Source of the DNA: Bacteroidales bacterium
GTDB taxonomy: Bacteria > Bacteroidota > Bacteroidia > Bacteroidales > Tenuifilaceae
NCBI GenBank assembly: GCA_028708425.1
Contig: JAQVYY010000007.1
Span: 33,165-97,164, forward strand
Reading direction: 5' to 3'
Length of the DNA: 64,000 nt
Positions within the stretch are counted from its first letter, which is position 1; the number at the start of each line of letters is the position of its first letter. Position numbers and translations under genes: made by a program. Under the pieces are notes generated by a model, which saw only the letters and a list, made by a program, of their open reading frames with translations, did not search any database and was not told the DNA's origin. This document shows, in pieces, positions 1-64,000 of the stretch.

Positions 1-3000
1 TTGGATTAATATTTGTTTTACTTAATTCACCCGGAGTTTCCCCGAAAAGTTCCTTGTACGAGCGGTAAAAATAGGTTCGATTGTTAAAGCCAGTCATGTA
101 AATAATATCCGAAATAGAATGCTTCCCTTCAAAAATCATGCGCCTTGCCTGTTTTAGCCTATAGTTTTTAATTAAACTATGTGGTGTAAAGCCGGTTAAA
201 GCCTTTATTTTCCTGTATAGCTGGGCTTTACTCAAGGCTAAATCTGAAGCCATCTGATCGGCATTAATATTCTCGTTAGTATAATTTGTTTCAACAAATG
301 CTATGCATTTTTTAAGCAGTTCCTTATCCCTTGAAGAGTAATCCTGCTTGAGATCGTAGCTTGGCGTTCCAAAATTTGTTTTGAAATATTCGGATGTTTG
401 CTCGCGCGATTTCAGCAGCCTTTCAATCCTCACAAAAAGGTGCTTTGGATGGAACGGTTTTGGGATGTATGAGTCGGCTCCCATCTCAAGCCCCTCAATC
501 CTATTCTCTATTTCGGAGCGTACTGTAAGAAGGATAACCGGGATATGGCTTGTAAGTATATCACTCTTAATTGTTTTACAAAGCGTTAATCCGTCCATTT
601 CGGGCATCATAACATCACTAACAACCACATCAACCCTCTTGTCCCTTATAATCTCAAGCGCCTGCCTTCCGTTCTGCACCAGATAAACATCGTACTGCTC
701 AGAGAGCATCTTATACAGTAGATTAGAGAGTTCAGGATCGTCCTCGGCCACAAGCACTTTATATTTTTTTGGTGTTGTCCATAGGTTTGGTTTTGATGAT
801 GACTTAATATGTTCAGTCAAAACAGAAAATTCTTCAGAGATATTTTCCAACATATTATTTTGTCCGACCAGATTAGGTGATTGGGCTTCGCTCTCAGGGT
901 GTTTTTTCGAGGGTTGATAAGGAATTGCAACCGTAAATATGCTCCCTTTCCCAAGCTGGCTTTTTGCTGTGATTTCTCCACCATGAAGTTCCACAAGACT
1001 TTTTGTGTAGGCAAGTCCAATTCCAATACCCCTAAATGTTTTGGTATTTCTCTTTAAATCAGGTGCTTGTTGGTAGTAGCTGTCGAATATGTTTGTGATA
1101 GCTTCAGGAGCAATGCCAAGACCCGTATCTTCAACCTCAACTACAATTTTTTCATCAATATGATTCATTTTAATGGTTACCCTGCCACCTGCAGGGGTGT
1201 GTTTAATGGAGTTGCTTAGGAGGTTTAGCATAATCTTCTCCATTTTTTGCGAATCAAGGAGGCAGTAAAGTTCTTCAACCTCAGGTTCAAAGCTAATCTC
1301 TAATTCATTTTCGGTGGCAAAATGACTGAAAATGTCCACAATATTGTTCATTATTCCAATTAGTTCAACAGATTTTAAGTTGAGCTTCTCTCGGCCTGTG
1401 TCAACCTTTCTAAACTCAAGGAGTTCTTGAACAAGCCTTTGCATTCGCCTTGAATTTTGGTAAATAGTTTTGGTGAGTGCCGTTGTTTCGGTGGGCTTTT
1501 TATTTGGATTTAGCAAGCTTGCCGCTGAGGCAAAAATCAAAGTAAGCGGAGTTCCAAATTCATGCGCAAGGTTTGTAAAAAACCTTAGCTTATACTGATT
1601 TAACTCCTTTTCTTTCTGTTGTTGAAGCTTTTCCAGCGCAATTTTATGGTTTCTCCTTATTCTATTATACTGATATCGAAATATAGTGTAAGCTAATGCA
1701 ATAATCAGCATAAAATAGAAAATGTAAGCAGGCCAAGTTCTCCAAATTGGTGGATTTACAGTAATTTGAATGGCTCTAGTTTCATTAGACCAAACCCCAT
1801 CCTCATTTGTTGCCCTAATAAGCAGTTGATATTTACCTGGAGGAACATTAGTGAAATTTGCTTCCCTTTGATTTCCAGCAAAAACCCAATCGGAGTTAAA
1901 GTTTTCAAGTTTATACTCAAATAAACTTTTATCTGGGTTTATGTAGTTTAGCGTAGTAAATTCAACGGTAAAGAAATTCTGATTATATTTTAGTGAAATC
2001 TCATCAAGCTCATCAATACTCTTGTTTAAAATAGCGGTTGAGTCGCTAGGTGAAATTTTCTTGTTATACAGCCTAAAACTGGTAAGTAAGAGCTTTGGAA
2101 AGTTCTCCGATACCTGAATGTTTTCTGGATAAAACCAGTCTAGCCCATTTATTCCACCAAAATAAAACTTCCCTGTTTTTTGTCCTACACGGGCAGCCCC
2201 ATCGGTATATTCATTGCTTTGTAATCCATCGGCACTATTAAAATTTAGGAATTTTCCCTCATTCTTAAAAAACTTGCTTAGCCCCTTATTGGTGCTTATC
2301 CATAAATCACCTTCCACATCCTCAAGTATACCATGAATAGTGTTATTAGGTAATCCATCTTTAATTGTGTAGTGCTCAAAACTATAAGGGGTATAGCTGA
2401 TATTTACCCTGTTAAGCCCACCGCTACTGCCCACCCATAAAATATCGCTTTTGTCAATGTGCAAACTAAGAATATCGTTATCGCTAAGGCCAGCCTTTTG
2501 GGACGTATTAAGCGTGTAATTCTCCATTTGCCCAGAGAGCGTGTTTACCCTGTAAAGTCCTGCACCTCGTGTGCCAAGCCAAAGAATATTCGGCTTTTCC
2601 TCAACTATGGCAAACACAATATTACTACGCAAGGGATCGTATAAACTCTCACCCTTTAAATGCATATAGTTGGTAAGAAAAAACTCGCCATTTTTCCTTT
2701 CAATATTCAGCCCTATAATGCCATAGCCGCTTGTACCTAACCAAACCTGATTAAAAACGTCGATGCAAATAGCGTATACTGAGCCAAATTCCAGGTCTTC
2801 ACCTCCCTTTAAATCTGCGGGAAAGTAATGAAATTCGCCCGTTTCCGTATTCAGAATATCTATCCCAATGCCATCATGGCCAATCCACAGGTTGCCAAAA
2901 CGATCCTCTTGCAACGAAATTACTGCGTTGTTTCTAAGACCATTGGATGTGTTGTAATACTTGGTTTCTCCCGTATGATACGGAATAAAATTCAACCCGT

Positions 3001-4165
3001 TTCCTCTGGTTCCAACCCATAAATTTCCTTTTTTGTCTTCATAAATTGACCTTACAATTTGATGGTTAAGTTGACGTTTTTCTGCTTCGCCGGGGCCAAT
3101 CTGGAAAAATGGTTTTGGCTTTAAGTAGCTTCGAAATACGCCCTCGCCATCTGTTCCAATCCATAATAAATCATCGGGCGTTTCAAATATCGACCAAATT
3201 TTAACTTTCTTATCCGCTAGCTCTGGTATTTGATGAAGCACCGATTGCTTTTTAAAGTTCTCATTAGGGTATATCTGAAAGATATTCCCATCATCTGTTC
3301 CAACCCACAAAAAATCTTTCTCCACCGACTGTTCTATTGCGGTTACAATGAACTCATTCCCTTTTGTATTAAGCAATGTTGCTTCCCAAGTAGTGAGGCT
3401 TATAAGAATCAGCCCGCCGTTTCTTTGGCTCAAAGCTAAATAAGCCTTCCCATTACATTCAGTAAACCAGCTATTCTCAATAGTCGACAAGTTTAATTGT
3501 GGGTGCAGGGTGGATAGGTGGGTCTTGGCTTGAATTTGCAGTGAACCTATATCAACCTTAATCAATGAATCTTGTCGTAAAATAAATAGGCTTTGCTGAA
3601 GAGGTAAAAAGCAGTCGATGCTTTTCATCGCTTCTTCTCTTAATCCCGATATTGCTATGGGTAAAAAATTATTCTCTTTGGATGAAAACCTAAAAAGACC
3701 TAACCCGTATGCATTTACCCAAATATTTCCATCATTTCCAACTCTTCCCTTTAAACTTTCCTCCTTAATACGAGACTCCAGTGATTCAGTAAACCACGAG
3801 GTAAAATTGTCAAAATCGTGAGAGTACCTGTTGATCCCCCTTTCGGTAACTATCCAAAGATTCCCATGCTGGTCTTCAAGCATTCTGCGGATAATGTTAT
3901 TGCTAATGGCATTTTTATCAAAAATATCGGGGATGTATGTTTTAATATTCTTTCCATCAAAACGGTTAAGACCATCCCACGTTCCAAACCACATAAACCC
4001 CCGGGAGTCCTGATAAATAGTGTTTACCGCACTATTTGATAGCCCCATTTCATTGGTAATTCTTAGCGATTGCCAAATGAGTTCATCGCCAAAGACCTTT
4101 CCACCGAAAACGAGAATGAAGAAAATTAACAAAAATTTAGCCGTAAAATTTTTGGCTTTGAACAT
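1..4165 (-). CDS. Hybrid two-component system (HTCS) sensor/regulator, partial at left edge
   Basis: This long minus-strand reading frame is missing from the ORF track because it has no stop inside the window. It starts at the ATG at 4165 and stays open through base 1, about 1,388 codons. A signal peptide is followed by a long region of repeated WxGT/WVGT-like motifs (two-component propeller repeats, roughly residues 30-730), a Y_Y_Y-type domain, and one membrane helix near residue 815. Then come a HisKA domain (NLAHEFGTPLT, H868), a HATPase domain (EDTGLGIAP), a receiver (SDVMMPEMDG, D1184) and an AraC-type HTH ending YKELFGETPGELS. Only the last few residues should be outside the window. 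HTCS proteins bind a glycan fragment in the periplasm and activate the adjacent PUL. Its divergent placement beside 4540-19559 fits that role. The ligand is unknown. Confidence 0.95.
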   Translation of the reverse strand, partial: MFKAKNFTAKFLLIFFILVFGGKVFGDELIWQSLRITNEMGLSNSAVNTIYQDSRGFMWFGTWDGLNRFDGKNIKTYIPDIFDKNAISNNIIRRMLEDQHGNLWIVTERGINRYSHDFDNFTSWFTESLESRIKEESLKGRVGNDGNIWVNAYGLGLFRFSSKENNFLPIAISGLREEAMKSIDCFLPLQQSLFILRQDSLIKVDIGSLQIQAKTHLSTLHPQLNLSTIENSWFTECNGKAYLALSQRNGGLILISLTTWEATLLNTKGNEFIVTAIEQSVEKDFLWVGTDDGNIFQIYPNENFKKQSVLHQIPELADKKVKIWSIFETPDDLLWIGTDGEGVFRSYLKPKPFFQIGPGEAEKRQLNHQIVRSIYEDKKGNLWVGTRGNGLNFIPYHTGETKYYNTSNGLRNNAVISLQEDRFGNLWIGHDGIGIDILNTETGEFHYFPADLKGGEDLEFGSVYAICIDVFNQVWLGTSGYGIIGLNIERKNGEFFLTNYMHLKGESLYDPLRSNIVFAIVEEKPNILWLGTRGAGLYRVNTLSGQMENYTLNTSQKAGLSDNDILSLHIDKSDILWVGSSGGLNRVNISYTPYSFEHYTIKDGLPNNTIHGILEDVEGDLWISTNKGLSKFFKNEGKFLNFNSADGLQSNEYTDGAARVGQKTGKFYFGGINGLDWFYPENIQVSENFPKLLLTSFRLYNKKISPSDSTAILNKSIDELDEISLKYNQNFFTVEFTTLNYINPDKSLFEYKLENFNSDWVFAGNQREANFTNVPPGKYQLLIRATNEDGVWSNETRAIQITVNPPIWRTWPAYIFYFMLIIALAYTIFRYQYNRIRRNHKIALEKLQQQKEKELNQYKLRFFTNLAHEFGTPLTLIFASAASLLNPNKKPTETTALTKTIYQNSRRMQRLVQELLEFRKVDTGREKLNLKSVELIGIMNNIVDIFSHFATENELEISFEPEVEELYCLLDSQKMEKIMLNLLSNSIKHTPAGGRVTIKMNHIDEKIVVEVEDTGLGIAPEAITNIFDSYYQQAPDLKRNTKTFRGIGIGLAYTKSLVELHGGEITAKSQLGKGSIFTVAIPYQPSKKHPESEAQSPNLVGQNNMLENISEEFSVLTEHIKSSSKPNLWTTPKKYKVLVAEDDPELSNLLYKMLSEQYDVYLVQNGRQALEIIRDKRVDVVVSDVMMPEMDGLTLCKTIKSDILTSHIPVILLTVRSEIENRIEGLEMGADSYIPKPFHPKHLFVRIERLLKSREQTSEYFKTNFGTPSYDLKQDYSSRDKELLKKCIAFVETNYTNENINADQMASDLALSKAQLYRKIKALTGFTPHSLIKNYRLKQARRMIFEGKHSISDIIYMTGFNNRTYFYRSYKELFGETPGELSKTNINP

Positions 4166-4343
4166 ATTAATTAGAGTTTAATTTCGACAAGCAAAGGAAT
4201 AATAATAAAATAAAACTAGGCCACCTGATTCTTTTTAATCCTCTAAAATTACAATGAGCAAGTTAATTAAAATTCTATGATAATGCTTAGCCAAGTACCT
4301 TTCTTGATTTTTGGTAATAGGGTGTATAGTATTGCGATTAGAG

Positions 4344-4377
4344 TTGACGGCTCGATACTAATATAGCCTTACCTTTG
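4344..4377 (+). promoter_or_regulatory. Candidate Bacteroidetes-type promoter of the PUL
   Basis: A TACCTTTG matching the -7 consensus TAnnTTTG lies at 4370-4377, with a TTG 23 bases upstream at 4344. The -7 box directly abuts repeat copy A, so a transcript starting a few bases downstream would carry nearly the whole repeat as its 5' leader before the gene at 4540. This is inference from motifs; no start site is known. Confidence 0.4.
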
Positions 4378-4527
4378 TAACACGCATTACTCATCAAATT
4401 TATTAAAGATGAATGTAAATGCGGGTAACCCCCGACCGAGTCGAGCCCAATTTTGGGTAACAAAATTGGCTGTGAGACTTAGTCGCTGTCGGAGACAGCA
4501 ATTATTCGGATGAATAATTGGGGATAA
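4378..4527 (+). repeat. Interspersed structured repeat, copy A (full length)
   Basis: This is a full copy of the ~148-bp family seen eleven times in the window. It runs from TAACACGCATT to TTGGGGATAA. Predicted stems are the outer arms CGCATT/AATGCG; CCAATTTTG/CAAAATTGG (9 bp, perfect); GCTGTC-GGA-GACAGC; and AATTATTC/GAATAATT around GGAT. It ends 12 bases before the start codon at 4540 and is the only copy in the first 35 kb. Confidence 0.9.
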
Positions 4528-4539
4528 AAAAAACATGCT

Positions 4540-7500
4540 ATGCGAACACCAATAAAAAATTTATCCTCACTTGTGGTAATTATAGTATTGATTTTGGCTG
4601 GCCAAGCAAGTGGACAGCAAGTGAATATCCCGAGAATTAGCGTAATGCCCGATTTTCCGCAGCCTTACGATATGCGTAATTGGAAAAAGGTTGCTCGAGG
4701 CTACGATTCCCTTGTTTTTGATCAGAATCTAACGGGCGAACACCTCCCCTTGGTGTTTTTTAGAGACAATTCTGTCAACTATCCTGAGCTACCAAGCTTT
4801 GGACTGCACACTGCTGTTGGCACAAATTCGCCAACCTCTGGCGAAGCTATCAATGTAATCCCTGCTGTTATTGGTGCAACCCTTGTGGGTAACGATAAGA
4901 GCAATCAGTTTGAAAGTAACTGGACTTCAATGGTAAGGGAGTATTTTAATAGACGACCTCAGGAAAACATTTACCTAAATCATCCCCAAACTAGCTCGGG
5001 TAACGACTGGTGGTACGAAACTATGCCCAACGTTTTTTTTATGCAGCTAAAATACCTTTACCCTGATATTCAAGTTTTTGATGAGCAATTACCGATTATG
5101 GCCAATCAGTGGTTGCTCGCGTTAAGAGAAATGGGGGCTACTGACGCTCCCTGGGCATCACCATATATGAACTACCGTGCATGGAGCATGTCAACTATGA
5201 GCCCTTTAGATGAGGGCGTTAAGCAACCCGAGGCTGCAGGGGCAATAGCATGGATTCTATATAATGCCTATTTGGCAACTGATCTAAAGGAATATTTGAA
5301 GGGTGCGGAGTGGGCAATGGAATTTTTAAACGAGTGGACAGATAATCCATCCTACGAGTTGCAACTGCCTTATGGTGTTTATGTTGCAGCCAGAATGAAT
5401 GCAGAGATTGGTACTCAGTATGATGTTGAAAAAATGGTTAACTGGTGCTTCAATAGGGGTGATCTCCGCGGTTGGGGTGCAATTGTGGGTGAGTGGGGTG
5501 GTTTAGATTGCTCTGGACTTATTGGCGAAGCCAATGACAATGGCAACGACTATGCATTTATGATGAATGGTTTTCAGCAAGCGGGAGCGCTAGTTCCAAT
5601 GCTTCGATATGATGAACGTTTCTCGAAAAGTATTGCGAAGTGGGTTTTAAATTTGGCCAATGCATCTCGCCTTTTCTACCCAGCTTATCTTCCTGGTAAT
5701 ATGCAGGATAATGCAGATTGGTCGGAAACATACGACCCAAATTCATTTATTGCGTACGAAGCTCTTCGCGAGGTAAAGCATAATGTTAGCCCCTACGCAA
5801 CTGGGGACGCCATAGCTGGCGGATGGGCTCAAACCAACCTAATGCTTTATGGCTCATCTCACGTTGGTACCTTGGCCGCCATTATTGATACAACCAACGT
5901 GGAAGGAATTCTTCAGCTTGATTTGCTTAAAACCGATTACTATGGACCGGAAGCTTTCCCCACATACCTCTACTATAATCCATTTGACCAAGCTCATTCT
6001 GTGAATTTATATTTGCCTGAAGGCACGTTTAAATTATACGAAGTCATTTCAAATCAGGTTGTTAGTAATTCTCAAACGGGTGTCTCTACTATTAATTTGG
6101 CTGCTGGCGATGTTGCTATGGTTGTATTAGTGCCTCAGGATGCACAAATCGTTAATCAGGGAAAACAAACTTTTGCCAATGATGTAATTATTGATTTCAA
6201 TAACGGGCTTCCTGCAGATAACCTACCTCCTCGAATTAAAGGCTTGGCGGCCTCCGATTCCATTATTACGACGGGTACATCAACAAATATCTACTGTACA
6301 GCATATGATCCAAACAACGAGGAGCTCACATATCATTGGTATTTAAAAGATTCCGACTTCTTAGCTGGTGATATGATAGAGTATGTTGCTCCGCAAGAGG
6401 TTGGTGTGTACACCATTGCGTGTAAGGTTACCAATGAGAGCGGTTTGTCGGATTCATTATCATTAAAAATAAATGTGGTAGAACGAATACCTTACCCTCC
6501 TGAAATACTTGAGGTTAAAGCATCCCCCCGAAAATGCAAACCTGGTGATGTAATTGAACTTTTTTGCAATGCACAGGATTACTATGACGATCCTTTGCAA
6601 TATGAATGGGCTGCTCCTCTGGGAACAATAGTAGGCGATGGAGAAACTGTAACATATACAACTCCAGCAGAGGAGGGCTATCACTACATTTCATGCCTTG
6701 TGAGCAATCCTGATGAATTATTTGCCAAGGATAGCGTACAAATAATTGTTCGGAATTATCAAGATGAACCGGCTGGAGATCTGGTGGCCTTTTATAAGTT
6801 AAGAGGTAATACCGATGACGAAAGCGGAAATAGTTTACACGGAGCTGCGGGAGGGGGAATAACCTGGACCAACGATATGAATGGTAACACCAACTATGCA
6901 GCCTATTTCAATGGTTCATCGGCAAATATTCTCATGCCATCCTCGGAGTTGCTCAATTTTTCCGATGCCCTCTCTATTTCTATGTTTTTGAATGTTAATG
7001 AGATTTCCTCCACTGAGCAACATCCTATTTCACATGGAAGTTGGGAGAATAGATATAAGGTTTCAGTTACCAACGGCAAGCTCCGTTTTACGGTAAATTC
7101 AAGTGCAAGCATTAAGGATCTCGACTCCGAATCGACAGTACAAGCAGGCGAGTGGTACCATTTGGTTGCCCTATATAACGGTGTAGGTATGGAGATTTGG
7201 CTGAATGGCGAGCTGGATGCATTTGTAAATCATTCGGGTACAATTGGCCAATCGCCTGTAAATATGGTTTTGGGTCAAAATCTACCTGGAAATAATAATT
7301 ATAATTTCAATGGAAGTATGGCCTTGGTAAACATTTTCAACTATGGCCTTACTCCTCGTCAAATTGAGGAGAATTACCTGCTTAACATTCCAAATCTAGA
7401 AGAAATATCAGGCAAAAAGGATTTGGTTGTTTACCCAAATCCTGTAAACAACAATTTCGTTAATCTTTTTTTTGATACAAACGGATTGAATTATGTTAAT

Positions 7501-7677
7501 TATCAGCTATTTGATATCAAGGGAAATTTGGTTCTTAATATGAGTTACAACCTATCTGAAAATGGCAGCATTCCCCTTAAAGTAAATTTACCTTCCAATC
7601 TTTTGTCGGGTATGTATTTTCTGAGGGTTGTAACAAATAATGGGAATTTAGCTGCGCATTTCATTATCGCAAAATAA
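4540..7677 (+). CDS. Secreted multidomain glycosidase-like protein with LamG and T9SS sorting domain
   Basis: A 1,045-residue secreted protein. A signal peptide (about residues 1-25) is followed by a ~500-residue region rich in Trp and Tyr (motifs DWWYETMPN, AAGAIAWILYNAYLA, WGAIVGEWGG) that resembles an alpha/alpha-barrel glycosidase but that I cannot place in a CAZy family. Next are two Ig/PKD-like domains (about 560-740), a LamG/concanavalin-like domain (about 745-945), and a C-terminal type A T9SS sorting domain starting VVYPNPVNNNF. The protein should therefore be exported and released or anchored by type IX secretion. The first ~500 residues are paralogous to the lipoprotein at 10345, with shared N-terminal pattern MPxxPxPYxMxNWK. 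It is the first PUL gene and probably binds or cleaves the polymer. Catalytic residues are not assigned. Confidence 0.93.
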   Translation: MRTPIKNLSSLVVIIVLILAGQASGQQVNIPRISVMPDFPQPYDMRNWKKVARGYDSLVFDQNLTGEHLPLVFFRDNSVNYPELPSFGLHTAVGTNSPTSGEAINVIPAVIGATLVGNDKSNQFESNWTSMVREYFNRRPQENIYLNHPQTSSGNDWWYETMPNVFFMQLKYLYPDIQVFDEQLPIMANQWLLALREMGATDAPWASPYMNYRAWSMSTMSPLDEGVKQPEAAGAIAWILYNAYLATDLKEYLKGAEWAMEFLNEWTDNPSYELQLPYGVYVAARMNAEIGTQYDVEKMVNWCFNRGDLRGWGAIVGEWGGLDCSGLIGEANDNGNDYAFMMNGFQQAGALVPMLRYDERFSKSIAKWVLNLANASRLFYPAYLPGNMQDNADWSETYDPNSFIAYEALREVKHNVSPYATGDAIAGGWAQTNLMLYGSSHVGTLAAIIDTTNVEGILQLDLLKTDYYGPEAFPTYLYYNPFDQAHSVNLYLPEGTFKLYEVISNQVVSNSQTGVSTINLAAGDVAMVVLVPQDAQIVNQGKQTFANDVIIDFNNGLPADNLPPRIKGLAASDSIITTGTSTNIYCTAYDPNNEELTYHWYLKDSDFLAGDMIEYVAPQEVGVYTIACKVTNESGLSDSLSLKINVVERIPYPPEILEVKASPRKCKPGDVIELFCNAQDYYDDPLQYEWAAPLGTIVGDGETVTYTTPAEEGYHYISCLVSNPDELFAKDSVQIIVRNYQDEPAGDLVAFYKLRGNTDDESGNSLHGAAGGGITWTNDMNGNTNYAAYFNGSSANILMPSSELLNFSDALSISMFLNVNEISSTEQHPISHGSWENRYKVSVTNGKLRFTVNSSASIKDLDSESTVQAGEWYHLVALYNGVGMEIWLNGELDAFVNHSGTIGQSPVNMVLGQNLPGNNNYNFNGSMALVNIFNYGLTPRQIEENYLLNIPNLEEISGKKDLVVYPNPVNNNFVNLFFDTNGLNYVNYQLFDIKGNLVLNMSYNLSENGSIPLKVNLPSNLLSGMYFLRVVTNNGNLAAHFIIAK

Positions 7678-7786
7678 ACAGTAAAGTTGTCGCAAAAATC
7701 AAATAAATCAATAAATACTGCCATTCTCCACTATTTATAGCTGTTTTGATAATATGATACACTATTTTGAAAACCCAGTGCACACG

Positions 7787-7812
7787 TTTGAGACCATTTG
7801 AATCTATCTTTA
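7787..7812 (+). promoter_or_regulatory. Possible promoter before GH130
   Basis: TATCTTTA at 7805-7812 is one base from the TAnnTTTG -7 consensus, with TTTG at 7787. The spacing is short (14 bases). It lies in the 160-base gap between the first PUL gene and the GH130 gene, so a second transcript start is possible but weakly supported. Confidence 0.2.
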
Positions 7813-7837
7813 TGGTGTAAAAAAACCGACTTAAACT

Positions 7838-8881
7838 ATGAACCTAAGCAAACGATTTAAAGAGAACCCAATTCTCAGACCATCCGATATTAAACCCAGT
7901 ATTGAGGGAATGTATATTGAGTGCTTACTCAATCCTGGCGTTTTTCAGTTCGACGAGAAAATATGGATGCTATGTAGGGTTGCTGAGCGAACCAAGCAAA
8001 TTGACGGTAGTATTAAGGTGCCAATTTTTAACGCCAAAGGCGAAATAGAGATACTTACCTTTGATCACCAAGATCCTAAGCTCGATTACTCCGATCCAAG
8101 GGTAATATCATACGATGGAAAGAGTTACCTAACCACCTTATCGCATTTACGCTTGGTTTGTAGTACCGATGGTAAGGTGTTTACGGAACCCTCTTCATAC
8201 ATGCCAATAACTGGTAAAGGTGCTCTCGAATCATTCGGGATAGAAGACAGTAGGGTTACTCAAATGGACGATGGTTATCACCTTACGTATACCAAGGTAT
8301 CGGATATTGCTGTGGGGGTAGGATATATGTTCACAACGGATTGGAAGAATTTTGAAAGACGAGGAATGATTTTTCCTCCCCATAATAAGGATTGCGCAAT
8401 TTTTGGCTCAAAAATTAACAACAAGTACTTTGCTCTTCACCGGCCTAGTAGCCCAGAGCTGGGCGGTAATTATATTTGGATTGCCGAATCGCCTGATTTA
8501 TTGCATTGGGGTAATCATAAATGCATTGCCATTACGCGCCCTGGCATGTGGGATAGCGCGAGGGTTGGTGCTGGTGCTGCACCAATTGAAACTTCGGAAG
8601 GCTGGCTTGAGATTTACCATGGAGCCGATGAAAATAATCGATACTGCCTTGGTGCTCTTCTCCTCGATAAGGATGACCCCTCTAAGGTTATTTCACGAAG
8701 TATCGAGCCTATAATGGAACCGACAATGGATTATGAGAAAACAGGATTCTTTGGTAACGTAATTTTCACAAATGGCCATATTGTTAAGGGCGATACAATT
8801 ACAATGTATTACGGAGCAAGCGATGAGGTAATTTGTGGGGCAGAGCTATCAATTAAGCAAATCTTAGAATCATTAAAATAG
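7838..8881 (+). CDS. GH130 family glycoside phosphorylase or hydrolase (beta-mannoside-type)
   Basis: A 347-residue protein with no signal peptide, so probably cytoplasmic. Family GH130 features are visible: GIEDSRVT near residue 133 (the conserved ED segment with the catalytic Asp region), PHNKDCAIF near 180, YHGAD near 260 and EPTMDYEKTGFFGNVIF near 291-307, in a five-bladed propeller-size protein. GH130 enzymes known to date act on beta-mannosides (phosphorolysis of mannosyl-glucose or manno-oligosaccharides) or hydrolyse beta-1,2-mannosides. Which of these applies cannot be read from the sequence by eye. It is followed by an MFS transporter gene, a pairing that suggests uptake of a disaccharide or short oligosaccharide followed by internal cleavage. 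Confidence 0.9.
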   Translation: MNLSKRFKENPILRPSDIKPSIEGMYIECLLNPGVFQFDEKIWMLCRVAERTKQIDGSIKVPIFNAKGEIEILTFDHQDPKLDYSDPRVISYDGKSYLTTLSHLRLVCSTDGKVFTEPSSYMPITGKGALESFGIEDSRVTQMDDGYHLTYTKVSDIAVGVGYMFTTDWKNFERRGMIFPPHNKDCAIFGSKINNKYFALHRPSSPELGGNYIWIAESPDLLHWGNHKCIAITRPGMWDSARVGAGAAPIETSEGWLEIYHGADENNRYCLGALLLDKDDPSKVISRSIEPIMEPTMDYEKTGFFGNVIFTNGHIVKGDTITMYYGASDEVICGAELSIKQILESLK

Positions 8882-8950
8882 GATACAACACTTAATAGGA
8901 ACATTCATCTGTAATAGAAACATTATAAGTACAAAATATTGAGCTGATGA

Positions 8951-9004
8951 AACATCCATGGCAATAGACTTAACACACACGCGAAAGACTAACCCATGGA
9001 TGTT
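8951..9004. promoter_or_regulatory. 11-bp perfect inverted repeat between GH130 and MFS genes
   Basis: AACATCCATGG at 8951-8961 is matched by CCATGGATGTT at 8994-9004, a perfect 11-bp dyad with a 32-base spacer. Each arm also contains the palindrome CCATGG. It sits in the 156-base gap upstream of the transporter at 9038. There is no following T-run, so an operator or mRNA processing/attenuation stem is more likely than a terminator. The binding factor is unknown. Confidence 0.45.
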
Positions 9005-9037
9005 CCATATGTACCTTTAAAATAATGAAATAGACAT

Positions 9038-10333
9038 ATGAAAAATAAAATCTTTGCCGAATACCGATTTTTCCTTTCTATGCCACGGGATATGCGGCTT
9101 GTGCTTATTACCAATATGATATATGCCTTTGTTTTGCCCGTAATCGATATTTTTGTGGGTGCATACATTATGCGTAGCTCCAATAACCCCTCCATGGTTG
9201 CAGTATATCAGCTTTGCGTGTATACTGGAATACCTTTCACATTCCTTATCAATGGCTTTTTGCTTAACAAGATAAATATCTCGCATTTATATAGCTTTGG
9301 TATGCTGCTAAGCGGCATCTCTATGATTTTTATGATGACGCTTAAAGAGATTAATATGGTTGGTGTTTCCATAGCAGGTTTTATTATGGGTATCTCATTC
9401 GGATTCTTTTGGGCCAATCGCGATTTCTTAACCCTTGATACCACAAACGATAGTAACAGAAACTACTACTACGGGGTAGAGACTTTTTTCTATACAATCA
9501 CCTTTATTGTTGTACCTGCCGCTGTTGGTTGGTTTATAGTTCAAAGTTCAAAGCTTGGCTGGTTCGATGGAGAAATCTCTGGTGCATATCGGGTTGTTAC
9601 TGGCATTGTGCTGTTACTTACCATTATAGCGAGTATTGTAATACATCAGAAAAAATTTAGAAATCCTAAACAGAAAAAGTTCCTGCATATCCATTTCGAT
9701 GTGCTTTGGAAAAAAATGCTTGCTCTTGCATCATTAAAGGGAATGGTTCAAGGCTATTTGGTAACAGCACCTGCAATCCTAATTATGACTCTAGTGGGCG
9801 ATGAGGGTACACTTGGTACCGTTCAGAGCGTGAGCGGAATACTAACTGCTTTTATGCTTTACATAATAGGAAGAACGACTAAACCGAAGCATAGACTATC
9901 TATTTTTGCAACGGGTATGGTAATTTTCCTTATTGGTGCGCTGGCAAACCAGATTCTGTTCTCGGCCATTGGGGTAATTATTTTTGTGCTTTGTAAAGTC
10001 CTATTCATGCCCCTACACGATATTGCCTACTTCCCTATTCAGATGAGGGTTATCGATGTGCTATCGGTAAAGGAGAATCGCAGCGAGTATGCCTACATTT
10101 TTAACCATGAGTTTGGATTGTACCTTGGTCGTTTCTTTGGCCTTGTGCTATTTATTGTACTAGCCCTTTACGTTTCCAAAGATTTTGCCCTCAGGTATTC
10201 CCTTGTTATAGTGGCACTTATTCAGATGCTCTCTATTCCTTTAGCAAAAAATATTATTAATCATGTAAACAAAACTAGCGATGAGCTAAAGGCTAATAAC
10301 CCCGATCTTGTTGCTCCTAAACTTGATTATTAA
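9038..10333 (+). CDS. MFS sugar transporter of the PUL
   Basis: A 431-residue integral membrane protein with about twelve hydrophobic segments, the usual layout of the major facilitator superfamily. The first half carries a loop with GFFWANRDFLTLDTTND, and the two halves are joined by a basic, Lys-rich central loop (about residues 205-225). It lies between the GH130 enzyme and a paralogous glycosidase-like lipoprotein, so it most likely imports the oligosaccharide product from the periplasm to the cytoplasm. The substrate is inferred from context only. Opposite-strand ORFs here are shadows. Confidence 0.9.
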   Translation: MKNKIFAEYRFFLSMPRDMRLVLITNMIYAFVLPVIDIFVGAYIMRSSNNPSMVAVYQLCVYTGIPFTFLINGFLLNKINISHLYSFGMLLSGISMIFMMTLKEINMVGVSIAGFIMGISFGFFWANRDFLTLDTTNDSNRNYYYGVETFFYTITFIVVPAAVGWFIVQSSKLGWFDGEISGAYRVVTGIVLLLTIIASIVIHQKKFRNPKQKKFLHIHFDVLWKKMLALASLKGMVQGYLVTAPAILIMTLVGDEGTLGTVQSVSGILTAFMLYIIGRTTKPKHRLSIFATGMVIFLIGALANQILFSAIGVIIFVLCKVLFMPLHDIAYFPIQMRVIDVLSVKENRSEYAYIFNHEFGLYLGRFFGLVLFIVLALYVSKDFALRYSLVIVALIQMLSIPLAKNIINHVNKTSDELKANNPDLVAPKLDY

Positions 10334-10344
10334 ATTGATAAGCT

Positions 10345-12084
10345 ATGCCTAAAAATATTACCATGAAGCACAATATATTCATCTTATCCCTGTCTTTTAT
10401 AATCCTTTTCTTTCTGGGTTCCTGTAATCAAACGAGGCCTGTTGAACAGGTGCAAATTAGTAGGGTACAATCAATGCCTTTTCTCCCTGAACCATACAAA
10501 ATGCTCAATTGGAAAGAGGTAGCAGTAAATTTTGATCAGTATGTATTCGATCATGATGCTAAAGGCGATTACTTGCCTTTAATTTGGCTCGACAATAGTC
10601 AAAAAAATTTCCCACAGCAAACATTTGGTCTTTATACAGCAATTGGCGATGTGAGGCAGGGTAGCAATGCAAATGGGGGCGAATTCCATGAGGCTATTGG
10701 TACTCTTGGCGCACTAATGAGCGCTGGACTAGTAGATATCGACAAAACCAACCAGCACGGATTTAACTACATTAAAATGGCGCAAAACTATTTTAATATG
10801 GGGAATAATTGGAATATCTTCATGAATAATACGTCTTCTTCCGTAGGGAGTTTAGGCGGAGGGTATTCGCGTGATTGGTGGTACGATATTTTTCCAAATA
10901 TGCTTTACTATGCTATTGCTGATCTTTACCCCGAGGTAAATCGCTCCGATAGTCTTTTGCTAATAGTTGCTAATCAGTTTTATAGAGCCGACTCAGTACT
11001 AAATGGAAATTATCATTATTCCTACTTCGATTATTCAACAATGGAGGGCATCCAGAGTCATATACCTTTACAAGAAGATGCCGCTGCTGGTCATGCTTGG
11101 GTGCTTTTGGCTGCTCATCAAAAGTTTGGCGAACAGAAGTATTTGCAGGGAGCAAAATCAGCAATTGAGGCTTTGCTCTCACAAAAGGAGAGCAGGTTTT
11201 ACGAGGTGCTTATGCCCTTTGGGGCATTAACTGCCGCACGGCTAAATGCGCAACATGGTACAAATTACAATTTTCATCCTATCCTCGACTGGACTTTCGA
11301 TGGTTGTCATGCCACCGACGGGCGTTATGGTTGGGGAATAATTAACGAGCGTTGGGGCAATTTCGATGTCCATGGCATTCAGGGTAGCTGGGATCATGAT
11401 GGTGGCTACGGATTTCTTATGAATACATTTGATATGGCTTGGCCGTTGGTTCCCATGGTTAGGTATGCCCCTGAGTATGCCGAAACGATTGGAAAATGGA
11501 TGCTTAATGTTGCAAATGCTGCTCGTTTATTCTATCCCAACGAAATTCCTGATGGTAACCAATCCCTTCCTGAGAACAAGAGTTTAACTCGCAATGTTAT
11601 TGCATACGAAGGGCTTAAAAAAATCGACAGGTATGATAATCCCTCGCTTGTTGATGCTTCACCAGTTGCCTTAGGAGATGGACCGCTCTGGGTTGAAGGG
11701 AATCCTGATGTGTCTCAGTTTAGTGTTTACGGCTCTGCACATGTTGGTATTTTGGGGGCAATTGTTCATAAAACAAATATTAATGGTATTTTAAAACTCG
11801 ACTGCCTTGCTACCGATTTTCATAGTGATAATGCATTCCCTACATACTTAATATTCAACCCGTACGAAGAGGAGATGGTGATCGATTATTTCTATCAAGG
11901 GGCACCCGTTTACCTTTTTGATATTATTTCTCATGGCATATTGGCTAACAATGTTTCAGGACAAACCGCACTTAGTATTCCGGCACAAAGTGCTAGGCTA
12001 ATTGTTGAAATTCCCGAGGGTGAAAAGCTCGAAAAGCATAACGGTATTTATATGGCGGGCGATGTAATTGTATCATATAAATAG
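10345..12084 (+). CDS. Lipoprotein paralogue of the first PUL protein, glycosidase-like, family not recognised
   Basis: A 579-residue lipoprotein. The ORF begins MPKNITMKHN; the second Met (10363) gives a cleaner signal peptide, and the lipobox reads FLGSC. The body aligns by eye with residues ~30-545 of the protein at 4540: PYKMLNWKE versus PYDMRNWKK, DWWYDIFPN versus DWWYETMPN, YGWGIINERWG versus GWGAIVGEWGG, and YGSAHVGILGAIV versus YGSSHVGTLAAII. It lacks the Ig, LamG and T9SS parts. Conserved Trp, Asp and Glu residues and alpha-helical periodicity suggest an (alpha/alpha)-barrel carbohydrate-active enzyme or lyase, but I cannot name the family. It is 11 bases after the transporter gene and upstream of susC, so it probably acts at the outer membrane or in the periplasm of the same pathway. 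Confidence 0.92.
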   Translation: MPKNITMKHNIFILSLSFIILFFLGSCNQTRPVEQVQISRVQSMPFLPEPYKMLNWKEVAVNFDQYVFDHDAKGDYLPLIWLDNSQKNFPQQTFGLYTAIGDVRQGSNANGGEFHEAIGTLGALMSAGLVDIDKTNQHGFNYIKMAQNYFNMGNNWNIFMNNTSSSVGSLGGGYSRDWWYDIFPNMLYYAIADLYPEVNRSDSLLLIVANQFYRADSVLNGNYHYSYFDYSTMEGIQSHIPLQEDAAAGHAWVLLAAHQKFGEQKYLQGAKSAIEALLSQKESRFYEVLMPFGALTAARLNAQHGTNYNFHPILDWTFDGCHATDGRYGWGIINERWGNFDVHGIQGSWDHDGGYGFLMNTFDMAWPLVPMVRYAPEYAETIGKWMLNVANAARLFYPNEIPDGNQSLPENKSLTRNVIAYEGLKKIDRYDNPSLVDASPVALGDGPLWVEGNPDVSQFSVYGSAHVGILGAIVHKTNINGILKLDCLATDFHSDNAFPTYLIFNPYEEEMVIDYFYQGAPVYLFDIISHGILANNVSGQTALSIPAQSARLIVEIPEGEKLEKHNGIYMAGDVIVSYK

Positions 12085-12138
12085 GTTTAATTAACAAATT
12101 TTGAACATAAGTCATTGTTACGAAAAATATCTGAATAA

Positions 12139-15100
12139 ATGGAAACTATAAAAAAACACATCTTTTGGGTATTGGCAGTAATTCTATTTATGCCCTTACT
12201 CAGTAATGGTCAAACTCATCCTGAAAAAGTAACAGGTACCATAACGGATGATAAGGGCCTTGGGCTACCTGGTGTTACCATTGTAATTGAAAATACTACT
12301 TTGGGTACGTATAGCGATATCGGCGGTAAGTATGAGCTAAGTATCCCTAGTGATATCAAAAACCCTGTTCTGGTGTACACTTTTATTGGCTTTGAAACTC
12401 AAACAAGGATTGTTGGTCAGAACACAAAAATTGATGTAACACTACTCGAAGAGTCGTTGGTGCTGGACGAAGTGGTTGTAGTTGGTTATGGGGTTCAACG
12501 TAAGGTCGATTTAACGGGCTCTATTTCTAGTGTTGATGCAGAACAGATTAGAGCGGTTCCTGTTGCAGGTATCGATCAGGCCCTGCAGGGGCGTGCTTCG
12601 GGCGTTAATATTACGCATAATACGGGCATGCCTGGCGAAGGGGTTAATGTGCGAATCCGGGGGGTTGGATCAATAAATAGTAGCAACGATCCTCTTTACA
12701 TTGTTGATGGTGTCCCCACTGTTGATGCGCTTAGCGTTTTGTCTCCCAACGATATTGAATCTATAAGTATTCTAAAGGATGCTGCATCCTCGGCAATTTA
12801 CGGCGCAAGAGCCAATAATGGGGTTATTCTTATAACCACTCGCAAGGGGGCTAAAGGAAAATCAAGAATTGAGATTAGCTCCCAAACAGGTTTTCAGGAG
12901 CACGGGCCGCTAACTCCCATGGCTAATCGCGATCAGTACATCGAGATGTATAACAAAGCGGCCATCAATGATAATGCATTTATTGACAACCCCATTCTTC
13001 TTAGAGGTTTAATTGATAACAACTTAGCCGCCTCGTTACCCGATGTTAATCATCTTGAAGCAATCTTTCGTAGAGGCTTTATTCAAAATCAAACCGTCTC
13101 AGTAAGTGGGGGTAGCGATGAGTTAACTTACCTTGTTTCTGCAAACCTATTTGAGCAGGAAGGAATCATTCTTGGATCACATTACGAGAAGTATTCGGGT
13201 CGTATGAGTTTAAATAGCAAGGTTAACGACTACATAAAACTTGGAACAAACATAAATATCTCTAAAAGCGATAACAATATTATAGGTAGTAGCGGCGATG
13301 GATACGGTGGAAACGGTGGTAGCGTGGTGCGTTACGCATTGTTCCGCACTCCTCCAATTCCAATTTACGATGAAAATAACGATTTTGTTGATCAGCCAGC
13401 CTATCAACAGTTTTTTGGTGATGGCTATAATCCCGTTGGGCTAGCCAAAAAGATGAATAATAATATTCTGCAAGATCGGCTATTTGGCGACGTAAATGCA
13501 CATATTCAAATATTACCCGATTTACATTTCTCAAGCACTGTAGGAATGGATAGAACCAACTTTAATCAACGAAGATTTAATGAGAACTGGGGCACAAATC
13601 TGAGGATAAACAACCCAAACTCTTTGCAAATTTCAAATGGTTATTTCCAATCGCTAACCGCCAGCAATGTTTTTTCTTACAATAAAATTTTTGCCGAAAA
13701 ACATAGCGTTTCTGCAATGATTGGTACGGAAGCTATTAGGAACAATGGCTATACAGATGCTACTACTGAGAGGGATTTTCCCGATCAAGCCGATTATTTA
13801 GTTGTACTTGGAAATGGACTTGGAAGCGTGGTGGCATCAGAAAACAAATGGGCAAATTCTCTTTTATCGGTTTTTGGAAGAGCAAATTATATTTATGATA
13901 GAAAGTACTTAATCTCATTTACCTTACGGCGCGATGGCTCATCACGTTTCAGTCCCGAGAACCGCTGGGGAACATTCTACAGCGTTTCGGGTGCTTGGCG
14001 TATCGACCAGGAAAGTTTTATGGAGGATAATGACTTCTTTAATATGCTAAAGCTTAGGGTTGGATACGGTGCAATCGGAAATCAAGAGGTGGGAAACTAC
14101 GCCTATTCTGATCAGATTGCTCCAAATTTCAACTATCCGTTCGGTGAAGTAGCGTCATCTGGTTATGCAATATCGATTTTAGGAAACCGTAATTTACGGT
14201 GGGAAACAAGCACCCAAGTCGACGTAGGGATAGATATCTCGGTAATGGAAAACCGGCTTTCCATTATACTTGATTATTATCGCAAAATTACAGCCGATAT
14301 GCTTGTAAGAGAGCCTATTCCTCCTTCGGCTGGTTATGCTAGCCCCGCCTGGGTTAATAACGGAGAGATACTTAATACTGGGCTCGAAGCAGAAGTAAAC
14401 TTTCGAAATAAAATTGGGGGTGTTGGATTAGATATAAGCGGCAACCTCGCTTATTTGCATAATGAGGTGCTAAGCCTTAGCGGGCCAATTTTAGGCGGAC
14501 GAATAGATAATGGGGTTTTCGCTACCCGAACGGAGGTGGGTTATCCTGTTGGCTCGTTTTTCCTATACGAAATGGATGGAATATTTCAAAATGATATAGG
14601 CGTAATAACTAGTGCATTACAAGGCACAAATATACACCCTGGCGATGTTCGCTATTTCGATCAGAATGGCGATGGCTTTATTAACGAGAACGACCGCATA
14701 CACGTAGGAAGCGCAATTCCTAAATTTTCTACTGGCTTCCAAATTGCTGCCGACTATAAAAACTTTGACTTTTCTGTCTTTTGGCAAGGCGATTTTGGCC
14801 ACAAAATCTACTACCAAGTGGCAACAGATATCGAAGGTTTTTATCGTCCTTTTAATGTAACCATGCGTTATTACGAGGAACACTGGACTGGCGAAGGAAC
14901 TAGCAACACACAACCGCGCGCATCGTGGAGCGGAAAGGCTAATAACACACGACCGTCAACCCGATTTTTGGAAAACGGTTCATATCTGCGACTCAAAAAT
15001 TTACAATTTGGCTACACCTTGCCTAGTAAATGGATTAGCAAGCTGGCAATGCAGCATGCAAGGGTATATTTCCTTGCCCACAACCTATTAACCTTTACAA

Positions 15101-15234
15101 AATATCCTGGGCTTGATCCTGAAATGACAACTAGCGATAATTCAAAGGCCGAGGGTGATGCGGCAGCTGGCATAGACTGGGGTACTTACCCGCTGGCACG
15201 ATCCTATAATATTGGGATACAGATTAATTTTTAA
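12139..15234 (+). CDS. SusC-type TonB-dependent outer-membrane transporter
   Basis: A 1,031-residue protein. A signal peptide is followed by a carboxypeptidase-D-like regulatory domain (VTGTITDDKGLGLPGVTI, about residues 32-110), the TonB-box-like DEVVVVGYG, a plug domain (IRIRGVGS-type motif, GVILITTRKG) and a long beta-barrel. It ends in the aromatic-terminated strand SYNIGIQINF, as expected for BAM-inserted barrels. The late KYPGLDPEM motif is typical of SusC proteins. It imports the oligosaccharide bound by the SusD partner encoded 21 bases downstream, powered by TonB-ExbBD. Confidence 0.97.
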   Translation: METIKKHIFWVLAVILFMPLLSNGQTHPEKVTGTITDDKGLGLPGVTIVIENTTLGTYSDIGGKYELSIPSDIKNPVLVYTFIGFETQTRIVGQNTKIDVTLLEESLVLDEVVVVGYGVQRKVDLTGSISSVDAEQIRAVPVAGIDQALQGRASGVNITHNTGMPGEGVNVRIRGVGSINSSNDPLYIVDGVPTVDALSVLSPNDIESISILKDAASSAIYGARANNGVILITTRKGAKGKSRIEISSQTGFQEHGPLTPMANRDQYIEMYNKAAINDNAFIDNPILLRGLIDNNLAASLPDVNHLEAIFRRGFIQNQTVSVSGGSDELTYLVSANLFEQEGIILGSHYEKYSGRMSLNSKVNDYIKLGTNINISKSDNNIIGSSGDGYGGNGGSVVRYALFRTPPIPIYDENNDFVDQPAYQQFFGDGYNPVGLAKKMNNNILQDRLFGDVNAHIQILPDLHFSSTVGMDRTNFNQRRFNENWGTNLRINNPNSLQISNGYFQSLTASNVFSYNKIFAEKHSVSAMIGTEAIRNNGYTDATTERDFPDQADYLVVLGNGLGSVVASENKWANSLLSVFGRANYIYDRKYLISFTLRRDGSSRFSPENRWGTFYSVSGAWRIDQESFMEDNDFFNMLKLRVGYGAIGNQEVGNYAYSDQIAPNFNYPFGEVASSGYAISILGNRNLRWETSTQVDVGIDISVMENRLSIILDYYRKITADMLVREPIPPSAGYASPAWVNNGEILNTGLEAEVNFRNKIGGVGLDISGNLAYLHNEVLSLSGPILGGRIDNGVFATRTEVGYPVGSFFLYEMDGIFQNDIGVITSALQGTNIHPGDVRYFDQNGDGFINENDRIHVGSAIPKFSTGFQIAADYKNFDFSVFWQGDFGHKIYYQVATDIEGFYRPFNVTMRYYEEHWTGEGTSNTQPRASWSGKANNTRPSTRFLENGSYLRLKNLQFGYTLPSKWISKLAMQHARVYFLAHNLLTFTKYPGLDPEMTTSDNSKAEGDAAAGIDWGTYPLARSYNIGIQINF

Positions 15235-15255
15235 ACAATTAAAATATAAATAGCC

Positions 15256-16731
15256 ATGTATAAATCATTCCGAATACTAATAATTGGTGCCGTTTTGCTG
15301 ATGGGTTGCACCGATTTCCTTAACGAGGATATGGAGGGAATATATACAAGCACAACCTTTTATCAAACCGATGATCATGCCATGCTGGCCCTAACTGCAG
15401 CATATCAACCCATGAGCTTTACTGGCATTAAAAACCCTTTGTGGGTTTTTGGTGATGTGGCTTCCGATGATGCCATGAAGGGCGGAATTCCTGGCGATCA
15501 GAGTGAAATCGAGTTTATTGAACAGTTTTCATATACTCGCGATAATGGATTTATTGAGAATATTTGGCAACGTTACTACGAGGGAATATCAAGAGCAAAC
15601 GATGTAATTCATCGCTTAGAACCCGATGTAAGTACTGAGGTTAAGGAGTCCGTTATTGCCGAAGCTAAGTTCTTGAGGGCCTACTATTACTTCCATCTGG
15701 TGAATATTTTTGGCGAAATTCCGCTTAAAACAAAACCAGCATATACCGCCGACGATTTGCATATAGCCACTTCACCTGTTGCTAAGGTGTATGAAAGAAT
15801 AGAGGCTGATTTAGTTGATGCTTCTAACGTTTTGCCTGCCACTACTATAGAACATGGACGGGCAACTCAAGGAGCAGCGTTGGGATTACTTGCCAAGGTT
15901 TATCTTTTTCAGCAACAGTACCAGCTTTGCCTCGATGTAATAGATGATATTGAACCGCTTGGCTATCTACTGATGCCCGTTTACAATCAAAATTTTAGGG
16001 TTGAAACTCAAAACAACTCTGAGTCGCTATTTGAGATACAACACCTAAGCGGGCAGGATCCTTTTATGGGAAACTCGCTCAACCAATGGTTTGCTCCTCA
16101 GGCAGAGAATGGCTATTTCTTTAATGTTCCCACAGAGGATTTTGTAAATGCTTTTGAGGAAACAATTGGGGGAGTTTTCGATCCCAGACTCGATTATACC
16201 ATCGGAAGGGAAGGAGCTACATGGATTAATGGTGAGCCCTTTAACCCGGCATGGTCACCCACTGGCTTTATTCAGAAAAAGCATCTTCAACCGTTATCCG
16301 AAATTCCTAAAGGCACCAAAGGTGATGGTGATCTCAACTACGTGTTTATGAGATATGCTGAGGTGCTTCTTATGAAAGCCGAAGCCCTAAACGAATTAAA
16401 TCAAGGTCACTTGGCACTAGCCCCTCTTAACGAGGTAAGAAAAAGAGCAAGGGAGAGCTACCTTTACGATGAATCGCTTGTTGGTTTTGGTACTATTCCA
16501 ACCGATTTGCTCCCCGATATAACCACCACAGATCAAAATCAGTTGCGAGAAATTATTCGTAATGAAAGACGAGTGGAGTTAGGGTTTGAGTTTCATCGGT
16601 TTTACGATTTAATGCGCTATGGAAGCTCGTACGCTGAGAGCAAACTTGCTAACACAAACTTTATTTATGATAATCATCGCTTTTTCCCAATACCTCAAAA
16701 TGAGGTTGATATTAATAATCAAATAAATTAA
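15256..16731 (+). CDS. SusD-type surface glycan-binding lipoprotein
   Basis: A 491-residue lipoprotein with lipobox LMGC (C18). It has the SusD/RagB layout: an N-terminal segment with FYQTDDHAMLALTAAYQ, TPR-like helices (EAKFLRAYYYFHLVNIFGEIPL) and the C-terminal RNERRVELGFEFHRFYDLMRYG motif. It lids the SusC barrel and captures glycan at the cell surface. Its position directly after susC confirms the pair. No unusual truncation is seen. Confidence 0.97.
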   Translation: MYKSFRILIIGAVLLMGCTDFLNEDMEGIYTSTTFYQTDDHAMLALTAAYQPMSFTGIKNPLWVFGDVASDDAMKGGIPGDQSEIEFIEQFSYTRDNGFIENIWQRYYEGISRANDVIHRLEPDVSTEVKESVIAEAKFLRAYYYFHLVNIFGEIPLKTKPAYTADDLHIATSPVAKVYERIEADLVDASNVLPATTIEHGRATQGAALGLLAKVYLFQQQYQLCLDVIDDIEPLGYLLMPVYNQNFRVETQNNSESLFEIQHLSGQDPFMGNSLNQWFAPQAENGYFFNVPTEDFVNAFEETIGGVFDPRLDYTIGREGATWINGEPFNPAWSPTGFIQKKHLQPLSEIPKGTKGDGDLNYVFMRYAEVLLMKAEALNELNQGHLALAPLNEVRKRARESYLYDESLVGFGTIPTDLLPDITTTDQNQLREIIRNERRVELGFEFHRFYDLMRYGSSYAESKLANTNFIYDNHRFFPIPQNEVDINNQIN

Positions 16732-16765
16732 TTTTTTACTATTTACTAACCTAAAATTCAATCAA

Positions 16766-17812
16766 ATGAAAAAATTTAAATGGTTACATGTACTTATGAT
16801 TGCTTTTATTGCAGGTAGTTTAATTACTTTTAACTCCTGCGATGATAAGGAAGATCCTGATGTGGTAGATAAGACTGAACTTGCTGCAAAAATTACAACA
16901 GCAGAAGAGCTTATCGCTAGCACTGAGGAAGGAACTGCCGAAGGTCAATATCTAATTGGCTCACAAGCCGTTCTTCAGGCTGTAATTGATGCTGCAAAAG
17001 TGGTTAACAACAACCCTGAAGCAACACAATCTGAGGTTGACAACACGGTAATCGCCCTCGATGCGGCTATTGCCGTATATGAATCAAAGGTTGTTGAGGC
17101 AATAGCTCCTGAGGCACTTGTGGGGCATTGGACATTCGATGATGGTACTGGTACAACTCTTACCGATTACTCTGGTAACGAGTTCCACGGAACGCTTATG
17201 AGCGGAGCCAATACTTGGGGCGGAGGACTGCCAGAATGGACAGCCGACCGTTATGGTAATGCAGCAAAAGCACTTTCGTTTAATGAGGGAGCGTATGTAA
17301 ATATTCCAAACAACGCGGCTTTCTCTCCTGCAACAATATCCATTGCGCTTTGGATTAATGCTACTGAAATACTTGAAAATAACCGTTTTATTGGGCTCCA
17401 TTCATGGAATGGTTACAAGTTCCAACTACAATCGGTAAACAAGGCTTTCTTTACTGTTGCAACTACCGAAGGTATCTTCGATAAGGATACCGATCCCCCA
17501 TTAGATATTGATACTTGGTATCATGTTGCTGTTACCGTGGGCAATGGAAATATGACTTTCTATATAAATGGTACTGAATCACAGGTATGGGATGATGTGC
17601 CTGGAACCCTTGTTTCTTCTCCCAACGATTTGGTATTTGGTAGAGACTCTGATGAGTATGCCGCTGATGATTCAAACTATGACGTAGATCAAATTATTCC
17701 ACTTCCTTGGGGTGGATATTTCCATGGTATAATGGATGAGGTAAGAATTTATAGTACCGTTCTTACTGCTGCGCAGATACAATCGATTTATAACTTGGAA
17801 AAACCAGAATAA
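16766..17812 (+). CDS. LamG-domain surface lipoprotein (SusE/F position)
   Basis: A 348-residue lipoprotein with C25 as the likely lipidated cysteine (FNSCDDKED, followed by acidic residues as in surface-exposed Bacteroidetes lipoproteins). Residues ~35-112 form an Ala/Glu-rich helical FIVAR-like segment, probably a spacer. Residues ~115-345 form a LamG/concanavalin-like lectin domain (VGHWTFDDGTGTTLTDYSGN, then DEVRIYSTVLTAAQI). The same fold occurs in the protein at 4540. By position it replaces SusE/SusF and is likely an auxiliary glycan-binding protein. A terminator follows. Confidence 0.9.
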   Translation: MKKFKWLHVLMIAFIAGSLITFNSCDDKEDPDVVDKTELAAKITTAEELIASTEEGTAEGQYLIGSQAVLQAVIDAAKVVNNNPEATQSEVDNTVIALDAAIAVYESKVVEAIAPEALVGHWTFDDGTGTTLTDYSGNEFHGTLMSGANTWGGGLPEWTADRYGNAAKALSFNEGAYVNIPNNAAFSPATISIALWINATEILENNRFIGLHSWNGYKFQLQSVNKAFFTVATTEGIFDKDTDPPLDIDTWYHVAVTVGNGNMTFYINGTESQVWDDVPGTLVSSPNDLVFGRDSDEYAADDSNYDVDQIIPLPWGGYFHGIMDEVRIYSTVLTAAQIQSIYNLEKPE

Positions 17813-17843
17813 CATGGTTTTGTAAATAGAGCGATGCTGTGAG

Positions 17844-17890
17844 AAGGCTCAGGTTATTCATCGAAATATGATGAACCCTGGGCCTTTTTT
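17844..17890 (+). terminator. Rho-independent terminator after the LamG lipoprotein gene
   Basis: AAGGCTCAGG with an ATTCATC extension pairs with GATGAA-CCCTGGGCC around GAAATAT, followed by a T6 run at 17885-17890. It has one bulge and a G-T pair, but a strong GC base and a clear U-tract. It should end the PUL transcript before the GH13 gene. Confidence 0.75.
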
Positions 17891-17921
17891 CTAGTACTAT
17901 GAATAACCCAAAATTACTTTT

Positions 17922-19559
17922 ATGCTGATATTAAGATCGAAATTTATGAAACCTTACCGCTTGTTGTACTCAATCATTCTATTTGTTCTCGTTACAACCG
18001 CTTGCACCAAAGATGAACCAATCTGGTGGAAAGAAACGGTTTTTTACCAAATCTACATGCCTTCGTTTCAGGATAGCGACGGGAATGGGTATAGCGATTT
18101 TGATGGAATGACATCTAGGCTCGATTATTTAGACTCGCTGGGCGTTAAAGGGATTTGGCTTACGCCTTTTTACTCCTCTCCTAAAGTGGATAACGGGTAC
18201 GATATTGCTAATTTTTACCAGGTTGATTCTACGTATGGAACCTTAGATGATTTCAAAACATTTATCAATATAGCGCATAGCAAGGGCATTAAGGTAATTG
18301 TTGATATGGTTGTAAACCACACGTCAACACAGTGCGAATGGTTTCAAGAATCTCGAAAATCGGTAGATAACCCGTACCGTAACTATTACATTTGGCGTAG
18401 TGAGCCAAATAATTGGGAATCTTTTTTTGGTGGCAGTGCCTGGGAGTTCGACTCAATCACAAATCAGTATTACTACCATCAGTTTGATAAAACGATGCCC
18501 GATCTAAACTGGGCCAATCCTGCCCTGATAGAAGAGATTCAGAACGTACTCCGCTTTTGGCTCGATTTGGGTGTTGATGGATTTAGGCTCGATGTAATAA
18601 ACTTTCTTACTACAGATGGTGTAACGCTTGATAATCCAACGATCAACGGTGAACAGAAGCATATTTATGATATAAATCAACCAGGGATTAAAGATGCCCT
18701 GAGGTTAATTAAAGCTACAATTAATGAATACGACAATAGGTTTGTAGTTGGCGAAATTGGCAGCGATGAACTAAAAGTTCTTCACCAATACCAGTCGCCT
18801 GAACTGATGGACGTGGTTTTCAACTTTAATTTTGGAAGCATTCCCGAGTTCTCCGTTCAACGAATTTTTAACGAGCTGCTAAACATGGAGGATAGCCTCA
18901 GCAACTACCCTACCCTGTTTTTTGGAAGTCATGATATGCCCCGACTAATTAATCGGTTGGCCAATGAGGATACTTCGCTTGCAAAAGCACTTGCTGCGCT
19001 TATTATAACGGCTAAGGGTGTTCCCTTTATATACTATGGCGAGGAGATAGGAATGCAGAATATTGAGGCTAAAACATTCGATGAGATTGTTGATATTCAA
19101 GCTAAAACTCAGTATAAAATAGCACTAAATAAGGGGTTTGCTCCTGCCGATGCCCTGGCAGAGGCCAATAAACATAACAGGGACCGATCGCGGAGCCCAA
19201 TGCAATGGAATAGTAAAAAAAATGCAGGTTTTACTACGGGTAAACCCTGGATTCGACTCCACTATAACTACGTAGAAAACAATGTTGAATCGTTAAAAAA
19301 TATTGAAGGGTCTATATTTAATACCTATAAGAACTTAATCGCCCTGAGAAATAAAGAGAAAACTCTTCAGTATGGTCAATACGAGAAGCTTAGACTAAAA
19401 GAAAATAGATTTTATCTTACACGAACTCATAAGGATGAACGAATTTCAGTAATTATAAATTTTTCCGATGCTATTAAAGTTGACATCCCAAAATCTGCCG
19501 AAATATTTATGGGCGATAGCATTCTTCTTTCCAACGATTTTTTAATCTTTAAACACTAA
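17922..19559 (+). CDS. GH13 alpha-glucosidase/alpha-amylase family lipoprotein
   Basis: A 545-residue ORF; the internal Met at 17946 (MKPYRLLYS) is the more likely start, giving a signal peptide and lipobox VTTAC (C28 in ORF numbering). GH13 signatures are complete: DMVVNHTS, GFRLDV with nucleophile D224, VVGEIG with acid/base E278, and SHDMPR with D338. The usual Asn of the NHD motif is Ser here. The layout resembles oligo-1,6-glucosidase or trehalose-type exo-alpha-glucosidases more than long amylases. The C-terminal beta domain is present. It follows a terminator, so it may have its own transcript, but it probably belongs to the PUL and removes alpha-linked glucose in the periplasm or at the surface. 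Confidence 0.92.
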   Translation: MLILRSKFMKPYRLLYSIILFVLVTTACTKDEPIWWKETVFYQIYMPSFQDSDGNGYSDFDGMTSRLDYLDSLGVKGIWLTPFYSSPKVDNGYDIANFYQVDSTYGTLDDFKTFINIAHSKGIKVIVDMVVNHTSTQCEWFQESRKSVDNPYRNYYIWRSEPNNWESFFGGSAWEFDSITNQYYYHQFDKTMPDLNWANPALIEEIQNVLRFWLDLGVDGFRLDVINFLTTDGVTLDNPTINGEQKHIYDINQPGIKDALRLIKATINEYDNRFVVGEIGSDELKVLHQYQSPELMDVVFNFNFGSIPEFSVQRIFNELLNMEDSLSNYPTLFFGSHDMPRLINRLANEDTSLAKALAALIITAKGVPFIYYGEEIGMQNIEAKTFDEIVDIQAKTQYKIALNKGFAPADALAEANKHNRDRSRSPMQWNSKKNAGFTTGKPWIRLHYNYVENNVESLKNIEGSIFNTYKNLIALRNKEKTLQYGQYEKLRLKENRFYLTRTHKDERISVIINFSDAIKVDIPKSAEIFMGDSILLSNDFLIFKH

Positions 19560-20037
19560 CACCTGTTTAATTACTCTTTCTCTTTATCTATATTTTCGAT
19601 TCTTTGTAATAACGACCCTAATATTTCTATTATATAAAGCTGTTAACATAATGTTTAAATGCTGTTAATTCTTTTGTTGCTTAAAAAGCATAACATATTT
19701 TGGCTTTTCCAACTCTTGTTATGTATACTAAATTATTTGAATTATAAAATAGCTTACATCAAAAACTCATCACTAATTACCCGCTGATTATCAACAAGAA
19801 AAAGTCTCTTAAAACCATTAACTTTATTATAAACAATAGGCCATCAACACTTGTTAATAAGATGCGGAAAGAGCTGATGTTCAAGAAAAGTATTTGTTAA
19901 TTATATGTTAAGTGTTTGTTATCCCACTTTTAATAACGAATTTTGCAAGCGGAATAAAAATCTTTTTTACACCCTATCAACAGGATAACATCATCATTGG
20001 GTTTTAAAATTTTTATTAAAAAAAAGATAATAATATA
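19560..20037. other. 478-bp AT-rich gene-free region with DnaA-box-like 9-mers
   Basis: There is no convincing ORF between the GH13 gene and nadA. The stretch is very AT-rich and contains TTATCAACA at 19788 (one mismatch to the DnaA box TTATCCACA), TGTTAATAA at 19852 on the reverse sense (two mismatches) and CTATCAACA at 19974 (two mismatches). GTTATCCCAC at 19918 is a poorer match. TTACCCGCTGATTAT near 19778 vaguely resembles the left end of the interspersed repeat. It may simply be a long leader for nadA. Confidence 0.35.
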
Positions 20038-21045
20038 ATGTCTGTTAATAACTCTTCTTTAAATCTCGAAAAAGGATTTATTGATTTACCAATAGATTCA
20101 AATATTAATCTTGTACAAGAGATTAATAAGCTCAAAAAAGAAAAGAACGCCGTAATTCTCGCACATTATTACCAGAATAGCGAGGTTCAGGATATTGCCG
20201 ATTATATTGGCGATAGCCTTGGTTTATCGCAAAAAGCAGCCGATACCGATGCCGATATTATACTGTATGCCGGTGTAAACTTTATGGCAGAAACGGCCAA
20301 AATGCTGTCGCCCAATAAAAAGGTGTTAATTCCCGATTTAAATGCTGGTTGTAGTCTAGCGGATTCTTGTCCGCCCGACGAGTTTTCAGCCTTTAAAAAG
20401 GCGCATCCCAACCATATCGTTGTTACCTATGTAAATACCACGGCCAAAATAAAAGCTCTTTCAGATGTTTGCTGCACATCGACAAATGCAGTACAAATAG
20501 TTGAAAGTTTTTCCAAAGATACTCCGCTTATTTTTGCTCCCGATAAAAATTTAGGAAATTATATTAAGCGAGTTACTAACAGGAATAAAATGGTGATTTG
20601 GGATGGTGCATGTCACGTACATGAGGATTTCTCATTAGAACGTATTTTAGAGCTAAAAAAACAGCATCCAAACGCAAGGGTAATTGCACATCCCGAATGT
20701 AGAAAACCAGTACAATTAGTTTCCGATTTCGTGGGTTCAACCTCGGCTTTACTTAATTATGTTATTAAAAATGAGTGCAACGAGTTTATAGTTGCTACCG
20801 AATGGGGAATACTACACCAAATGCAGCAGGCATGTCCAAATAAAACTTTTATTCCTGCCCCACCAACCGATAGCACCTGTGGATGTAATGAGTGTAACTT
20901 TATGAAGCTAATAACCTTACAAAAAATTTACCTAACTTTAAAGTACGAATTACCTGAGGTAACACTCGAAGAGAACCTGAGACAACAAGCGGTTAAACCT
21001 ATTCAGCGAATGCTGGATATATCAAAAAAAGTGGGACTTATATAA
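20038..21045 (+). CDS. nadA: Quinolinate synthase NadA
   Basis: A 335-residue enzyme that condenses iminoaspartate with dihydroxyacetone phosphate to quinolinate in de novo NAD synthesis, using a [4Fe-4S] cluster. Visible family motifs are [18 protein letters not shown] (C105), [11 protein letters not shown] (C192), HPEC and the CGCNEC cluster (C281/C283/C286). C105, C192 and one of the last group match the three expected cluster ligands. NadB and NadC are not in the window. It is followed after one base by ruvB, so the two are probably co-transcribed. Confidence 0.97.
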
Positions 21046-21046
21046 A

Positions 21047-22069
21047 ATGGATAACGACGATATTTTTAGAAACGAAAATATATCCGAAGGAGAAAGGGAA
21101 CTTGAAAAAAGGGTAAGGCCCGATGAGTTTAATGATTTTAAGGGGCAGGAAAAGATAGTAGATAATCTAAAGATTTTTGTTGCTGCAGCCAAAATGCGTG
21201 ATGAGGCGCTTGACCATGTTTTACTACACGGCCCCCCAGGTTTAGGAAAAACTACCCTTGCCTATATTATTGCCAATGAGCTGGGTGTAAGTCTGAAATT
21301 AACGAGTGGACCAGTTTTAGATAAACCCGCCGATTTAGCGGGCCTGTTAACCAACCTAGAAAAAGGGGATGTTCTATTTATTGATGAGATTCACCGTTTG
21401 AGCCCTATAGTAGAGGAGTACTTATACTCTGCTATGGAGGATTATAGCATAGATATCTTAATCGATAAAGGGCCCAGTGCGCGAAGTATTCAGATAGAAT
21501 TAGACCCTTTTACCCTAATTGGAGCAACAACCCGAAGCGGTTTATTAACAAGCCCACTACGTGCACGATTTAGCATAAAATCTTTATTAGAGTATTACGA
21601 TTCATCCGTTATAAAGCGTATAGTAGTTAGGTCGGCAGGTATACTAAATATAGAAATATCTGAGGAGGCAGCAATCGAAATTTCGCTTAGAAGCAGAGGC
21701 ACCCCTAGGATTGCCAATGCCCTTTTACGTAGGGTTAGAGATTTTGCTCAGGTAAAAGGCAACGGCACAATTGATATTGATATTGCCAAAATAGCCCTTG
21801 ATGCCTTATGTATCGATAAGAGAGGTTTAGATGAGATGGATAATAGGATACTTTCTACAATTATCCATAAATTTAACGGAGGCCCAGTGGGTTTAAATAC
21901 AATATCAACCGCGGTGAGCGAAGAAAGCGGAACTATAGAGGAGGTTTACGAACCATTTTTAATAAAGGAGGGTTTTTTAAAAAGAACCCCGCGTGGTCGT
22001 GAGGTAACGCCTTTAGCATTAAAACATTTGGGAATAGAGGGTCTTCAGAATCAGGGTTTACTTTTTTAA
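21047..22069 (+). CDS. ruvB: Holliday junction helicase subunit RuvB
   Basis: A 340-residue AAA+ ATPase that drives branch migration of Holliday junctions with RuvA. It has [11 protein letters not shown] at the N-terminus, Walker [10 protein letters not shown], Walker B with IDEIHRL, sensor GATTRSG, the arginine-finger region SPLRARF, and a C-terminal winged helix ([16 protein letters not shown]). Length and motifs are normal. The gene begins one base after nadA. Its stop codon is the TAA of TAACCCGCACTATA, which looks like the left end of the interspersed repeat. Confidence 0.98.
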
Positions 22070-22103
22070 CCCGCACTATATTGATTCTAATACAGAGTTT
22101 GGT

Positions 22104-22802
22104 TTAATTGAACGCCTTCGACAGTTTTTGAAGGTAGGGTTTGTTTTTTAGCGCAAGCTGCTTTCCTTTCATGCTAATAATTTTCTCTCGTCTAAATTCC
22201 GAAAGTAAACGAATAACCGATTCGGTTGCAGTTCCTACAATATTTGCTATCTCCTCGCGGGTAAGAATAATATTTAGATAACCTTCTTCAGTAACGCCAA
22301 ATGTTTCTTCAAGCATAAGAAGCGTTTCTGCAAGACGCTCGCGAACGGTTTTTTGAGCAATATCTTTTATAAAACTATTGGCCTGATTTAGCTCACGGCA
22401 GGTTAATTTTAGAAGGTGTAGCGCAAAATTACCATTGGTTTTCACTAGCTCTATTATAACATTCGAAGGGATTTGACATACTATTGCATTCTGTATAGCT
22501 TCTGCGGTTGTACATGCAGCTTCGTTACTTAAAATGGAGCGATATCCAGTAATATCTCCCGAACGAGCGAAAGCTACAATCTGTTCCTTTCCATCGGAGC
22601 CAGTTTTATATATTTTTAGCACCCCTTTACAAATGCAATATACACCCATTATCCGGCTAGTTTCCTTGTAAAGGATGCTACCCTTTTTATACTCGTTACA
22701 AATCTTTTGTTCCTCTAGGTACTGCGATTGCTCGTTATTTAATGTTTTAAATAGCCTATTTATTGATGAAAGGCACGGATTGCAGTTTTCTATCTGTTCC
22801 AT
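22104..22802 (-). CDS. Crp/Fnr-family transcriptional regulator
   Basis: A 232-residue protein with an N-terminal cyclic-nucleotide-binding-type beta-roll (about residues 35-150) and a C-terminal Crp-type HTH (LTREEIANIVGTATESVIRLLSEFRRE, residues ~185-210). Cysteines at the N-terminus (NCNPC, then QKIC) hint at a redox or iron-sulfur site as in FNR, but the spacing is not the classical one. It is convergent with ruvB and downstream of pheS on the same strand with a 70-base gap. Targets are unknown. Confidence 0.9.
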   Translation of the reverse strand: MEQIENCNPCLSSINRLFKTLNNEQSQYLEEQKICNEYKKGSILYKETSRIMGVYCICKGVLKIYKTGSDGKEQIVAFARSGDITGYRSILSNEAACTTAEAIQNAIVCQIPSNVIIELVKTNGNFALHLLKLTCRELNQANSFIKDIAQKTVRERLAETLLMLEETFGVTEEGYLNIILTREEIANIVGTATESVIRLLSEFRREKIISMKGKQLALKNKPYLQKLSKAFN

Positions 22803-22872
22803 TTTAATACTCCATTAAGTAGTACAAAACATAATAAAATATTGGATAGTTTACATATAAAAAGCTCGTATA

Positions 22873-23892
22873 TTATAGTACGCTTTTAAACTGATTTAAG
22901 AATCGGTAATCATTTTCAAAGTATAAACGTAGGTCTTTAATTTGATACTTAATCATAGCAATTCGTTCAATTCCCATTCCGAAAGCGTAACCAGAGTATT
23001 TTTTAGAGTCGATATTACAATTTTCTAGCACATTTTTATCTACCATACCGCAACCGAGAATTTCTAACCAACCGGTGTGTTTACACACGGCACAACCTTT
23101 ACCACCGCATAGGTTGCAGCTTACATCCATTTCGGCAGAGGGTTCGGTAAAAGGAAAGTAGGAAGGTCTGAGACGAATTTTAATCTCATCACCAAAAAGT
23201 TCTTGCGCAAAAAATAGCAGGGTTTGTTTTAAATCGCTAAACGAAACATTTTCATCAACGTAAAGACCCTCTATTTGATGAAAAATACAATGGGCGCGTG
23301 CCGAAATCGCCTCGTTTCTAAAAACTCTTCCTGGGCATATTACTCTGATAGGAGGTTTCTGCTTTTCCATTACCCTAACCTGTACCGATGATGTGTGTGT
23401 TCGGAGTAAAATATCGGGTTTGTTTTCAATAAAAAAAGTATCCTGCATATCGCGAGCTGGATGTTCTTCAGCAAAATTTAATGAGCTAAAAACATGCCAG
23501 TCATCCTCAATTTCTGGCCCTTCGGCAATACTAAAACCTAAGGTTTTAAAAATGTCGTAAAGTTCCTCCTTTACTAAGGATATTGGGTGTCGACTACCAA
23601 ATTTAAAGGGGTATCCTGGAAGACTTAAATCTAAATTACTAAATTTTTCGTCACTTACTTCCAAGTTTTCTTTTAGGGATGCTATTTTATCAATAGCGGT
23701 ATTTTTAAGGTTGTTTACTAGTTTTCCAATCTCCTTTTTCTCATTATCAGCAACGTATCTAAACTCAGAAAAAAGTTGGGTTATCTGCCCCTTTTTACCC
23801 AGCAGCGCAACCCTCATTTCCTCTAGTTCTTTTAGGTTACTTACCTGATACTTTTCTATTTTTTCGCGTATTTCCGATATTTTACTTCGCAT
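22873..23892 (-). CDS. pheS: Phenylalanine-tRNA ligase alpha subunit
   Basis: A 339-residue class II synthetase catalytic subunit that charges tRNA-Phe with PheT (not in the window). It has the N-terminal coiled coil, motif 2 around RVICPGRVFRNEAISARAH, the FTEPSAEMDVSC segment with the CNLCGGKGCAVC cysteine cluster common in bacterial PheS, and motif 3 GYAFGMGIERIAMI. It lies ten bases downstream of the cyclophilin gene on the same strand. Confidence 0.98.
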   Translation of the reverse strand: MRSKISEIREKIEKYQVSNLKELEEMRVALLGKKGQITQLFSEFRYVADNEKKEIGKLVNNLKNTAIDKIASLKENLEVSDEKFSNLDLSLPGYPFKFGSRHPISLVKEELYDIFKTLGFSIAEGPEIEDDWHVFSSLNFAEEHPARDMQDTFFIENKPDILLRTHTSSVQVRVMEKQKPPIRVICPGRVFRNEAISARAHCIFHQIEGLYVDENVSFSDLKQTLLFFAQELFGDEIKIRLRPSYFPFTEPSAEMDVSCNLCGGKGCAVCKHTGWLEILGCGMVDKNVLENCNIDSKKYSGYAFGMGIERIAMIKYQIKDLRLYFENDYRFLNQFKSVL

Positions 23893-23901
23893 TGTTCGTT
23901 A

Positions 23902-24708
23902 CTATTTTAGTACTTTTATTTTCATCCTAACATCTTTAAGCGGCTTGTCGGATTGATTTGTTTTTACCGCCGCTATTTTATCTATTACATCAAAACCCTC
24001 TATCACTTCACCAAAAACGGTGTAATCTCCGTCTAAATGCGGTGTTCCGCCTGTGGTAATGTATGTTTGTATTTGCTCCTCGGTATAGCCATACTTCGGG
24101 GTTCTTGAGATGACTAAATCGATGGTATCTTTCATCGCCCTATAAATCTCGGTATAATCGGGTTCAACCCCTTTTGCTAGTTGCTCATCGCCCTTTTCCA
24201 TTACCATTCTATTTATAACTGAGGTTTTAAGCATCCTATTCTTTTTATTCACCAATGTTTTCAATTCTTTTTCTGTAAATTTTTTTCCTTGTACCATGTA
24301 GAATTGTGTACCCGATGATTTTTTTTCTGGGTTAATATCGTCGCCCATCCGTGCCGCTGCAATCGCTCCTTTTTTGTGGATAAACTTTTGTGAAAACTCG
24401 GCTTCAATAGTATAGTTGGGGTCAAATTTTGTTGAGTCGAAATTAGGTGATGTCGTTACATCTCCTCCTTGGATCATAAATTTGTCAATAACCCTATGAA
24501 AAACTACATCGTCGTAATGCTTGTTTTTTGCTAGTTTAATAAAATTATCACTATGCTCTGGGGTTTCATCGTATAGCTTAATCTTTATGTTCCCCATATC
24601 GGTTTCTATTAAAACTACGTGCTCTTCTAACTTGTTGTTTTTACACGAAGCAAAAATACTAATAGCTATGAATGTAGTTAGTACTATTTTCCAAATCGTT
24701 GTTCTCAT
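23902..24708 (-). CDS. Cyclophilin-type peptidyl-prolyl isomerase lipoprotein
   Basis: A 268-residue lipoprotein (lipobox IFASC) with a cyclophilin domain that catalyses cis-trans isomerisation of prolyl bonds in envelope proteins. Motifs are VVFHRVIDKFMIQGGD, GTQFYMVQG and DGDYTVFGEVIEGFDVID. A helical insert of about 60 residues (KNRMLKTSVINRMV and following) interrupts the domain, as in other Bacteroidetes homologues. It is the first gene of the minus-strand run and has a TATTTTTG -7 box 26 bases before its start. Confidence 0.93.
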   Translation of the reverse strand: MRTTIWKIVLTTFIAISIFASCKNNKLEEHVVLIETDMGNIKIKLYDETPEHSDNFIKLAKNKHYDDVVFHRVIDKFMIQGGDVTTSPNFDSTKFDPNYTIEAEFSQKFIHKKGAIAAARMGDDINPEKKSSGTQFYMVQGKKFTEKELKTLVNKKNRMLKTSVINRMVMEKGDEQLAKGVEPDYTEIYRAMKDTIDLVISRTPKYGYTEEQIQTYITTGGTPHLDGDYTVFGEVIEGFDVIDKIAAVKTNQSDKPLKDVRMKIKVLK

Positions 24709-24733
24709 ATCAAAAGAAATTATGTTTTAGTTA

Positions 24734-24741
24734 CAAAAATA
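24734..24741 (-). promoter_or_regulatory. -7 box for the cyclophilin-pheS transcript
   Basis: On the minus strand this reads TATTTTTG, a full match to TAnnTTTG, 26 bases upstream of the ATG at 24708. No clear -33 TTG was found at the expected distance. Confidence 0.4.
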
Positions 24742-24775
24742 GGAAATCCATTATCTATTTCATCTAAATTATGTA

Positions 24776-24783
24776 TAATTTTG
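24776..24783 (+). promoter_or_regulatory. -7 box for the patatin-to-mnmG gene series
   Basis: TAATTTTG matches TAnnTTTG and lies 113 bases upstream of the patatin start, divergent from the cyclophilin promoter. The -33 element is not evident. It would serve the packed operon at 24896-35792. Confidence 0.3.
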
Positions 24784-24895
24784 CTACACAAAGGTTTTTA
24801 TCAGATTAGAATGGTTTAACATTTTTATTATTTCAAAAAACAGTTAAATTGCTGTATATAGTTTAATTTTATCAAAAAGTTGCCAGTAAAATATC

Positions 24896-27196
24896 ATGAT
24901 AAAGGTTCGCTATCTTTTACTTATTTTTCTTCTGTTCATATCGCACCAAGGTAAAGCACAGAAAGTAGGCTTAGTGCTTAGTGGTGGAGGTGCAAAAGGA
25001 GCTTTTCATGTAGGTGTAATACAGGCACTTGAGGAGAACGGAATACCCATTGACTACATTGCAGGTACTAGTATTGGGGCGATTGTAGGAGGCTTATATG
25101 CAATTGGCTATTCACCCGAGCAAATGTTAGAGCAATTTGAATCTCACGAATTCTATCTTTGGAGTCGCGGGGTTATACCCAAGAGGTATTACTATCTTTA
25201 TAAAAATCCCGATGCTAACCCTAGTATGTTCAACGTTTCGTTCAACTTTGAAGAGGGTAATCTAAAACCAGTTGTTCGCTCACATCTTATCCCCACGCAC
25301 CAAATGGATATTGCATTCATGACCATTTTTGCCCCTGCCATAGCAAAAGCACGGTATGATTATGATAGCCTTTTTGTCCCGTTTAGAGCGATTGGTTCTG
25401 ATATTTATAATAAGAAACCCTATGTTTTTCGGAAAGGCTCGTTAAGTAACGGTGTAAGAACATCAATGACCTTTCCCTTTTATTTTCGACCCATGATTAT
25501 TGATTCTCTTACCCTGTTTGATGGCGGCATTTATAACAACTTCCCCTGGGACGTTATGGTAGATGATTTTAATCCAGATTTTATAATCGGTAGCAAGGTT
25601 TCTAGTAATTCACCTGCGCCTGGCGAGTTTGATATACTGCTTCAGCTAGAGAGTATGATAGTCCACTCCACAAATTTTGATATACCAGATACCCTTGGTC
25701 TTGTACTTGACGCTGATTTAGAAAATGTATCTCTACTCGATTTTTCTAAAGCGCGCGAGCTAGCTCAATTAGGTTATGAGCAGACTATGCTCTACATGGA
25801 TAGCATTAAGAAAAAAATTAATCGAAGGCAGGATATGGTTGAGCTTTTAACCCGAAGAAATGAATTTATTAAGGATCAGCCCGATTTAGTTTTCCAAAAT
25901 TTAGATATTAAGGGAGTAAATAAATCACAGCTGCAATATATCTTCAATTTTATTACAAAAAGGGAGAGGTATACCAATCTCGACAAATTAAAATCAGAAT
26001 ATTTTAAGCTTATTACCGATAAGTATATCGATAGAATTTATCCCACCCCCCAATATAATGAGGATGAACAGGTCTTTGATTTGGATTTGCATGTTTATTT
26101 AAAGCCAAAATTTGATATTTTTTTAGGTGGCAACATTTCCTCCTCCTCAATGAACCAAGGGTTTCTAGGTTTAAACTATAAAATGTTTCGTCGATCACCA
26201 CTTTTTTTACAGGCTAATACTTTTTTTGGCAGACTTTATACTAGTGCGCAGTTTCTTGCTCGACAGGATTATGCTACCAAAGTACCCCTGTATCTGCAGG
26301 TTTCTGGAACTTTAAATAGGTTCGATTATTATACCACTAGTTACCAACCCTTTTTCGAAGACCTAAAACCTCCCTATCTTATTAAAAAGGAAAATTTTGT
26401 AAATGCGCAATTCGGATTACCTCTTAATTCAAGTTCGTATGCCTATGTATCCTATAAAACCGGCCAAAATGATTATGAGTACTACCAGGTTGATAACATA
26501 AAGCTTAACGACTATCCAGATCACACGTTCCTTACCTTTAGCAATATTGGTTTAAATTATAAGTATAAAACCCTCAATCGCAAAATGTATTCAACAGCAG
26601 GGCAATCCATTGAGTTTCGGGCATGTCATATTAGTGGCAAAGAGCGACACGTTCCAGGTAGTACAAGCCCAACTGTTTCTTCTGAGCATTCATATCATAG
26701 TTGGTTTAATTTTCGATTAACCAGCGAAATGTATCTTTCGTTTGGTGATAGCTGGTTCTCCTTAGGCATTTATGCAGATATTAACTACTCCAACCGAACT
26801 TGTTTTTCAAATTATTCTTCAACCATCCTAAGTTTACCTGGCTTTAGGCCTACAGCTCATAGTAAAACCCAATTCCTACCCTATATGCATAATAGTAAAT
26901 ATTTAGGCTTAGGATTACTACCAATTTTACAATTTACCAACGATTTATCTCTTCGAACCGAAGCGTATTTATTCCAACCCTATATTCCTATTTATAGAAA
27001 CGAGGATGATTATACCGCCCGTTTCGGAGATAAATTTTCGAAGCGTTACCTGTTTTCAGCCGCCAGTTTAGTTTACTCAACGCGAATCGGCCCCGTTTCC
27101 TTATCCCTAAATTATTACCCACACGAGGTTAAGCCTTTCCATTTAGTTTTCAACTTTGGATATATTCTGTTTAACAAAACCAGCCTAGAGAATTAG
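24896..27196 (+). CDS. Patatin-like phospholipase fused to an outer-membrane barrel
   Basis: A 766-residue secreted protein. After a signal peptide (~residues 1-21) comes a patatin domain: oxyanion GGGAKGAF, nucleophile elbow GTSIG and the dyad Asp in DGGIYNN. A short POTRA-like segment follows (~residues 325-400, [15 protein letters not shown]), then a Tyr/Phe-rich beta-barrel region to the C-terminus, ending [10 protein letters not shown]. The architecture matches PlpD-like type Vd or BamA-related proteins, in which the lipase is tethered to or passed across the outer membrane. Lipid substrate is unknown. It heads a tightly packed operon; the flippase gene starts two bases after its stop. 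Confidence 0.93.
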
Positions 27197-27197
27197 T

Positions 27198-28673
27198 ATG
27201 AACTACTTACGAAAGGTTGCTGGGCATACCGTTATTTATGGTTTAAGCAGCGTGGTGCCACGATTGCTTAACTATTTGCTAGTCCCTTTGCATACCCGTG
27301 TTTTTATGCAAGAGCAGTACGGGGTAGTTACCGAAATGTACGCCTATCTTGCAGTACTAATAGTTATTTTAACGTACGGGATGGAAACTGGCTTTTTTCG
27401 TTTCTCATCTTCCGAAAACGATAACAATGTTACCTACTCAACCTGCTTTTTATCGCTATTATCCAGTAGTGTTCTATTTATTGCACTTGCCTCTTTTTTT
27501 TCTCAGCCCATTATTGCAACCTTGGGATATCCTAATCATCCGGAATATATTATTTTATTATCCATTATTATTGGGCTTGACGCTTTTGCTACCATACCAT
27601 TTGCTAAGCTGCGCTTGCTAAATAAGCCCTATACCTTTGCTACCATAAAAATTATTGGAGTTGTAATCAATGTGCTTGCTAATTTCTTTTTTTTACTCAT
27701 CTGTCCTAAGTACGAAATTTTTCAAACCATAGGCATTTATAATCCCAATTTAGGAATAACTTATATTTTTATCAGCAACCTATTGGGCACCGTTGTTTCT
27801 ACAGCAATAGTTTTTTTTATACCAGGTTTATTACCCACAACGTTTAGCTTTAAGCGTCTTAAAACAATTTTTATCTATTCTTTCCCTCTGTTAATTAGTG
27901 GCATTGGTGGTTCATCCAACGAGTTTTTTGATAGAATTTTCTTTAAATTTTTAGCCGATGAGGCTACAAACCCCTTATATCAGCTGGGCATATATGGAGC
28001 AAACGTTAAGCTTGCGGTTTTAATGACCATTTTTATTCAGATGTATCGCTATGCGGTTGAACCCTTTATATTCTCAAATGTGAGGGATAAGGAGTCCCCA
28101 GCCATGTATGCAAATTTAACCAAACATTTTTTGGTATTTGCTCTCTTTATATTCCTTGGAGTTAGTCTATTTACCGAAATATTTCAGGTATTAATAGGAA
28201 AAAATTTTAGGGAGGGAATTGGAGTTGTACCAATTCTTCTTCTTTCTAATCTTTTTTACGGTTTGTATTTTAACCTCAGCTTTTGGTTTAAGCTGGTTAA
28301 TAAAACTTGGTATGGAATATTCTATACCTTTGCGGGTGCTTTGGTAACCTTTTCCCTTTATTTTATGTTAATACCACGAATTGGGTATTACGGAGCAGCT
28401 ATAGCTAAACTTGTTTGTTATATCTTTATTTCTGTTATTTGTTATATCGGCGGTCAGAAGCATTACCCTGTTCCCTACGATTTAAAAAATATTTTTATCT
28501 ACATAGTTGTGGCTATAGGATTATTTTTTGCTGGATATTTTGTACACATTGATATTTACATTCTCTCTTTTTTGTATAGAATAGGTTTAATTTTAGGCTT
28601 TCTATTCCTGTTCCTAAAGCTCGAAAACTATGATTTATTAACACTATTAAATTTAAAAAATAATGAACGTTAG
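27198..28673 (+). CDS. Polysaccharide biosynthesis/lipid-linked oligosaccharide flippase (MOP superfamily)
   Basis: A 491-residue integral membrane protein with about fourteen hydrophobic segments, as in Wzx/MurJ-type exporters. The N-terminus [22 protein letters not shown] and [12 protein letters not shown] are typical of Bacteroidetes oligosaccharide flippases. It should move a lipid-linked sugar intermediate across the inner membrane, but no glycosyltransferases are nearby, so the substrate is open. Its end overlaps the dut start by 11 bases, suggesting translational coupling. Confidence 0.9.
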
Positions 28674-29097
28674 AATTGTAAATAGGTCGAAACACATTAC
28701 ACCCCAGTATAGCACACAGCATAGTGCCGGTATGGATTTACGAGCTAACTTAACTGATTCCATTGTTCTTAAGCCTTTTCAGCGAGTGCTAGTACCCACT
28801 GGATTATATATTGAATTACCCCGAGGGTACGAAGCTCAAATTCGCCCTCGTAGCGGTTTGGCTTTAAAAAAGGGACTTACAGTTTTGAATTCTCCTGGAA
28901 CCATTGATGCCGATTACCGCGGCGAAATTGGAGTAATTCTTGTTAATTTAAGCGATACAGAAACTACAATTGAAGATGGTGAACGTATCTGTCAGATGGT
29001 TGTAAGCAAACACGCTACAGTAAAATGGGTCCAGGTTGATACTTTAAACCAAACCCAGAGAGGAGCAGGAGGATTTGGCCATACAGGAACAAAATAA
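28663..29097 (+). CDS. dut: dUTP diphosphatase
   Basis: A 144-residue trimeric dUTPase that hydrolyses dUTP to dUMP and keeps uracil out of DNA. All five motifs are visible: [14 protein letters not shown], the [15 protein letters not shown] segment, ERICQMV, and the C-terminal [10 protein letters not shown] that closes over the active site. The start overlaps the flippase gene by 11 bases; the length is normal. Confidence 0.98.
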
Positions 29098-29111
29098 GCA
29101 GAATTTTTTTT

Positions 29112-30815
29112 ATGAGAAAATTAATATTTATTGTCATATTTCCATTCCTTTTTTCAGGATGCAGCATTTATAGCCAGCGAGCTATTAATCCTGTTTATAG
29201 TAATATTGGCTCTTTTTTGCATTACTATGAAGGTATTCAGAATCGGTTATATGGTAATTTAGGAAATGCAGTAAATAATTTTAAAAGTGCGCTCGAATTA
29301 GAACCCGAAAACGATGCGATATATTATGAATTGGGTAACTGTTATAATATGCTCAACATGCCCGATTCAGCCATTCATTACCTTGCTCAAGCCGTTCAAA
29401 TAAACCCAAACAACAAGCACTACCGAAACCTATACGGAGCGTTACTAATTAATTTGGGAAAATTCGACGAGGCTTTACAAAATCAAAAACATCTTGTTAA
29501 AATCGATTCCCTTAATGTTAACTATCGGTTTCAATTGGTCTTGCTTTATAGCCAGCTAAAGGAGTTTGATAATGCGTTAAAGGAGCTACACAGAATTGAA
29601 AACGAAGTAGGCTATAATACCCGTTTGGCCGAAGTTAAACTTAGAATTTACTTACAAAACAACGACATAAATAATGCGCTAGCCGAGGCAAATAGTATTA
29701 TCAAAATTGAACCAGATAACCCTCTTTATCATATTTATAAAAGCGAAATCTATTTTAAGCTCGGTGAAGATAGCCTTGCGCTTTCCATTTTAGAAAATGC
29801 TGCGAATTTAGACCCTTTAAGTCCTCAAGTTAATATTCAGCTTTATCAGCGATACATGCAGCTTGGTAATTACAAAGAGGCATTTGCTAAACTAGTGCCC
29901 CTTTTTGCCGATACGCTTATCGGCCCAGATGAAAAGGTACAGCTTTTCTACCCTCTACTTTTTGAACAGAAGCTGTATGCGGATTATGCTCAACAGATCG
30001 ATTCATTGGTTTCTACTTTAAACACGCAGTACCCAGATAATATATTTGTTTACGAGTTGCTATACGAGCATTATATTCGGCGGCAGAATCTGACCAAAGC
30101 ACGAGAAGTTCTCCAAATACTAACACTTATAGATGATACAAATTATAAGCGCTGGGAAAAGTTTATTTCCTTCGATTATTCCACACAAAATTTCGATTCG
30201 GTCATCTCCAATTCAAGTAAAGCTGCAAACCTTTTTCCAAAACAATCCATATTTTATATTCTAAAAGCCCTCGTTCTCGACGAATTAGATAGAACAAACG
30301 AGGCCATTGAAGTGCTTAAAACTAACGTTAATAGTATACAAAATAGCGAGGATAAAGCAGAAATGCTTTGTGTGTTAGGTGATTATTACTATAAGGAAAA
30401 TGTTTTTCGCAAAGCCTTTTTAACCTACGAGAAAGCCCTTAAGTGTAACCCTAACAGTACACGTGTTTTAAACAACTATAGTTACTATTTAGCCCTCCAA
30501 AACTTTCGTTTAAAAAAGGCCCTTCAAATGAGCTCAAAGGCAGTAGATTTGGATCCCAATAACCCAACATTTATTGATACAAAGGGCTGGGTTTTATTCA
30601 AGCTAGGTCGTTACGAAGAGGCCAGGGATGTTCTTCGTAATGCCATTGCCAAGAGCTCTAATCCAAGTGCCGAAATTAATGAGCACTACGGCGATGCACT
30701 TTTTATGACAGGAAATAAACAGAACGCCTATATCTATTGGAAAAAGGCGCAAACGCTGAGCGGAGGATCAGAGAAGTTGAATAAAAAAATTCGAACTCAA
30801 GAGTATGTTCCCTAA
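29112..30815 (+). CDS. TPR-repeat lipoprotein
   Basis: A 567-residue lipoprotein (lipobox FSGC near residue 17) made of tandem tetratricopeptide repeats from ~residue 40 to 560, for example GNLGNAVNNFKSALELEPEN and KAFLTYEKALKCNPNST. Such proteins act as scaffolds, often for envelope assembly. The conserved neighbourhood dut, TPR, DUF4292, M23 suggests a shared envelope or peptidoglycan role. The last 11 bases overlap the next gene. Confidence 0.92.
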   Translation: MRKLIFIVIFPFLFSGCSIYSQRAINPVYSNIGSFLHYYEGIQNRLYGNLGNAVNNFKSALELEPENDAIYYELGNCYNMLNMPDSAIHYLAQAVQINPNNKHYRNLYGALLINLGKFDEALQNQKHLVKIDSLNVNYRFQLVLLYSQLKEFDNALKELHRIENEVGYNTRLAEVKLRIYLQNNDINNALAEANSIIKIEPDNPLYHIYKSEIYFKLGEDSLALSILENAANLDPLSPQVNIQLYQRYMQLGNYKEAFAKLVPLFADTLIGPDEKVQLFYPLLFEQKLYADYAQQIDSLVSTLNTQYPDNIFVYELLYEHYIRRQNLTKAREVLQILTLIDDTNYKRWEKFISFDYSTQNFDSVISNSSKAANLFPKQSIFYILKALVLDELDRTNEAIEVLKTNVNSIQNSEDKAEMLCVLGDYYYKENVFRKAFLTYEKALKCNPNSTRVLNNYSYYLALQNFRLKKALQMSSKAVDLDPNNPTFIDTKGWVLFKLGRYEEARDVLRNAIAKSSNPSAEINEHYGDALFMTGNKQNAYIYWKKAQTLSGGSEKLNKKIRTQEYVP

Positions 30816-31539
30816 AATTAGATGGTTGCTATTTTTTGCCCTGCTTTTTACAAGTTGTCATACCCACAAGAAACTAGGAAAAGCACAACCGTCTTTAAAT
30901 TTTACAAGTATAACCAATGTTAGGTCACTTTATCTGCCTAAAGTGGTCTTACGTATTAATGCCGATGGTTATCTGCGTACACATAAAGCAAAAATTACTT
31001 ATCTGGCCGATAGTATTATTTCTATTAACATCCATACTAGTTCACACAGGCAGGTTGCCCATATAATTTTTGATGACGAAGGCTTAACTTTTTACGATCA
31101 TTATTCCGATGTGGGATACCAATATTCGTTTCAATATCTTACTAAATGTGTTGCATACCCTGTAAATTTCTACTTAGTTCGTGATATAATCTTTGGATTT
31201 TCTCCCATTATTTGCGGAAATTCAGTCAGTAATTTTGAGTCAACATTTACTGAATATCAAGAGCTTAACCCCTCCGAATCATCTATTTCTTTAAAGAAAA
31301 ATGAAAATGATATTCCTGTTCTAGTCGAAATAAGCGCCGCCCGCCCTATTTTTAAATTAGCACTGGGTCCTATTTCACCGCTCACATTACATCTTCCCGA
31401 GTATCTTACCTTATTTTTAAATTTTAATGGGAAGGATTTAGAGTTTGAACTCGAATACATTTTCCATAAAATATCCGTTAATAAGGAAGTAAATATTAAT
31501 TTTGACACATCTATACCACTAAAACCGGTTGCCGAATGA
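30805..31539 (+). CDS. DUF4292 lipoprotein
   Basis: A 244-residue lipoprotein (lipobox LFTSC, residue ~18), beta-rich, matching the DUF4292 proteins that sit between a TPR protein and an M23 peptidase in Bacteroidetes. The fold resembles outer-membrane lipoprotein carriers of the LolA/LolB type, but this is only an inference. It overlaps the upstream TPR gene by 11 bases. Its TGA overlaps the ATG at 31536 as ATGA. Confidence 0.85.
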   Translation: MFPKIRWLLFFALLFTSCHTHKKLGKAQPSLNFTSITNVRSLYLPKVVLRINADGYLRTHKAKITYLADSIISINIHTSSHRQVAHIIFDDEGLTFYDHYSDVGYQYSFQYLTKCVAYPVNFYLVRDIIFGFSPIICGNSVSNFESTFTEYQELNPSESSISLKKNENDIPVLVEISAARPIFKLALGPISPLTLHLPEYLTLFLNFNGKDLEFELEYIFHKISVNKEVNINFDTSIPLKPVAE

Positions 31540-33023
31540 TAACTAGTGTCAGCATTAAAACTCCTGGTTTTTGTTTCGCTTATAGTAACACCATTGGAAC
31601 GGAGCTCAACGAACCTAAAACGTTACAGCCTCCGATAAAATCGGAAGTGTTCAATACCTTCGTAACCAATGAGCTGACGCATGAAGCAAGGATAGAGGCA
31701 AAGAGGCTCGAACGAGTTTGGTGCAGGATTACTTCTACTATGTTTTCCAAAAAGAAGGAAGGCGAAGTCAACTTACCAGTAGTAAACAACTGTTTCGAAG
31801 ATGGGGGTAACGCTTTTCACGGCGTTTTCTTGCAAAGGCTAACTAGGTTTGTACTTATTTTCCTTATAATCCTATCTCCTTTGCTTGTTTTTTCACAGTC
31901 AATAGCTGACCTTGAGAAGCAACGAGCTAAAACCGAGCGAGATTTAAATGCTACTTCCGAGCTTTTAGCAAAAACTTCTAAGCAAAGGCAACAAACTATG
32001 CAGCATGTTAATGTATTGCAAAGGCAACTTACTCTTCGAAAAAAATTGATTGATGATATTGAGATGCAAATCCAACTTTACGAAAAGGAGATTGATAAAA
32101 AAAATCTATTAATAAGTTCCTACAAAAATGACCTTACTAATTTAAAGAAAGAATACGCTAAGCTTATTCGATTTGCACAGCGCAGTAAAACTGATATGGA
32201 TTTGCTTGTCTTCATATTTTCTTCCAGCCATTTTAATCAGGCCTATCGTAGGCTCCGATTTTATCAACAATTTTTAAACTTTAGAGAGAAGCAGGCAAAG
32301 GAAATTATCCGAACACAAGTTTCTATTGAACAAGAGGTCCAGTCTGTATCTGATGCACGAAACAAGCTGGCCACAAGTAAAGAGGATAAGGCAGAAGAAA
32401 TAGTAAACCTTAATGACGAGAAATGGCGTTATTCCAAGACTATAAAGCAGTTACAGCAGAAAGAACAACAGCTCCGACAGGAGGTCGAAAAAAGGAAAAA
32501 GGCTATGGCAGCTTTAGATAAGGCCATCGAGGATCTGATAGCCGAAGAGGCCAGGCTTGCTGCCAAGGAGAAAAAATCTACAGTCCGCGATGCCCGCTAC
32601 TTGCGATTATCAGCAGGCTTCGAAGGCAATAGAGGCCGATTACCCTGGCCTACCTCTAATGGTATAATTGTTTCTGACTTTGGTGAGCACAACCACCCTG
32701 TTTTAAAGGGAGTCCGTATTCGTAATAATGGTATTGATATTAGTACCGATCCAGGTGCAGCAGTAAAATCAATATATGAGGGGGAGGTTAAAAAAATTGT
32801 TTCAATACCGGGGCAAAACCTAGCGGTTATAGTTAGACATGGTGATTTTTTAACAGTGTATTCAAACCTTGAGACTGTTTCTGTTAAGGTTGGAGATAAC
32901 GTATCTGCTCTCCAACCACTGGGTCAGGTGTATTCAGGAACAAAGGAGAAGCAAAGTGTTTTTAATTTACAAATTTGGCAAGAGAGCAACATACAAAACC
33001 CTACACACTGGATTTTACCCTAA
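31536..33023 (+). CDS. M23-family coiled-coil protein (EnvC-like murein hydrolase activator); start uncertain
   Basis: The ORF is 495 residues. A signal-peptide-like hydrophobic stretch (RFVLIFLIILSPLLVFSQ) begins only near residue 103. It is followed by a long coiled coil (~125-350) and a C-terminal LytM/M23 domain (GRLPWPTSNGIIVSDFGEH, GIDISTDPG). The second metal-ligand motif HxH is not intact (IVRHGDFLTVYSNL), as in EnvC-type activators that lack hydrolase activity. The ATG at 31536 overlaps the previous stop as ATGA, which supports it, but a 98-residue extension before a signal peptide is odd. A TTG at 31830 or the ATG at 31740 are alternatives. Its likely role is to activate amidases during cell division. 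Confidence 0.85.
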   Translation: MITSVSIKTPGFCFAYSNTIGTELNEPKTLQPPIKSEVFNTFVTNELTHEARIEAKRLERVWCRITSTMFSKKKEGEVNLPVVNNCFEDGGNAFHGVFLQRLTRFVLIFLIILSPLLVFSQSIADLEKQRAKTERDLNATSELLAKTSKQRQQTMQHVNVLQRQLTLRKKLIDDIEMQIQLYEKEIDKKNLLISSYKNDLTNLKKEYAKLIRFAQRSKTDMDLLVFIFSSSHFNQAYRRLRFYQQFLNFREKQAKEIIRTQVSIEQEVQSVSDARNKLATSKEDKAEEIVNLNDEKWRYSKTIKQLQQKEQQLRQEVEKRKKAMAALDKAIEDLIAEEARLAAKEKKSTVRDARYLRLSAGFEGNRGRLPWPTSNGIIVSDFGEHNHPVLKGVRIRNNGIDISTDPGAAVKSIYEGEVKKIVSIPGQNLAVIVRHGDFLTVYSNLETVSVKVGDNVSALQPLGQVYSGTKEKQSVFNLQIWQESNIQNPTHWILP

Positions 33024-33101
33024 TTCATTAAATTTCTTATGCACTTTACGAAACATTACCCGCACTATTTTAGTATAACCTTTCTGAGATACATACATTA
33101 A

Positions 33102-33500
33102 ATGAAAAAGGATATTACAATAGATTCTGCACTTGACAATATTGCACTTGTTGAGAAGCTAGTCGATGAGGTTTCTGAACAGTGCAACCTATCATCCGAT
33201 TTGTATGGTAAAATACTGATAGCTACCATCGAAGCGGTAAATAACTCTATTGTTCATGGAAATAAATTTATTTTAAGCAAAAAGGTACATGTAGGCTTTC
33301 AAATAACCGATTCTACGATACATATTTATGTTAAAGATGAGGGAGACGGTTTTAATTACCTTAATATTCCCGACCCTACCCGACCAGAAAATTTAGAAAA
33401 TGTTTCAGGACGGGGCGTATTTCTTATGCGCAATTTATCCGATAGCATCGAGTTTGACAATCACGGTTCTGCAGTAGTGCTAACTTTTCATATCAAGTAG
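33102..33500 (+). CDS. RsbW-like serine kinase / anti-sigma ATPase
   Basis: A 132-residue stand-alone HATPase_c protein of the GHKL superfamily. N box EAVNNSIVHGN, G1 box DEGDGFNY and G2 GRGVFLMRNL are visible. There is no dimerisation or sensor domain, which fits an RsbW/SpoIIAB-type partner-switching kinase. No anti-sigma-factor antagonist (STAS) gene lies beside it. Homologues occur just upstream of ybeY in other Bacteroidetes. The target is unknown. Confidence 0.9.
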   Translation: MKKDITIDSALDNIALVEKLVDEVSEQCNLSSDLYGKILIATIEAVNNSIVHGNKFILSKKVHVGFQITDSTIHIYVKDEGDGFNYLNIPDPTRPENLENVSGRGVFLMRNLSDSIEFDNHGSAVVLTFHIK

Positions 33501-33502
33501 TA

Positions 33503-33928
33503 GTGGCTATTTTTTTTCATACGGTCGATTTAAATTTCACATTACCACATAAGAGAGTTTATAAAAAGTGGATTTCAGATACAATCCAATCAGCTGGATA
33601 TAAAGTAGGTGATATAAGTTACATTTTTTGCTCTGAACGGGAAATATTAAAAGTGAATAAACAGTATTTAAACCACAATTATTATACTGATATTATTACC
33701 TTTCCATATGTAGAGAACCGTGTTATTTCAGCTGATATATATATATCTATTCCCACCGTCAGGTATAACGCAGAAAAATATAGGCAAACCTTCACTCAGG
33801 AGTTAAGTAGAGTTATTATACACGGTATTTTGCATATGATAGGATATAATGATTTTACTTCCGAAGAGAAGCATAAAATGCTTGAGGCCGAAAATAGATG
33901 CCTAAACGAGCTTAATTCTTTTTTGTAA
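33503..33928 (+). CDS. ybeY: rRNA maturation RNase YbeY
   Basis: A 141-residue metalloprotein involved in 16S rRNA 3' maturation and ribosome quality control. The core motif reads [11 protein letters not shown]; the third histidine of the classical HxxxHxxxxxH is Asp here, which I recall as common in Bacteroidetes YbeY. The start is GTG at 33503, two bases after the preceding stop, and mnmG begins one base after its own stop. Confidence 0.95.
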
Positions 33929-33929
33929 T

Positions 33930-35792
33930 ATGTTACAAGCATTCGACGTTATTGTTGTAGGAGCTGGTCATGCTGGCTGCGAAGCCGCTGCCGCTGCTGC
34001 CCGGCTCAATGCACGTGTACTTTTGGTTTCCATGGATTTGTCCAAAGTAGCTCAGATGAGTTGTAACCCTTCTATAGGCGGTGTAGCGAAAGGTCAAATT
34101 GTTAGAGAAATTGACGCTCTGGGTGGATTTTCAGCCTATGTATCTGATATTTCTACCATTCAATTTCGAATGCTAAATAGATCAAAAGGGCCCGCTATGT
34201 GGAGTCCCAGAGCTCAATGCGATAGGATGGTTTTTTCTAAAACATGGCGCGACATACTTGAAACAATACCTAATCTTTTCCTGTGGCAGGACGATGTAAT
34301 AGAGCTTATATTCGACGGAAATAGTGTGGTCGGAATCAAAACCGCCCAAGGAATTATAGTCGAATCAAAAACAGTTATTTTAACCAACGGCACATTTTTA
34401 GCCGGCCTTATCCATATAGGCAATGTAAACTTTGAGGGTGGTAGAGTAGGAGAAGCTTCTTCGAATGGCATTTCGCAGCAACTACTAGATTTTGGTTTTC
34501 AGGTAGGACGAATGAAAACTGGTACTCCTGTGCGCATTGATGGTCGTACAGTTGATTATTCTAAATTTATAGAACAACCCGGTGAGGAGGAGGAAAGGTA
34601 TTTTTCCTACTACTCACAACCAAAAAGCACGCTTAAGCAGCGAAGTTGTTACATTGCCCATACTTCGGAAAAAGCACACGGTATTTTAAAAACAGGCTTT
34701 GATCAAAGTCCCCTTTTTTCAGGCACAATACAAGGAATAGGCCCAAGGTACTGTCCCAGTATTGAGGACAAGTTACGCACGTTTTCCGATAAAAAATCGC
34801 ATCAACTTTTTTTAGAACCCGAAGGCGAAACTACCTACGAAATGTATCTTAACGGGTTCAGTTCTTCCTTACCTTCCAATATACAGTACGAGGCTCTTAA
34901 AACCGTAGAGGGTTTCGAAAATGCGCATATACTTCGTCCTGGGTATGCAATAGAGTACGATTATTTTCCACCTACGCAGCTTTATCATACCCTTGAAACC
35001 AAACTCGTAAAAGGGCTATATTTTGCGGGTCAAATTAACGGCACAACCGGATACGAGGAGGCAGCAGCGCAGGGATTGCTTGCAGGAATAAACGCAGCAC
35101 ACCAGGTAAATGGAAAGCAACAAATAGTGCTTACCCGGGACCAAGCCTATATTGGTGTACTTATCGACGATATTATTAATAAAGGTGTCGACGAACCCTA
35201 CCGTATGTTTACCAGTAGAGCAGAATATCGAGTGCTACTTAGGCAAGATAATGCCGACGAGCGATTGCTTCCTTTAGGCTATGAAATCGGTTTGGTAGAT
35301 GAACCTATATTTAAACAATTTCAACAGAAGTATACTACAATTAGTAAACTAATCGATTTCTGCAAAGCACAAAGCGTTAAACCCGATATTGTAAACCCAT
35401 ACCTTGAGTCGATTAGCTCCGCTCCAATCAAACAATCAAAAAAACTTTACGATATTGTATTGCGCCCCGAATCGTCTCTTGGAACTTTACTTGAACTGTT
35501 CCCAACCCAACTAGTAGGGCTTCAACTAACATCGGATATAGTAGAATCGGTAGAGATTCGAATTAAGTACGGAGGATATATCGAGAGGGAGAAACAGGTT
35601 GCTGAAAAAATGCAGCGCTTAAACTATGTGTCAATTCAACCCGATTTTGATTACCATAGCCTAAAATCTTTAAGTACCGAAGCGCGTCAAAAGTTGTCAA
35701 CATTACGCCCAAAAACCATCGGGCAGGCAAGTAGGATTCCTGGCGTCTCTCCAAGCGACATAAATGTGCTTTTAGTTTACTTCGGAAGGTAG
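33930..35792 (+). CDS. mnmG: tRNA uridine-5-carboxymethylaminomethyl modification enzyme MnmG (GidA)
   Basis: A 620-residue FAD protein that, with MnmE, installs the cmnm5 group on wobble U34 of tRNAs. The Rossmann motif [10 protein letters not shown] is at the N-terminus. [46 protein letters not shown] and the C-terminal helical domain ending [19 protein letters not shown] are all present. The length is full. The gene is followed after one base by the first parS-like palindrome. gidA is near the replication origin in many bacteria. Confidence 0.98.
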
Positions 35793-35810
35793 TTGTTCCA
35801 CGTGGAACAA
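35793..35810. other. parS-like site 1
   Basis: TTGTTCCACGTGGAACAA is a perfect 18-bp palindrome that closely matches the ParB centromere site consensus TGTTTCACGTGAAACA, differing in one symmetric base pair. It begins directly after the mnmG stop codon. A second site lies 241 bases downstream. Confidence 0.8.
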
Positions 35811-35888
35811 TTTTAAGACCCATTTACTCAAAAACATCCAGGACGTTTTGCCCCACATTTTTCAAATTATAACCAGCAAAAATTTCTT

Positions 35889-36035
35889 TAGCCCAGATAA
35901 ATCATCAAATTTATTATAGATGTATGAAAAAACCGTTTACCCGACTTAGTTAAGCCCAATTCTGGGTAACAAAAATGGTTTTGAAGCTTAGCAGCTGCCT
36001 TGGACAGCAATTGTCGACCGAACATTTGTGGTTGA
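35889..36035 (+). repeat. Interspersed structured repeat, copy B (diverged)
   Basis: A diverged full-length copy between the two parS-like sites. Recognisable parts are ATCATCAAATTTATTA, CGACTTAGTTAAGCCCAATT, TGGGTAACAAAAATGG, and GACAGCAATT. The outer arms of hairpin 1 and the right end are poorly conserved, so its stems are weaker than in other copies. Confidence 0.75.
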
Positions 36036-36050
36036 GTTTTTTGATCCAAT

Positions 36051-36068
36051 ATGTTCCACGTGGAACAT
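36051..36068. other. parS-like site 2
   Basis: ATGTTCCACGTGGAACAT is a perfect 18-bp palindrome with the same 16-bp core as site 1, 40 bases upstream of the ade start codon. Two identical cores within 300 bases argue against chance. Confidence 0.8.
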
Positions 36069-36107
36069 TAGCCTTAATCAATTTTATGGTAAAAAATTAT
36101 TTGTTTT

Positions 36108-37745
36108 ATGAAGAGAGAAAAAATTATAGAGGGAGTTATAGTGCGCCCTCAAAGCAGAGAAAAGTTTGGGGCTCGTATTGTGGTCGCTGGACAGCATATT
36201 AAAAGTATAGTGAAAGACAGCACTATAAAAGCCCCCTTTATCTTACCTGGTTTTATCGATTCGCATTTGCATATAGAGAGCTCAATGCTTATTCCAAGTA
36301 GATTTGCCGAGATGGCAGTAAAACATGGAACGGTTGCGGTGGTTACAGATCCGCACGAGGTGGCAAACGTGGCGGGCGTTGAAGGGATACGTTTTATGGT
36401 TGAAGATTCAAAGACCGTACCTCTTAAGTTTTTCTTTGGTGTTCCCTCGTGTGTTCCAGCAACACCCCTCGAGAAAAGTGGAGCCACAATTGATCACCAG
36501 CAGGTGTACGAACTTCTATCAGAGCCCGATTTTCACTTTTTAGCCGAAATGATGAACTTTCCAGGTGTTATTAATAACGATAGGGATGTAGTAATGAAGC
36601 TTGATGCCGCCAAAAAACTTAAAAAGCCTGTCGATGGCCACGCCCCTGGGTTTACAGGCGAGGATTTAAAAAAGTATGTGGCTGCAGGGATTTCTACAGA
36701 CCACGAGTGTAGTAGTATCGATGAAGCGCTTGAGAGAATAAATTTTGGCCAAATTATTCAAATACGAGAGGGAAGCGCTGCGCGCAATTTTTCGTCGCTC
36801 GCGCCATTAATTGCCCAGCACCCAGAATCGCTAATGTTTTGCACAGACGATAGTCATCCAGACTTTCTAGAGCTAGGGCATATAAATAAGATTGTAGCTC
36901 GTGCAGTTGCCAAAGGCTACGATTTATTCGATGTTTTAAATATTGCTACACAGATTCCCCAAAAACACTATGGTTTCAGTTTGGGAAAGCTTGAGGTAAA
37001 TGATCTGGCCGATTTTATTATTGTAGATAATTTACAGGATTTTAATGTACTTCAAACCTATATTGATGGGAGCAGTGTTTATCGTAACAAAAACATAACC
37101 TTTAATTTACAGGATGTACCTAAACCAAATTACCAGTTCCGAACAGCTACTCCTAGTATAGACGATTTACGAGTAGTTGTACAAGGTAATACGATGAACG
37201 TAATAGAAGTATTCCCTGATGAGCTAATTACTAATTGGGTCAAATATCCTGTGTGCCAAAACTGTGGGCAGGAGATAAATTCAATGCTAAACGAGGATAT
37301 TATTAAAATAGTTTTGTTAAATAGGTACGAGAATACCGTACCCGTGGTGGGCTTTATCAAGGGTTTTAATTTAAAGAGGGGTGCTATAGCAGCCAGCATT
37401 GCTCATGATAGTCACCATATTTTGGCAATTGGTGCCAATGACGAAAGCCTTGTATCGACGCTAAAGTGGATTGTTTCGCATAGAGGGGGAATTTGTTTTG
37501 CCGAAAACTCTGTTGTTGATGGTATACCTTTGCCGTACTTCGGTTTAATGACCGATAGCAATGGGCAAGACGTGAGCACTACCTATAAAAAATTAAATGC
37601 ATCAATATCAAAAGCGGGTTCAAAACTTAATGCCCCTTTTATGACAGCATCATTTATGGCTCTTACCGTCATCCCCTTTCTAAAAATCAATCATAATGGT
37701 CTTTTTGACGTGAATAAATTCATATCAGTACCTTTGTTTAACTAA
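36108..37745 (+). CDS. ade: Adenine deaminase
   Basis: A 545-residue amidohydrolase that converts adenine to hypoxanthine in purine salvage. It has the metal-binding PGFIDSHLHIESSML, TDPHEVANV, GHAPGFTGEDL, and TDDSHPD segments, plus the C-terminal adenine deaminase domain (AHDSHHILAIGANDESL). Length and start are as expected. It sits after the parS-like pair, so it may be transcribed separately from mnmG. Confidence 0.96.
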   Translation: MKREKIIEGVIVRPQSREKFGARIVVAGQHIKSIVKDSTIKAPFILPGFIDSHLHIESSMLIPSRFAEMAVKHGTVAVVTDPHEVANVAGVEGIRFMVEDSKTVPLKFFFGVPSCVPATPLEKSGATIDHQQVYELLSEPDFHFLAEMMNFPGVINNDRDVVMKLDAAKKLKKPVDGHAPGFTGEDLKKYVAAGISTDHECSSIDEALERINFGQIIQIREGSAARNFSSLAPLIAQHPESLMFCTDDSHPDFLELGHINKIVARAVAKGYDLFDVLNIATQIPQKHYGFSLGKLEVNDLADFIIVDNLQDFNVLQTYIDGSSVYRNKNITFNLQDVPKPNYQFRTATPSIDDLRVVVQGNTMNVIEVFPDELITNWVKYPVCQNCGQEINSMLNEDIIKIVLLNRYENTVPVVGFIKGFNLKRGAIAASIAHDSHHILAIGANDESLVSTLKWIVSHRGGICFAENSVVDGIPLPYFGLMTDSNGQDVSTTYKKLNASISKAGSKLNAPFMTASFMALTVIPFLKINHNGLFDVNKFISVPLFN

Positions 37746-37750
37746 TTTTT

Positions 37751-37758
37751 TATATTTG
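37751..37758 (+). promoter_or_regulatory. -7 box upstream of the phosphate transporter gene
   Basis: TATATTTG matches TAnnTTTG, 26 bases before the ATG at 37785 and just after the ade stop. No well-spaced -33 element was identified. Confidence 0.35.
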
Positions 37759-37784
37759 TGCTTTGGTAATTTAAAAACCCACAA

Positions 37785-38804
37785 ATGTTAGTTCCCTTTT
37801 TATTGGGTATGTTTCTTGCAATTAATATGGGTGGTAGCGGAACCGCTCCATCATTTTCTGCAGCCTATGGTGCAAACGTAATACGAAAAAGTTTAATTCC
37901 TGGTTTATTTGGTGTAATGGTCTTTTTAGGAGCGACTCTAGCAGGAGGTAATACAGCAACCACTCTTGGTAAAGGCATTATAAATCCCAATCAGATGAAT
38001 AGCGTACTTGTTGCTGTGGTGTTCTTTTCAGTAGCTATATCCTTACTAATTGCAAATATTTCTGGTATTCCTCAATCAACAAGCCAATCCACCGTATGTG
38101 CACTGGTTGCTCCAACTGTCTATTTTCGTACGTTTAATTCAGAAAAACTTTTTTTAGAGATTTTACCTACCTGGTTTATACTCCCCTTAATATCGTTTGT
38201 GCTTAGCTTTATTGTGGGTAAGTACATCTATACACCCCTTCGTCGGAGAGGATACACCATTTCATCTAAAGTCAACAATAGTTATCTTTTAAAAGGGGTA
38301 TTAGTAATCCTTTCCTTATACGTAGCTTTTGCCATTGGAGCCAACAATGTTGCCAATGCAACAGGCCCACTAATACAGATGACCATAAATTTTTTCGAGC
38401 TGGAGCCAGGTAAATATGATTGGTTTATTTCAAAGTTTTCTATTCTTATAATCGCTCCCTGTTTTGCAATTGGAAGTTCAATTTTTGGAAAAAAAATTAT
38501 GAATAATACAGGGAAAGAAATAATTCTTTTTGGACGAATAGAGGCTGCTATTATTGCATTTATTTCAGCCTCTCTTTTACTTTGCGCATCACTTATTAAA
38601 GGAATTCCAACATCACTTGTTCAGCTAAATGTTGCTGCTATAATTGGCATAGGAATAGCAAAGTTAGGTGTAAAAAATATATTTCTTAAAACGAAAGTTC
38701 GAAATTTTTTCTTCATGTGGCTTATTGCACCTATTATTTCTTTTTGCACCTCGTTATTTTTAGTTTTTTTGGTGGATAAGTACCAAATCCTCTATTTATT
38801 CTAA
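37785..38804 (+). CDS. PiT-family inorganic phosphate transporter
   Basis: A 339-residue membrane protein with about ten hydrophobic segments and the two inverted PiT signatures: NMGGSGTAPSFSAAYGANVI in the first half and GANNVANATGPL in the second. It is a low-affinity, cation-coupled phosphate importer by family. No PhoU-like partner gene (DUF47) is adjacent, though such genes often pair with PiT. uvrC follows after six bases. Confidence 0.92.
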   Translation: MLVPFLLGMFLAINMGGSGTAPSFSAAYGANVIRKSLIPGLFGVMVFLGATLAGGNTATTLGKGIINPNQMNSVLVAVVFFSVAISLLIANISGIPQSTSQSTVCALVAPTVYFRTFNSEKLFLEILPTWFILPLISFVLSFIVGKYIYTPLRRRGYTISSKVNNSYLLKGVLVILSLYVAFAIGANNVANATGPLIQMTINFFELEPGKYDWFISKFSILIIAPCFAIGSSIFGKKIMNNTGKEIILFGRIEAAIIAFISASLLLCASLIKGIPTSLVQLNVAAIIGIGIAKLGVKNIFLKTKVRNFFFMWLIAPIISFCTSLFLVFLVDKYQILYLF

Positions 38805-38810
38805 AATGCT

Positions 38811-40610
38811 GTGAGTCAATTAATTAACAATCTTATAAAGTTCTTACCTCATCAGCCTGGAGTTTACCAATTCTTAAACAAACAGGGTGAAGTAATCTAT
38901 GTTGGTAAAGCAAAAGACCTAAAAAAGCGGGTTTCATCGTACTTTAATCGTAATCGGTATGAGAGTGCCAAACTTAGAGTGTTGGTCTCTAAGGTTACTA
39001 ATATCAAGCACATTATTGTTGAAACTGAAAGTGACGCTTTACTTTTAGAGAACAATCTTATAAAAAAACTTAAGCCTCGCTATAATATCCTTTTAAAAGA
39101 CGATAAAACATACCCATGGATATGCATTAAAAACGAGACTTTCCCCAGAGTTTTTTCAACCCGTAGGGTATCACACGACGGAAGCAGGTATTTTGGTCCC
39201 TACACTTCGGTTGTATTAATGAAAACAATACTTGAGCTTATTAATTCGTTGTACCCTTTACGCACGTGTAACCTTTCGCTTACTTACGATAATATTGAAA
39301 AGCAGAGGTTTAAACCTTGTCTCGAATACCAAATAGGCAATTGCCTAGCACCGTGTGTGGGATATCAGTCGGAAGAAGATTACAACAAAAATATTGAATC
39401 AATAGTTCAAATACTATCGGGTAATATACAGTCTGTTAAGCGTATATTAATTCAGGAGATGAAAAATCAAGCAAAACTGTATGAGTTTGAAACGGCAAAT
39501 ATTTATAAACAAAAAATAGAGGCCCTTGAGCGCTACCAGGCTAAATCAACCATAGTTAATCCGAGGCTTAATAATCTAGATGTTTTTACTATCGTTAAGG
39601 AGAAAAATTTTGCTTGTGTAAATTTTATTAAGGTAGTAAAAGGCTCTGTTGTACAGTCTCATAATCTTGAACTTAAGCAAAAGTTAAACGAAACATCCTC
39701 CGATTTACTCTCCTTTGCCATAGCCGAAATAAGGCAACGGCTAGCCAGCAACTCTAAAGAGATTGTAGTACCATTTAAGCCCGAGTTTACCATTGCTAAC
39801 TGTAAGTATATTGTTCCAACAAGGGGCGATAAACACAAGCTTCTCCAGCTATCGCAAAGAAATGCTAAAGCCTATGTATTCGAAAAGCTGGCTAAGCAAG
39901 AATCTGCCAAAAGCACTGGTCATACGCAACGTATTCTGGAGCAGCTCAGGCGCGATTTTAAAACCCATACCCTTCCAACTCACATCGAATGCTTTGATAA
40001 TTCGAATCTGCAGGGAACTAATCCCGTATCGGCGTGTATTGTATTTAGGAACGCTAAACCCTCAAAGCGGGACTATCGTATATTTAATATTAAAACGGTT
40101 GAGGGGCCCAACGACTATGCAACCATGGTTGAAGTTTTGCGTCGTAGGTATAAGCGCTTGTTAAGCAGCAACCAATCTTTGCCTCAACTTATTATCATTG
40201 ACGGGGGCAAGGGGCAGCTTAGTGTGGCGTACTCCGTTTTACAGGAATTGGGTATACACCGGAAAGTAAGCATTATTGGTATTGCCGAGCGCCTAGAAGA
40301 GATATTCTTCCCCGGCGACCCTGTGCCCCTTTTTCTCGATAAAAATTCAGAATCCTTAAAGGTTATTCAAAACGCACGAAATGAGGCGCATAGGTTTAGT
40401 ATAACACATCACAGAAACTTGAGATCTAAACAAGCACTTAAATCGCAACTAACAGATATTAAAGGCATTGGCGAAAAATCTAGAGAAATTCTATTCCAAA
40501 AGTATAAAAGCTACGATTCTATTTCAAGGTTAAGTTTAAATGAATTTGTAGAAATACTTGGAGAAAAGAGAGGTAAACTGATATTCGATTATTTCAACTC
40601 TAAGCCTTAA
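38811..40610 (+). CDS. uvrC: UvrABC system subunit UvrC
   Basis: A 599-residue nucleotide excision repair nuclease that makes the dual incision around DNA lesions. It has the N-terminal GIY-YIG domain (PGVYQFLNKQGEVIYVGKAK), a Cys-containing region, a UVR motif around residue 205-240, the RNase H-like C-terminal nuclease (HIECFDNSNLQG, VEGPNDYATM, IDGGKGQL) and a final helix-hairpin-helix (LTDIKGIGEKSREILF). The start is GTG at 38811; no ATG option exists nearby in frame. Confidence 0.97.
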   Translation: MSQLINNLIKFLPHQPGVYQFLNKQGEVIYVGKAKDLKKRVSSYFNRNRYESAKLRVLVSKVTNIKHIIVETESDALLLENNLIKKLKPRYNILLKDDKTYPWICIKNETFPRVFSTRRVSHDGSRYFGPYTSVVLMKTILELINSLYPLRTCNLSLTYDNIEKQRFKPCLEYQIGNCLAPCVGYQSEEDYNKNIESIVQILSGNIQSVKRILIQEMKNQAKLYEFETANIYKQKIEALERYQAKSTIVNPRLNNLDVFTIVKEKNFACVNFIKVVKGSVVQSHNLELKQKLNETSSDLLSFAIAEIRQRLASNSKEIVVPFKPEFTIANCKYIVPTRGDKHKLLQLSQRNAKAYVFEKLAKQESAKSTGHTQRILEQLRRDFKTHTLPTHIECFDNSNLQGTNPVSACIVFRNAKPSKRDYRIFNIKTVEGPNDYATMVEVLRRRYKRLLSSNQSLPQLIIIDGGKGQLSVAYSVLQELGIHRKVSIIGIAERLEEIFFPGDPVPLFLDKNSESLKVIQNARNEAHRFSITHHRNLRSKQALKSQLTDIKGIGEKSREILFQKYKSYDSISRLSLNEFVEILGEKRGKLIFDYFNSKP

Positions 40611-40713
40611 TTCCCCCTTTCTTTTTTAATCTAACTTATTAGATCAATGTTTATCCTTTCGCTACGAATGTATCTGTTAAATAATAAGTGTCTTATTATT
40701 AGCAGATTGTGTT

Positions 40714-40862
40714 TGACTCATATTACTCATCAAATTTGTTAAGGATGAATGCAAATGGGGATTACCCCGACCTAGTCGAGCCCAATTTAGGGTATTAAAA
40801 TTGGTTGTGAGACCTAGTTGCGGTTGTACGCAGCAATTTTTTGGATAAGTAATTGGGATTAA
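40714..40862 (+). repeat. Interspersed structured repeat, copy C
   Basis: Full-length copy with a degraded left end (TGACTCATATT instead of TAACCCGCATT) but an intact centre: CCCCGACCTAGTCGAGCCCA and the right end AATTGGGATTAA. Hairpin 2 keeps seven pairs (CCAATTT/AAATTGG). Hairpin 3 is altered to GTTGCGGTTGTACGCAGC. Confidence 0.85.
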
Positions 40863-41021
40863 CAGTATTTGTCTACTCCTTTTCATCCACAATTCGGTTA
40901 ACTCAGGAACAATAAAAATATCAGATAATGTAATTTTCTTTCAATCAGCAATGTATATGAAAAGCGAATTTATTTTTATCCCCTATAGCAACAATTCCTA
41001 TTAAACTAGGCGGAAATTAAT

Positions 41022-41029
41022 TACATTTG
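41022..41029 (+). promoter_or_regulatory. -7 box directly before repeat copy D
   Basis: TACATTTG matches TAnnTTTG and ends eight bases before repeat copy D. Transcription from here would start at the repeat's left edge and carry it as leader of the histidine kinase gene, a layout like that at copy A. No -33 TTG is apparent. Confidence 0.3.
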
Positions 41030-41036
41030 GCTCTAT

Positions 41037-41184
41037 TAATCCGCCATATTCATCTTTTTTATTAAAGAAGAATGCAAATGCGGGTTACCCCGACCTACCC
41101 GACCCAATTTTGGGTGCCAAAATTGGGTGTTAGGCTTAGTTGCTGTTGGAGACAGCCGTTATTCGGATGAATAATTGGGGCTAA
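41037..41184 (+). repeat. Interspersed structured repeat, copy D
   Basis: Full-length copy, 148 bp, ending 32 bases before the GTG start of the kinase gene. Hairpin 2 is extended to CCCAATTTTGG/CCAAAATTGGG, hairpin 3 has GCTGTT/GACAGC (a G-T pair), and hairpin 4 TTATTC-GGAT-GAATAA is perfect. Confidence 0.9.
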
Positions 41185-41216
41185 TTCAAAAACCCTTAAT
41201 GTAAACTCTTTCTTTT

Positions 41217-44200
41217 GTGAAAACAATTTCTGTTGTTGATGGTAAAACAAAGCGTAACTTATATTTTATAGTAATATTACTGTACGTTATAATTTCCGTT
41301 TTTTTTATTATAAATTCTGAATACCAGCATCGTAAAGCGAAAAAAATTCTTGTTTCTCAGGCTATGCAGAACTCCTCATCTACAGTAGGTCGACGGGTTA
41401 ATAAAATTTCAACATCCCTTAAAATACCCATTCATATTGTAGAAAAAAGTAAGGAGTATGCCGAAGCAATCTCAACAAACGATACTTCGGTTATTCGCAA
41501 TGCTCTAAAACCACTTGTTACTAGCCTTGTAGAGCCACAAAACGCCTTTTTTGCTATTTATTCTGAAAATGGAGATCAACTTTTTAGCAATATTAAGCTA
41601 CCATTTTGTATTAATAATGAGCATAATTATCACATATCCCGCATGGTTGTTGATAGCATTTACACTTTCTTTTCCTGTTTTGGCACTTCTAACATGTACT
41701 ATGTTACCACAAGAACATTTTCTATTAATGGCTCTGTATATAATGTTTTTTCTGGGATTAAGGATACTGATGGTTTAAGACTCATTTCTGATAGGCCCAG
41801 AACATTACCTTTCATGGTTTTTCAGCATGAGGACAAGCCACGACGTATCGTTACCTACTATGGAGAGGATACAATAAAAGCTATTCTGAACAAGGTTGGA
41901 GATTTTAACAACAATACCTTAGAAAAACAGATCAAAATTGATGGAGACTACTATGTTCTGGCCGATGCAACGGGTTATTTTTTTTCGGATACTCCATCAT
42001 TATTTAACGTTCTATTTGCTATAAATATTTCTGAATATGCACAAACCTATAATCAGTATTTGCTACGGGTTTTTATATTTGTTTTCGGGTTTTTGTTTGT
42101 ATTACTTCTGACGGTTCACCTTTTATACAATAGAGTTATTAATGCCCTTTTAAAGCTAGAGAAAAAGCTTGAAATTGAGCTTATTGCTCGTACCCGCCAA
42201 GTAATTGACGATAACGAGCAGCTCAATCAAATTTTTAATGCAACGGCTAACGGTGTTCGCATAATCGACAAAAATTTTACGGTAATAAAGGTAAACGCTG
42301 CCTTTTGTAAACTAACAGGAATTAATGCCGAGGATATAGTGGGAGCGAAGTGTTACGAAAAATTTCCCAGTACTAGCTGCCATACATCATATTGTCCTTT
42401 AGAGCAAATCCAACAGCATGGTACCGATGTTGAAACGGTCGATATTCGTTATAACGCTTTAAACCAAAAAATTGTATACCAGTACATTGCCAAGCCTTTT
42501 CTAACAAAAAACGAACAGCTAATCGGGATAATTGAGGATTTTAAGGATGTTACCGAGTTATATAATGCCAAGGAATCCATAAAACAAACCCAGCAGCAAT
42601 TCGATTCATTACACAATGCTATGCCTGTGGGCGTTTTTATTCGCGATTTTGAGGGTAATATGTACTATCAAAACCCATATATGGATAATGCGTTTGGCCC
42701 CGTTTGCGATGGCCGCAAAAATGTAAGTTCTATCTACCCAAGCGGGGTTAACCGATTTTTTGAGGAGGATAAGATTGTTGATAAATACGGTTCGTTTGTG
42801 GGCGAAGAAAAACTTATTGATAATGATGGAGTTGAAAGAACCTATGTAACGCATAAGTTCAAATTTATTGGGGCCAACAAGCAGCTCTTAATTGGTGGTG
42901 TTACTATTGATATAACGAAACGTAAAAAGGCCGAGCATCATTCGTTTGTGCTAACGAAAGCCATAGTAAATTCACCCATAGGTGTTTTAATAACTTCACC
43001 TGAAGGAGTGGTTGAGTTCTTTAACCCTGAATTTGAAAAATACTACGGAAGGGCCAGCGAAAATATTATGGGCAATACCTTCCCGTATTGCTCCGAATCG
43101 GATAGTGGAACCCTTGCTAATATAGTTAAGCAAGCAAGGGGTGGGAATGTTTATCAGGGTGAGCTACAGATCGATTTATTTAGCGGCGTAGATAAGTGGT
43201 ATGCCCTGTCCGTTGCCCCCGTTTTTAATAGGGATGGGATTGTGGCCCACTTGGTTTTCACGTTCGACGATATAACGGAACGTAAGGAGTACGAAGCGAA
43301 AATCGTTATAGCTAAAGCTAAGGCAGAGGAGTCCGATAGGCTTAAAACGGCATTCCTCTCTAACCTGTCGCACGAAATTCGAACACCGCTCAATGCAATC
43401 CTCGGTTTTTCTTCGTTGCTAAGCGGATCCGATGTTTCGAATGATGAACGTGAAGAGATAGCCGAGCTCCTAGTAAACCATTCCAACGATTTGTTGGAAC
43501 TTATTAATGACTTGATTGATATCTCAGCCATCGAAACCAACCAGTTCGTTATTAAAAAGAAGGAGTGTCAGCTAAACAAGATGCTCACCAATACATTTAA
43601 TGATGTTATCACAAAGAATCGTTTCAGTAAAAAAAGCGATGTAAAAGTCCACATAAAGCTCGGTGTTTTAGAAGATAAGTTCACTGTTCTAACCGATGCT
43701 AAGAGATTGTCGCAAGTCGTAGATCACTTGTTGTCGAATGCTATTAAATTTACATCACAAGGTTTCGTCGAGCTAGGTTATACTTTTAAGGATGCTAATA
43801 ACCTCCTTTTTTATGTAATTGATACTGGCGTTGGTTTAACCTCTCGTGAGAAAAATATCATATTTAGCCCGTTCAGACAAGCCGACGATAGCATCACTAG
43901 GGGATTTAGCGGGATGGGTTTAGGCCTTGCAATATCCAAGCATATTGTAGAAAGATTGGGAGGGGAAATTTGGGTGGAAAGCACGAAGAGCCAGGGCTCA
44001 ACTTTTTATTTTACCATTCCCTATATTCCTATTAAAACCAAGTTTGATACCGTTGTTTTACCCTTTAAACAGAAGGAATCCTTTAATTGGGAAAATAAAA
44101 CAATTCTGGTTGCAGATGATATAGACTCGAACTACAAGTTTATTCAGATTTTGTTAAAACCTACCGGAGCAAAACTGTTGTGGGCTAAAAATGGACAGGA

Positions 44201-44456
44201 GGCTGTAGATATTGTTAAGTCATCTAGGGTTGATGTGATTTTAATGGATGTGGTAATGCCCAAGCTTGATGGCTTTGAAGCCACTCGTTTAATTAAACAG
44301 ATTAACAGTAATATTAAGATTATTTGTCAAACAGCGTTTCCTGAGGACTATAGCAGAAGCGAAAGCGAAAAGGTGGGTATGGATGGTTACCTGGCTAAGC
44401 CAATAGCACCCTTCTCTATTCTGAAAATAATTGACGATTTTTTTCCGAAGAACTAG
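41217..44456 (+). CDS. Hybrid sensor histidine kinase with PAS domains and receiver
   Basis: A 1,079-residue membrane kinase, GTG start. Two membrane helices (about residues 14-33 and 283-305) enclose a periplasmic sensor of ~250 residues. Then follow PAS domains at about 335-450, 460-570 and 580-690. The first PAS carries a cysteine cluster, KCYEKFPSTSCHTSYCPL, that could bind metal, haem or sense redox. The kinase core has LSHEIRTPLN (H719) and ATP-binding boxes DTGVGL and GMGLGLAIS. A C-terminal receiver has MDVVMPKLDG (D1011). There is no DNA-binding domain, so output must pass through another protein. No partner gene is adjacent; the repeat D lies just upstream. Confidence 0.93.
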   Translation: MKTISVVDGKTKRNLYFIVILLYVIISVFFIINSEYQHRKAKKILVSQAMQNSSSTVGRRVNKISTSLKIPIHIVEKSKEYAEAISTNDTSVIRNALKPLVTSLVEPQNAFFAIYSENGDQLFSNIKLPFCINNEHNYHISRMVVDSIYTFFSCFGTSNMYYVTTRTFSINGSVYNVFSGIKDTDGLRLISDRPRTLPFMVFQHEDKPRRIVTYYGEDTIKAILNKVGDFNNNTLEKQIKIDGDYYVLADATGYFFSDTPSLFNVLFAINISEYAQTYNQYLLRVFIFVFGFLFVLLLTVHLLYNRVINALLKLEKKLEIELIARTRQVIDDNEQLNQIFNATANGVRIIDKNFTVIKVNAAFCKLTGINAEDIVGAKCYEKFPSTSCHTSYCPLEQIQQHGTDVETVDIRYNALNQKIVYQYIAKPFLTKNEQLIGIIEDFKDVTELYNAKESIKQTQQQFDSLHNAMPVGVFIRDFEGNMYYQNPYMDNAFGPVCDGRKNVSSIYPSGVNRFFEEDKIVDKYGSFVGEEKLIDNDGVERTYVTHKFKFIGANKQLLIGGVTIDITKRKKAEHHSFVLTKAIVNSPIGVLITSPEGVVEFFNPEFEKYYGRASENIMGNTFPYCSESDSGTLANIVKQARGGNVYQGELQIDLFSGVDKWYALSVAPVFNRDGIVAHLVFTFDDITERKEYEAKIVIAKAKAEESDRLKTAFLSNLSHEIRTPLNAILGFSSLLSGSDVSNDEREEIAELLVNHSNDLLELINDLIDISAIETNQFVIKKKECQLNKMLTNTFNDVITKNRFSKKSDVKVHIKLGVLEDKFTVLTDAKRLSQVVDHLLSNAIKFTSQGFVELGYTFKDANNLLFYVIDTGVGLTSREKNIIFSPFRQADDSITRGFSGMGLGLAISKHIVERLGGEIWVESTKSQGSTFYFTIPYIPIKTKFDTVVLPFKQKESFNWENKTILVADDIDSNYKFIQILLKPTGAKLLWAKNGQEAVDIVKSSRVDVILMDVVMPKLDGFEATRLIKQINSNIKIICQTAFPEDYSRSESEKVGMDGYLAKPIAPFSILKIIDDFFPKN

Positions 44457-45191
44457 CTATTTTATCTTAAGCTGGCTTATAAATTGTGTTATGGCCATCC
44501 AATACTGCTCGCTTGTAGCATTACGCTCCCATAATGCTTTCGAACCATGCACTCCTGCGCCATTTATTGGCCTGAATAGCTGAAGATGCTTACTCGATAC
44601 GAGGTCAAGCATTTTAGCCATATCGTTGTACTCTAATTTGGTGCTCATGGCAAGTATGGGAACGTATATCGATCGCGTTAACTCTTTTACACTGATTGAG
44701 TCACCAAAGTACTCGCCAGGCGAAAAGGCTATAACTGCACCAATTCTGAAGTTTTCGGTGGCTGCTATAAGTGCCAGCGATGCAGAGTAAGAACTTCCAA
44801 CAACTATAATGGTTTTTTTCGACCGTTTAGTAACAAAGTCAAGCGCAGCGTCTATATCTGTCATTGCGCTCATGTAATCGGTTTTAACGCCCAATTCTTG
44901 TGCGCTTGCAGCGGTTAAATTTTTAATGAAGTTTACCTCGTTACCCGAACGCAAATCGACAGCAAGGCAGTTGAACCCAAGGTTAGCAAATTTTGGCCCA
45001 GTTTCACGATACTCACCCCGGCTAAAGCCTGCCTGATGAAGAAGTATTATGTAGGGATTTTGTGTAGAGGTAACGTAATGGTCGGCTGTTACGGTTACAT
45101 TATCGTCGGTCTTAAATGTTACCACCTGCTGAGCGTTTGAGGGGAACCATAGTGCAGAGAAAAAGACAACGATTGCGAATACCTTAACCAT
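44457..45191 (-). CDS. Exported alpha/beta-hydrolase (dienelactone hydrolase-like)
   Basis: A 244-residue protein with a signal peptide (cleavage after ~residue 20, SNAQQ). It has an alpha/beta-hydrolase fold: oxyanion segment LLHQAGFSRGEY, nucleophile elbow VVGSSYSASLAL, a likely acid residue after the fifth strand, and a His near HGSKALWER. It probably acts as a periplasmic esterase or peptidase-like hydrolase; substrate unknown. It is convergent with the histidine kinase (stops adjacent) and lies 59 bases from atpC. Confidence 0.85.
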   Translation of the reverse strand: MVKVFAIVVFFSALWFPSNAQQVVTFKTDDNVTVTADHYVTSTQNPYIILLHQAGFSRGEYRETGPKFANLGFNCLAVDLRSGNEVNFIKNLTAASAQELGVKTDYMSAMTDIDAALDFVTKRSKKTIIVVGSSYSASLALIAATENFRIGAVIAFSPGEYFGDSISVKELTRSIYVPILAMSTKLEYNDMAKMLDLVSSKHLQLFRPINGAGVHGSKALWERNATSEQYWMAITQFISQLKIK

Positions 45192-45250
45192 TAAATAAAA
45201 TTGAATGTTTAGATTAAGTAATTGTATTAAATAATCTTTAAATCAAAGAA

Positions 45251-45532
45251 TTAAATAGTGGCAGAATATCCTACCTCCTTAATTTTTGTTGCAATTATTG
45301 TAATTTTATTGTCGTGTTGTTCAACCAGTGCTTTTTCCGAAAGAAGAAAATACCTTTCCTTTTCTATGTTTTTTTCGGTTGTTGAAACCTTGATGGTTCC
45401 TGGTTCTAGCGTTGACACTATGGCCTCGTGGTTGTGAAGCAGGGCGAATGGGCTTTTTGTTCCAGGAACCCGGACCAGGTTTACCACTTCTTTAAAAAAA
45501 ACTTTTTGTGGGGTTATAATTTCCAGTAGCAT
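45251..45532 (-). CDS. atpC: ATP synthase epsilon subunit, short form
   Basis: A 93-residue F1 epsilon subunit containing only the N-terminal beta-sandwich (LEIITPQKVFFKEVVNLVRVPG, LLHNHEAIVSTLEPG). The C-terminal two-helix regulatory domain found in longer homologues is absent, as in many Bacteroidetes. It lies eight bases after atpD. Remaining ATP synthase genes are not in the window. Confidence 0.95.
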   Translation of the reverse strand: MLLEIITPQKVFFKEVVNLVRVPGTKSPFALLHNHEAIVSTLEPGTIKVSTTEKNIEKERYFLLSEKALVEQHDNKITIIATKIKEVGYSATI

Positions 45533-45540
45533 ACCGTTTA

Positions 45541-47142
<1,602 letters not shown>

Positions 47143-47302
47143 TTACCAACCATTTTTAGCTGCTTGGTAATCGCTAAACACCAAGGAATTACACATTTTT
47201 AACCAGAAGTTAGAAAAACTATTTCTAAGAATAGTCACCTCCCTTTTCACGCCAACAGGGTTTTCGTACCTTTTATCCTTGTTTTAATCTTTAAGCACAG
47301 CT

Positions 47303-47449
47303 TAACCCGCATTACTATCAAATTTAATAAAGATTGGATGCAAATGCGGTTAACCCATCCTATTCGAAGCAAAATTTTGGTTACAAGATTGGTTGTGCGT
47401 TCTAGCCGCTGTCGAAGACAGCAGCTATCCAATGAATAATTGGGGCTAA
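47303..47449 (+). repeat. Interspersed structured repeat, copy E
   Basis: Full-length copy from TAACCCGCATT to TTGGGGCTAA. Hairpin 2 is diverged to AATTTTG/CAAGATT with one G-T pair, hairpin 3 is GCTGTC-GAA-GACAGC, and hairpin 4 is partly disrupted (GCTATCC/AATAATT). It lies between divergent genes. Confidence 0.88.
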
Positions 47450-47643
47450 CTTTAATTTATACCCAGCCGAAAGATTGAGAAGGTATAGGGTTTTATAAAC
47501 TTTAAATAGCACAGCAGTCAGGTTTTTTAAAAACCGCTGCCGTTCGTCCTTCCTCTAACCTAGTTCGTACCCAGTAAGCCTTTGCTCACCATTTATACTT
47601 CCTTTATTCCTTTTGTATTAGCTTCTTTCTCCCCCGTTATTTA

Positions 47644-47651
47644 TATATTTG
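47644..47651 (+). promoter_or_regulatory. -7 box of the TPR membrane protein gene
   Basis: TATATTTG, a full TAnnTTTG match, 28 bases before the ATG at 47680. No clear -33 motif at standard spacing. Confidence 0.45.
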
Positions 47652-47679
47652 CACAGTATGCTTCGAAAAACAATTTGGT

Positions 47680-49689
47680 ATGAAACGATTCCTCATAATA
47701 ATCGTGGCTGTTTTTGGGTTTTATATCCAGAACCTAAGCGCACAAAGTAGCTATATCGATAGCCTGGAAAACGAATTATATTTAACCAAATCCGACTCTT
47801 TAAAAATTGATCTACTGCACAAGTTGTCGAGTGCCCATGCCGATAGTTCGTACACCAAAAGTTTAAGCTACTTAAAGCAGGCCCTAGTTATTGCCAATAA
47901 TAGCAAGGATCGTCCACAGATGGCCCTTATTCATCAAAAAATGGGATTGTTTTTATTTAACAGAGGGGAGTTTAATTTCGCTCTGCGCGAATTCAAAAAT
48001 GCATTGACTATTTACGAGCTAGTAAACGACACGAATAGCGTAGGAGAATCCTATAACGATATTGGTTTGGTTTATAAAAATTGGGGAAAATACGAGGATG
48101 CCCTCGATGCTTTTTTAAAAGGGCTGGCTATTTTTGAGGGGACTGGCAATGAGGAGGGTGTTGCTATGGTTGTTCATAACATGGGACAAATTTACTATTA
48201 CCGAGCCGATTACCTAAAAGCCATAACGTATTTTAAGAAGTATTTAACTTTGAATGAAAAGACAGGCAACAAACGTGCTGTTGCTGGAGCAGCAAATAAC
48301 ATAGCTGCAGCCTACATGGAGCTAAAAAGATACGATTTAGCTTTGGAGAACTATTTTAAAGCGCTGGAAATCTACGATTCTCTTGATGTGCAAATAGGAG
48401 TAGGTATTTTAAGCGATAATATAGGGATGCTATACGCATTAACTCAAAATTATGCGGTGTCAATTAGTTACCATCAGCGAGCCCGAGCTATTTTCGAGAA
48501 AATGAATAGTAAATCTCGACTTTCTTATGCACTAAAAAATTTAGGTTATTCCCATTGTAAATTAGGGAACTATCATCAATCAGTTGAATATTTACTTAAA
48601 TCAAAGGAGCTGGTTATAAACAACCCACAACCCGAACTCGAAAAAGAGATCTATTATCATCTAAGCGCATCCTACGAAGCGCTAAACCAAACCGGCGAGG
48701 CACTCCGCTACTATAAACTAATGGATAACATTAAGGACTCGTTGCTTAATTTCGAAACAAAACGCAGTTTAGATGCTAAAGAGCGTGAATTCGAAGCAAG
48801 TAAAACCGAGCGAGAATATAACTTTTTGCAGAAAAAAATGGAGCAGCAGAGCATCTATAAAAACATCCTGGGTATAATTGCATTCCTTTTTCTGCTCATA
48901 TTAAGCGTGTTATTGATTGATAATATCGTAAAAGCTAAATATATACGTAAGGATAAACAGCGCAACTCCCTTATAATGAAAACCCTAAATCGTACACTAA
49001 ACAGCTTCAATGAGAATAGTAAAATTGATTTTAACGAAAATGTTCGAATAATCACATCCAGTAGCGTACAATCAGAAAGCAATAGCGAAACCATAAATAT
49101 TTGTACTGCTGGTTTTACTATTATTACAACAATATTCTCGGCGAGTGTTAATGAGAATATTCTAATTGCTAAAAGTTTTTTATATAATGAAATAATGTCG
49201 TTCGTTAAGAGTACCCCAAAATTACACACTAAACAGATAGTTGATCTGATTAATAGTAAATTACAGTATATCAATTTTTTATTTGATGTAAAGCAGAATA
49301 AAATTTGGAAAAACATTTTTGTGTTTAACTCCCATAATCAGCAAGCTATTTGTACTGGTAAGTCCAAGTCTGTTTGGCACAGCAATCAAAACTATTTTAC
49401 TGCTATTAAATCAAGTCAACAAATAAACCCTCAACCGCAAAATGGCAATCACCATTCAGTCTTCTACATGATATCGCTAATAGACACCAAGCCAAACCTA
49501 GGAGCGTTTGTTGGTGTTTTCGAGAAAACCCTTTCAGGTATTCTTGATATGTCTTTTACCAATAAAATGGAGGTACTTAACAGCGCTATTGAGTCGGCAA
49601 AACTATCGGGTCAACTTGATACGAGTATAGTTTTGACGGTTGTTAATGTTGACGAGAATAAGCCTCTTGATATTATTCTGCTGGATTAG
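47680..49689 (+). CDS. TPR sensor-like membrane protein with unrecognised C-terminal output domain
   Basis: A 669-residue protein. A signal peptide (~1-22), TPRs from ~55 to 360 (GESYNDIGLVYKNWGKYEDA and similar), a coiled coil (~368-400) and one membrane helix (~403-425) give the layout of Bacteroidetes TPR sensors. Such proteins usually end in a histidine kinase, LuxR or SpoIIE phosphatase domain. Here the ~240-residue cytoplasmic part has none of the H, N, G boxes, no HTH, and lacks the Asp-Gly motifs of PP2C/SpoIIE. The closing SIVLTVVNVDENK faintly recalls the end of SpoIIE domains. It may be a degenerate, non-catalytic phosphatase or a new output domain. Confidence 0.85.
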   Translation: MKRFLIIIVAVFGFYIQNLSAQSSYIDSLENELYLTKSDSLKIDLLHKLSSAHADSSYTKSLSYLKQALVIANNSKDRPQMALIHQKMGLFLFNRGEFNFALREFKNALTIYELVNDTNSVGESYNDIGLVYKNWGKYEDALDAFLKGLAIFEGTGNEEGVAMVVHNMGQIYYYRADYLKAITYFKKYLTLNEKTGNKRAVAGAANNIAAAYMELKRYDLALENYFKALEIYDSLDVQIGVGILSDNIGMLYALTQNYAVSISYHQRARAIFEKMNSKSRLSYALKNLGYSHCKLGNYHQSVEYLLKSKELVINNPQPELEKEIYYHLSASYEALNQTGEALRYYKLMDNIKDSLLNFETKRSLDAKEREFEASKTEREYNFLQKKMEQQSIYKNILGIIAFLFLLILSVLLIDNIVKAKYIRKDKQRNSLIMKTLNRTLNSFNENSKIDFNENVRIITSSSVQSESNSETINICTAGFTIITTIFSASVNENILIAKSFLYNEIMSFVKSTPKLHTKQIVDLINSKLQYINFLFDVKQNKIWKNIFVFNSHNQQAICTGKSKSVWHSNQNYFTAIKSSQQINPQPQNGNHHSVFYMISLIDTKPNLGAFVGVFEKTLSGILDMSFTNKMEVLNSAIESAKLSGQLDTSIVLTVVNVDENKPLDIILLD

Positions 49690-49807
49690 TTATTGTTGCA
49701 AATTATGTAGCTTCCATCATTAAAAAAATTTTTTGTTTTTGTTTTTTTATATTTTAAAAGCACCTATCTTGTGTGTTAAATACAAACACCTAACAACTTA
49801 GAAATTT

Positions 49808-50512
49808 ATGAGATTACTGTTAATAAGCAATTCGACTAACGCGGGGGAAGAGTATTTACAGCATCCTTTGCCAGCCATCGGCGATTTCCTAAAAGGAGTA
49901 AAAAAAGTTCTTTTTATCCCTTTTGCTGCGGTTACCTACAGTTTTGATGAGTACGAAAAAAAGGTACAAAAAAGGTTCGACGAGTTTGGAATTCAAGTGG
50001 ACTCAATCCACCATCATCGCAATGCTAAAGTGGCCGTTCACAGTGCCGAGGCATTCGTTGTTGGGGGTGGTAATACATTTCGACTTTTAAAGATGATACA
50101 GCAACTTGATATAATTGAGGCGCTTCGATACAGAGTTCTTGATGGAACTCCATACGTTGGGTGGAGCGCAGGGTCAAATATGGCTTGCCCCACTATTTGT
50201 ACTACCAACGACATGCCTATTGTAGAACCCGATAGCTTTAGCGCGTTTAATTTAATTCGTTTTCAAATTAATCCCCACTATCTAGATGCTAACCCTAGCG
50301 GACACGCTGGCGAAACTCGCGAGCAGCGGATTAATGAATTTATTGCGTTAGACCCTTTTTCGTATGTTGTAGGTCTTAGAGAGGGAAGTATACTTAAAGT
50401 TGAAGGGGGAGATATTACTCTACTCGGTGATAAGTCATTAAGGGTTTTTAAGCACCAAGCTGAGCCTAAGGAATATAAACCTGGAGATAACCTTGATTTT
50501 CTGTTTGAGTAA
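49808..50512 (+). CDS. pepE: Dipeptidase E (alpha-aspartyl dipeptidase)
   Basis: A 234-residue cytosolic serine peptidase of family S51 that cleaves Asp-X dipeptides. The nucleophile motif is GWSAGSNMACP, and INPHYLDANPSGHAGETREQRINEF carries the conserved His and substrate-binding residues. Length is normal. The 838-bp gap after it separates it from an AbgT-family transporter, which could supply peptides or related substrates, but this link is speculative. Confidence 0.95.
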   Translation: MRLLLISNSTNAGEEYLQHPLPAIGDFLKGVKKVLFIPFAAVTYSFDEYEKKVQKRFDEFGIQVDSIHHHRNAKVAVHSAEAFVVGGGNTFRLLKMIQQLDIIEALRYRVLDGTPYVGWSAGSNMACPTICTTNDMPIVEPDSFSAFNLIRFQINPHYLDANPSGHAGETREQRINEFIALDPFSYVVGLREGSILKVEGGDITLLGDKSLRVFKHQAEPKEYKPGDNLDFLFE

Positions 50513-51350
50513 ATACTTTATTATACATATTATCAGGTATTTAATTATGGTTGTATTAATTAAAGGTTTAATAAATTAGTGTGCTCTAAATCAAACTATA
50601 TATTCATTATCTCATCAGCATATAAATACCGGTGCTTTAAATATGCAGTGCTGTTGCCTTTTATACCGCTTTGACCACCCATTTATTTGTAAACGGGTAT
50701 TTCTTTATGAAAGCATAAGTAAAAAACACCGTATTTTAAAAGCACAATTTTGGGGATTAGGGGTTAGGGCTTTTAACGGTATCTCTTGGTGTAGCTACAG
50801 GTTTTCTTTTTAACCCGCATTGCTCGTCAAATTTTTTAAAGATGAATGCAAATGCCTGCTAACCAGGACTTGTTGAGCCCAATTTTAGGCAACAAAATGG
50901 TTTGGGAAACCTAGTCGCTGTTTTAAACAGCAACTATACGAAAGAATAGTTGGGGTTAATTTGTTTCTGTCTTTAGAATCCTCCAACCAATAGTGTGATC
51001 CTGCATTAATGACGACATGCGATATTTTTTTTTCGTGAAGTAATAAAGGCATGATATTCACGAACGTTTATCGAATAATTATTTGAATATCAATAGTATT
51101 CGAGCAATGCTTAAAGTTTAAGCTTTAATTTTAACTATAAAATTTTAATTCGTATTATATGATACTTTTCCCTTTTCATAAATCCCCTAATTTTTAAACA
51201 CAATAAAATCACTGAAAATTAGTATAGCAGCATATGAAACAAAATACACATTTATCAGTATGTGTAAATTGTGCTTTATTTTTTTATGATGAATGCAACC
51301 ATTGGATATTATTATTTAATAAGTATTAATAGGCTTACAATTAAGGGTTT
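50513..51350. other. 838-bp gene-free region with repeat copy F
   Basis: This is the largest gene-free gap in the window. It contains repeat copy F (50811-50959). Upstream of F I see no feature. Downstream is a 6-bp inverted repeat, TACACA/TGTGTA, at 51245-51266, about 85 bases before the transporter start, which may be an operator. There is no tRNA or convincing ORF. Confidence 0.7.
50811..50959 (+). repeat. Interspersed structured repeat, copy F
   Basis: Full-length copy from TAACCCGCATT to TTGGGGTTAA. It carries the clearest compensatory changes: hairpin 3 is GCTGTT-TTA-AACAGC (C-G pair changed to T-A), and hairpin 4 is AACTAT/ATAGTT (T-A changed to C-G). The right arm of hairpin 1 is disrupted (AATGCCTGCTA). 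Confidence 0.9.
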
Positions 51351-52859
51351 ATGAAGAGACGGAGATTTAATTTTCTTGCAGGAGTTGAACGGGTTGGAAA
51401 TGCTCTACCTCATCCTGCCGCTTTGTTTGGGATATTTGCACTATCAACTCTAGTCTTATCCCTTATTGGATATTATTTTCAATGGGTAGGAGTTAATCCA
51501 GGTACTGGCGAAACAGTAAAAATAGTTAATCTCCTTTCACGAGATGGTCTCCATAAGATACTTCTCGAAATGGTGAATAACTACACCGGCTTTGCGCCAC
51601 TAGGAATTGTTATGGTTGCCATGTTTGGGATAGGCATAGCCGAAAGTAGCGGCCTTATAAAATCATCCATAAATCTTTTGCTTATCAAGGCGCCTAAAAA
51701 TTCTGTTACATTCCTACTTGTTTTTACTGGAATACTATCTAATATCGCTTCCGATTTGGGGTATATACTTATTATCCCGCTGGCAGGAGTCATTTTCCAT
51801 TCGTTAGGTAGGCACCCCATTGCAGGAATGGCCGCGGCTTTTGCCGGTGTAAGTGGGGGTTTTAGTGCAAATATATTAATAGGAACCATCGATCCATTGC
51901 TTGCAGGTTTATCAACCGAAGCGGCAAGAATTATCGACCCCGAGTACTATGTGCTGCCCACATCTAATTACTACTTTATGGTTGTTTCAACCTTTTTTAT
52001 TGCCACGGTGGGAACCTGGGTAACCAATGTTATTGTTGAACCCCGACTAGGCAAATATACAGGCCATGTGCCGCAGGAAGAGATTACCCAGCTTACCCCA
52101 AACGAACGTAAAGGGCTTAGATGGTCGGGTATCGTTTTATTGTTTTTTGTAGCACTTATTTTATGGGGACTTATTCCCGAGAATGGCATTCTACGAGCCG
52201 ATGATAATACTATTCTGCACTCGCCAGTGCTAAAGGGGTTTATTGCTGTTCTGTTTATCGTGGCAGGAACCTGTGGGGTTGTTTATGGCTATGTGAGCGG
52301 AACCTTTAAAAAGCATACAGATGTTATCTCTGGCATGAATAGCACTTTTAAGGGGCTTACCTCATTTTTAGTGCTTGTTTTTTTTGCATCACAGTTCGTT
52401 GCATGGTTTAAATGGAGTAACTTGGGTATTCTGATTGCCGTTAAGGGAGCCGCATTTCTTCAGAATCTTCACCTTGGCCTTATTCCCTTGGTTATTCTAT
52501 TTATCATCATCTCTGGTATTATCAACATGTTTATGGGGAGTGCATCGGCAAAATGGGCTATTATGGGACCAGTTTTTATTCCCATGTTTATGTTGTTGGG
52601 GTATTCGCCTGAGCTTTCGCAGGCCGTTTTCCGTATAGGCGATAGCGTTACCAACCTTATTTCGCCCATGATGAGCTTTTTTGCCCTAATCATTGTCTAT
52701 TTCCAAAAATACGACGAGAAATCGGGTATCGGTTCTCTTATTGCCACCATGTTGCCGTATTCTATCGCATTTTTTATATCATGGACTGTACTTATAGTGG
52801 CCTGGATTCTGATAGGGCTACCCCTTGGCCCCGATGCAGGGTTATACTATATCAAATAG
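51351..52859 (+). CDS. AbgT-family transporter
   Basis: A 502-residue membrane protein with about eleven to thirteen hydrophobic segments and AbgT signatures: VGNALPHPAALFGIFALSTL near the N-terminus, PLGIVMVAMFGIGIAESSGL, and NMFMGSASAKWAIMGPVFIPM in the second half. Family members import p-aminobenzoyl-glutamate or export sulfonamide-like compounds. Which applies here is unknown, and no abgA/abgB amidohydrolase genes are adjacent. Confidence 0.93.
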   Translation: MKRRRFNFLAGVERVGNALPHPAALFGIFALSTLVLSLIGYYFQWVGVNPGTGETVKIVNLLSRDGLHKILLEMVNNYTGFAPLGIVMVAMFGIGIAESSGLIKSSINLLLIKAPKNSVTFLLVFTGILSNIASDLGYILIIPLAGVIFHSLGRHPIAGMAAAFAGVSGGFSANILIGTIDPLLAGLSTEAARIIDPEYYVLPTSNYYFMVVSTFFIATVGTWVTNVIVEPRLGKYTGHVPQEEITQLTPNERKGLRWSGIVLLFFVALILWGLIPENGILRADDNTILHSPVLKGFIAVLFIVAGTCGVVYGYVSGTFKKHTDVISGMNSTFKGLTSFLVLVFFASQFVAWFKWSNLGILIAVKGAAFLQNLHLGLIPLVILFIIISGIINMFMGSASAKWAIMGPVFIPMFMLLGYSPELSQAVFRIGDSVTNLISPMMSFFALIIVYFQKYDEKSGIGSLIATMLPYSIAFFISWTVLIVAWILIGLPLGPDAGLYYIK

Positions 52860-52879
52860 TATTATTACTTGATTTACAC

Positions 52880-53027
52880 TAACCCGCATTATTCATCAAA
52901 TTTGTAAAAGATGACTGTAAATGCGGGTTACTCCAACGTGGTCGAACCCAATTTTGGGGCACAAAATTGGATGTGATACCTGATTGTTGTAGGAGTCAGC
53001 TATTATTCGTACGAATAATTGGGATTA
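52880..53027 (+). repeat. Interspersed structured repeat, copy G
   Basis: Full-length copy, 148 bp, from TAACCCGCATT to TTGGGATTA, 20 bases after the AbgT-gene stop. Hairpin 1 outer arms TAACCCGCATT/AATGCGGGTTA are perfect. Hairpin 4 is TTATTCGTACGAATAA, a perfect palindrome in which the loop bases also pair. Hairpin 3 is weak. Confidence 0.9.
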
Positions 53028-53046
53028 CCCTTTTTATTCCCAGACC

Positions 53047-53096
53047 GTTGCCTTGCGGTAGTTAAGGTAAGCGAAGTCGAAGCACGACAAGGTAAC
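53047..53096. repeat. Stem-loop with a GCGAAGTCGAAGC core
   Basis: GTTGCCTTG at 53047-53055 pairs with CAAGGTAAC at 53088-53096 (nine pairs, one G-T). The loop contains GCGAAGTCGAAGC, a word resembling short palindromic repeats scattered through many bacterial genomes. Only one copy is present here, so its repeat status is from memory of such words, not from this window. Confidence 0.4.
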
Positions 53097-53250
53097 CGAA
53101 ACTAAAACCAAGCCCATATTTATCTTTTTTTATATTCAAAAAGCGTTAAAAAAGCCGAAATACTAACGAATAGGCTAAAAATAACTATTTTAGCTTCGTA
53201 AAAAGAATTGGAATAACACGTTTTATTAAACAACCTAAATAGTACCCCAA

Positions 53251-56200
53251 ATGAAGAGTTTTAAGAAATTCAATGTAATCGTTGGTTGGATGGTTTTTGC
53301 AATAGCGGCCATTGTTTACCTGTCAACCATGGAATCGTCGGCTAGTTTTTGGGATTGTAGCGAACGGATAACTGCTGCCTATAAACTTGAAGTGCCTCAT
53401 CCACCGGGAGCACCTTTCTTCATGCTTATGGCCAACTTCTTCACTACTTTTGCATCTGATCCCACCTTGGTTGCCCTAATGATTAACTCCATGTCGGCAT
53501 TGGCCTCAGCCTTTACCATTCTATTCCTTTTCTGGTCAATTACCCACCTTGCGCGAAAACTTGTACACAAGCGCGATGATGACATGGCGTTACCTCAAAT
53601 AATTGCTATCTTAGGAAGTGGATTGATTGGAGCTTTGGCCTACGCTTTTACCGACAGCTTTTGGTTTATATCTGTTGAAGCCGAAGCCTACGCCACCTCT
53701 TCGCTATTTACCGCCCTAGTGTTCTGGGCCATCCTAAAATGGGAGAATGTGGCCGACAAGCCTCATGCAAACCGGTGGCTGCTACTTATTGCATACATCA
53801 TGGGGTTGTCAATAGGGGTTCATCTACTTAACCTGCTTACCATTCCGGCCATTGTATTTGTTTACTACTTTAAAAAGCACAAGGTTACCCGCTGGGGTGT
53901 GGTTGCCGCTTTGGCCACATCGGTAGCATTGCTGGGTGGCATAATGTACCTTATCATTCCGGGTATTGTTACGTTGGCATCAAAATTTGAGCTGCTTTTT
54001 GTTAACATCTTTAAAATGCCCTACAATAGCGGGGTTATTATATTTTTAGTAGCTATTGCCACGCTTATCCCTTACATTCTTTGGATTACATATAAGAAGA
54101 AAAAAGTATTACTACACACCCTTGTTCTGGGCTTAACGGTTATTACCATTGGCTACTCTTCATACGCAATGCTGGTTATTCGAGCCAATGCCAATCCGCC
54201 CATGAACCAAAATAACCCATCAACAGTATTCTCGTTACTCCACTACCTTAACCGCGAGCAGTACGGTTCTCGACCCCTTATAACTGGACAATATTACAAT
54301 GCGCCCGTGACGGGTAGCCACGAAAAGACAACCTACATAAAAAGGAATGGAAAATATGAGAAAACTTTTCTTAAGGATGTTTACGAATTCGACGAACGTT
54401 TTGTGGGTTTTCTCCCTAGGATGTGGAGTTGGCAACCCGACCATGTTGAGGAGTACAAAAAATGGGGAAATGTAAAGGGTCGTCCCATTCGAATAACCAA
54501 CTCCATGGGCGAGCAGGAGGTAAGGCGGGTGCCAACGTTTGGCGAAAATATGAGGTTTTTGTTTAGCTACCAGATAGGACATATGTACTGGCGCTACTTT
54601 ATGTGGAATTTTGCGGGCAGACAAAATGATGAGCAGGGCCATGGCGACCTTATGAAGGGTAACTGGATTACTGGCATAAAATGGCTTGATGCCATTCGGC
54701 TCGGAAACCAAGATAACCTCACCAGCGAAATGCTGAATAGTCCATCGCGTAACGTTTACTATATGCTTCCCCTTATTTTAGGTTTGATTGGGTTGATATA
54801 TCAGGTATCGCGCGATTCGAAAAATTTCTGGGTTGTTACTCTACTTTTTGTTTTAACCGGTATTGCCATTGTGGTTTACCTAAACCAGTATCCGCTTCAA
54901 CCGCGCGAACGCGACTACTCCTACGTGGGCTCATTCTACGCTTTCTCTATTTGGATAGGACTGGGGGTTATGGCCATTTACGAGGGGTTAAAACGATACT
55001 CGAAGGGTGTTCTGCCCGCTGCCCTGGCAGTGCTTATATGCGTGCCTGTTCCTGCGCTTTTGGCATCCGAAAATTGGGACGACCACGATAGGTCAGGTCG
55101 ATATGTTGCCCGCGACTTTGCCTATAACTACCTCAATACATGCGACGAAAATGCCATACTTTTCACAAATGGCGATAACGACACTTTCCCGCTATGGTAC
55201 GCGCAGGAAGTGGAAGGGATTAGAACCGATGTTCGCATTGTTAATCTCAGCTTACTGGGCACCGATTGGTACTCCGAACAAATGAAATGGAAGGCCAACA
55301 AATCGGAACCCGTACCTATACAGATGGATTTCGACAAGTTTGTGCAAGGTACAAGGGATGTCATTTACATTATGGATAGGTTAGATACCCCCGTTGAGCT
55401 TAAAAAGGCCATGAGCTTTGTTGCAAGCGATAACCCGCAAACCAGGCATAGGGGCAACAGTGGCGAAATGATTGACTATCTACCTTCAAAGCATTTAAAA
55501 ATTACCGTTGACAAGGAAAAGGTGCTAGCCAATGGGGTTGTTAAACCCGAAGATGCACATCTGATTGTTGATGAGATTGTTTGGACCCTCGAAAAGGATT
55601 ACATCCAGAAAAACGAGATGATGATTCTCGAAATATTAGCCAACAATAACTGGGAACGCCCCATTTACTTCGTTTCAACAGGTGGCGACTCGGACATTGG
55701 GCTATCCGACTATCTACAGCACGAGGGTTTTGCCTACAAATTTGTGCCTATTAAAACTCCCGCAAAAGATTACCTATCAGTTGGCAGGATTGATGTTGAT
55801 AAGCTATACCATAACTACATGAATAAATTTATGTGGGGTGGCATCGATAAGCCCGATGTAATGGTTGACCATAACGTACAACGTACAATGCTAGTACTTA
55901 GATTACGCAGCAACTTTAGCCGCCTGGCCGAAAAGCTTATTGAAGTGAATAGGATTGATTCGGCTGTGAATGTGCTCGACAGGATAGTTGAGTTGCTTCC
56001 GCAGGAAAAGTTTCCCTATGAGTTTTTTACCTTGGGCATTATTGATGGTTACTATATGGCCAACGAAACCGAAAAGGCCAGTAATCTTTTAGCTAGCTAT
56101 GCCGATATTACGCTCGAAAATTTGAAGTATCTGTTTAGTCTAGAGCCTAAGTTTACCAACATTTTAGGATACGATATTGAGCTTAACCTGCAGGTTATGC

Positions 56201-56307
56201 AACAGCTAGTTGCAACAACCGAAAGGTATAGCCAAACAGACCTGAAAGAGAAATACGAACCCGAGTTTAATATGTATATAACCCAATATTACCAACGAGG
56301 ACGCTAA
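53251..56307 (+). CDS. DUF2723 membrane protein (GT-C glycosyltransferase-like)
   Basis: A 1,018-residue protein. The N-terminal half has about ten membrane helices with the motif SFWDCSERITAAYKLEVPHP, whose acidic residues and position match the first-loop Asp/Glu region of GT-C/O-mannosyltransferase-like proteins. EAEAYATSSLFTALV and NQYPLQPRERDYSYVGSFYA are typical of DUF2723. The C-terminal ~400 residues are periplasmic and end in TPR-like helices. The family is nearly universal in Bacteroidetes and likely transfers a sugar from a lipid carrier to exported proteins or glycans; the donor and acceptor are not known. Confidence 0.92.
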   Translation: MKSFKKFNVIVGWMVFAIAAIVYLSTMESSASFWDCSERITAAYKLEVPHPPGAPFFMLMANFFTTFASDPTLVALMINSMSALASAFTILFLFWSITHLARKLVHKRDDDMALPQIIAILGSGLIGALAYAFTDSFWFISVEAEAYATSSLFTALVFWAILKWENVADKPHANRWLLLIAYIMGLSIGVHLLNLLTIPAIVFVYYFKKHKVTRWGVVAALATSVALLGGIMYLIIPGIVTLASKFELLFVNIFKMPYNSGVIIFLVAIATLIPYILWITYKKKKVLLHTLVLGLTVITIGYSSYAMLVIRANANPPMNQNNPSTVFSLLHYLNREQYGSRPLITGQYYNAPVTGSHEKTTYIKRNGKYEKTFLKDVYEFDERFVGFLPRMWSWQPDHVEEYKKWGNVKGRPIRITNSMGEQEVRRVPTFGENMRFLFSYQIGHMYWRYFMWNFAGRQNDEQGHGDLMKGNWITGIKWLDAIRLGNQDNLTSEMLNSPSRNVYYMLPLILGLIGLIYQVSRDSKNFWVVTLLFVLTGIAIVVYLNQYPLQPRERDYSYVGSFYAFSIWIGLGVMAIYEGLKRYSKGVLPAALAVLICVPVPALLASENWDDHDRSGRYVARDFAYNYLNTCDENAILFTNGDNDTFPLWYAQEVEGIRTDVRIVNLSLLGTDWYSEQMKWKANKSEPVPIQMDFDKFVQGTRDVIYIMDRLDTPVELKKAMSFVASDNPQTRHRGNSGEMIDYLPSKHLKITVDKEKVLANGVVKPEDAHLIVDEIVWTLEKDYIQKNEMMILEILANNNWERPIYFVSTGGDSDIGLSDYLQHEGFAYKFVPIKTPAKDYLSVGRIDVDKLYHNYMNKFMWGGIDKPDVMVDHNVQRTMLVLRLRSNFSRLAEKLIEVNRIDSAVNVLDRIVELLPQEKFPYEFFTLGIIDGYYMANETEKASNLLASYADITLENLKYLFSLEPKFTNILGYDIELNLQVMQQLVATTERYSQTDLKEKYEPEFNMYITQYYQRGR

Positions 56308-56350
56308 TGCAAAAACATCGCTGCAAGGCGATAAAAACCAATCGTAACGC

Positions 56351-56498
56351 TAACCCGCATTATACACCAAATTTGTTAAAGATGAATACAAATGCGGTTC
56401 CCCCGACCTAGTTGAGCCCCATTTTGGGCAACAAAAATGGTTGTGAGACTTAGTCGCTGTCAGAGACCCCAATTATTCGGGTAAATAATTGGGGTTAA
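56351..56498 (+). repeat. Interspersed structured repeat, copy H
   Basis: Full-length copy from TAACCCGCATT to TTGGGGTTAA, between the convergent DUF2723 gene (+) and the minus-strand gene ending at 56508. Hairpin 2 is shifted but still paired (CCATTTT/AAAATGG). Hairpin 3 is damaged on its right arm (GACCCC). Its right end is nine bases from the neighbouring stop codon, so it may double as a terminator region. Confidence 0.9.
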
Positions 56499-56507
56499 TT
56501 TTTGGTC

Positions 56508-57023
56508 CTACTTTTTCCGTTCTTTTTTAGTTGTTACGATTATTACACCATTGGCAGCGTTATATTTTTTCAAGGCCTGCTCTCCTCTAATCACTTCGAT
56601 ATTTTCTATATCATCAGGGGATATCTCTTTAAGCATTTTTTGGTCTGATTTCACCCCGTTAATAATTACCACAGGAGCCTCTGTCTTGGTGCTATAATCT
56701 TTATCCTTTGCTTTGTATTGATTATTCTCATCTACACTAGTTTTTGTTGTAATAAGCAGCACGCCATTCTTTGCGTTGTACTCCTTTATTGCCTTATCAC
56801 CTTTAAGAACATTTATGGATTCAATTTTATTTACGTCCAACAAACCCACAGGGAAATCGAATTTTTTTCCATCAACATAAATATCTGGTTTTGCATCATC
56901 TTTTAGCTTAATATGAAGTTTTTCCTGTATTGAACTTTTATCTGTTGTCTCGTTACCCTCTTGTGCTTGAATTAACGAAAATGATAGTAACACTGCACAT
57001 GCAGCTAGAATTAAGTTTTTCAT
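56508..57023 (-). CDS. Small exported protein with two TonB-plug-like repeats
   Basis: A 171-residue protein with a signal peptide (~1-20). The rest consists of two similar units: IESINVLKGDKAIKEYNAKN + GVLLITTK and IENIEVIRGEQALKKYNAAN + GVIIVTTK. Each resembles the core of a TonB-dependent receptor plug domain (normally ISVLKDASAAAIYGARGANGVILITTK), but there is no barrel. It lies 40 bases downstream of the anti-sigma gene. It may bind or regulate a SusC-type receptor or modulate sigma/anti-sigma signalling. No function is established from sequence. Confidence 0.85.
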   Translation of the reverse strand: MKNLILAACAVLLSFSLIQAQEGNETTDKSSIQEKLHIKLKDDAKPDIYVDGKKFDFPVGLLDVNKIESINVLKGDKAIKEYNAKNGVLLITTKTSVDENNQYKAKDKDYSTKTEAPVVIINGVKSDQKMLKEISPDDIENIEVIRGEQALKKYNAANGVIIVTTKKERKK

Positions 57024-57063
57024 TTTTTTAATAGTTTGTTAGTAAAAACCTGATTAGAATTAA

Positions 57064-57492
57064 TTATTCGGCAGTTGTATAAATAATAAGCATTTCGTTT
57101 TCAAAAATAATGTTTTGCGCAACATCTGCTCTATCTGTATTAGACAGCATATTTAGAGCTTGATTTAGCAACGCCTCTTTCTCAGCAAAGTTGAGCTCTT
57201 TTTGTCGTGGGTTGGATATAGAAAGAGATATTAATAAAATGGCTGAAGCCGCTGCTGACATGATTCCAACAAGTATCTTGCGTCTTCTAATTCTTTTATT
57301 TTGAAATGATTCCCATAGTGTATCATTAAAATTCTTTGGGGCTTCCGTTTTATTGTTTCTCACGAAAGAGGCCCATACCTCGAATGAAGATTCTGAGTTT
57401 TGGGCATTGTCAAACAAAAACTGTTCTTCGTTTAAAGTAGTGTTTCCCTCTTTATATTTTTCAATTAATCTTTTAACTTCACCCTCTTTCAT
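57064..57492 (-). CDS. Putative membrane anti-sigma factor
   Basis: A 142-residue protein with an N-terminal cytosolic segment (EVKRLIEKYKEGNTTLNEEQFLF, typical of Bacteroidetes anti-sigma factors), one membrane helix near residues 73-95 (KILVGIMSAAASAILLISLS) and a short periplasmic tail of ~45 residues. Its ATG overlaps the end of the upstream sigma gene in the frame that encodes region 4, so the two were once translationally coupled. The sigma gene is broken, so this protein may have no cognate partner. Confidence 0.8.
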   Translation of the reverse strand: MKEGEVKRLIEKYKEGNTTLNEEQFLFDNAQNSESSFEVWASFVRNNKTEAPKNFNDTLWESFQNKRIRRRKILVGIMSAAASAILLISLSISNPRQKELNFAEKEALLNQALNMLSNTDRADVAQNIIFENEMLIIYTTAE

Positions 57493-57987
57493 AGCTATAT
57501 ATTTTTCCTAGTTTTATACTTACCTGCTTTCTTGCTCGTGATAACAAAACTCTCACATGCTCAATTTTAAGCTGTGTAGCAGCAGCTATCTCAAAAAACT
57601 CATACCCGTCTAAGTCTCGCATTATTATAGCCTCCCTTTGTTGTTCGGGTAAACTTTCAATAATTTTTTTAATTAATGTCTATAGCTCTTTGCACTCTAA
57701 CTGGTCTTGACTGTTTTCTGATTTTAATAGCTCCAGCTGCAAGGGAGAATCATAAGTTTCTAGTCTCTTTTTTTCATTACATCAATACAGTAATTGCGAG
57801 CGGTTAAGAATACAAAACCTGTAATATTGGGATGTTGTCCAATTTGCTTACGCTTTGCCCAGAGTTTCATCATTATTTCTTGAATGGCATCCTCAGCGTC
57901 TGTATTATTTCCAAGCATTCGTGAAACCATAGGAAACAAACGCTCAGAAAGTGAAAACACATTAAGCTGAAATTCTGTCTTATTCAT
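57479..57987 (-). pseudogene. Broken ECF-type RNA polymerase sigma factor gene
   Basis: The ORF 57760-57987 encodes sigma region 2 (NTDAEDAIQEIMMKLW, NYCIDVMKK) and then stops. Shifting frame at the A7 run (T7 at 57768-57774 on the plus strand) restores reading into linker and region 4 (LPEQQREAIIMRDLDGYEFF, then RVLLSRARKQVSIKLG), ending at a TGA that overlaps the anti-sigma start. In the restored frame a TAG at 57680-57682 still interrupts the gene between KEL and TLIKK. So one frameshift plus one nonsense codon separate the two conserved regions. A sequencing error in the homopolymer could explain the frameshift but not the stop. Confidence 0.85.
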
Positions 57988-58218
57988 TCTACACTAATAA
58001 CGATAAAATGGGTATGGACATAACAAAAAAAAGTGGCTTTATTTTAAATAACAACGCAAGTAGCTGATAATTAATCGAAATAATTCTTTTTTTAGTCGAC
58101 GACGCTGAATTTATTAGCATCTGAAAATGCTTATTCGATGGACAAAGTGATAAGCGTAAAATATTCGATGATGTTGGGGGTTTCACAATATACGAATAGC
58201 AGATCTGCTATAAACATT

Positions 58219-58280
58219 TAACCCCCATTATTCATCAAATTTATTACAGAAGAATGCAAATGCGGTTTTCCCTGTCCAGC
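58219..58280 (+). repeat. Interspersed structured repeat, copy I (left end only)
   Basis: TAACCCCCATTATTCATC, then AAATTTATTACAGAAGAATG and AAATGCGGT match hairpin 1 of the family. After about 58275 the sequence departs from the consensus and runs into an unrelated hairpin, CGAGGC-GGT-GCCTCG. It is a truncated or chimeric copy. Confidence 0.75.
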
Positions 58281-58486
58281 CCGAGGCGGTGCCTCGAATT
58301 ATTGGTATTGTAGGGATTTGCGCCCTGCAAGGGCAGGTTAAAAAGAAAAGCTTTTTTGGTTTGGCGCAGCCAATTACATGTACGGGTTAGGCTAAGCCGT
58401 AAGGTGTTAAATGCAAGATAAAACAACGCTGTAAATCGACTTAAAATCCTGCGTAACGTTAATAAAGCACGTATTGATATAAAGCT

Positions 58487-58523
58487 AAGAGCCTCAGCCA
58501 TTCTAAAAACGGCTGAGGCTCTT
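58487..58523 (-). terminator. Strong terminator hairpin after the outer-membrane protein gene
   Basis: AAGAGCCTCAGCC and GGCTGAGGCTCTT form a perfect 13-bp stem with an 11-base loop, 19 bases beyond the stop of the minus-strand gene ending at 58542. On the minus strand the stem is followed by AGCTTTATATC, a weak U-tract. Confidence 0.7.
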
Positions 58524-58541
58524 AACATACGATAAAATCGC

Positions 58542-59534
58542 TTAAAAATCTAGCAACCTTAACCCAATGGTGAACGGGTAAAGCTCATCACCTTTATTCT
58601 GCTCAAACATAGGGGTCATATAGTAGTTTACAAAAAGGCTAATACTATTAAACCCAATGCGCGCAGTAAAACCATATCTAAAAGGGTTCATATTAAAATC
58701 ATCCCTTATTTTATCTTTGCCTTTGGTAGTCCCCTTGTAAACTATCTTCGTGTTTGAACCTATTCGAGCCCCTCCCAAAACGCCTACCGATACAAAGAAG
58801 TTATAGTACGGATGCCGGGAAGGAAGATTAAACTCTAGCAATAATGGTGCAACAAGGTGTAATGTTCTAAGACTCGACTTGGTAACATTCATATCAGGAT
58901 TACCAACATAGCTGTAATCGGCTACTGTTATACCGTTATCATCAACCCTAATGGTGTTGTTATTACGGAAACGATAAATATTAAGTTCAAGCCCCAGACC
59001 CGTAACCAGACCAACCTTGTCCGTGCCAAAACCTATGCTATACTGCATAGGATTAATGTTAAGGTTCAACGATCGGGCTTGGTTTATCTCAAAATATCTC
59101 AAATCGCCCTGCATGTTTAGCGAGTGTTCTGGATCCATAACGCCGTTTAATCCAAATTCTAAACCTGCCCAATTTCCTTTAAACCTTGGTTTGTATACGT
59201 ATTTATAGTTCTTGTTTTTATTGGAATCAAAGGTATGCTTATCCTTATTATTTGGTATTTCGATACTTGTTTTATCGCCATTTTCGATAATAATTACGTT
59301 CCTTTTTCCTACTCGAATGCGTGTTGTATCAGTAGTGCTAAACTCTTTCTTTAAATCATTAACGTAAAGGGTATCCGTTTTATTAAACGCTCCATGAACT
59401 ATAACAGTGTCTGCAGTGAATTTTATTATGGTGTCGTTTAGTTCCAATTGGCGCAGTTTTTCAATATTTATGTCTTGCGCATTGCCGTAAAAAAAGGCGA
59501 GAAAAATTAACAGTGTTGTGGCTAAAAGTTTCAT
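58542..59534 (-). CDS. Outer-membrane beta-barrel protein, likely ECF-sigma target
   Basis: A 330-residue exported protein. A signal peptide (~1-19) is followed by ~100 polar residues containing short repeats (FTADTVIVHGAFNKTDTLYV), and then a barrel of alternating aromatic strands (WAGLEFGLNGV, YSIGFGTDKVGLVTGLGLEL, YGFTARIGFNSISLFVNYY) that ends FTIGLRLLDF with a C-terminal Phe. It resembles PorT-like or OmpA-like small barrels. It lies in the same direction as the sigma/anti-sigma operon but has its own upstream signature shared with the sigma gene, so it is probably controlled by that sigma factor. Confidence 0.88.
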   Translation of the reverse strand: MKLLATTLLIFLAFFYGNAQDINIEKLRQLELNDTIIKFTADTVIVHGAFNKTDTLYVNDLKKEFSTTDTTRIRVGKRNVIIIENGDKTSIEIPNNKDKHTFDSNKNKNYKYVYKPRFKGNWAGLEFGLNGVMDPEHSLNMQGDLRYFEINQARSLNLNINPMQYSIGFGTDKVGLVTGLGLELNIYRFRNNNTIRVDDNGITVADYSYVGNPDMNVTKSSLRTLHLVAPLLLEFNLPSRHPYYNFFVSVGVLGGARIGSNTKIVYKGTTKGKDKIRDDFNMNPFRYGFTARIGFNSISLFVNYYMTPMFEQNKGDELYPFTIGLRLLDF

Positions 59535-59562
59535 GTCAATAAATTTTAAATTGTTTTGTTGT

Positions 59563-59590
59563 ATGACAGAGACGCAAATAAAAAGTTACA
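59563..59590 (-). promoter_or_regulatory. Candidate ECF-sigma promoter of the outer-membrane protein gene
   Basis: On the minus strand, TGTAACTTTTTAT (59590-59578) is followed by TGTCATA (59568-59562), with 16 bases between AAC and TGTC. The same 13-base box and the same 16-base spacing to CGTCTTA occur before the sigma gene. The -35 AAC and -10 GTC cores are typical of ECF promoters. Confidence 0.65.
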
Positions 59591-59607
59591 GTGATAGGCA
59601 ATTATAT

Positions 59608-59660
59608 TAACCCACATCGCACATTAAAATCATTAAAGGAGAGTGTAAATACGGGGTTAA
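59608..59660 (+). repeat. Interspersed repeat, copy J (hairpin 1 only)
   Basis: TAACCCACATC ... GTAAATACGGGGTTAA corresponds to hairpin 1 of the family with both arms, and nothing of hairpins 2-4. The final TTA is the stop codon (TAA on the minus strand) of the anti-sigma gene at 59657. Confidence 0.6.
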
Positions 59661-60697
59661 TTTTCCTTATCTTTCTTTACGGGCAACGATAGAGCAAAAA
59701 ATGGGGATTCGAAATTTATTCGTTTAATGTATCCATTGGCATCCGTCTCCTTAGCTAACGATATATTCTTTTCTGTAAGTCTAGCTAACCTATTTACCCC
59801 CATTTGAACCAGTTCGAAAACACCAACTTCCCGCGTACCCGAAGTAGTTTTGTTCACACTCCCTGAACGGTTATAAACCATTGCCAGTAATTCCTCCGAA
59901 TTTATACCAATATGATTTACTGCATTATAAGATATACTATTTACACCAATACTTGAAAGTTTTTGAACTGTTGCTTCGCGTTCAACTTGGACCGGTTCCA
60001 GGTTCACAACCACCTTTTTCTGAACTTTAACATCCGAACCCATGATAAGAGGTTTTACTTGCGCCAATCTTTTTACCTCAACCTTGGGTATGGGTAGGGT
60101 GGGCTCCTTAATTACCAAAGGTTTGACTAAATAATCGTTTTCCCTTTTTGGCTGATGGGTAATTGCCACAGGTTGTGCTGAATATTCCGATTTATTTGGA
60201 ATGAAAATCGAAACCCCTAATAGTATAGCAACCACGGCAGCAACCGAACCTACAGATGCAGCTAGCTGCCTGTACGTTAACCCCATAAAAGCGTACCGCT
60301 TTAGCTTCGCCTTGCCTGCGTAGGTAATCGTAGTATCGGGAATAAGCTTTGCTTTTTGGAATAGCGCAAAACCCTCAGCATTAATGTTACTCTGGGTAAG
60401 TTTTTTTTCCAGCTCCTTACTTTCGGGGGCTGTAATATCACCCTCCAGCTTGGCTATGCTGAGGTAATCCAATCGATTATCAATACCGCAGTACGATGTA
60501 TCTTTATATACAGAATGCTTGTTGGGATACTCTTGGCTAGTGGGTTGTAAAATGGTTTGCTCAAGCCCATCGAGTTCCTCGGCAAGGTGGTGGTTTAGTG
60601 CTAGGAAGCCGCGCAACTCTTTCTCCTGCGAGGGCGTCAACGTGCCATCGATATAATCTATAACGTAGAGTTCGTAGTTTTCGCTGTTAATATTCAT
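59657..60697 (-). CDS. Transmembrane anti-sigma factor
   Basis: A 346-residue protein. The N-terminal ~130 residues have the anti-sigma pattern (ENYELYVIDYIDGTLTPSQEKELRGFL, repeated as RLDYLSIAKLEGDITAPESKELEKKL). One membrane helix follows (about residues 145-168, AASVGSVAAVVAILLGVSIF), then a Pro/Val/Lys-rich periplasmic region and a short folded tail. It begins two bases downstream of the sigma gene. It likely sequesters that sigma factor and releases it upon an envelope signal. Its stop codon lies at the edge of repeat fragment J. Confidence 0.88.
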   Translation of the reverse strand: MNINSENYELYVIDYIDGTLTPSQEKELRGFLALNHHLAEELDGLEQTILQPTSQEYPNKHSVYKDTSYCGIDNRLDYLSIAKLEGDITAPESKELEKKLTQSNINAEGFALFQKAKLIPDTTITYAGKAKLKRYAFMGLTYRQLAASVGSVAAVVAILLGVSIFIPNKSEYSAQPVAITHQPKRENDYLVKPLVIKEPTLPIPKVEVKRLAQVKPLIMGSDVKVQKKVVVNLEPVQVEREATVQKLSSIGVNSISYNAVNHIGINSEELLAMVYNRSGSVNKTTSGTREVGVFELVQMGVNRLARLTEKNISLAKETDANGYIKRINFESPFFALSLPVKKDKEN

Positions 60698-60699
60698 TG

Positions 60700-61185
60700 C
60701 TATATCACCGTTTCTAAATTCCCAATATACTGTTTCAGGGCAAGCCGTGCCCGGTATATATAAACCTTTACCTGCGACTCTGTTAATCCGGTAATATCCT
60801 CAATCTCTTGATACGAATACCCCTCGTAATCCCTTAGTAAAATAACCGAACGCTGAATTTCGGGTATCTTTTTAAGCGCCTCGTGGAGAATCTCCTGCAA
60901 ATCGCTATAGCCCGAATTTGTCGAAAGGGGGTGTTCAGTTACGCTATCCAATGAGGTGCTCCGCCCGCTAATTCTAATAATGTCGATACATGCATGATAT
61001 GCCGATGTAAAGAGGTACGATTTTACCTTTATAAAATCTACATTCTCGTGCTTAACCCATAATCGCTCAAAGCAATCCTGCACAACGTCATCGGCCCTGT
61101 TGGTATCGCTCAGCATTTTTACAGCAAATCGATACAAACCATCCGCATACTTGTCAACACACGAATTATATTCCTTTGAAGTCAT
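60700..61185 (-). CDS. ECF-type RNA polymerase sigma factor
   Basis: A 161-residue sigma factor with region 2 (DTNRADDVVQDCFERLWVKHENVDFIKVKSYLF) and region 4 (LKKIPEIQRSVILLRDYEGYSYQEIEDITGLTESQVKVYIYRARLALKQYI), both intact. It lies two bases from the anti-sigma gene. The upstream TGTAAC/CGTC signature is shared with the outer-membrane protein gene at 59534, suggesting positive autoregulation. The inducing signal is not evident. Confidence 0.95.
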   Translation of the reverse strand: MTSKEYNSCVDKYADGLYRFAVKMLSDTNRADDVVQDCFERLWVKHENVDFIKVKSYLFTSAYHACIDIIRISGRSTSLDSVTEHPLSTNSGYSDLQEILHEALKKIPEIQRSVILLRDYEGYSYQEIEDITGLTESQVKVYIYRARLALKQYIGNLETVI

Positions 61186-61210
61186 TAATTATATGGGTGT
61201 TTTCGCCTAT

Positions 61211-61238
61211 AAGACGGGTAAGCGTATAAAAAGTTACA
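61211..61238 (-). promoter_or_regulatory. Candidate autoregulated ECF promoter of the sigma operon
   Basis: On the minus strand, TGTAACTTTTTAT (61238-61226) is followed after 16 bases from AAC by CGTCTTATA (61216-61208). It is identical over 13 bases to the box before the outer-membrane protein gene. It lies 28 bases before the sigma start codon. Confidence 0.65.
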
Positions 61239-61361
61239 ACAGCTACCAATGTTTTAAAAACCTAGGATCAAAAAGCGATTCAATGTTTATTTTGTTTGCA
61301 TTAGGGCTAAATTTAGGCTAAAAATTACTAAGATTGCCATAGAATTAAAAAATCAAAAAAA

Positions 61362-62153
61362 ATGAGAAGAATATTTTTAGCACTAATCACTTCAACCTTT
61401 ATTTTAGGTTGTAGCAGCGTTGCAACTGATAGTAAACAAAATATGGAGCAAGAAAACCTTACCCTTGCAACCATATGGTACCAAAACTCTCCCGAGGTAA
61501 AAGCGCTGTATTACCAAGGATTTAATATTGCGCAAGAGAGGGTACAAGAATTCCAAAAGCAAAAAAGCGATAGGCCCAAGGCAGTTGTGGTTGATTTAGA
61601 TGAAACCATGATAGACAACAGCCCCTTTCAGGGAAAGATGATTGAAACGGGCAAACCGTTTACCCCCGAGATGTGGGACGAATGGGTTACGCTTGAAAAA
61701 GCCGAGGCCATGCCGGGAGCTGTTGAGTTTACGCAATTTTGTAAAATGCAGGGGATTGAGGTTATATATCTTAGTAACCGCACTGTCGGCCAACAGCAAG
61801 CAACCATGAGCAACATGCATAAATTAGGGTTCGCCTTTGTAAAGCCCGAAAATTTTTATCTGAAAGACACTACCAGTAAAAAGGAACCACGCCGTCGACG
61901 CATATCCGAAAACTTTGACATTATCCTACTACTTGGCGATAACCTCAACGATTTTGCTCAGGTTTTTGAAGATAGGTATGAGGATTGGGGTAAAGCGAAT
62001 GTTGATGGGCAGCGCCAACAGTTTGGTCGAAAGTTTATTGTTTTCCCAAACCCCATGTATGGCGAATGGGAAAAAAATATTTACAGCTACGAGCGTGTAA
62101 AGGACGAGGAAACGCGTTTTTCTATGCGTCGTGAGACTTTAAAATCATTCTAA
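61362..62153 (+). CDS. 5'-nucleotidase / acid phosphatase lipoprotein of the e(P4) family
   Basis: A 263-residue lipoprotein (lipobox LGCSS, C17). It belongs to the HAD class: nucleophile motif VVDLDETMID, motif II YLSNR, and the C-terminal LLLGDNLNDF. It should dephosphorylate nucleotides or NMN in the envelope for uptake. The stop codon TAA is the first three bases of repeat copy K. Confidence 0.93.
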   Translation: MRRIFLALITSTFILGCSSVATDSKQNMEQENLTLATIWYQNSPEVKALYYQGFNIAQERVQEFQKQKSDRPKAVVVDLDETMIDNSPFQGKMIETGKPFTPEMWDEWVTLEKAEAMPGAVEFTQFCKMQGIEVIYLSNRTVGQQQATMSNMHKLGFAFVKPENFYLKDTTSKKEPRRRRISENFDIILLLGDNLNDFAQVFEDRYEDWGKANVDGQRQQFGRKFIVFPNPMYGEWEKNIYSYERVKDEETRFSMRRETLKSF

Positions 62154-62177
62154 CCCGCATTATTCAACAAATTTGTT
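62151..62177 (+). repeat. Interspersed repeat, copy K (left end only)
   Basis: TAACCCGCATTATTCAACAA and then ATTTGTT match the first 27 bases of the family, then the similarity stops. The fragment starts exactly at the stop codon of the phosphatase gene, so the repeat end supplies the TAA. Confidence 0.65.
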
Positions 62178-62227
62178 TTCGAAAGCATTACTTAAAACAG
62201 CCTAACGTGTGGATAGTGTTTAATCAT

Positions 62228-62235
62228 TATCTTTG
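62228..62235 (+). promoter_or_regulatory. -7 box of the U32 peptidase gene
   Basis: TATCTTTG, a full TAnnTTTG match, 17 bases before the ATG at 62253. A TGTGG 17 bases upstream is a possible but poor -33. Confidence 0.45.
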
Positions 62236-62252
62236 CACCAAACTAGCATACC

Positions 62253-63512
62253 ATGAAAATTAATCCATCGGATATTGAGATAATGGCACCAGCCGGTAAC
62301 TTCGAATCGTTAATGGCGGCTTTGCAGGCGGGAGCAAACTCGGTTTACTTTGGTGTTGGGCATCTGAATATGCGCGCCAGATCATCCATCAATTTTACTG
62401 CGGAAGACCTGCCCAAAATAGTTGGGCTATGCAATGAGCATAACGTAAAAACTTACCTAACGCTTAATACCGTTATGTACGACCACGACTTGCCTGCAAT
62501 GGAAAAAACAATCGATGCGGCAGCGGCTGCCGGAATCTCGGCAATAATAGCATCGGATCAAGCGGTAGTAAGCTATGCGCATAAACAAAACGTTGAAGTA
62601 CACCTATCCACTCAGTTAAATATCAGCAATACCGAGTCGTTAAAATTCTATTCGCAATGGGCCGACGTGGCGGTACTTGCCCGCGAGCTTACGCTGGAAC
62701 AGGTAGCTAAAATTGCTCAAAATATTGATAAGCAAAATATAGTTGGGCCCTCGGGCAACAAAATACAGCTCGAGATATTTGCCCATGGCGCCCTATGCAT
62801 GGCAGTTTCGGGCAAATGCTATATGAGCCTGCATCAGGCAAACTCATCGGCTAACCGAGGGGCATGCCTGCAAATTTGCCGACGTTCGTACACTTTAACC
62901 GATAATGAAACTGGAGACGAATTAGTGGTTGATAATGAATATATTATGTCACCCAAAGATTTGTGTACTATCGGTTTTTTAAATAAGATTCTCGACGCCG
63001 GAGTTAGAGTGCTCAAACTTGAGGGAAGAGCCCGTAGCCCCGAGTACGTTAAAACGGTTACCCAATGCTATCGCGAGGCGGTTGAAGCCATTGCTGACGA
63101 CACATACACCGAAGATAAAATTGACGGTTGGAAAAATCGTCTTTCGAAAGTATTTAACCGAGGGTTTTGGGATGGTTACTACCTGGGGCAAAGATTAGGG
63201 GAATGGAGCAAGCATTACGGCAGCTTGGCAACCGAGCGAAAGGTTTATGTTGGAAAAATAACGAACTTTTACTCTAATCTGGGCGTGGCAGAGCTTAAAC
63301 CCGAAGCGAGCGAGATATCGACAAACGATAAGGTGCTGATTATTGGGCCAACAACCGGAGTAGTTGAACTAACAGCTGAAGACATTAGGGTTGATGATAA
63401 AACCGTGGAACAATGCCCTAAGGGAGTAAAATGCTCTTTTAAACTACCCGATATAGTAAGAAGAAATGATAAGCTGTATAAAGTTGTTAAGATAGATCCA
63501 AACGATTTGTAG
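62253..63512 (+). CDS. Peptidase U32 family protein (TrhP/YegQ-like)
   Basis: A 419-residue protein. It begins IMAPAGNFESLMAALQAGANSVYFG and carries the family signature around FAHGALCMAVSGKCYMS with several conserved cysteines (CMAVSGKC, NRGACLQICRRSY) and LKLEGRARSPEYV. A C-terminal beta domain follows. Members with this layout (TrhP) support prephenate-dependent 5-hydroxylation of tRNA U34; others are annotated as collagenase-like peptidases. The tRNA role is more likely from length and cysteine pattern, but not certain. Confidence 0.93.
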   Translation: MKINPSDIEIMAPAGNFESLMAALQAGANSVYFGVGHLNMRARSSINFTAEDLPKIVGLCNEHNVKTYLTLNTVMYDHDLPAMEKTIDAAAAAGISAIIASDQAVVSYAHKQNVEVHLSTQLNISNTESLKFYSQWADVAVLARELTLEQVAKIAQNIDKQNIVGPSGNKIQLEIFAHGALCMAVSGKCYMSLHQANSSANRGACLQICRRSYTLTDNETGDELVVDNEYIMSPKDLCTIGFLNKILDAGVRVLKLEGRARSPEYVKTVTQCYREAVEAIADDTYTEDKIDGWKNRLSKVFNRGFWDGYYLGQRLGEWSKHYGSLATERKVYVGKITNFYSNLGVAELKPEASEISTNDKVLIIGPTTGVVELTAEDIRVDDKTVEQCPKGVKCSFKLPDIVRRNDKLYKVVKIDPNDL

Positions 63513-63565
63513 GCAAAAAAGAATTTTTTTAAAATTGCGTTCTAAGTTCGAAACTTATACCAATC

Positions 63566-63898
63566 CTACTTTACAGGCACACAAACTTTGTTAACCGGGT
63601 TAAAGTATGTACCCAACGATTTTGCCAGAACAACGGCAACCGGAATGCCAACTATTGTAAAGAATAAGCCAACTATTTGGCACAGGGTTACAATGGCTAG
63701 TATCAATCCGATAGGAAAATAAAAAATGCTAACGATAATACCGTAAGCCTTCCAAAGGCTGTTTTGCTTTTTGTTTAGCGTATTTCGGCTAACCATTTTC
63801 ATTGAAAACGGCGTCAACAAAAATTGCGATAGCTGGATCAATCCAAGTCCAATGGGAGCTGCAATAATTGTTATACCTAAATTGAGCGATTTGTGCAA
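63566..63898 (-). CDS. YccF-like small inner-membrane protein
   Basis: A 110-residue protein with about three hydrophobic segments and the motif FTIVGIPVAVVLAKSLGTYFNPV, which resembles the second half of YccF domains (IGIPFGLQ...). Function unknown; YccF proteins are short membrane proteins of uncharacterised role. It is convergent with the U32 gene. The assignment is tentative, the ORF is likely real. The following 102 bases to the window edge show no feature. Confidence 0.6.
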   Translation of the reverse strand: MHKSLNLGITIIAAPIGLGLIQLSQFLLTPFSMKMVSRNTLNKKQNSLWKAYGIIVSIFYFPIGLILAIVTLCQIVGLFFTIVGIPVAVVLAKSLGTYFNPVNKVCVPVK

Positions 63899-64000
63899 AA
63901 AAAGATAAAAGATAGTTTGTTTAATACCCTGATAATGTGTAATTTAAAGGTATCAAAACTAATAAATAACACTTCACCATTTGGGTGCACAAAACTATCT

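Follow-up and report, generated by a model that had tools for sequence, protein, structure and literature searches.

Two predicted parS sites beside mnmG in a Tenuifilaceae genome and the recurrence of this arrangement across Bacteroidota

Results

Two perfect palindromes lie between mnmG and ade

The window, which is the whole 64-kb stretch of DNA analyzed, contains the genes mnmG and ade, and the gap between them holds two palindromes separated by a copy of a dispersed repeat. The features are as follows.

33930-35792, + strand, mnmG (gidA), TIGR00136, E=2e-247
35793-35810, no strand, predicted parS site 1, 18-bp perfect palindrome TTGTTCCACGTGGAACAA (16-bp core 35794-35809)
35888-36037, + strand, dispersed repeat copy between the predicted parS sites, approximately 150 bp
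36051-36068, no strand, predicted parS site 2, 18-bp perfect palindrome ATGTTCCACGTGGAACAT (16-bp core 36052-36067)
36108-37745, + strand, ade, adenine deaminase, TIGR01178, E=2e-167
4377-4526, further repeat copy
40713-40861, further repeat copy
41037-41179, further repeat copy
47302-47423, further repeat copy
50810-50958, further repeat copy
52879-53027, further repeat copy
56350-56497, further repeat copy
58218-58272, further repeat copy

Palindrome 1 starts at the very next base after the mnmG stop codon, with its 16-bp core 1 bp further, and the ade start codon is located approximately 40 bp past the end of palindrome 2 and approximately 300 bp past palindrome 1. As the downstream neighbor of the pair, ade is conserved in the syntenic region of Tenuifilaceae relatives. 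The 16-bp core TGTTCCACGTGGAACA is identical in both palindromes and matches the parS consensus tGTTNCACGTGNAACa with 0 mismatches. The initial annotation had described two parS-like palindromes that share a perfect 16-bp core and flank a repeat copy between mnmG and ade; both palindromes are present, each extending to 18 bp, the repeat copy lies between them, and the likeness to parS amounts to identity with experimentally characterized sites (PMC4368675, PMC7022226).

In the whole window, no further match to the core is found at up to 2 mismatches, and 3-mismatch matches, found at 26651 and 59980, are no more frequent than chance predicts. A search of the entire genome (G000; 3.51 Mb in 112 contigs, 96% complete), as the initial annotation had proposed, finds exactly two copies of the 14-bp core GTTCCACGTGGAAC, both in the mnmG-ade gap and 258 bp apart, and 0 occurrences of the reversed control pattern. 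The expectation from base composition is 0.006 sites per genome, and approximately 6e-9 for two within 300 bp. Variants with 1 or 2 mismatches show no excess elsewhere in the genome (14, versus 13 for the reversed control). The sites are few and clustered rather than scattered, and the pair almost certainly represents the only two parS sites predicted for this chromosome. The window has no match in Rfam.

A dispersed repeat separates the two sites

The spacing of 258 bp differs from the 39-44 bp observed in other genomes of the same genus, which is explained by the repeat copy of approximately 150 bp together with approximately 60 bp of other sequence beside it. The repeat has at least 40 other copies in its own genome (at least 41 matches, from scoring 33-40 of the 314-335 first-look candidates). 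Only a few copies are present in G001 and G003, and searches of G002, G004 and other families found none. Most likely, the repeat entered this site recently in the evolution of the lineage, and both palindromes stayed perfect. The copies exhibit TTAACCC...GGGTTAA-like ends and several internal hairpins, and all those found in the window share one orientation. The copy at 4377-4526 folds far more stably than shuffled sequences (z -6.0); the copy between the palindromes is degenerate (z -0.6).

Comparison with characterized parS sites

The core TGTTCCACGTGGAACA recurs unchanged in P. aeruginosa as parS2 and parS3. These two sites have the highest ParB affinity in that organism and lie in a small group of palindromes close to oriC, as predicted for the present pair (PMC4368675). 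A single origin-proximal high-affinity parS suffices for segregation in P. aeruginosa, which belongs to another phylum and has ten sites with four near oriC, whereas only two are present here, beside mnmG (PMC4368675). The P. putida consensus equals the 16-mer (PMC7022226), and the M. xanthus consensus TGTTCCACGTGGAACG, which is bound by purified ParB, shares 15 of 16 bases with it (PMC3899335). M. xanthus has 22 clustered sites approximately 4 kb from parA, in contrast to the two sites found here with parAB on another contig. The B. subtilis site TGTTNCACGTGAAACA belongs to the same motif class and has the same, here predicted, function in an origin-proximal position, but B. subtilis contains ten sites together with Smc-ScpAB (PMC7022226).

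The motif is tied to mnmG across Bacteroidota

The exact core occurs in 21 of 40 genomes, including its own, nearly always in 1-3 copies on a single contig. In other families of the order, its place at the end of mnmG is taken by the classical TGTTTCACGTGAAACA or by the hybrid TGTTTCACGTGGAACA. Five assemblies of the same family (G006, G009, G015, G022 and G023) contain neither mnmG nor the motif, which is expected if parS lies only beside mnmG. At 68 of 80 named Bacteroidota mnmG loci, exact GTTNCACGTGNAAC is present within the fetched DNA, mostly no more than 100 bp from either gene end; 58 of the loci have a site just 3' of the stop codon, and 49 have one upstream, mostly directly before the start codon. 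A phylum-wide draw yields the motif in 111 of 118 genomes, with exactly two sites in 78 and 263 sites in total versus 17 for the reversed control. At 29 further loci from this draw, mnmG lies within 1.5 kb of a site in 26.

Near the ends of mnmG, all but one of 130 CACGTG hexamers sit inside the full motif, and the stem varies only at positions 4 and 11 of the 14-mer. This embedding of the hexamer, combined with two variable stem positions, is the pattern of parS. A link between parS and mnmG in Bacteroidota was not found in the literature outside subscription papers (among them the first parS survey, by Livny and coworkers), and no priority is claimed.

Two relatives exhibit unusual arrangements. 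The mnmG of G031 (L022, G031:C2:98861-100924) has an apparent in-frame insertion of approximately 70 codons, within which lies a perfect GTTCCACGTGGAAC; besides this parS-like site in the coding sequence, a one-mismatch site is found after the stop codon. In G012, at least four parS-like sites are spread over 1.2 kb downstream of mnmG (G012:C83:16553-17714), and a short TGTAGTTATGAACAGGTAA is repeated after two of them.

The sites coincide with the skew minimum in closed relatives

Two relatives of the same family are closed as single contigs, G007 (3.92 Mb) and G020 (3.20 Mb), and their skew was sampled genome-wide in 40 stretches of 20 kb each and locally in contiguous 180-kb stretches. In G007, the cumulative GC-skew minimum falls at 1.09-1.19 Mb and the parS-mnmG locus at 1.1888 Mb; in G020, the minimum is at the contig junction and the locus at 3.1934 of 3.1958 Mb. 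Locally, the minimum lies 4.3 kb (G007) and 4.9 kb (G020) from the pair. The distance from dnaA to parS is 1.17 Mb in G007 and 1.34 Mb in G020, where dnaA is near the skew maximum, and parB is 645 kb and 314 kb away, respectively. In fragments of four further genomes (G002, G004, G010 and G016), the skew is negative before the pair and positive after it, as in the same-genus G002 (-0.031 to +0.013) and G004 (-0.031 to +0.017). After correction for gene strand, an origin is supported in G010, G016 and G020, the signal is flat in G000, G002 and G007, and G004 is uninformative, as one of its flanks holds few genes.

Around the sites, the skew of the window's own contig is not V-shaped and has no minimum (+0.015 on the left, +0.004 on the right), and a skew test at fourfold sites on this contig is not significant. 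No DnaA-box cluster is found beside the sites in this contig; relatives have weak ones a few kb away. Relatives share the gene order from about -16 kb to +5 kb relative to the sites; synteny is broken beyond, and the right flank is rearranged. Such a rearrangement beside the origin may account for the absent skew signal. The same observations could also mean that the sites are parS but that the origin of this species has moved, leaving the window no longer origin-proximal. This is unlikely, as G002 and G004 change the sign of their skew across the pair and the skew minimum coincides with parS in the closed relatives. The origin proximity proposed in the initial annotation is upheld by homology, with a minimum no more than 5 kb from the pair in both closed genomes, where the sites are neither scattered nor far from it; the window's own contig provides no such minimum. 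The position of the origin at the pair in this genome is likewise a prediction by homology.

An origin separate from dnaA has been reported in gut bacteria on the basis of Hi-C, skew and coverage data, from a set of species with two Bacteroidota among them (PMC10197239). In Bacteroides caecimuris and Muribaculum intestinale, which belong to a family other than that of the present organism, parS clusters mark the origin, which may lie elsewhere than at dnaA, and searches found none of the known condensins (PMC10197239). The text of that study does not mention mnmG or gidA.

Terminators and operators are improbable explanations of the palindromes

As RNA, both palindromes are predicted to fold into hairpins (UUGUUCC-ACGU-GGAACAA) with energies of -11.2 and -7.9 kcal/mol and z values of about -2.6 and -2.9, and the first palindrome begins right behind the stop codon of mnmG, as would be expected if they terminated transcription at the end of mnmG and before ade. 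The loop of a terminator should vary freely, yet it is ACGT in 129 of 137 GTTYC-N4-GRAAC stems by mnmG ends. Many relatives also have sites just 5' of the mnmG start, a general terminator would exceed two copies per genome, and site 2 has no T run. Judged as intrinsic terminators, for which a GC-rich stem, a free loop and a T run are typical, the palindromes fail with their invariant loop, and the terminator scan marks neither of them. Termination is therefore a very improbable function. Equally improbable are operators at which a transcription factor would control mnmG or ade: the sites do lie approximately 40 and 300 bp 5' of ade and are linked to mnmG with unusual consistency, but the side of mnmG that is occupied differs by group, the classical TGTTTCACGTGAAACA alternates at the same place, and the number and clustering of sites fit parS.

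With these alternatives weighed, the two palindromes can be assigned, at a probability of roughly 95%, as the parS centromere sites of the chromosome in its replication-origin region. This assignment draws on the sequence match, the two clustered copies, their conserved place beside mnmG, the parA and parB genes and the skew minimum of the closed relatives; the skew of the window's own contig, the missing DnaA-box cluster and a spacing that is atypical of the genus count against it.

ParA, ParB and the absence of ScpA and a recognizable Smc

The genome encodes a cognate ParA and ParB. One chromosomal ParB exceeds the family cut-off (TIGR00180, E=7e-58), and parA and parB are adjacent on a contig other than that of the window (G000:C73:6390-8130). 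The initial annotation had suggested relating the motif to parAB; the genes are indeed present, but in the closed relatives they are remote from the sites. The closest solved relatives of this ParB are chromosomal ParB/Spo0J and Noc proteins, and it passes the NCBIfam cut-off for parB_part and not that for Noc. Noc-binding sites (NBS) are palindromes of the ATTTCCCGGGAAAT type. The present sites do not fit this class, with a CACGTG core and a ParB score of 246.8 against the Noc cut-off of 315.

By analogy with the ParB family, a dimer of the single chromosomal ParB would bind each palindrome. The bound ParB would then take up CTP, close into a clamp and slide onto neighboring DNA, coating some kilobases, and ParA may move this coated region, including mnmG and ade, to bring about early separation of the new origins.

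The search for condensins covered Smc and ScpA. ScpA was found in none of the 25 genomes of the order, including the present one, whereas control genomes were positive, and no protein exceeds the Smc family cut-off in any of the 25. This agrees with the report of two Bacteroidales without known condensins (PMC10197239). Despite this absence, all 25 genomes have ParB, most with a recognizable parS. Classical loading of Smc-ScpAB from parS is unlikely given that neither ScpA nor a protein at the Smc cut-off is found, although a condensin of another type may be present, and ParA-driven segregation is the likelier predicted role of parS in a family without ScpA and a recognizable Smc.

A genus with altered sites

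In four genomes of genus g5 (G008, G014, G019 and G021), the parS 3' of mnmG is changed to GCTCCACGTGGAGC and GTTCCACGTGGAGC. The three ParB proteins of this genus that were read (L051, L057 and L058) contain VGNY in the recognition helix; in the other 26 aligned ParB proteins, the glycine position is occupied by T, S or A (VTNY/ISNY types). The joint change of site and ParB glycine is a correlation only, within one clade.

Discussion

As an element, the pair is correctly identified but ordinary, of a known kind and well supported. More noteworthy are its phylum-wide tie to mnmG, an origin remote from dnaA and parAB, and the altered parS of one genus. A broader reading would hold that the partition site stays fixed beside mnmG in all of Bacteroidota, with the origin uncoupled from dnaA and parAB, that ParB-parS operates without Smc-ScpAB in the order, and that the shifted sites of genus g5 and their unique ParB glycine represent a natural change in centromere specificity; the chances for and against this combined reading are about even.

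A parS beside mnmG offers a simple marker of the replication origin for Bacteroidota, in genomes as well as in metagenome assemblies. dnaA serves this purpose poorly: in both closed relatives, 1.2-1.3 Mb separate it from the skew minimum. The arrangement also raises the questions of what ParB-parS recruits in bacteria without Smc-ScpAB and why the centromere is kept beside one tRNA-modification gene across the phylum.

Follow-up and report, generated by a model that had tools for sequence, protein, structure and literature searches.

The window analyzed here, a stretch of 64,000 nucleotides taken as a whole, holds an ECF sigma factor gene, a gene for a membrane-spanning anti-sigma-like protein and an outer-membrane barrel gene which, with a probability of about 90%, belong to one circuit: a sigma/anti-sigma pair under positive autoregulation, with the barrel as its central conserved output. 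Sigma factors that regulate themselves are common, and to our knowledge few alternative-sigma promoters have been defined in Bacteroidota. The signature that appears to join these genes, TGTAAC-WWW-N13/14-CGTC-N-YA, is deeply conserved and information-rich. It links one group of sigma factors with an outer-membrane barrel, and many relatives also have it at DUF2807 (GIN), PspC, SppA, M16 and efflux genes. It outlines a candidate envelope-stress regulon that is testable in cultivable species and that places DUF2807 proteins, for which we know of no function, in a regulatory setting.

The sigma gene (60700-61185, minus strand) encodes a protein of 161 amino acids that matches Pfam Sigma70_r2 and Sigma70_r4_2. 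The protein is short and holds regions 2 and 4 only, as is expected of the ECF (group IV) class, and an AAC/CGT-type promoter before its own operon, a further mark of that class, is indicated by sequence conservation. The best NCBIfam model is NF058625, which describes the PG0214/GFO_1088 sigma factors and is matched over the full length (1e-34), but the score of 119.7 bits is below the curated cut-off of 130 and the protein is left unassigned to that family. The gene for the 346-residue anti-sigma-like protein (59657-60697, minus strand), named for its position and predicted architecture, starts 2 nt past the sigma stop codon, a gap that supports a single transcription unit for the two. A gene for a lipoprotein e(P4)-family 5'-nucleotidase/acid phosphatase (61362-62153, plus strand) is divergent from the sigma gene.

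The earlier note had stated that TGTAACTTTTTAT is identical before the sigma and barrel genes and that AAC and the -10 core are 16 bases apart at both (CGTCTTA and TGTCATA). Both statements hold. The sequence is found exactly at 61238-61226 and 59590-59578 on the minus strand, with no further exact copy in the window, and a search of the window with TGTAAC-N16-[CT]GTC returns exactly two exact matches, TGTAACTTTTTATACGCTTACCCGTC (61238-61213) and TGTAACTTTTTATTTGCGTCTCTGTC (59590-59565); the 16 bases from AAC to [CT]GTC equal 17 when counted to GTC. From these exact matches and their conservation we predict an autoregulatory ECF promoter for the sigma gene at 61210-61238 (minus strand; TGTAAC as -35, N16, CGTCTTA as -10), in which the first T of TGTAAC is 53 nt from the ATG, and an ECF promoter for the barrel gene at 59562-59590 (minus strand; TGTAAC, N16, TGTCATA), with a corresponding distance of 56 nt.

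Without comparative data, two matches found by eye are unconvincing, and alone they are weak evidence. The view that an AT-rich genome produced the shared motif by coincidence can draw on the raw counts: TGTAACTTTTTAT with up to two mismatches has 8 matches in the window against 7.5 expected, and TGTAAC-N17-GTC has 14 matches in the whole 3.5-Mb genome against 34 for the reversed control, so the pattern alone has no discriminating power. The version ending in [CT]GTC-N-[CT]A, with a spacer of 16 or 17, has 6 genome matches against 5 in the control. The genome scan that had been proposed as a check thus recovered the core pair but no enrichment of the loose motif, and genome-wide loose-motif counts, being at or below the control, were dropped as a test of the regulon. 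Two near-identical TGTAAC...GGGTC matches elsewhere in the genome (C63:5969 and C100:63458; L008 and L014) resemble copies of one repeat.

Comparative footprinting is far more informative than these counts, since positional conservation refutes coincidence. Homologous loci were taken from related whole genomes and from contigs of named genomes, the closest named relative being Perlabentimonas gracilis (Tenuifilaceae, Bacteroidales), with a sigma identity of 78%. TGTAAC-N16/17-[CT]GTC is present upstream of 89 of 101 distinct homologous sigma genes, typically 47-65 nt before the ATG; in the same 101 upstream regions dinucleotide shuffles gave a mean of 0.02 and the reversed pattern 0. Near-matches (AGTAAC...CGTC, TGTAAC...CGTT) at about -47 to -64 account for 11 of the 12 exceptions, for a total of 100/101. 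Barrel homologues were searched over the 1000 nt preceding the aligned region, with start codons estimated for the distant ones; the strict motif is found at 72 of 98 (reversed control 0), including 29 of the 30 close homologues, and the 26/98 without it are mostly distant. Given this conservation we see almost no chance that the motif is coincidental. As judged from these comparisons, the site pair is far beyond chance and the signature is kept across Bacteroidales and some other Bacteroidota.

The consensus of the sigma upstream regions is TGTAAC-WWW-T, a spacer of 16 or 17 about equally often, and CGTC-N-YA. Relatives keep TGTAAC followed by three A/T bases and mostly a T in fourth place, not the full 13-mer, and the exact agreement seen in this genome is therefore partly accidental; the TGTAACTTT core of the 13-mer is typical of relatives. 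The barrel -10 element here opens with T (TGTC), where the majority of relatives have C (CGTC).

The arrangement of the sites also bears on their nature. TGTAAC is a six-base box which a classical DNA-binding regulator could bind, and the motif could be such a binding site instead of a promoter. This is highly improbable in light of the two asymmetric boxes with a fixed 16/17 spacing, the single orientation, the distance of 47-65 nt from the ATG and the AAC/CGTC elements that ECF promoters typically have. What footprinting shows is selection on the sites, not the identity of the sigma factor that reads them. The genome encodes about 16 ECF-type ORFs in total and ECF specificities can overlap; the sites might then be ECF promoters read mainly by another sigma factor, in cross-talk or a cascade, with no autoregulation. 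We give this little credence, as the sigma gene studied here is the only ECF-type ORF in this genome with the motif upstream, site numbers track the presence of the anti-sigma across genomes, and the site is found at sigma genes of the same group in about 100 lineages. The earlier proposal of one shared, autoregulatory ECF promoter is supported by conservation across families together with the absence of the motif from other ECF genes here.

The inclusion of the barrel in the same response, also proposed earlier, is borne out by the motif at separated barrels and by the tendency of barrel and anti-sigma to occur together. The barrel gene is far from the anti-sigma gene or on another contig in 18 genomes of the order, and the strict motif is present at 12/18 of these barrels, with no sigma or anti-sigma homologue detected beside such separated genes. 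The motif is nonetheless present in G083, a genome that carries the barrel but no clear anti-sigma. Across 99 genomes, 67 have both barrel and anti-sigma, 16 have neither, and 13 and 3 have one of them singly; the odds ratio is 27 (p=4e-8, without phylogenetic correction), in a sample that outside the family studied here consists mostly of one genome per family. The stringent motif has 177 sites in the 99 genomes of the order against 37 in the reversed control, with 2.3 sites per genome where the anti-sigma is present and 0.64 where it is not (p=4e-6).

The signature extends to further genes in other families. Forty further sites were picked there before the downstream genes were known, and they precede DUF2807 (GIN) in six genomes, DUF5686 in three, PspC with LiaF-like transmembrane segments in two, S49/SppA in two, DUF5916 in two and one M16 peptidase, along with ABC/MacB/FtsX/OEP efflux genes, two sigma genes and a single barrel. 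The DUF2807 background is 1-5 matches per genome in nine sampled genomes, and six occurrences among roughly 33 sites greatly exceed what chance would give (p about 1e-11 by a rough Poisson estimate). Together, the targets in these families suggest that the signature controls an envelope-stress response. A search for the exact motif in a limited collection of literature found no match. Stand-alone DUF2807 genes in other Bacteroidales families carry the same promoter signature, and in two related genera it is found 51-56 nt before the start of an ABC transporter ATPase gene (L210, L211, L212).

The regulon of this genome looks minimal on sequence grounds, with two core sites and one doubtful third. 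Three of the six genome matches to the [CT]GTC-N-[CT]A version are upstream of genes in the correct orientation, the third being at an M16 peptidase gene; this is weak as a conserved target, with the site kept in only 2/17 orthologues. No site was found near any of the 5 DUF2807 copies of this genome. The ABC ATPase was rejected as a target here, with the site in 3/4 orthologues of other genera and no close orthologue (E<=1e-60) in this genome. The description of the regulon as small, given in the earlier note, accordingly fits this genome with its two good sites; in other families the signature also precedes further envelope genes.

The barrel gene (58542-59534, minus strand) encodes a protein of 330 amino acids with a signal peptide, a disordered N-terminal part and a predicted eight-stranded barrel at about 124-329. 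The assignment draws on the AlphaFold model (mean pLDDT 82; barrel region mostly >90) and on PF13568 (OMP_b-brl_2), which is matched by 40/45 relatives and for which this copy is under the threshold. Foldseek returned OmpA, OmpX, PagL and OMPLA types with low query-normalised TM-scores. Six relatives examined from other Bacteroidales families have a DUF2807 (GIN) domain fused ahead of the barrel in one protein (L192, L194, L200, L202, L203, L204). Directly past the barrel stop codon is an intrinsic terminator-like hairpin (58484-58526, minus strand) with a 20-pair stem and a T-rich tail, and this long, near-perfect hairpin is a strong terminator candidate. A terminator search of the interval between the anti-sigma and barrel genes found none, which leaves room for transcription of the barrel from the first promoter as well. 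The arrangement supports two predicted promoters for one sigma factor, by which the barrel could be boosted separately.

The circuit would operate as follows at the level of individual steps that we infer from architecture and conservation. At rest, the N-terminal helical repeats of the anti-sigma would sequester the sigma factor at the inner membrane until an envelope signal frees it. The freed sigma factor would recognise TGTAAC-N16/17-CGTC-N-TA and transcribe the sigma and anti-sigma genes as one operon, possibly with transcription continuing into the barrel gene, and would fire the second promoter to boost the barrel alone. Positive feedback would be limited by the co-produced anti-sigma. 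Our best guess at the signal is outer-membrane stress, based on the targets and on a resemblance to the Reo/Dma systems.

The anti-sigma role of the 346-residue protein is likewise proposed from its position and from an architecture based on hydropathy and on an AlphaFold model built with 39 homologues. The model has two three-helix repeats (about 8-115), a transmembrane helix (142-165), a disordered tether (about 167-290) and a conserved alpha-beta3 C-terminal domain (293-341). Both ends are confident and the overall pTM is 0.30, a low value that is expected of a tethered protein. Conservation is confined to the two ends and is lacking in the tether: the mean top-residue frequency is 0.60 and 0.48 in the two repeats, 0.19 in the tether and 0.43 in the C-terminal domain. 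Pfam gave no match above the cut-off for this protein, and no convincing relative of solved structure was found by sequence or by fold. A FecR-type anti-sigma paired with a TonB receptor was rejected, as there is no FecR match and a small barrel, rather than a TonB receptor, is encoded next to it.

In Dma-type anti-sigmas the barrel is within the same chain (Reo/Dma; PMC9308784, PMC13114119, PMC13088901). The module described here is similar in having an ECF sigma factor followed by a predicted anti-sigma with an N-terminal helical domain, a transmembrane helix and a long disordered tether, a likeness of architecture, and in including an outer-membrane barrel and a probable envelope-stress response. 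It differs in that the barrel is a separate ORF with its own predicted promoter and that the anti-sigma ends at 346 amino acids in a small conserved alpha-beta3 domain; with the barrel on a separate chain, we do not class the anti-sigma as Dma-type. Its architecture may nonetheless make it a split counterpart of these recently described sensors. In such a split dual-membrane-spanning anti-sigma, the conserved C-terminal domain, at the far end of a periplasmic tether, would dock on the separate eight-stranded barrel, and loss, overload or misfolding of the barrel in the outer membrane would free the sigma factor, which would refill the barrel through its own promoter. We regard this as speculative and rather unlikely. 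If true, two genes would together form a homeostatic sensor for the outer membrane, in use throughout Bacteroidales and in some neighbouring Bacteroidota. No fused anti-sigma-barrel ORF was evident in a search of 99 genomes of the order with an anti-sigma profile.

RpoE/SigW-type regulons combine AAC/CGTC-like promoters and autoregulation with envelope proteases and envelope proteins. The predicted circuit resembles them in promoter type and autoregulation, and in the envelope proteases and proteins among the targets in relatives, but has a different anti-sigma, belongs to a different phylum and looks very small in this genome. Within Bacteroidota, transcription starts have been mapped in Flavobacterium psychrophilum SM6, where promoters with a CGT -10 box precede an ECF sigma/anti-sigma pair, an ABC ATPase and an outer-membrane protein; promoters of this type are thus shown to function in the phylum (PMC9723704). 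SM6 is comparable in its phylum and in the CGT -10 box before an ECF pair, and differs in that its regulon is centred on type IX secretion genes and induced by low nutrients (PMC9723704).

A second ECF sigma gene adjoins the module and is broken (57480-57987, minus strand): region 2 (57760-57987) and region 4 are in different frames with an in-frame stop between them, the result of either a pseudogene or an assembly error. It is followed by a small unassigned ORF in the anti-sigma position (57064-57492) and by a gene for a protein with a TonB-plug-like domain (56508-57023).
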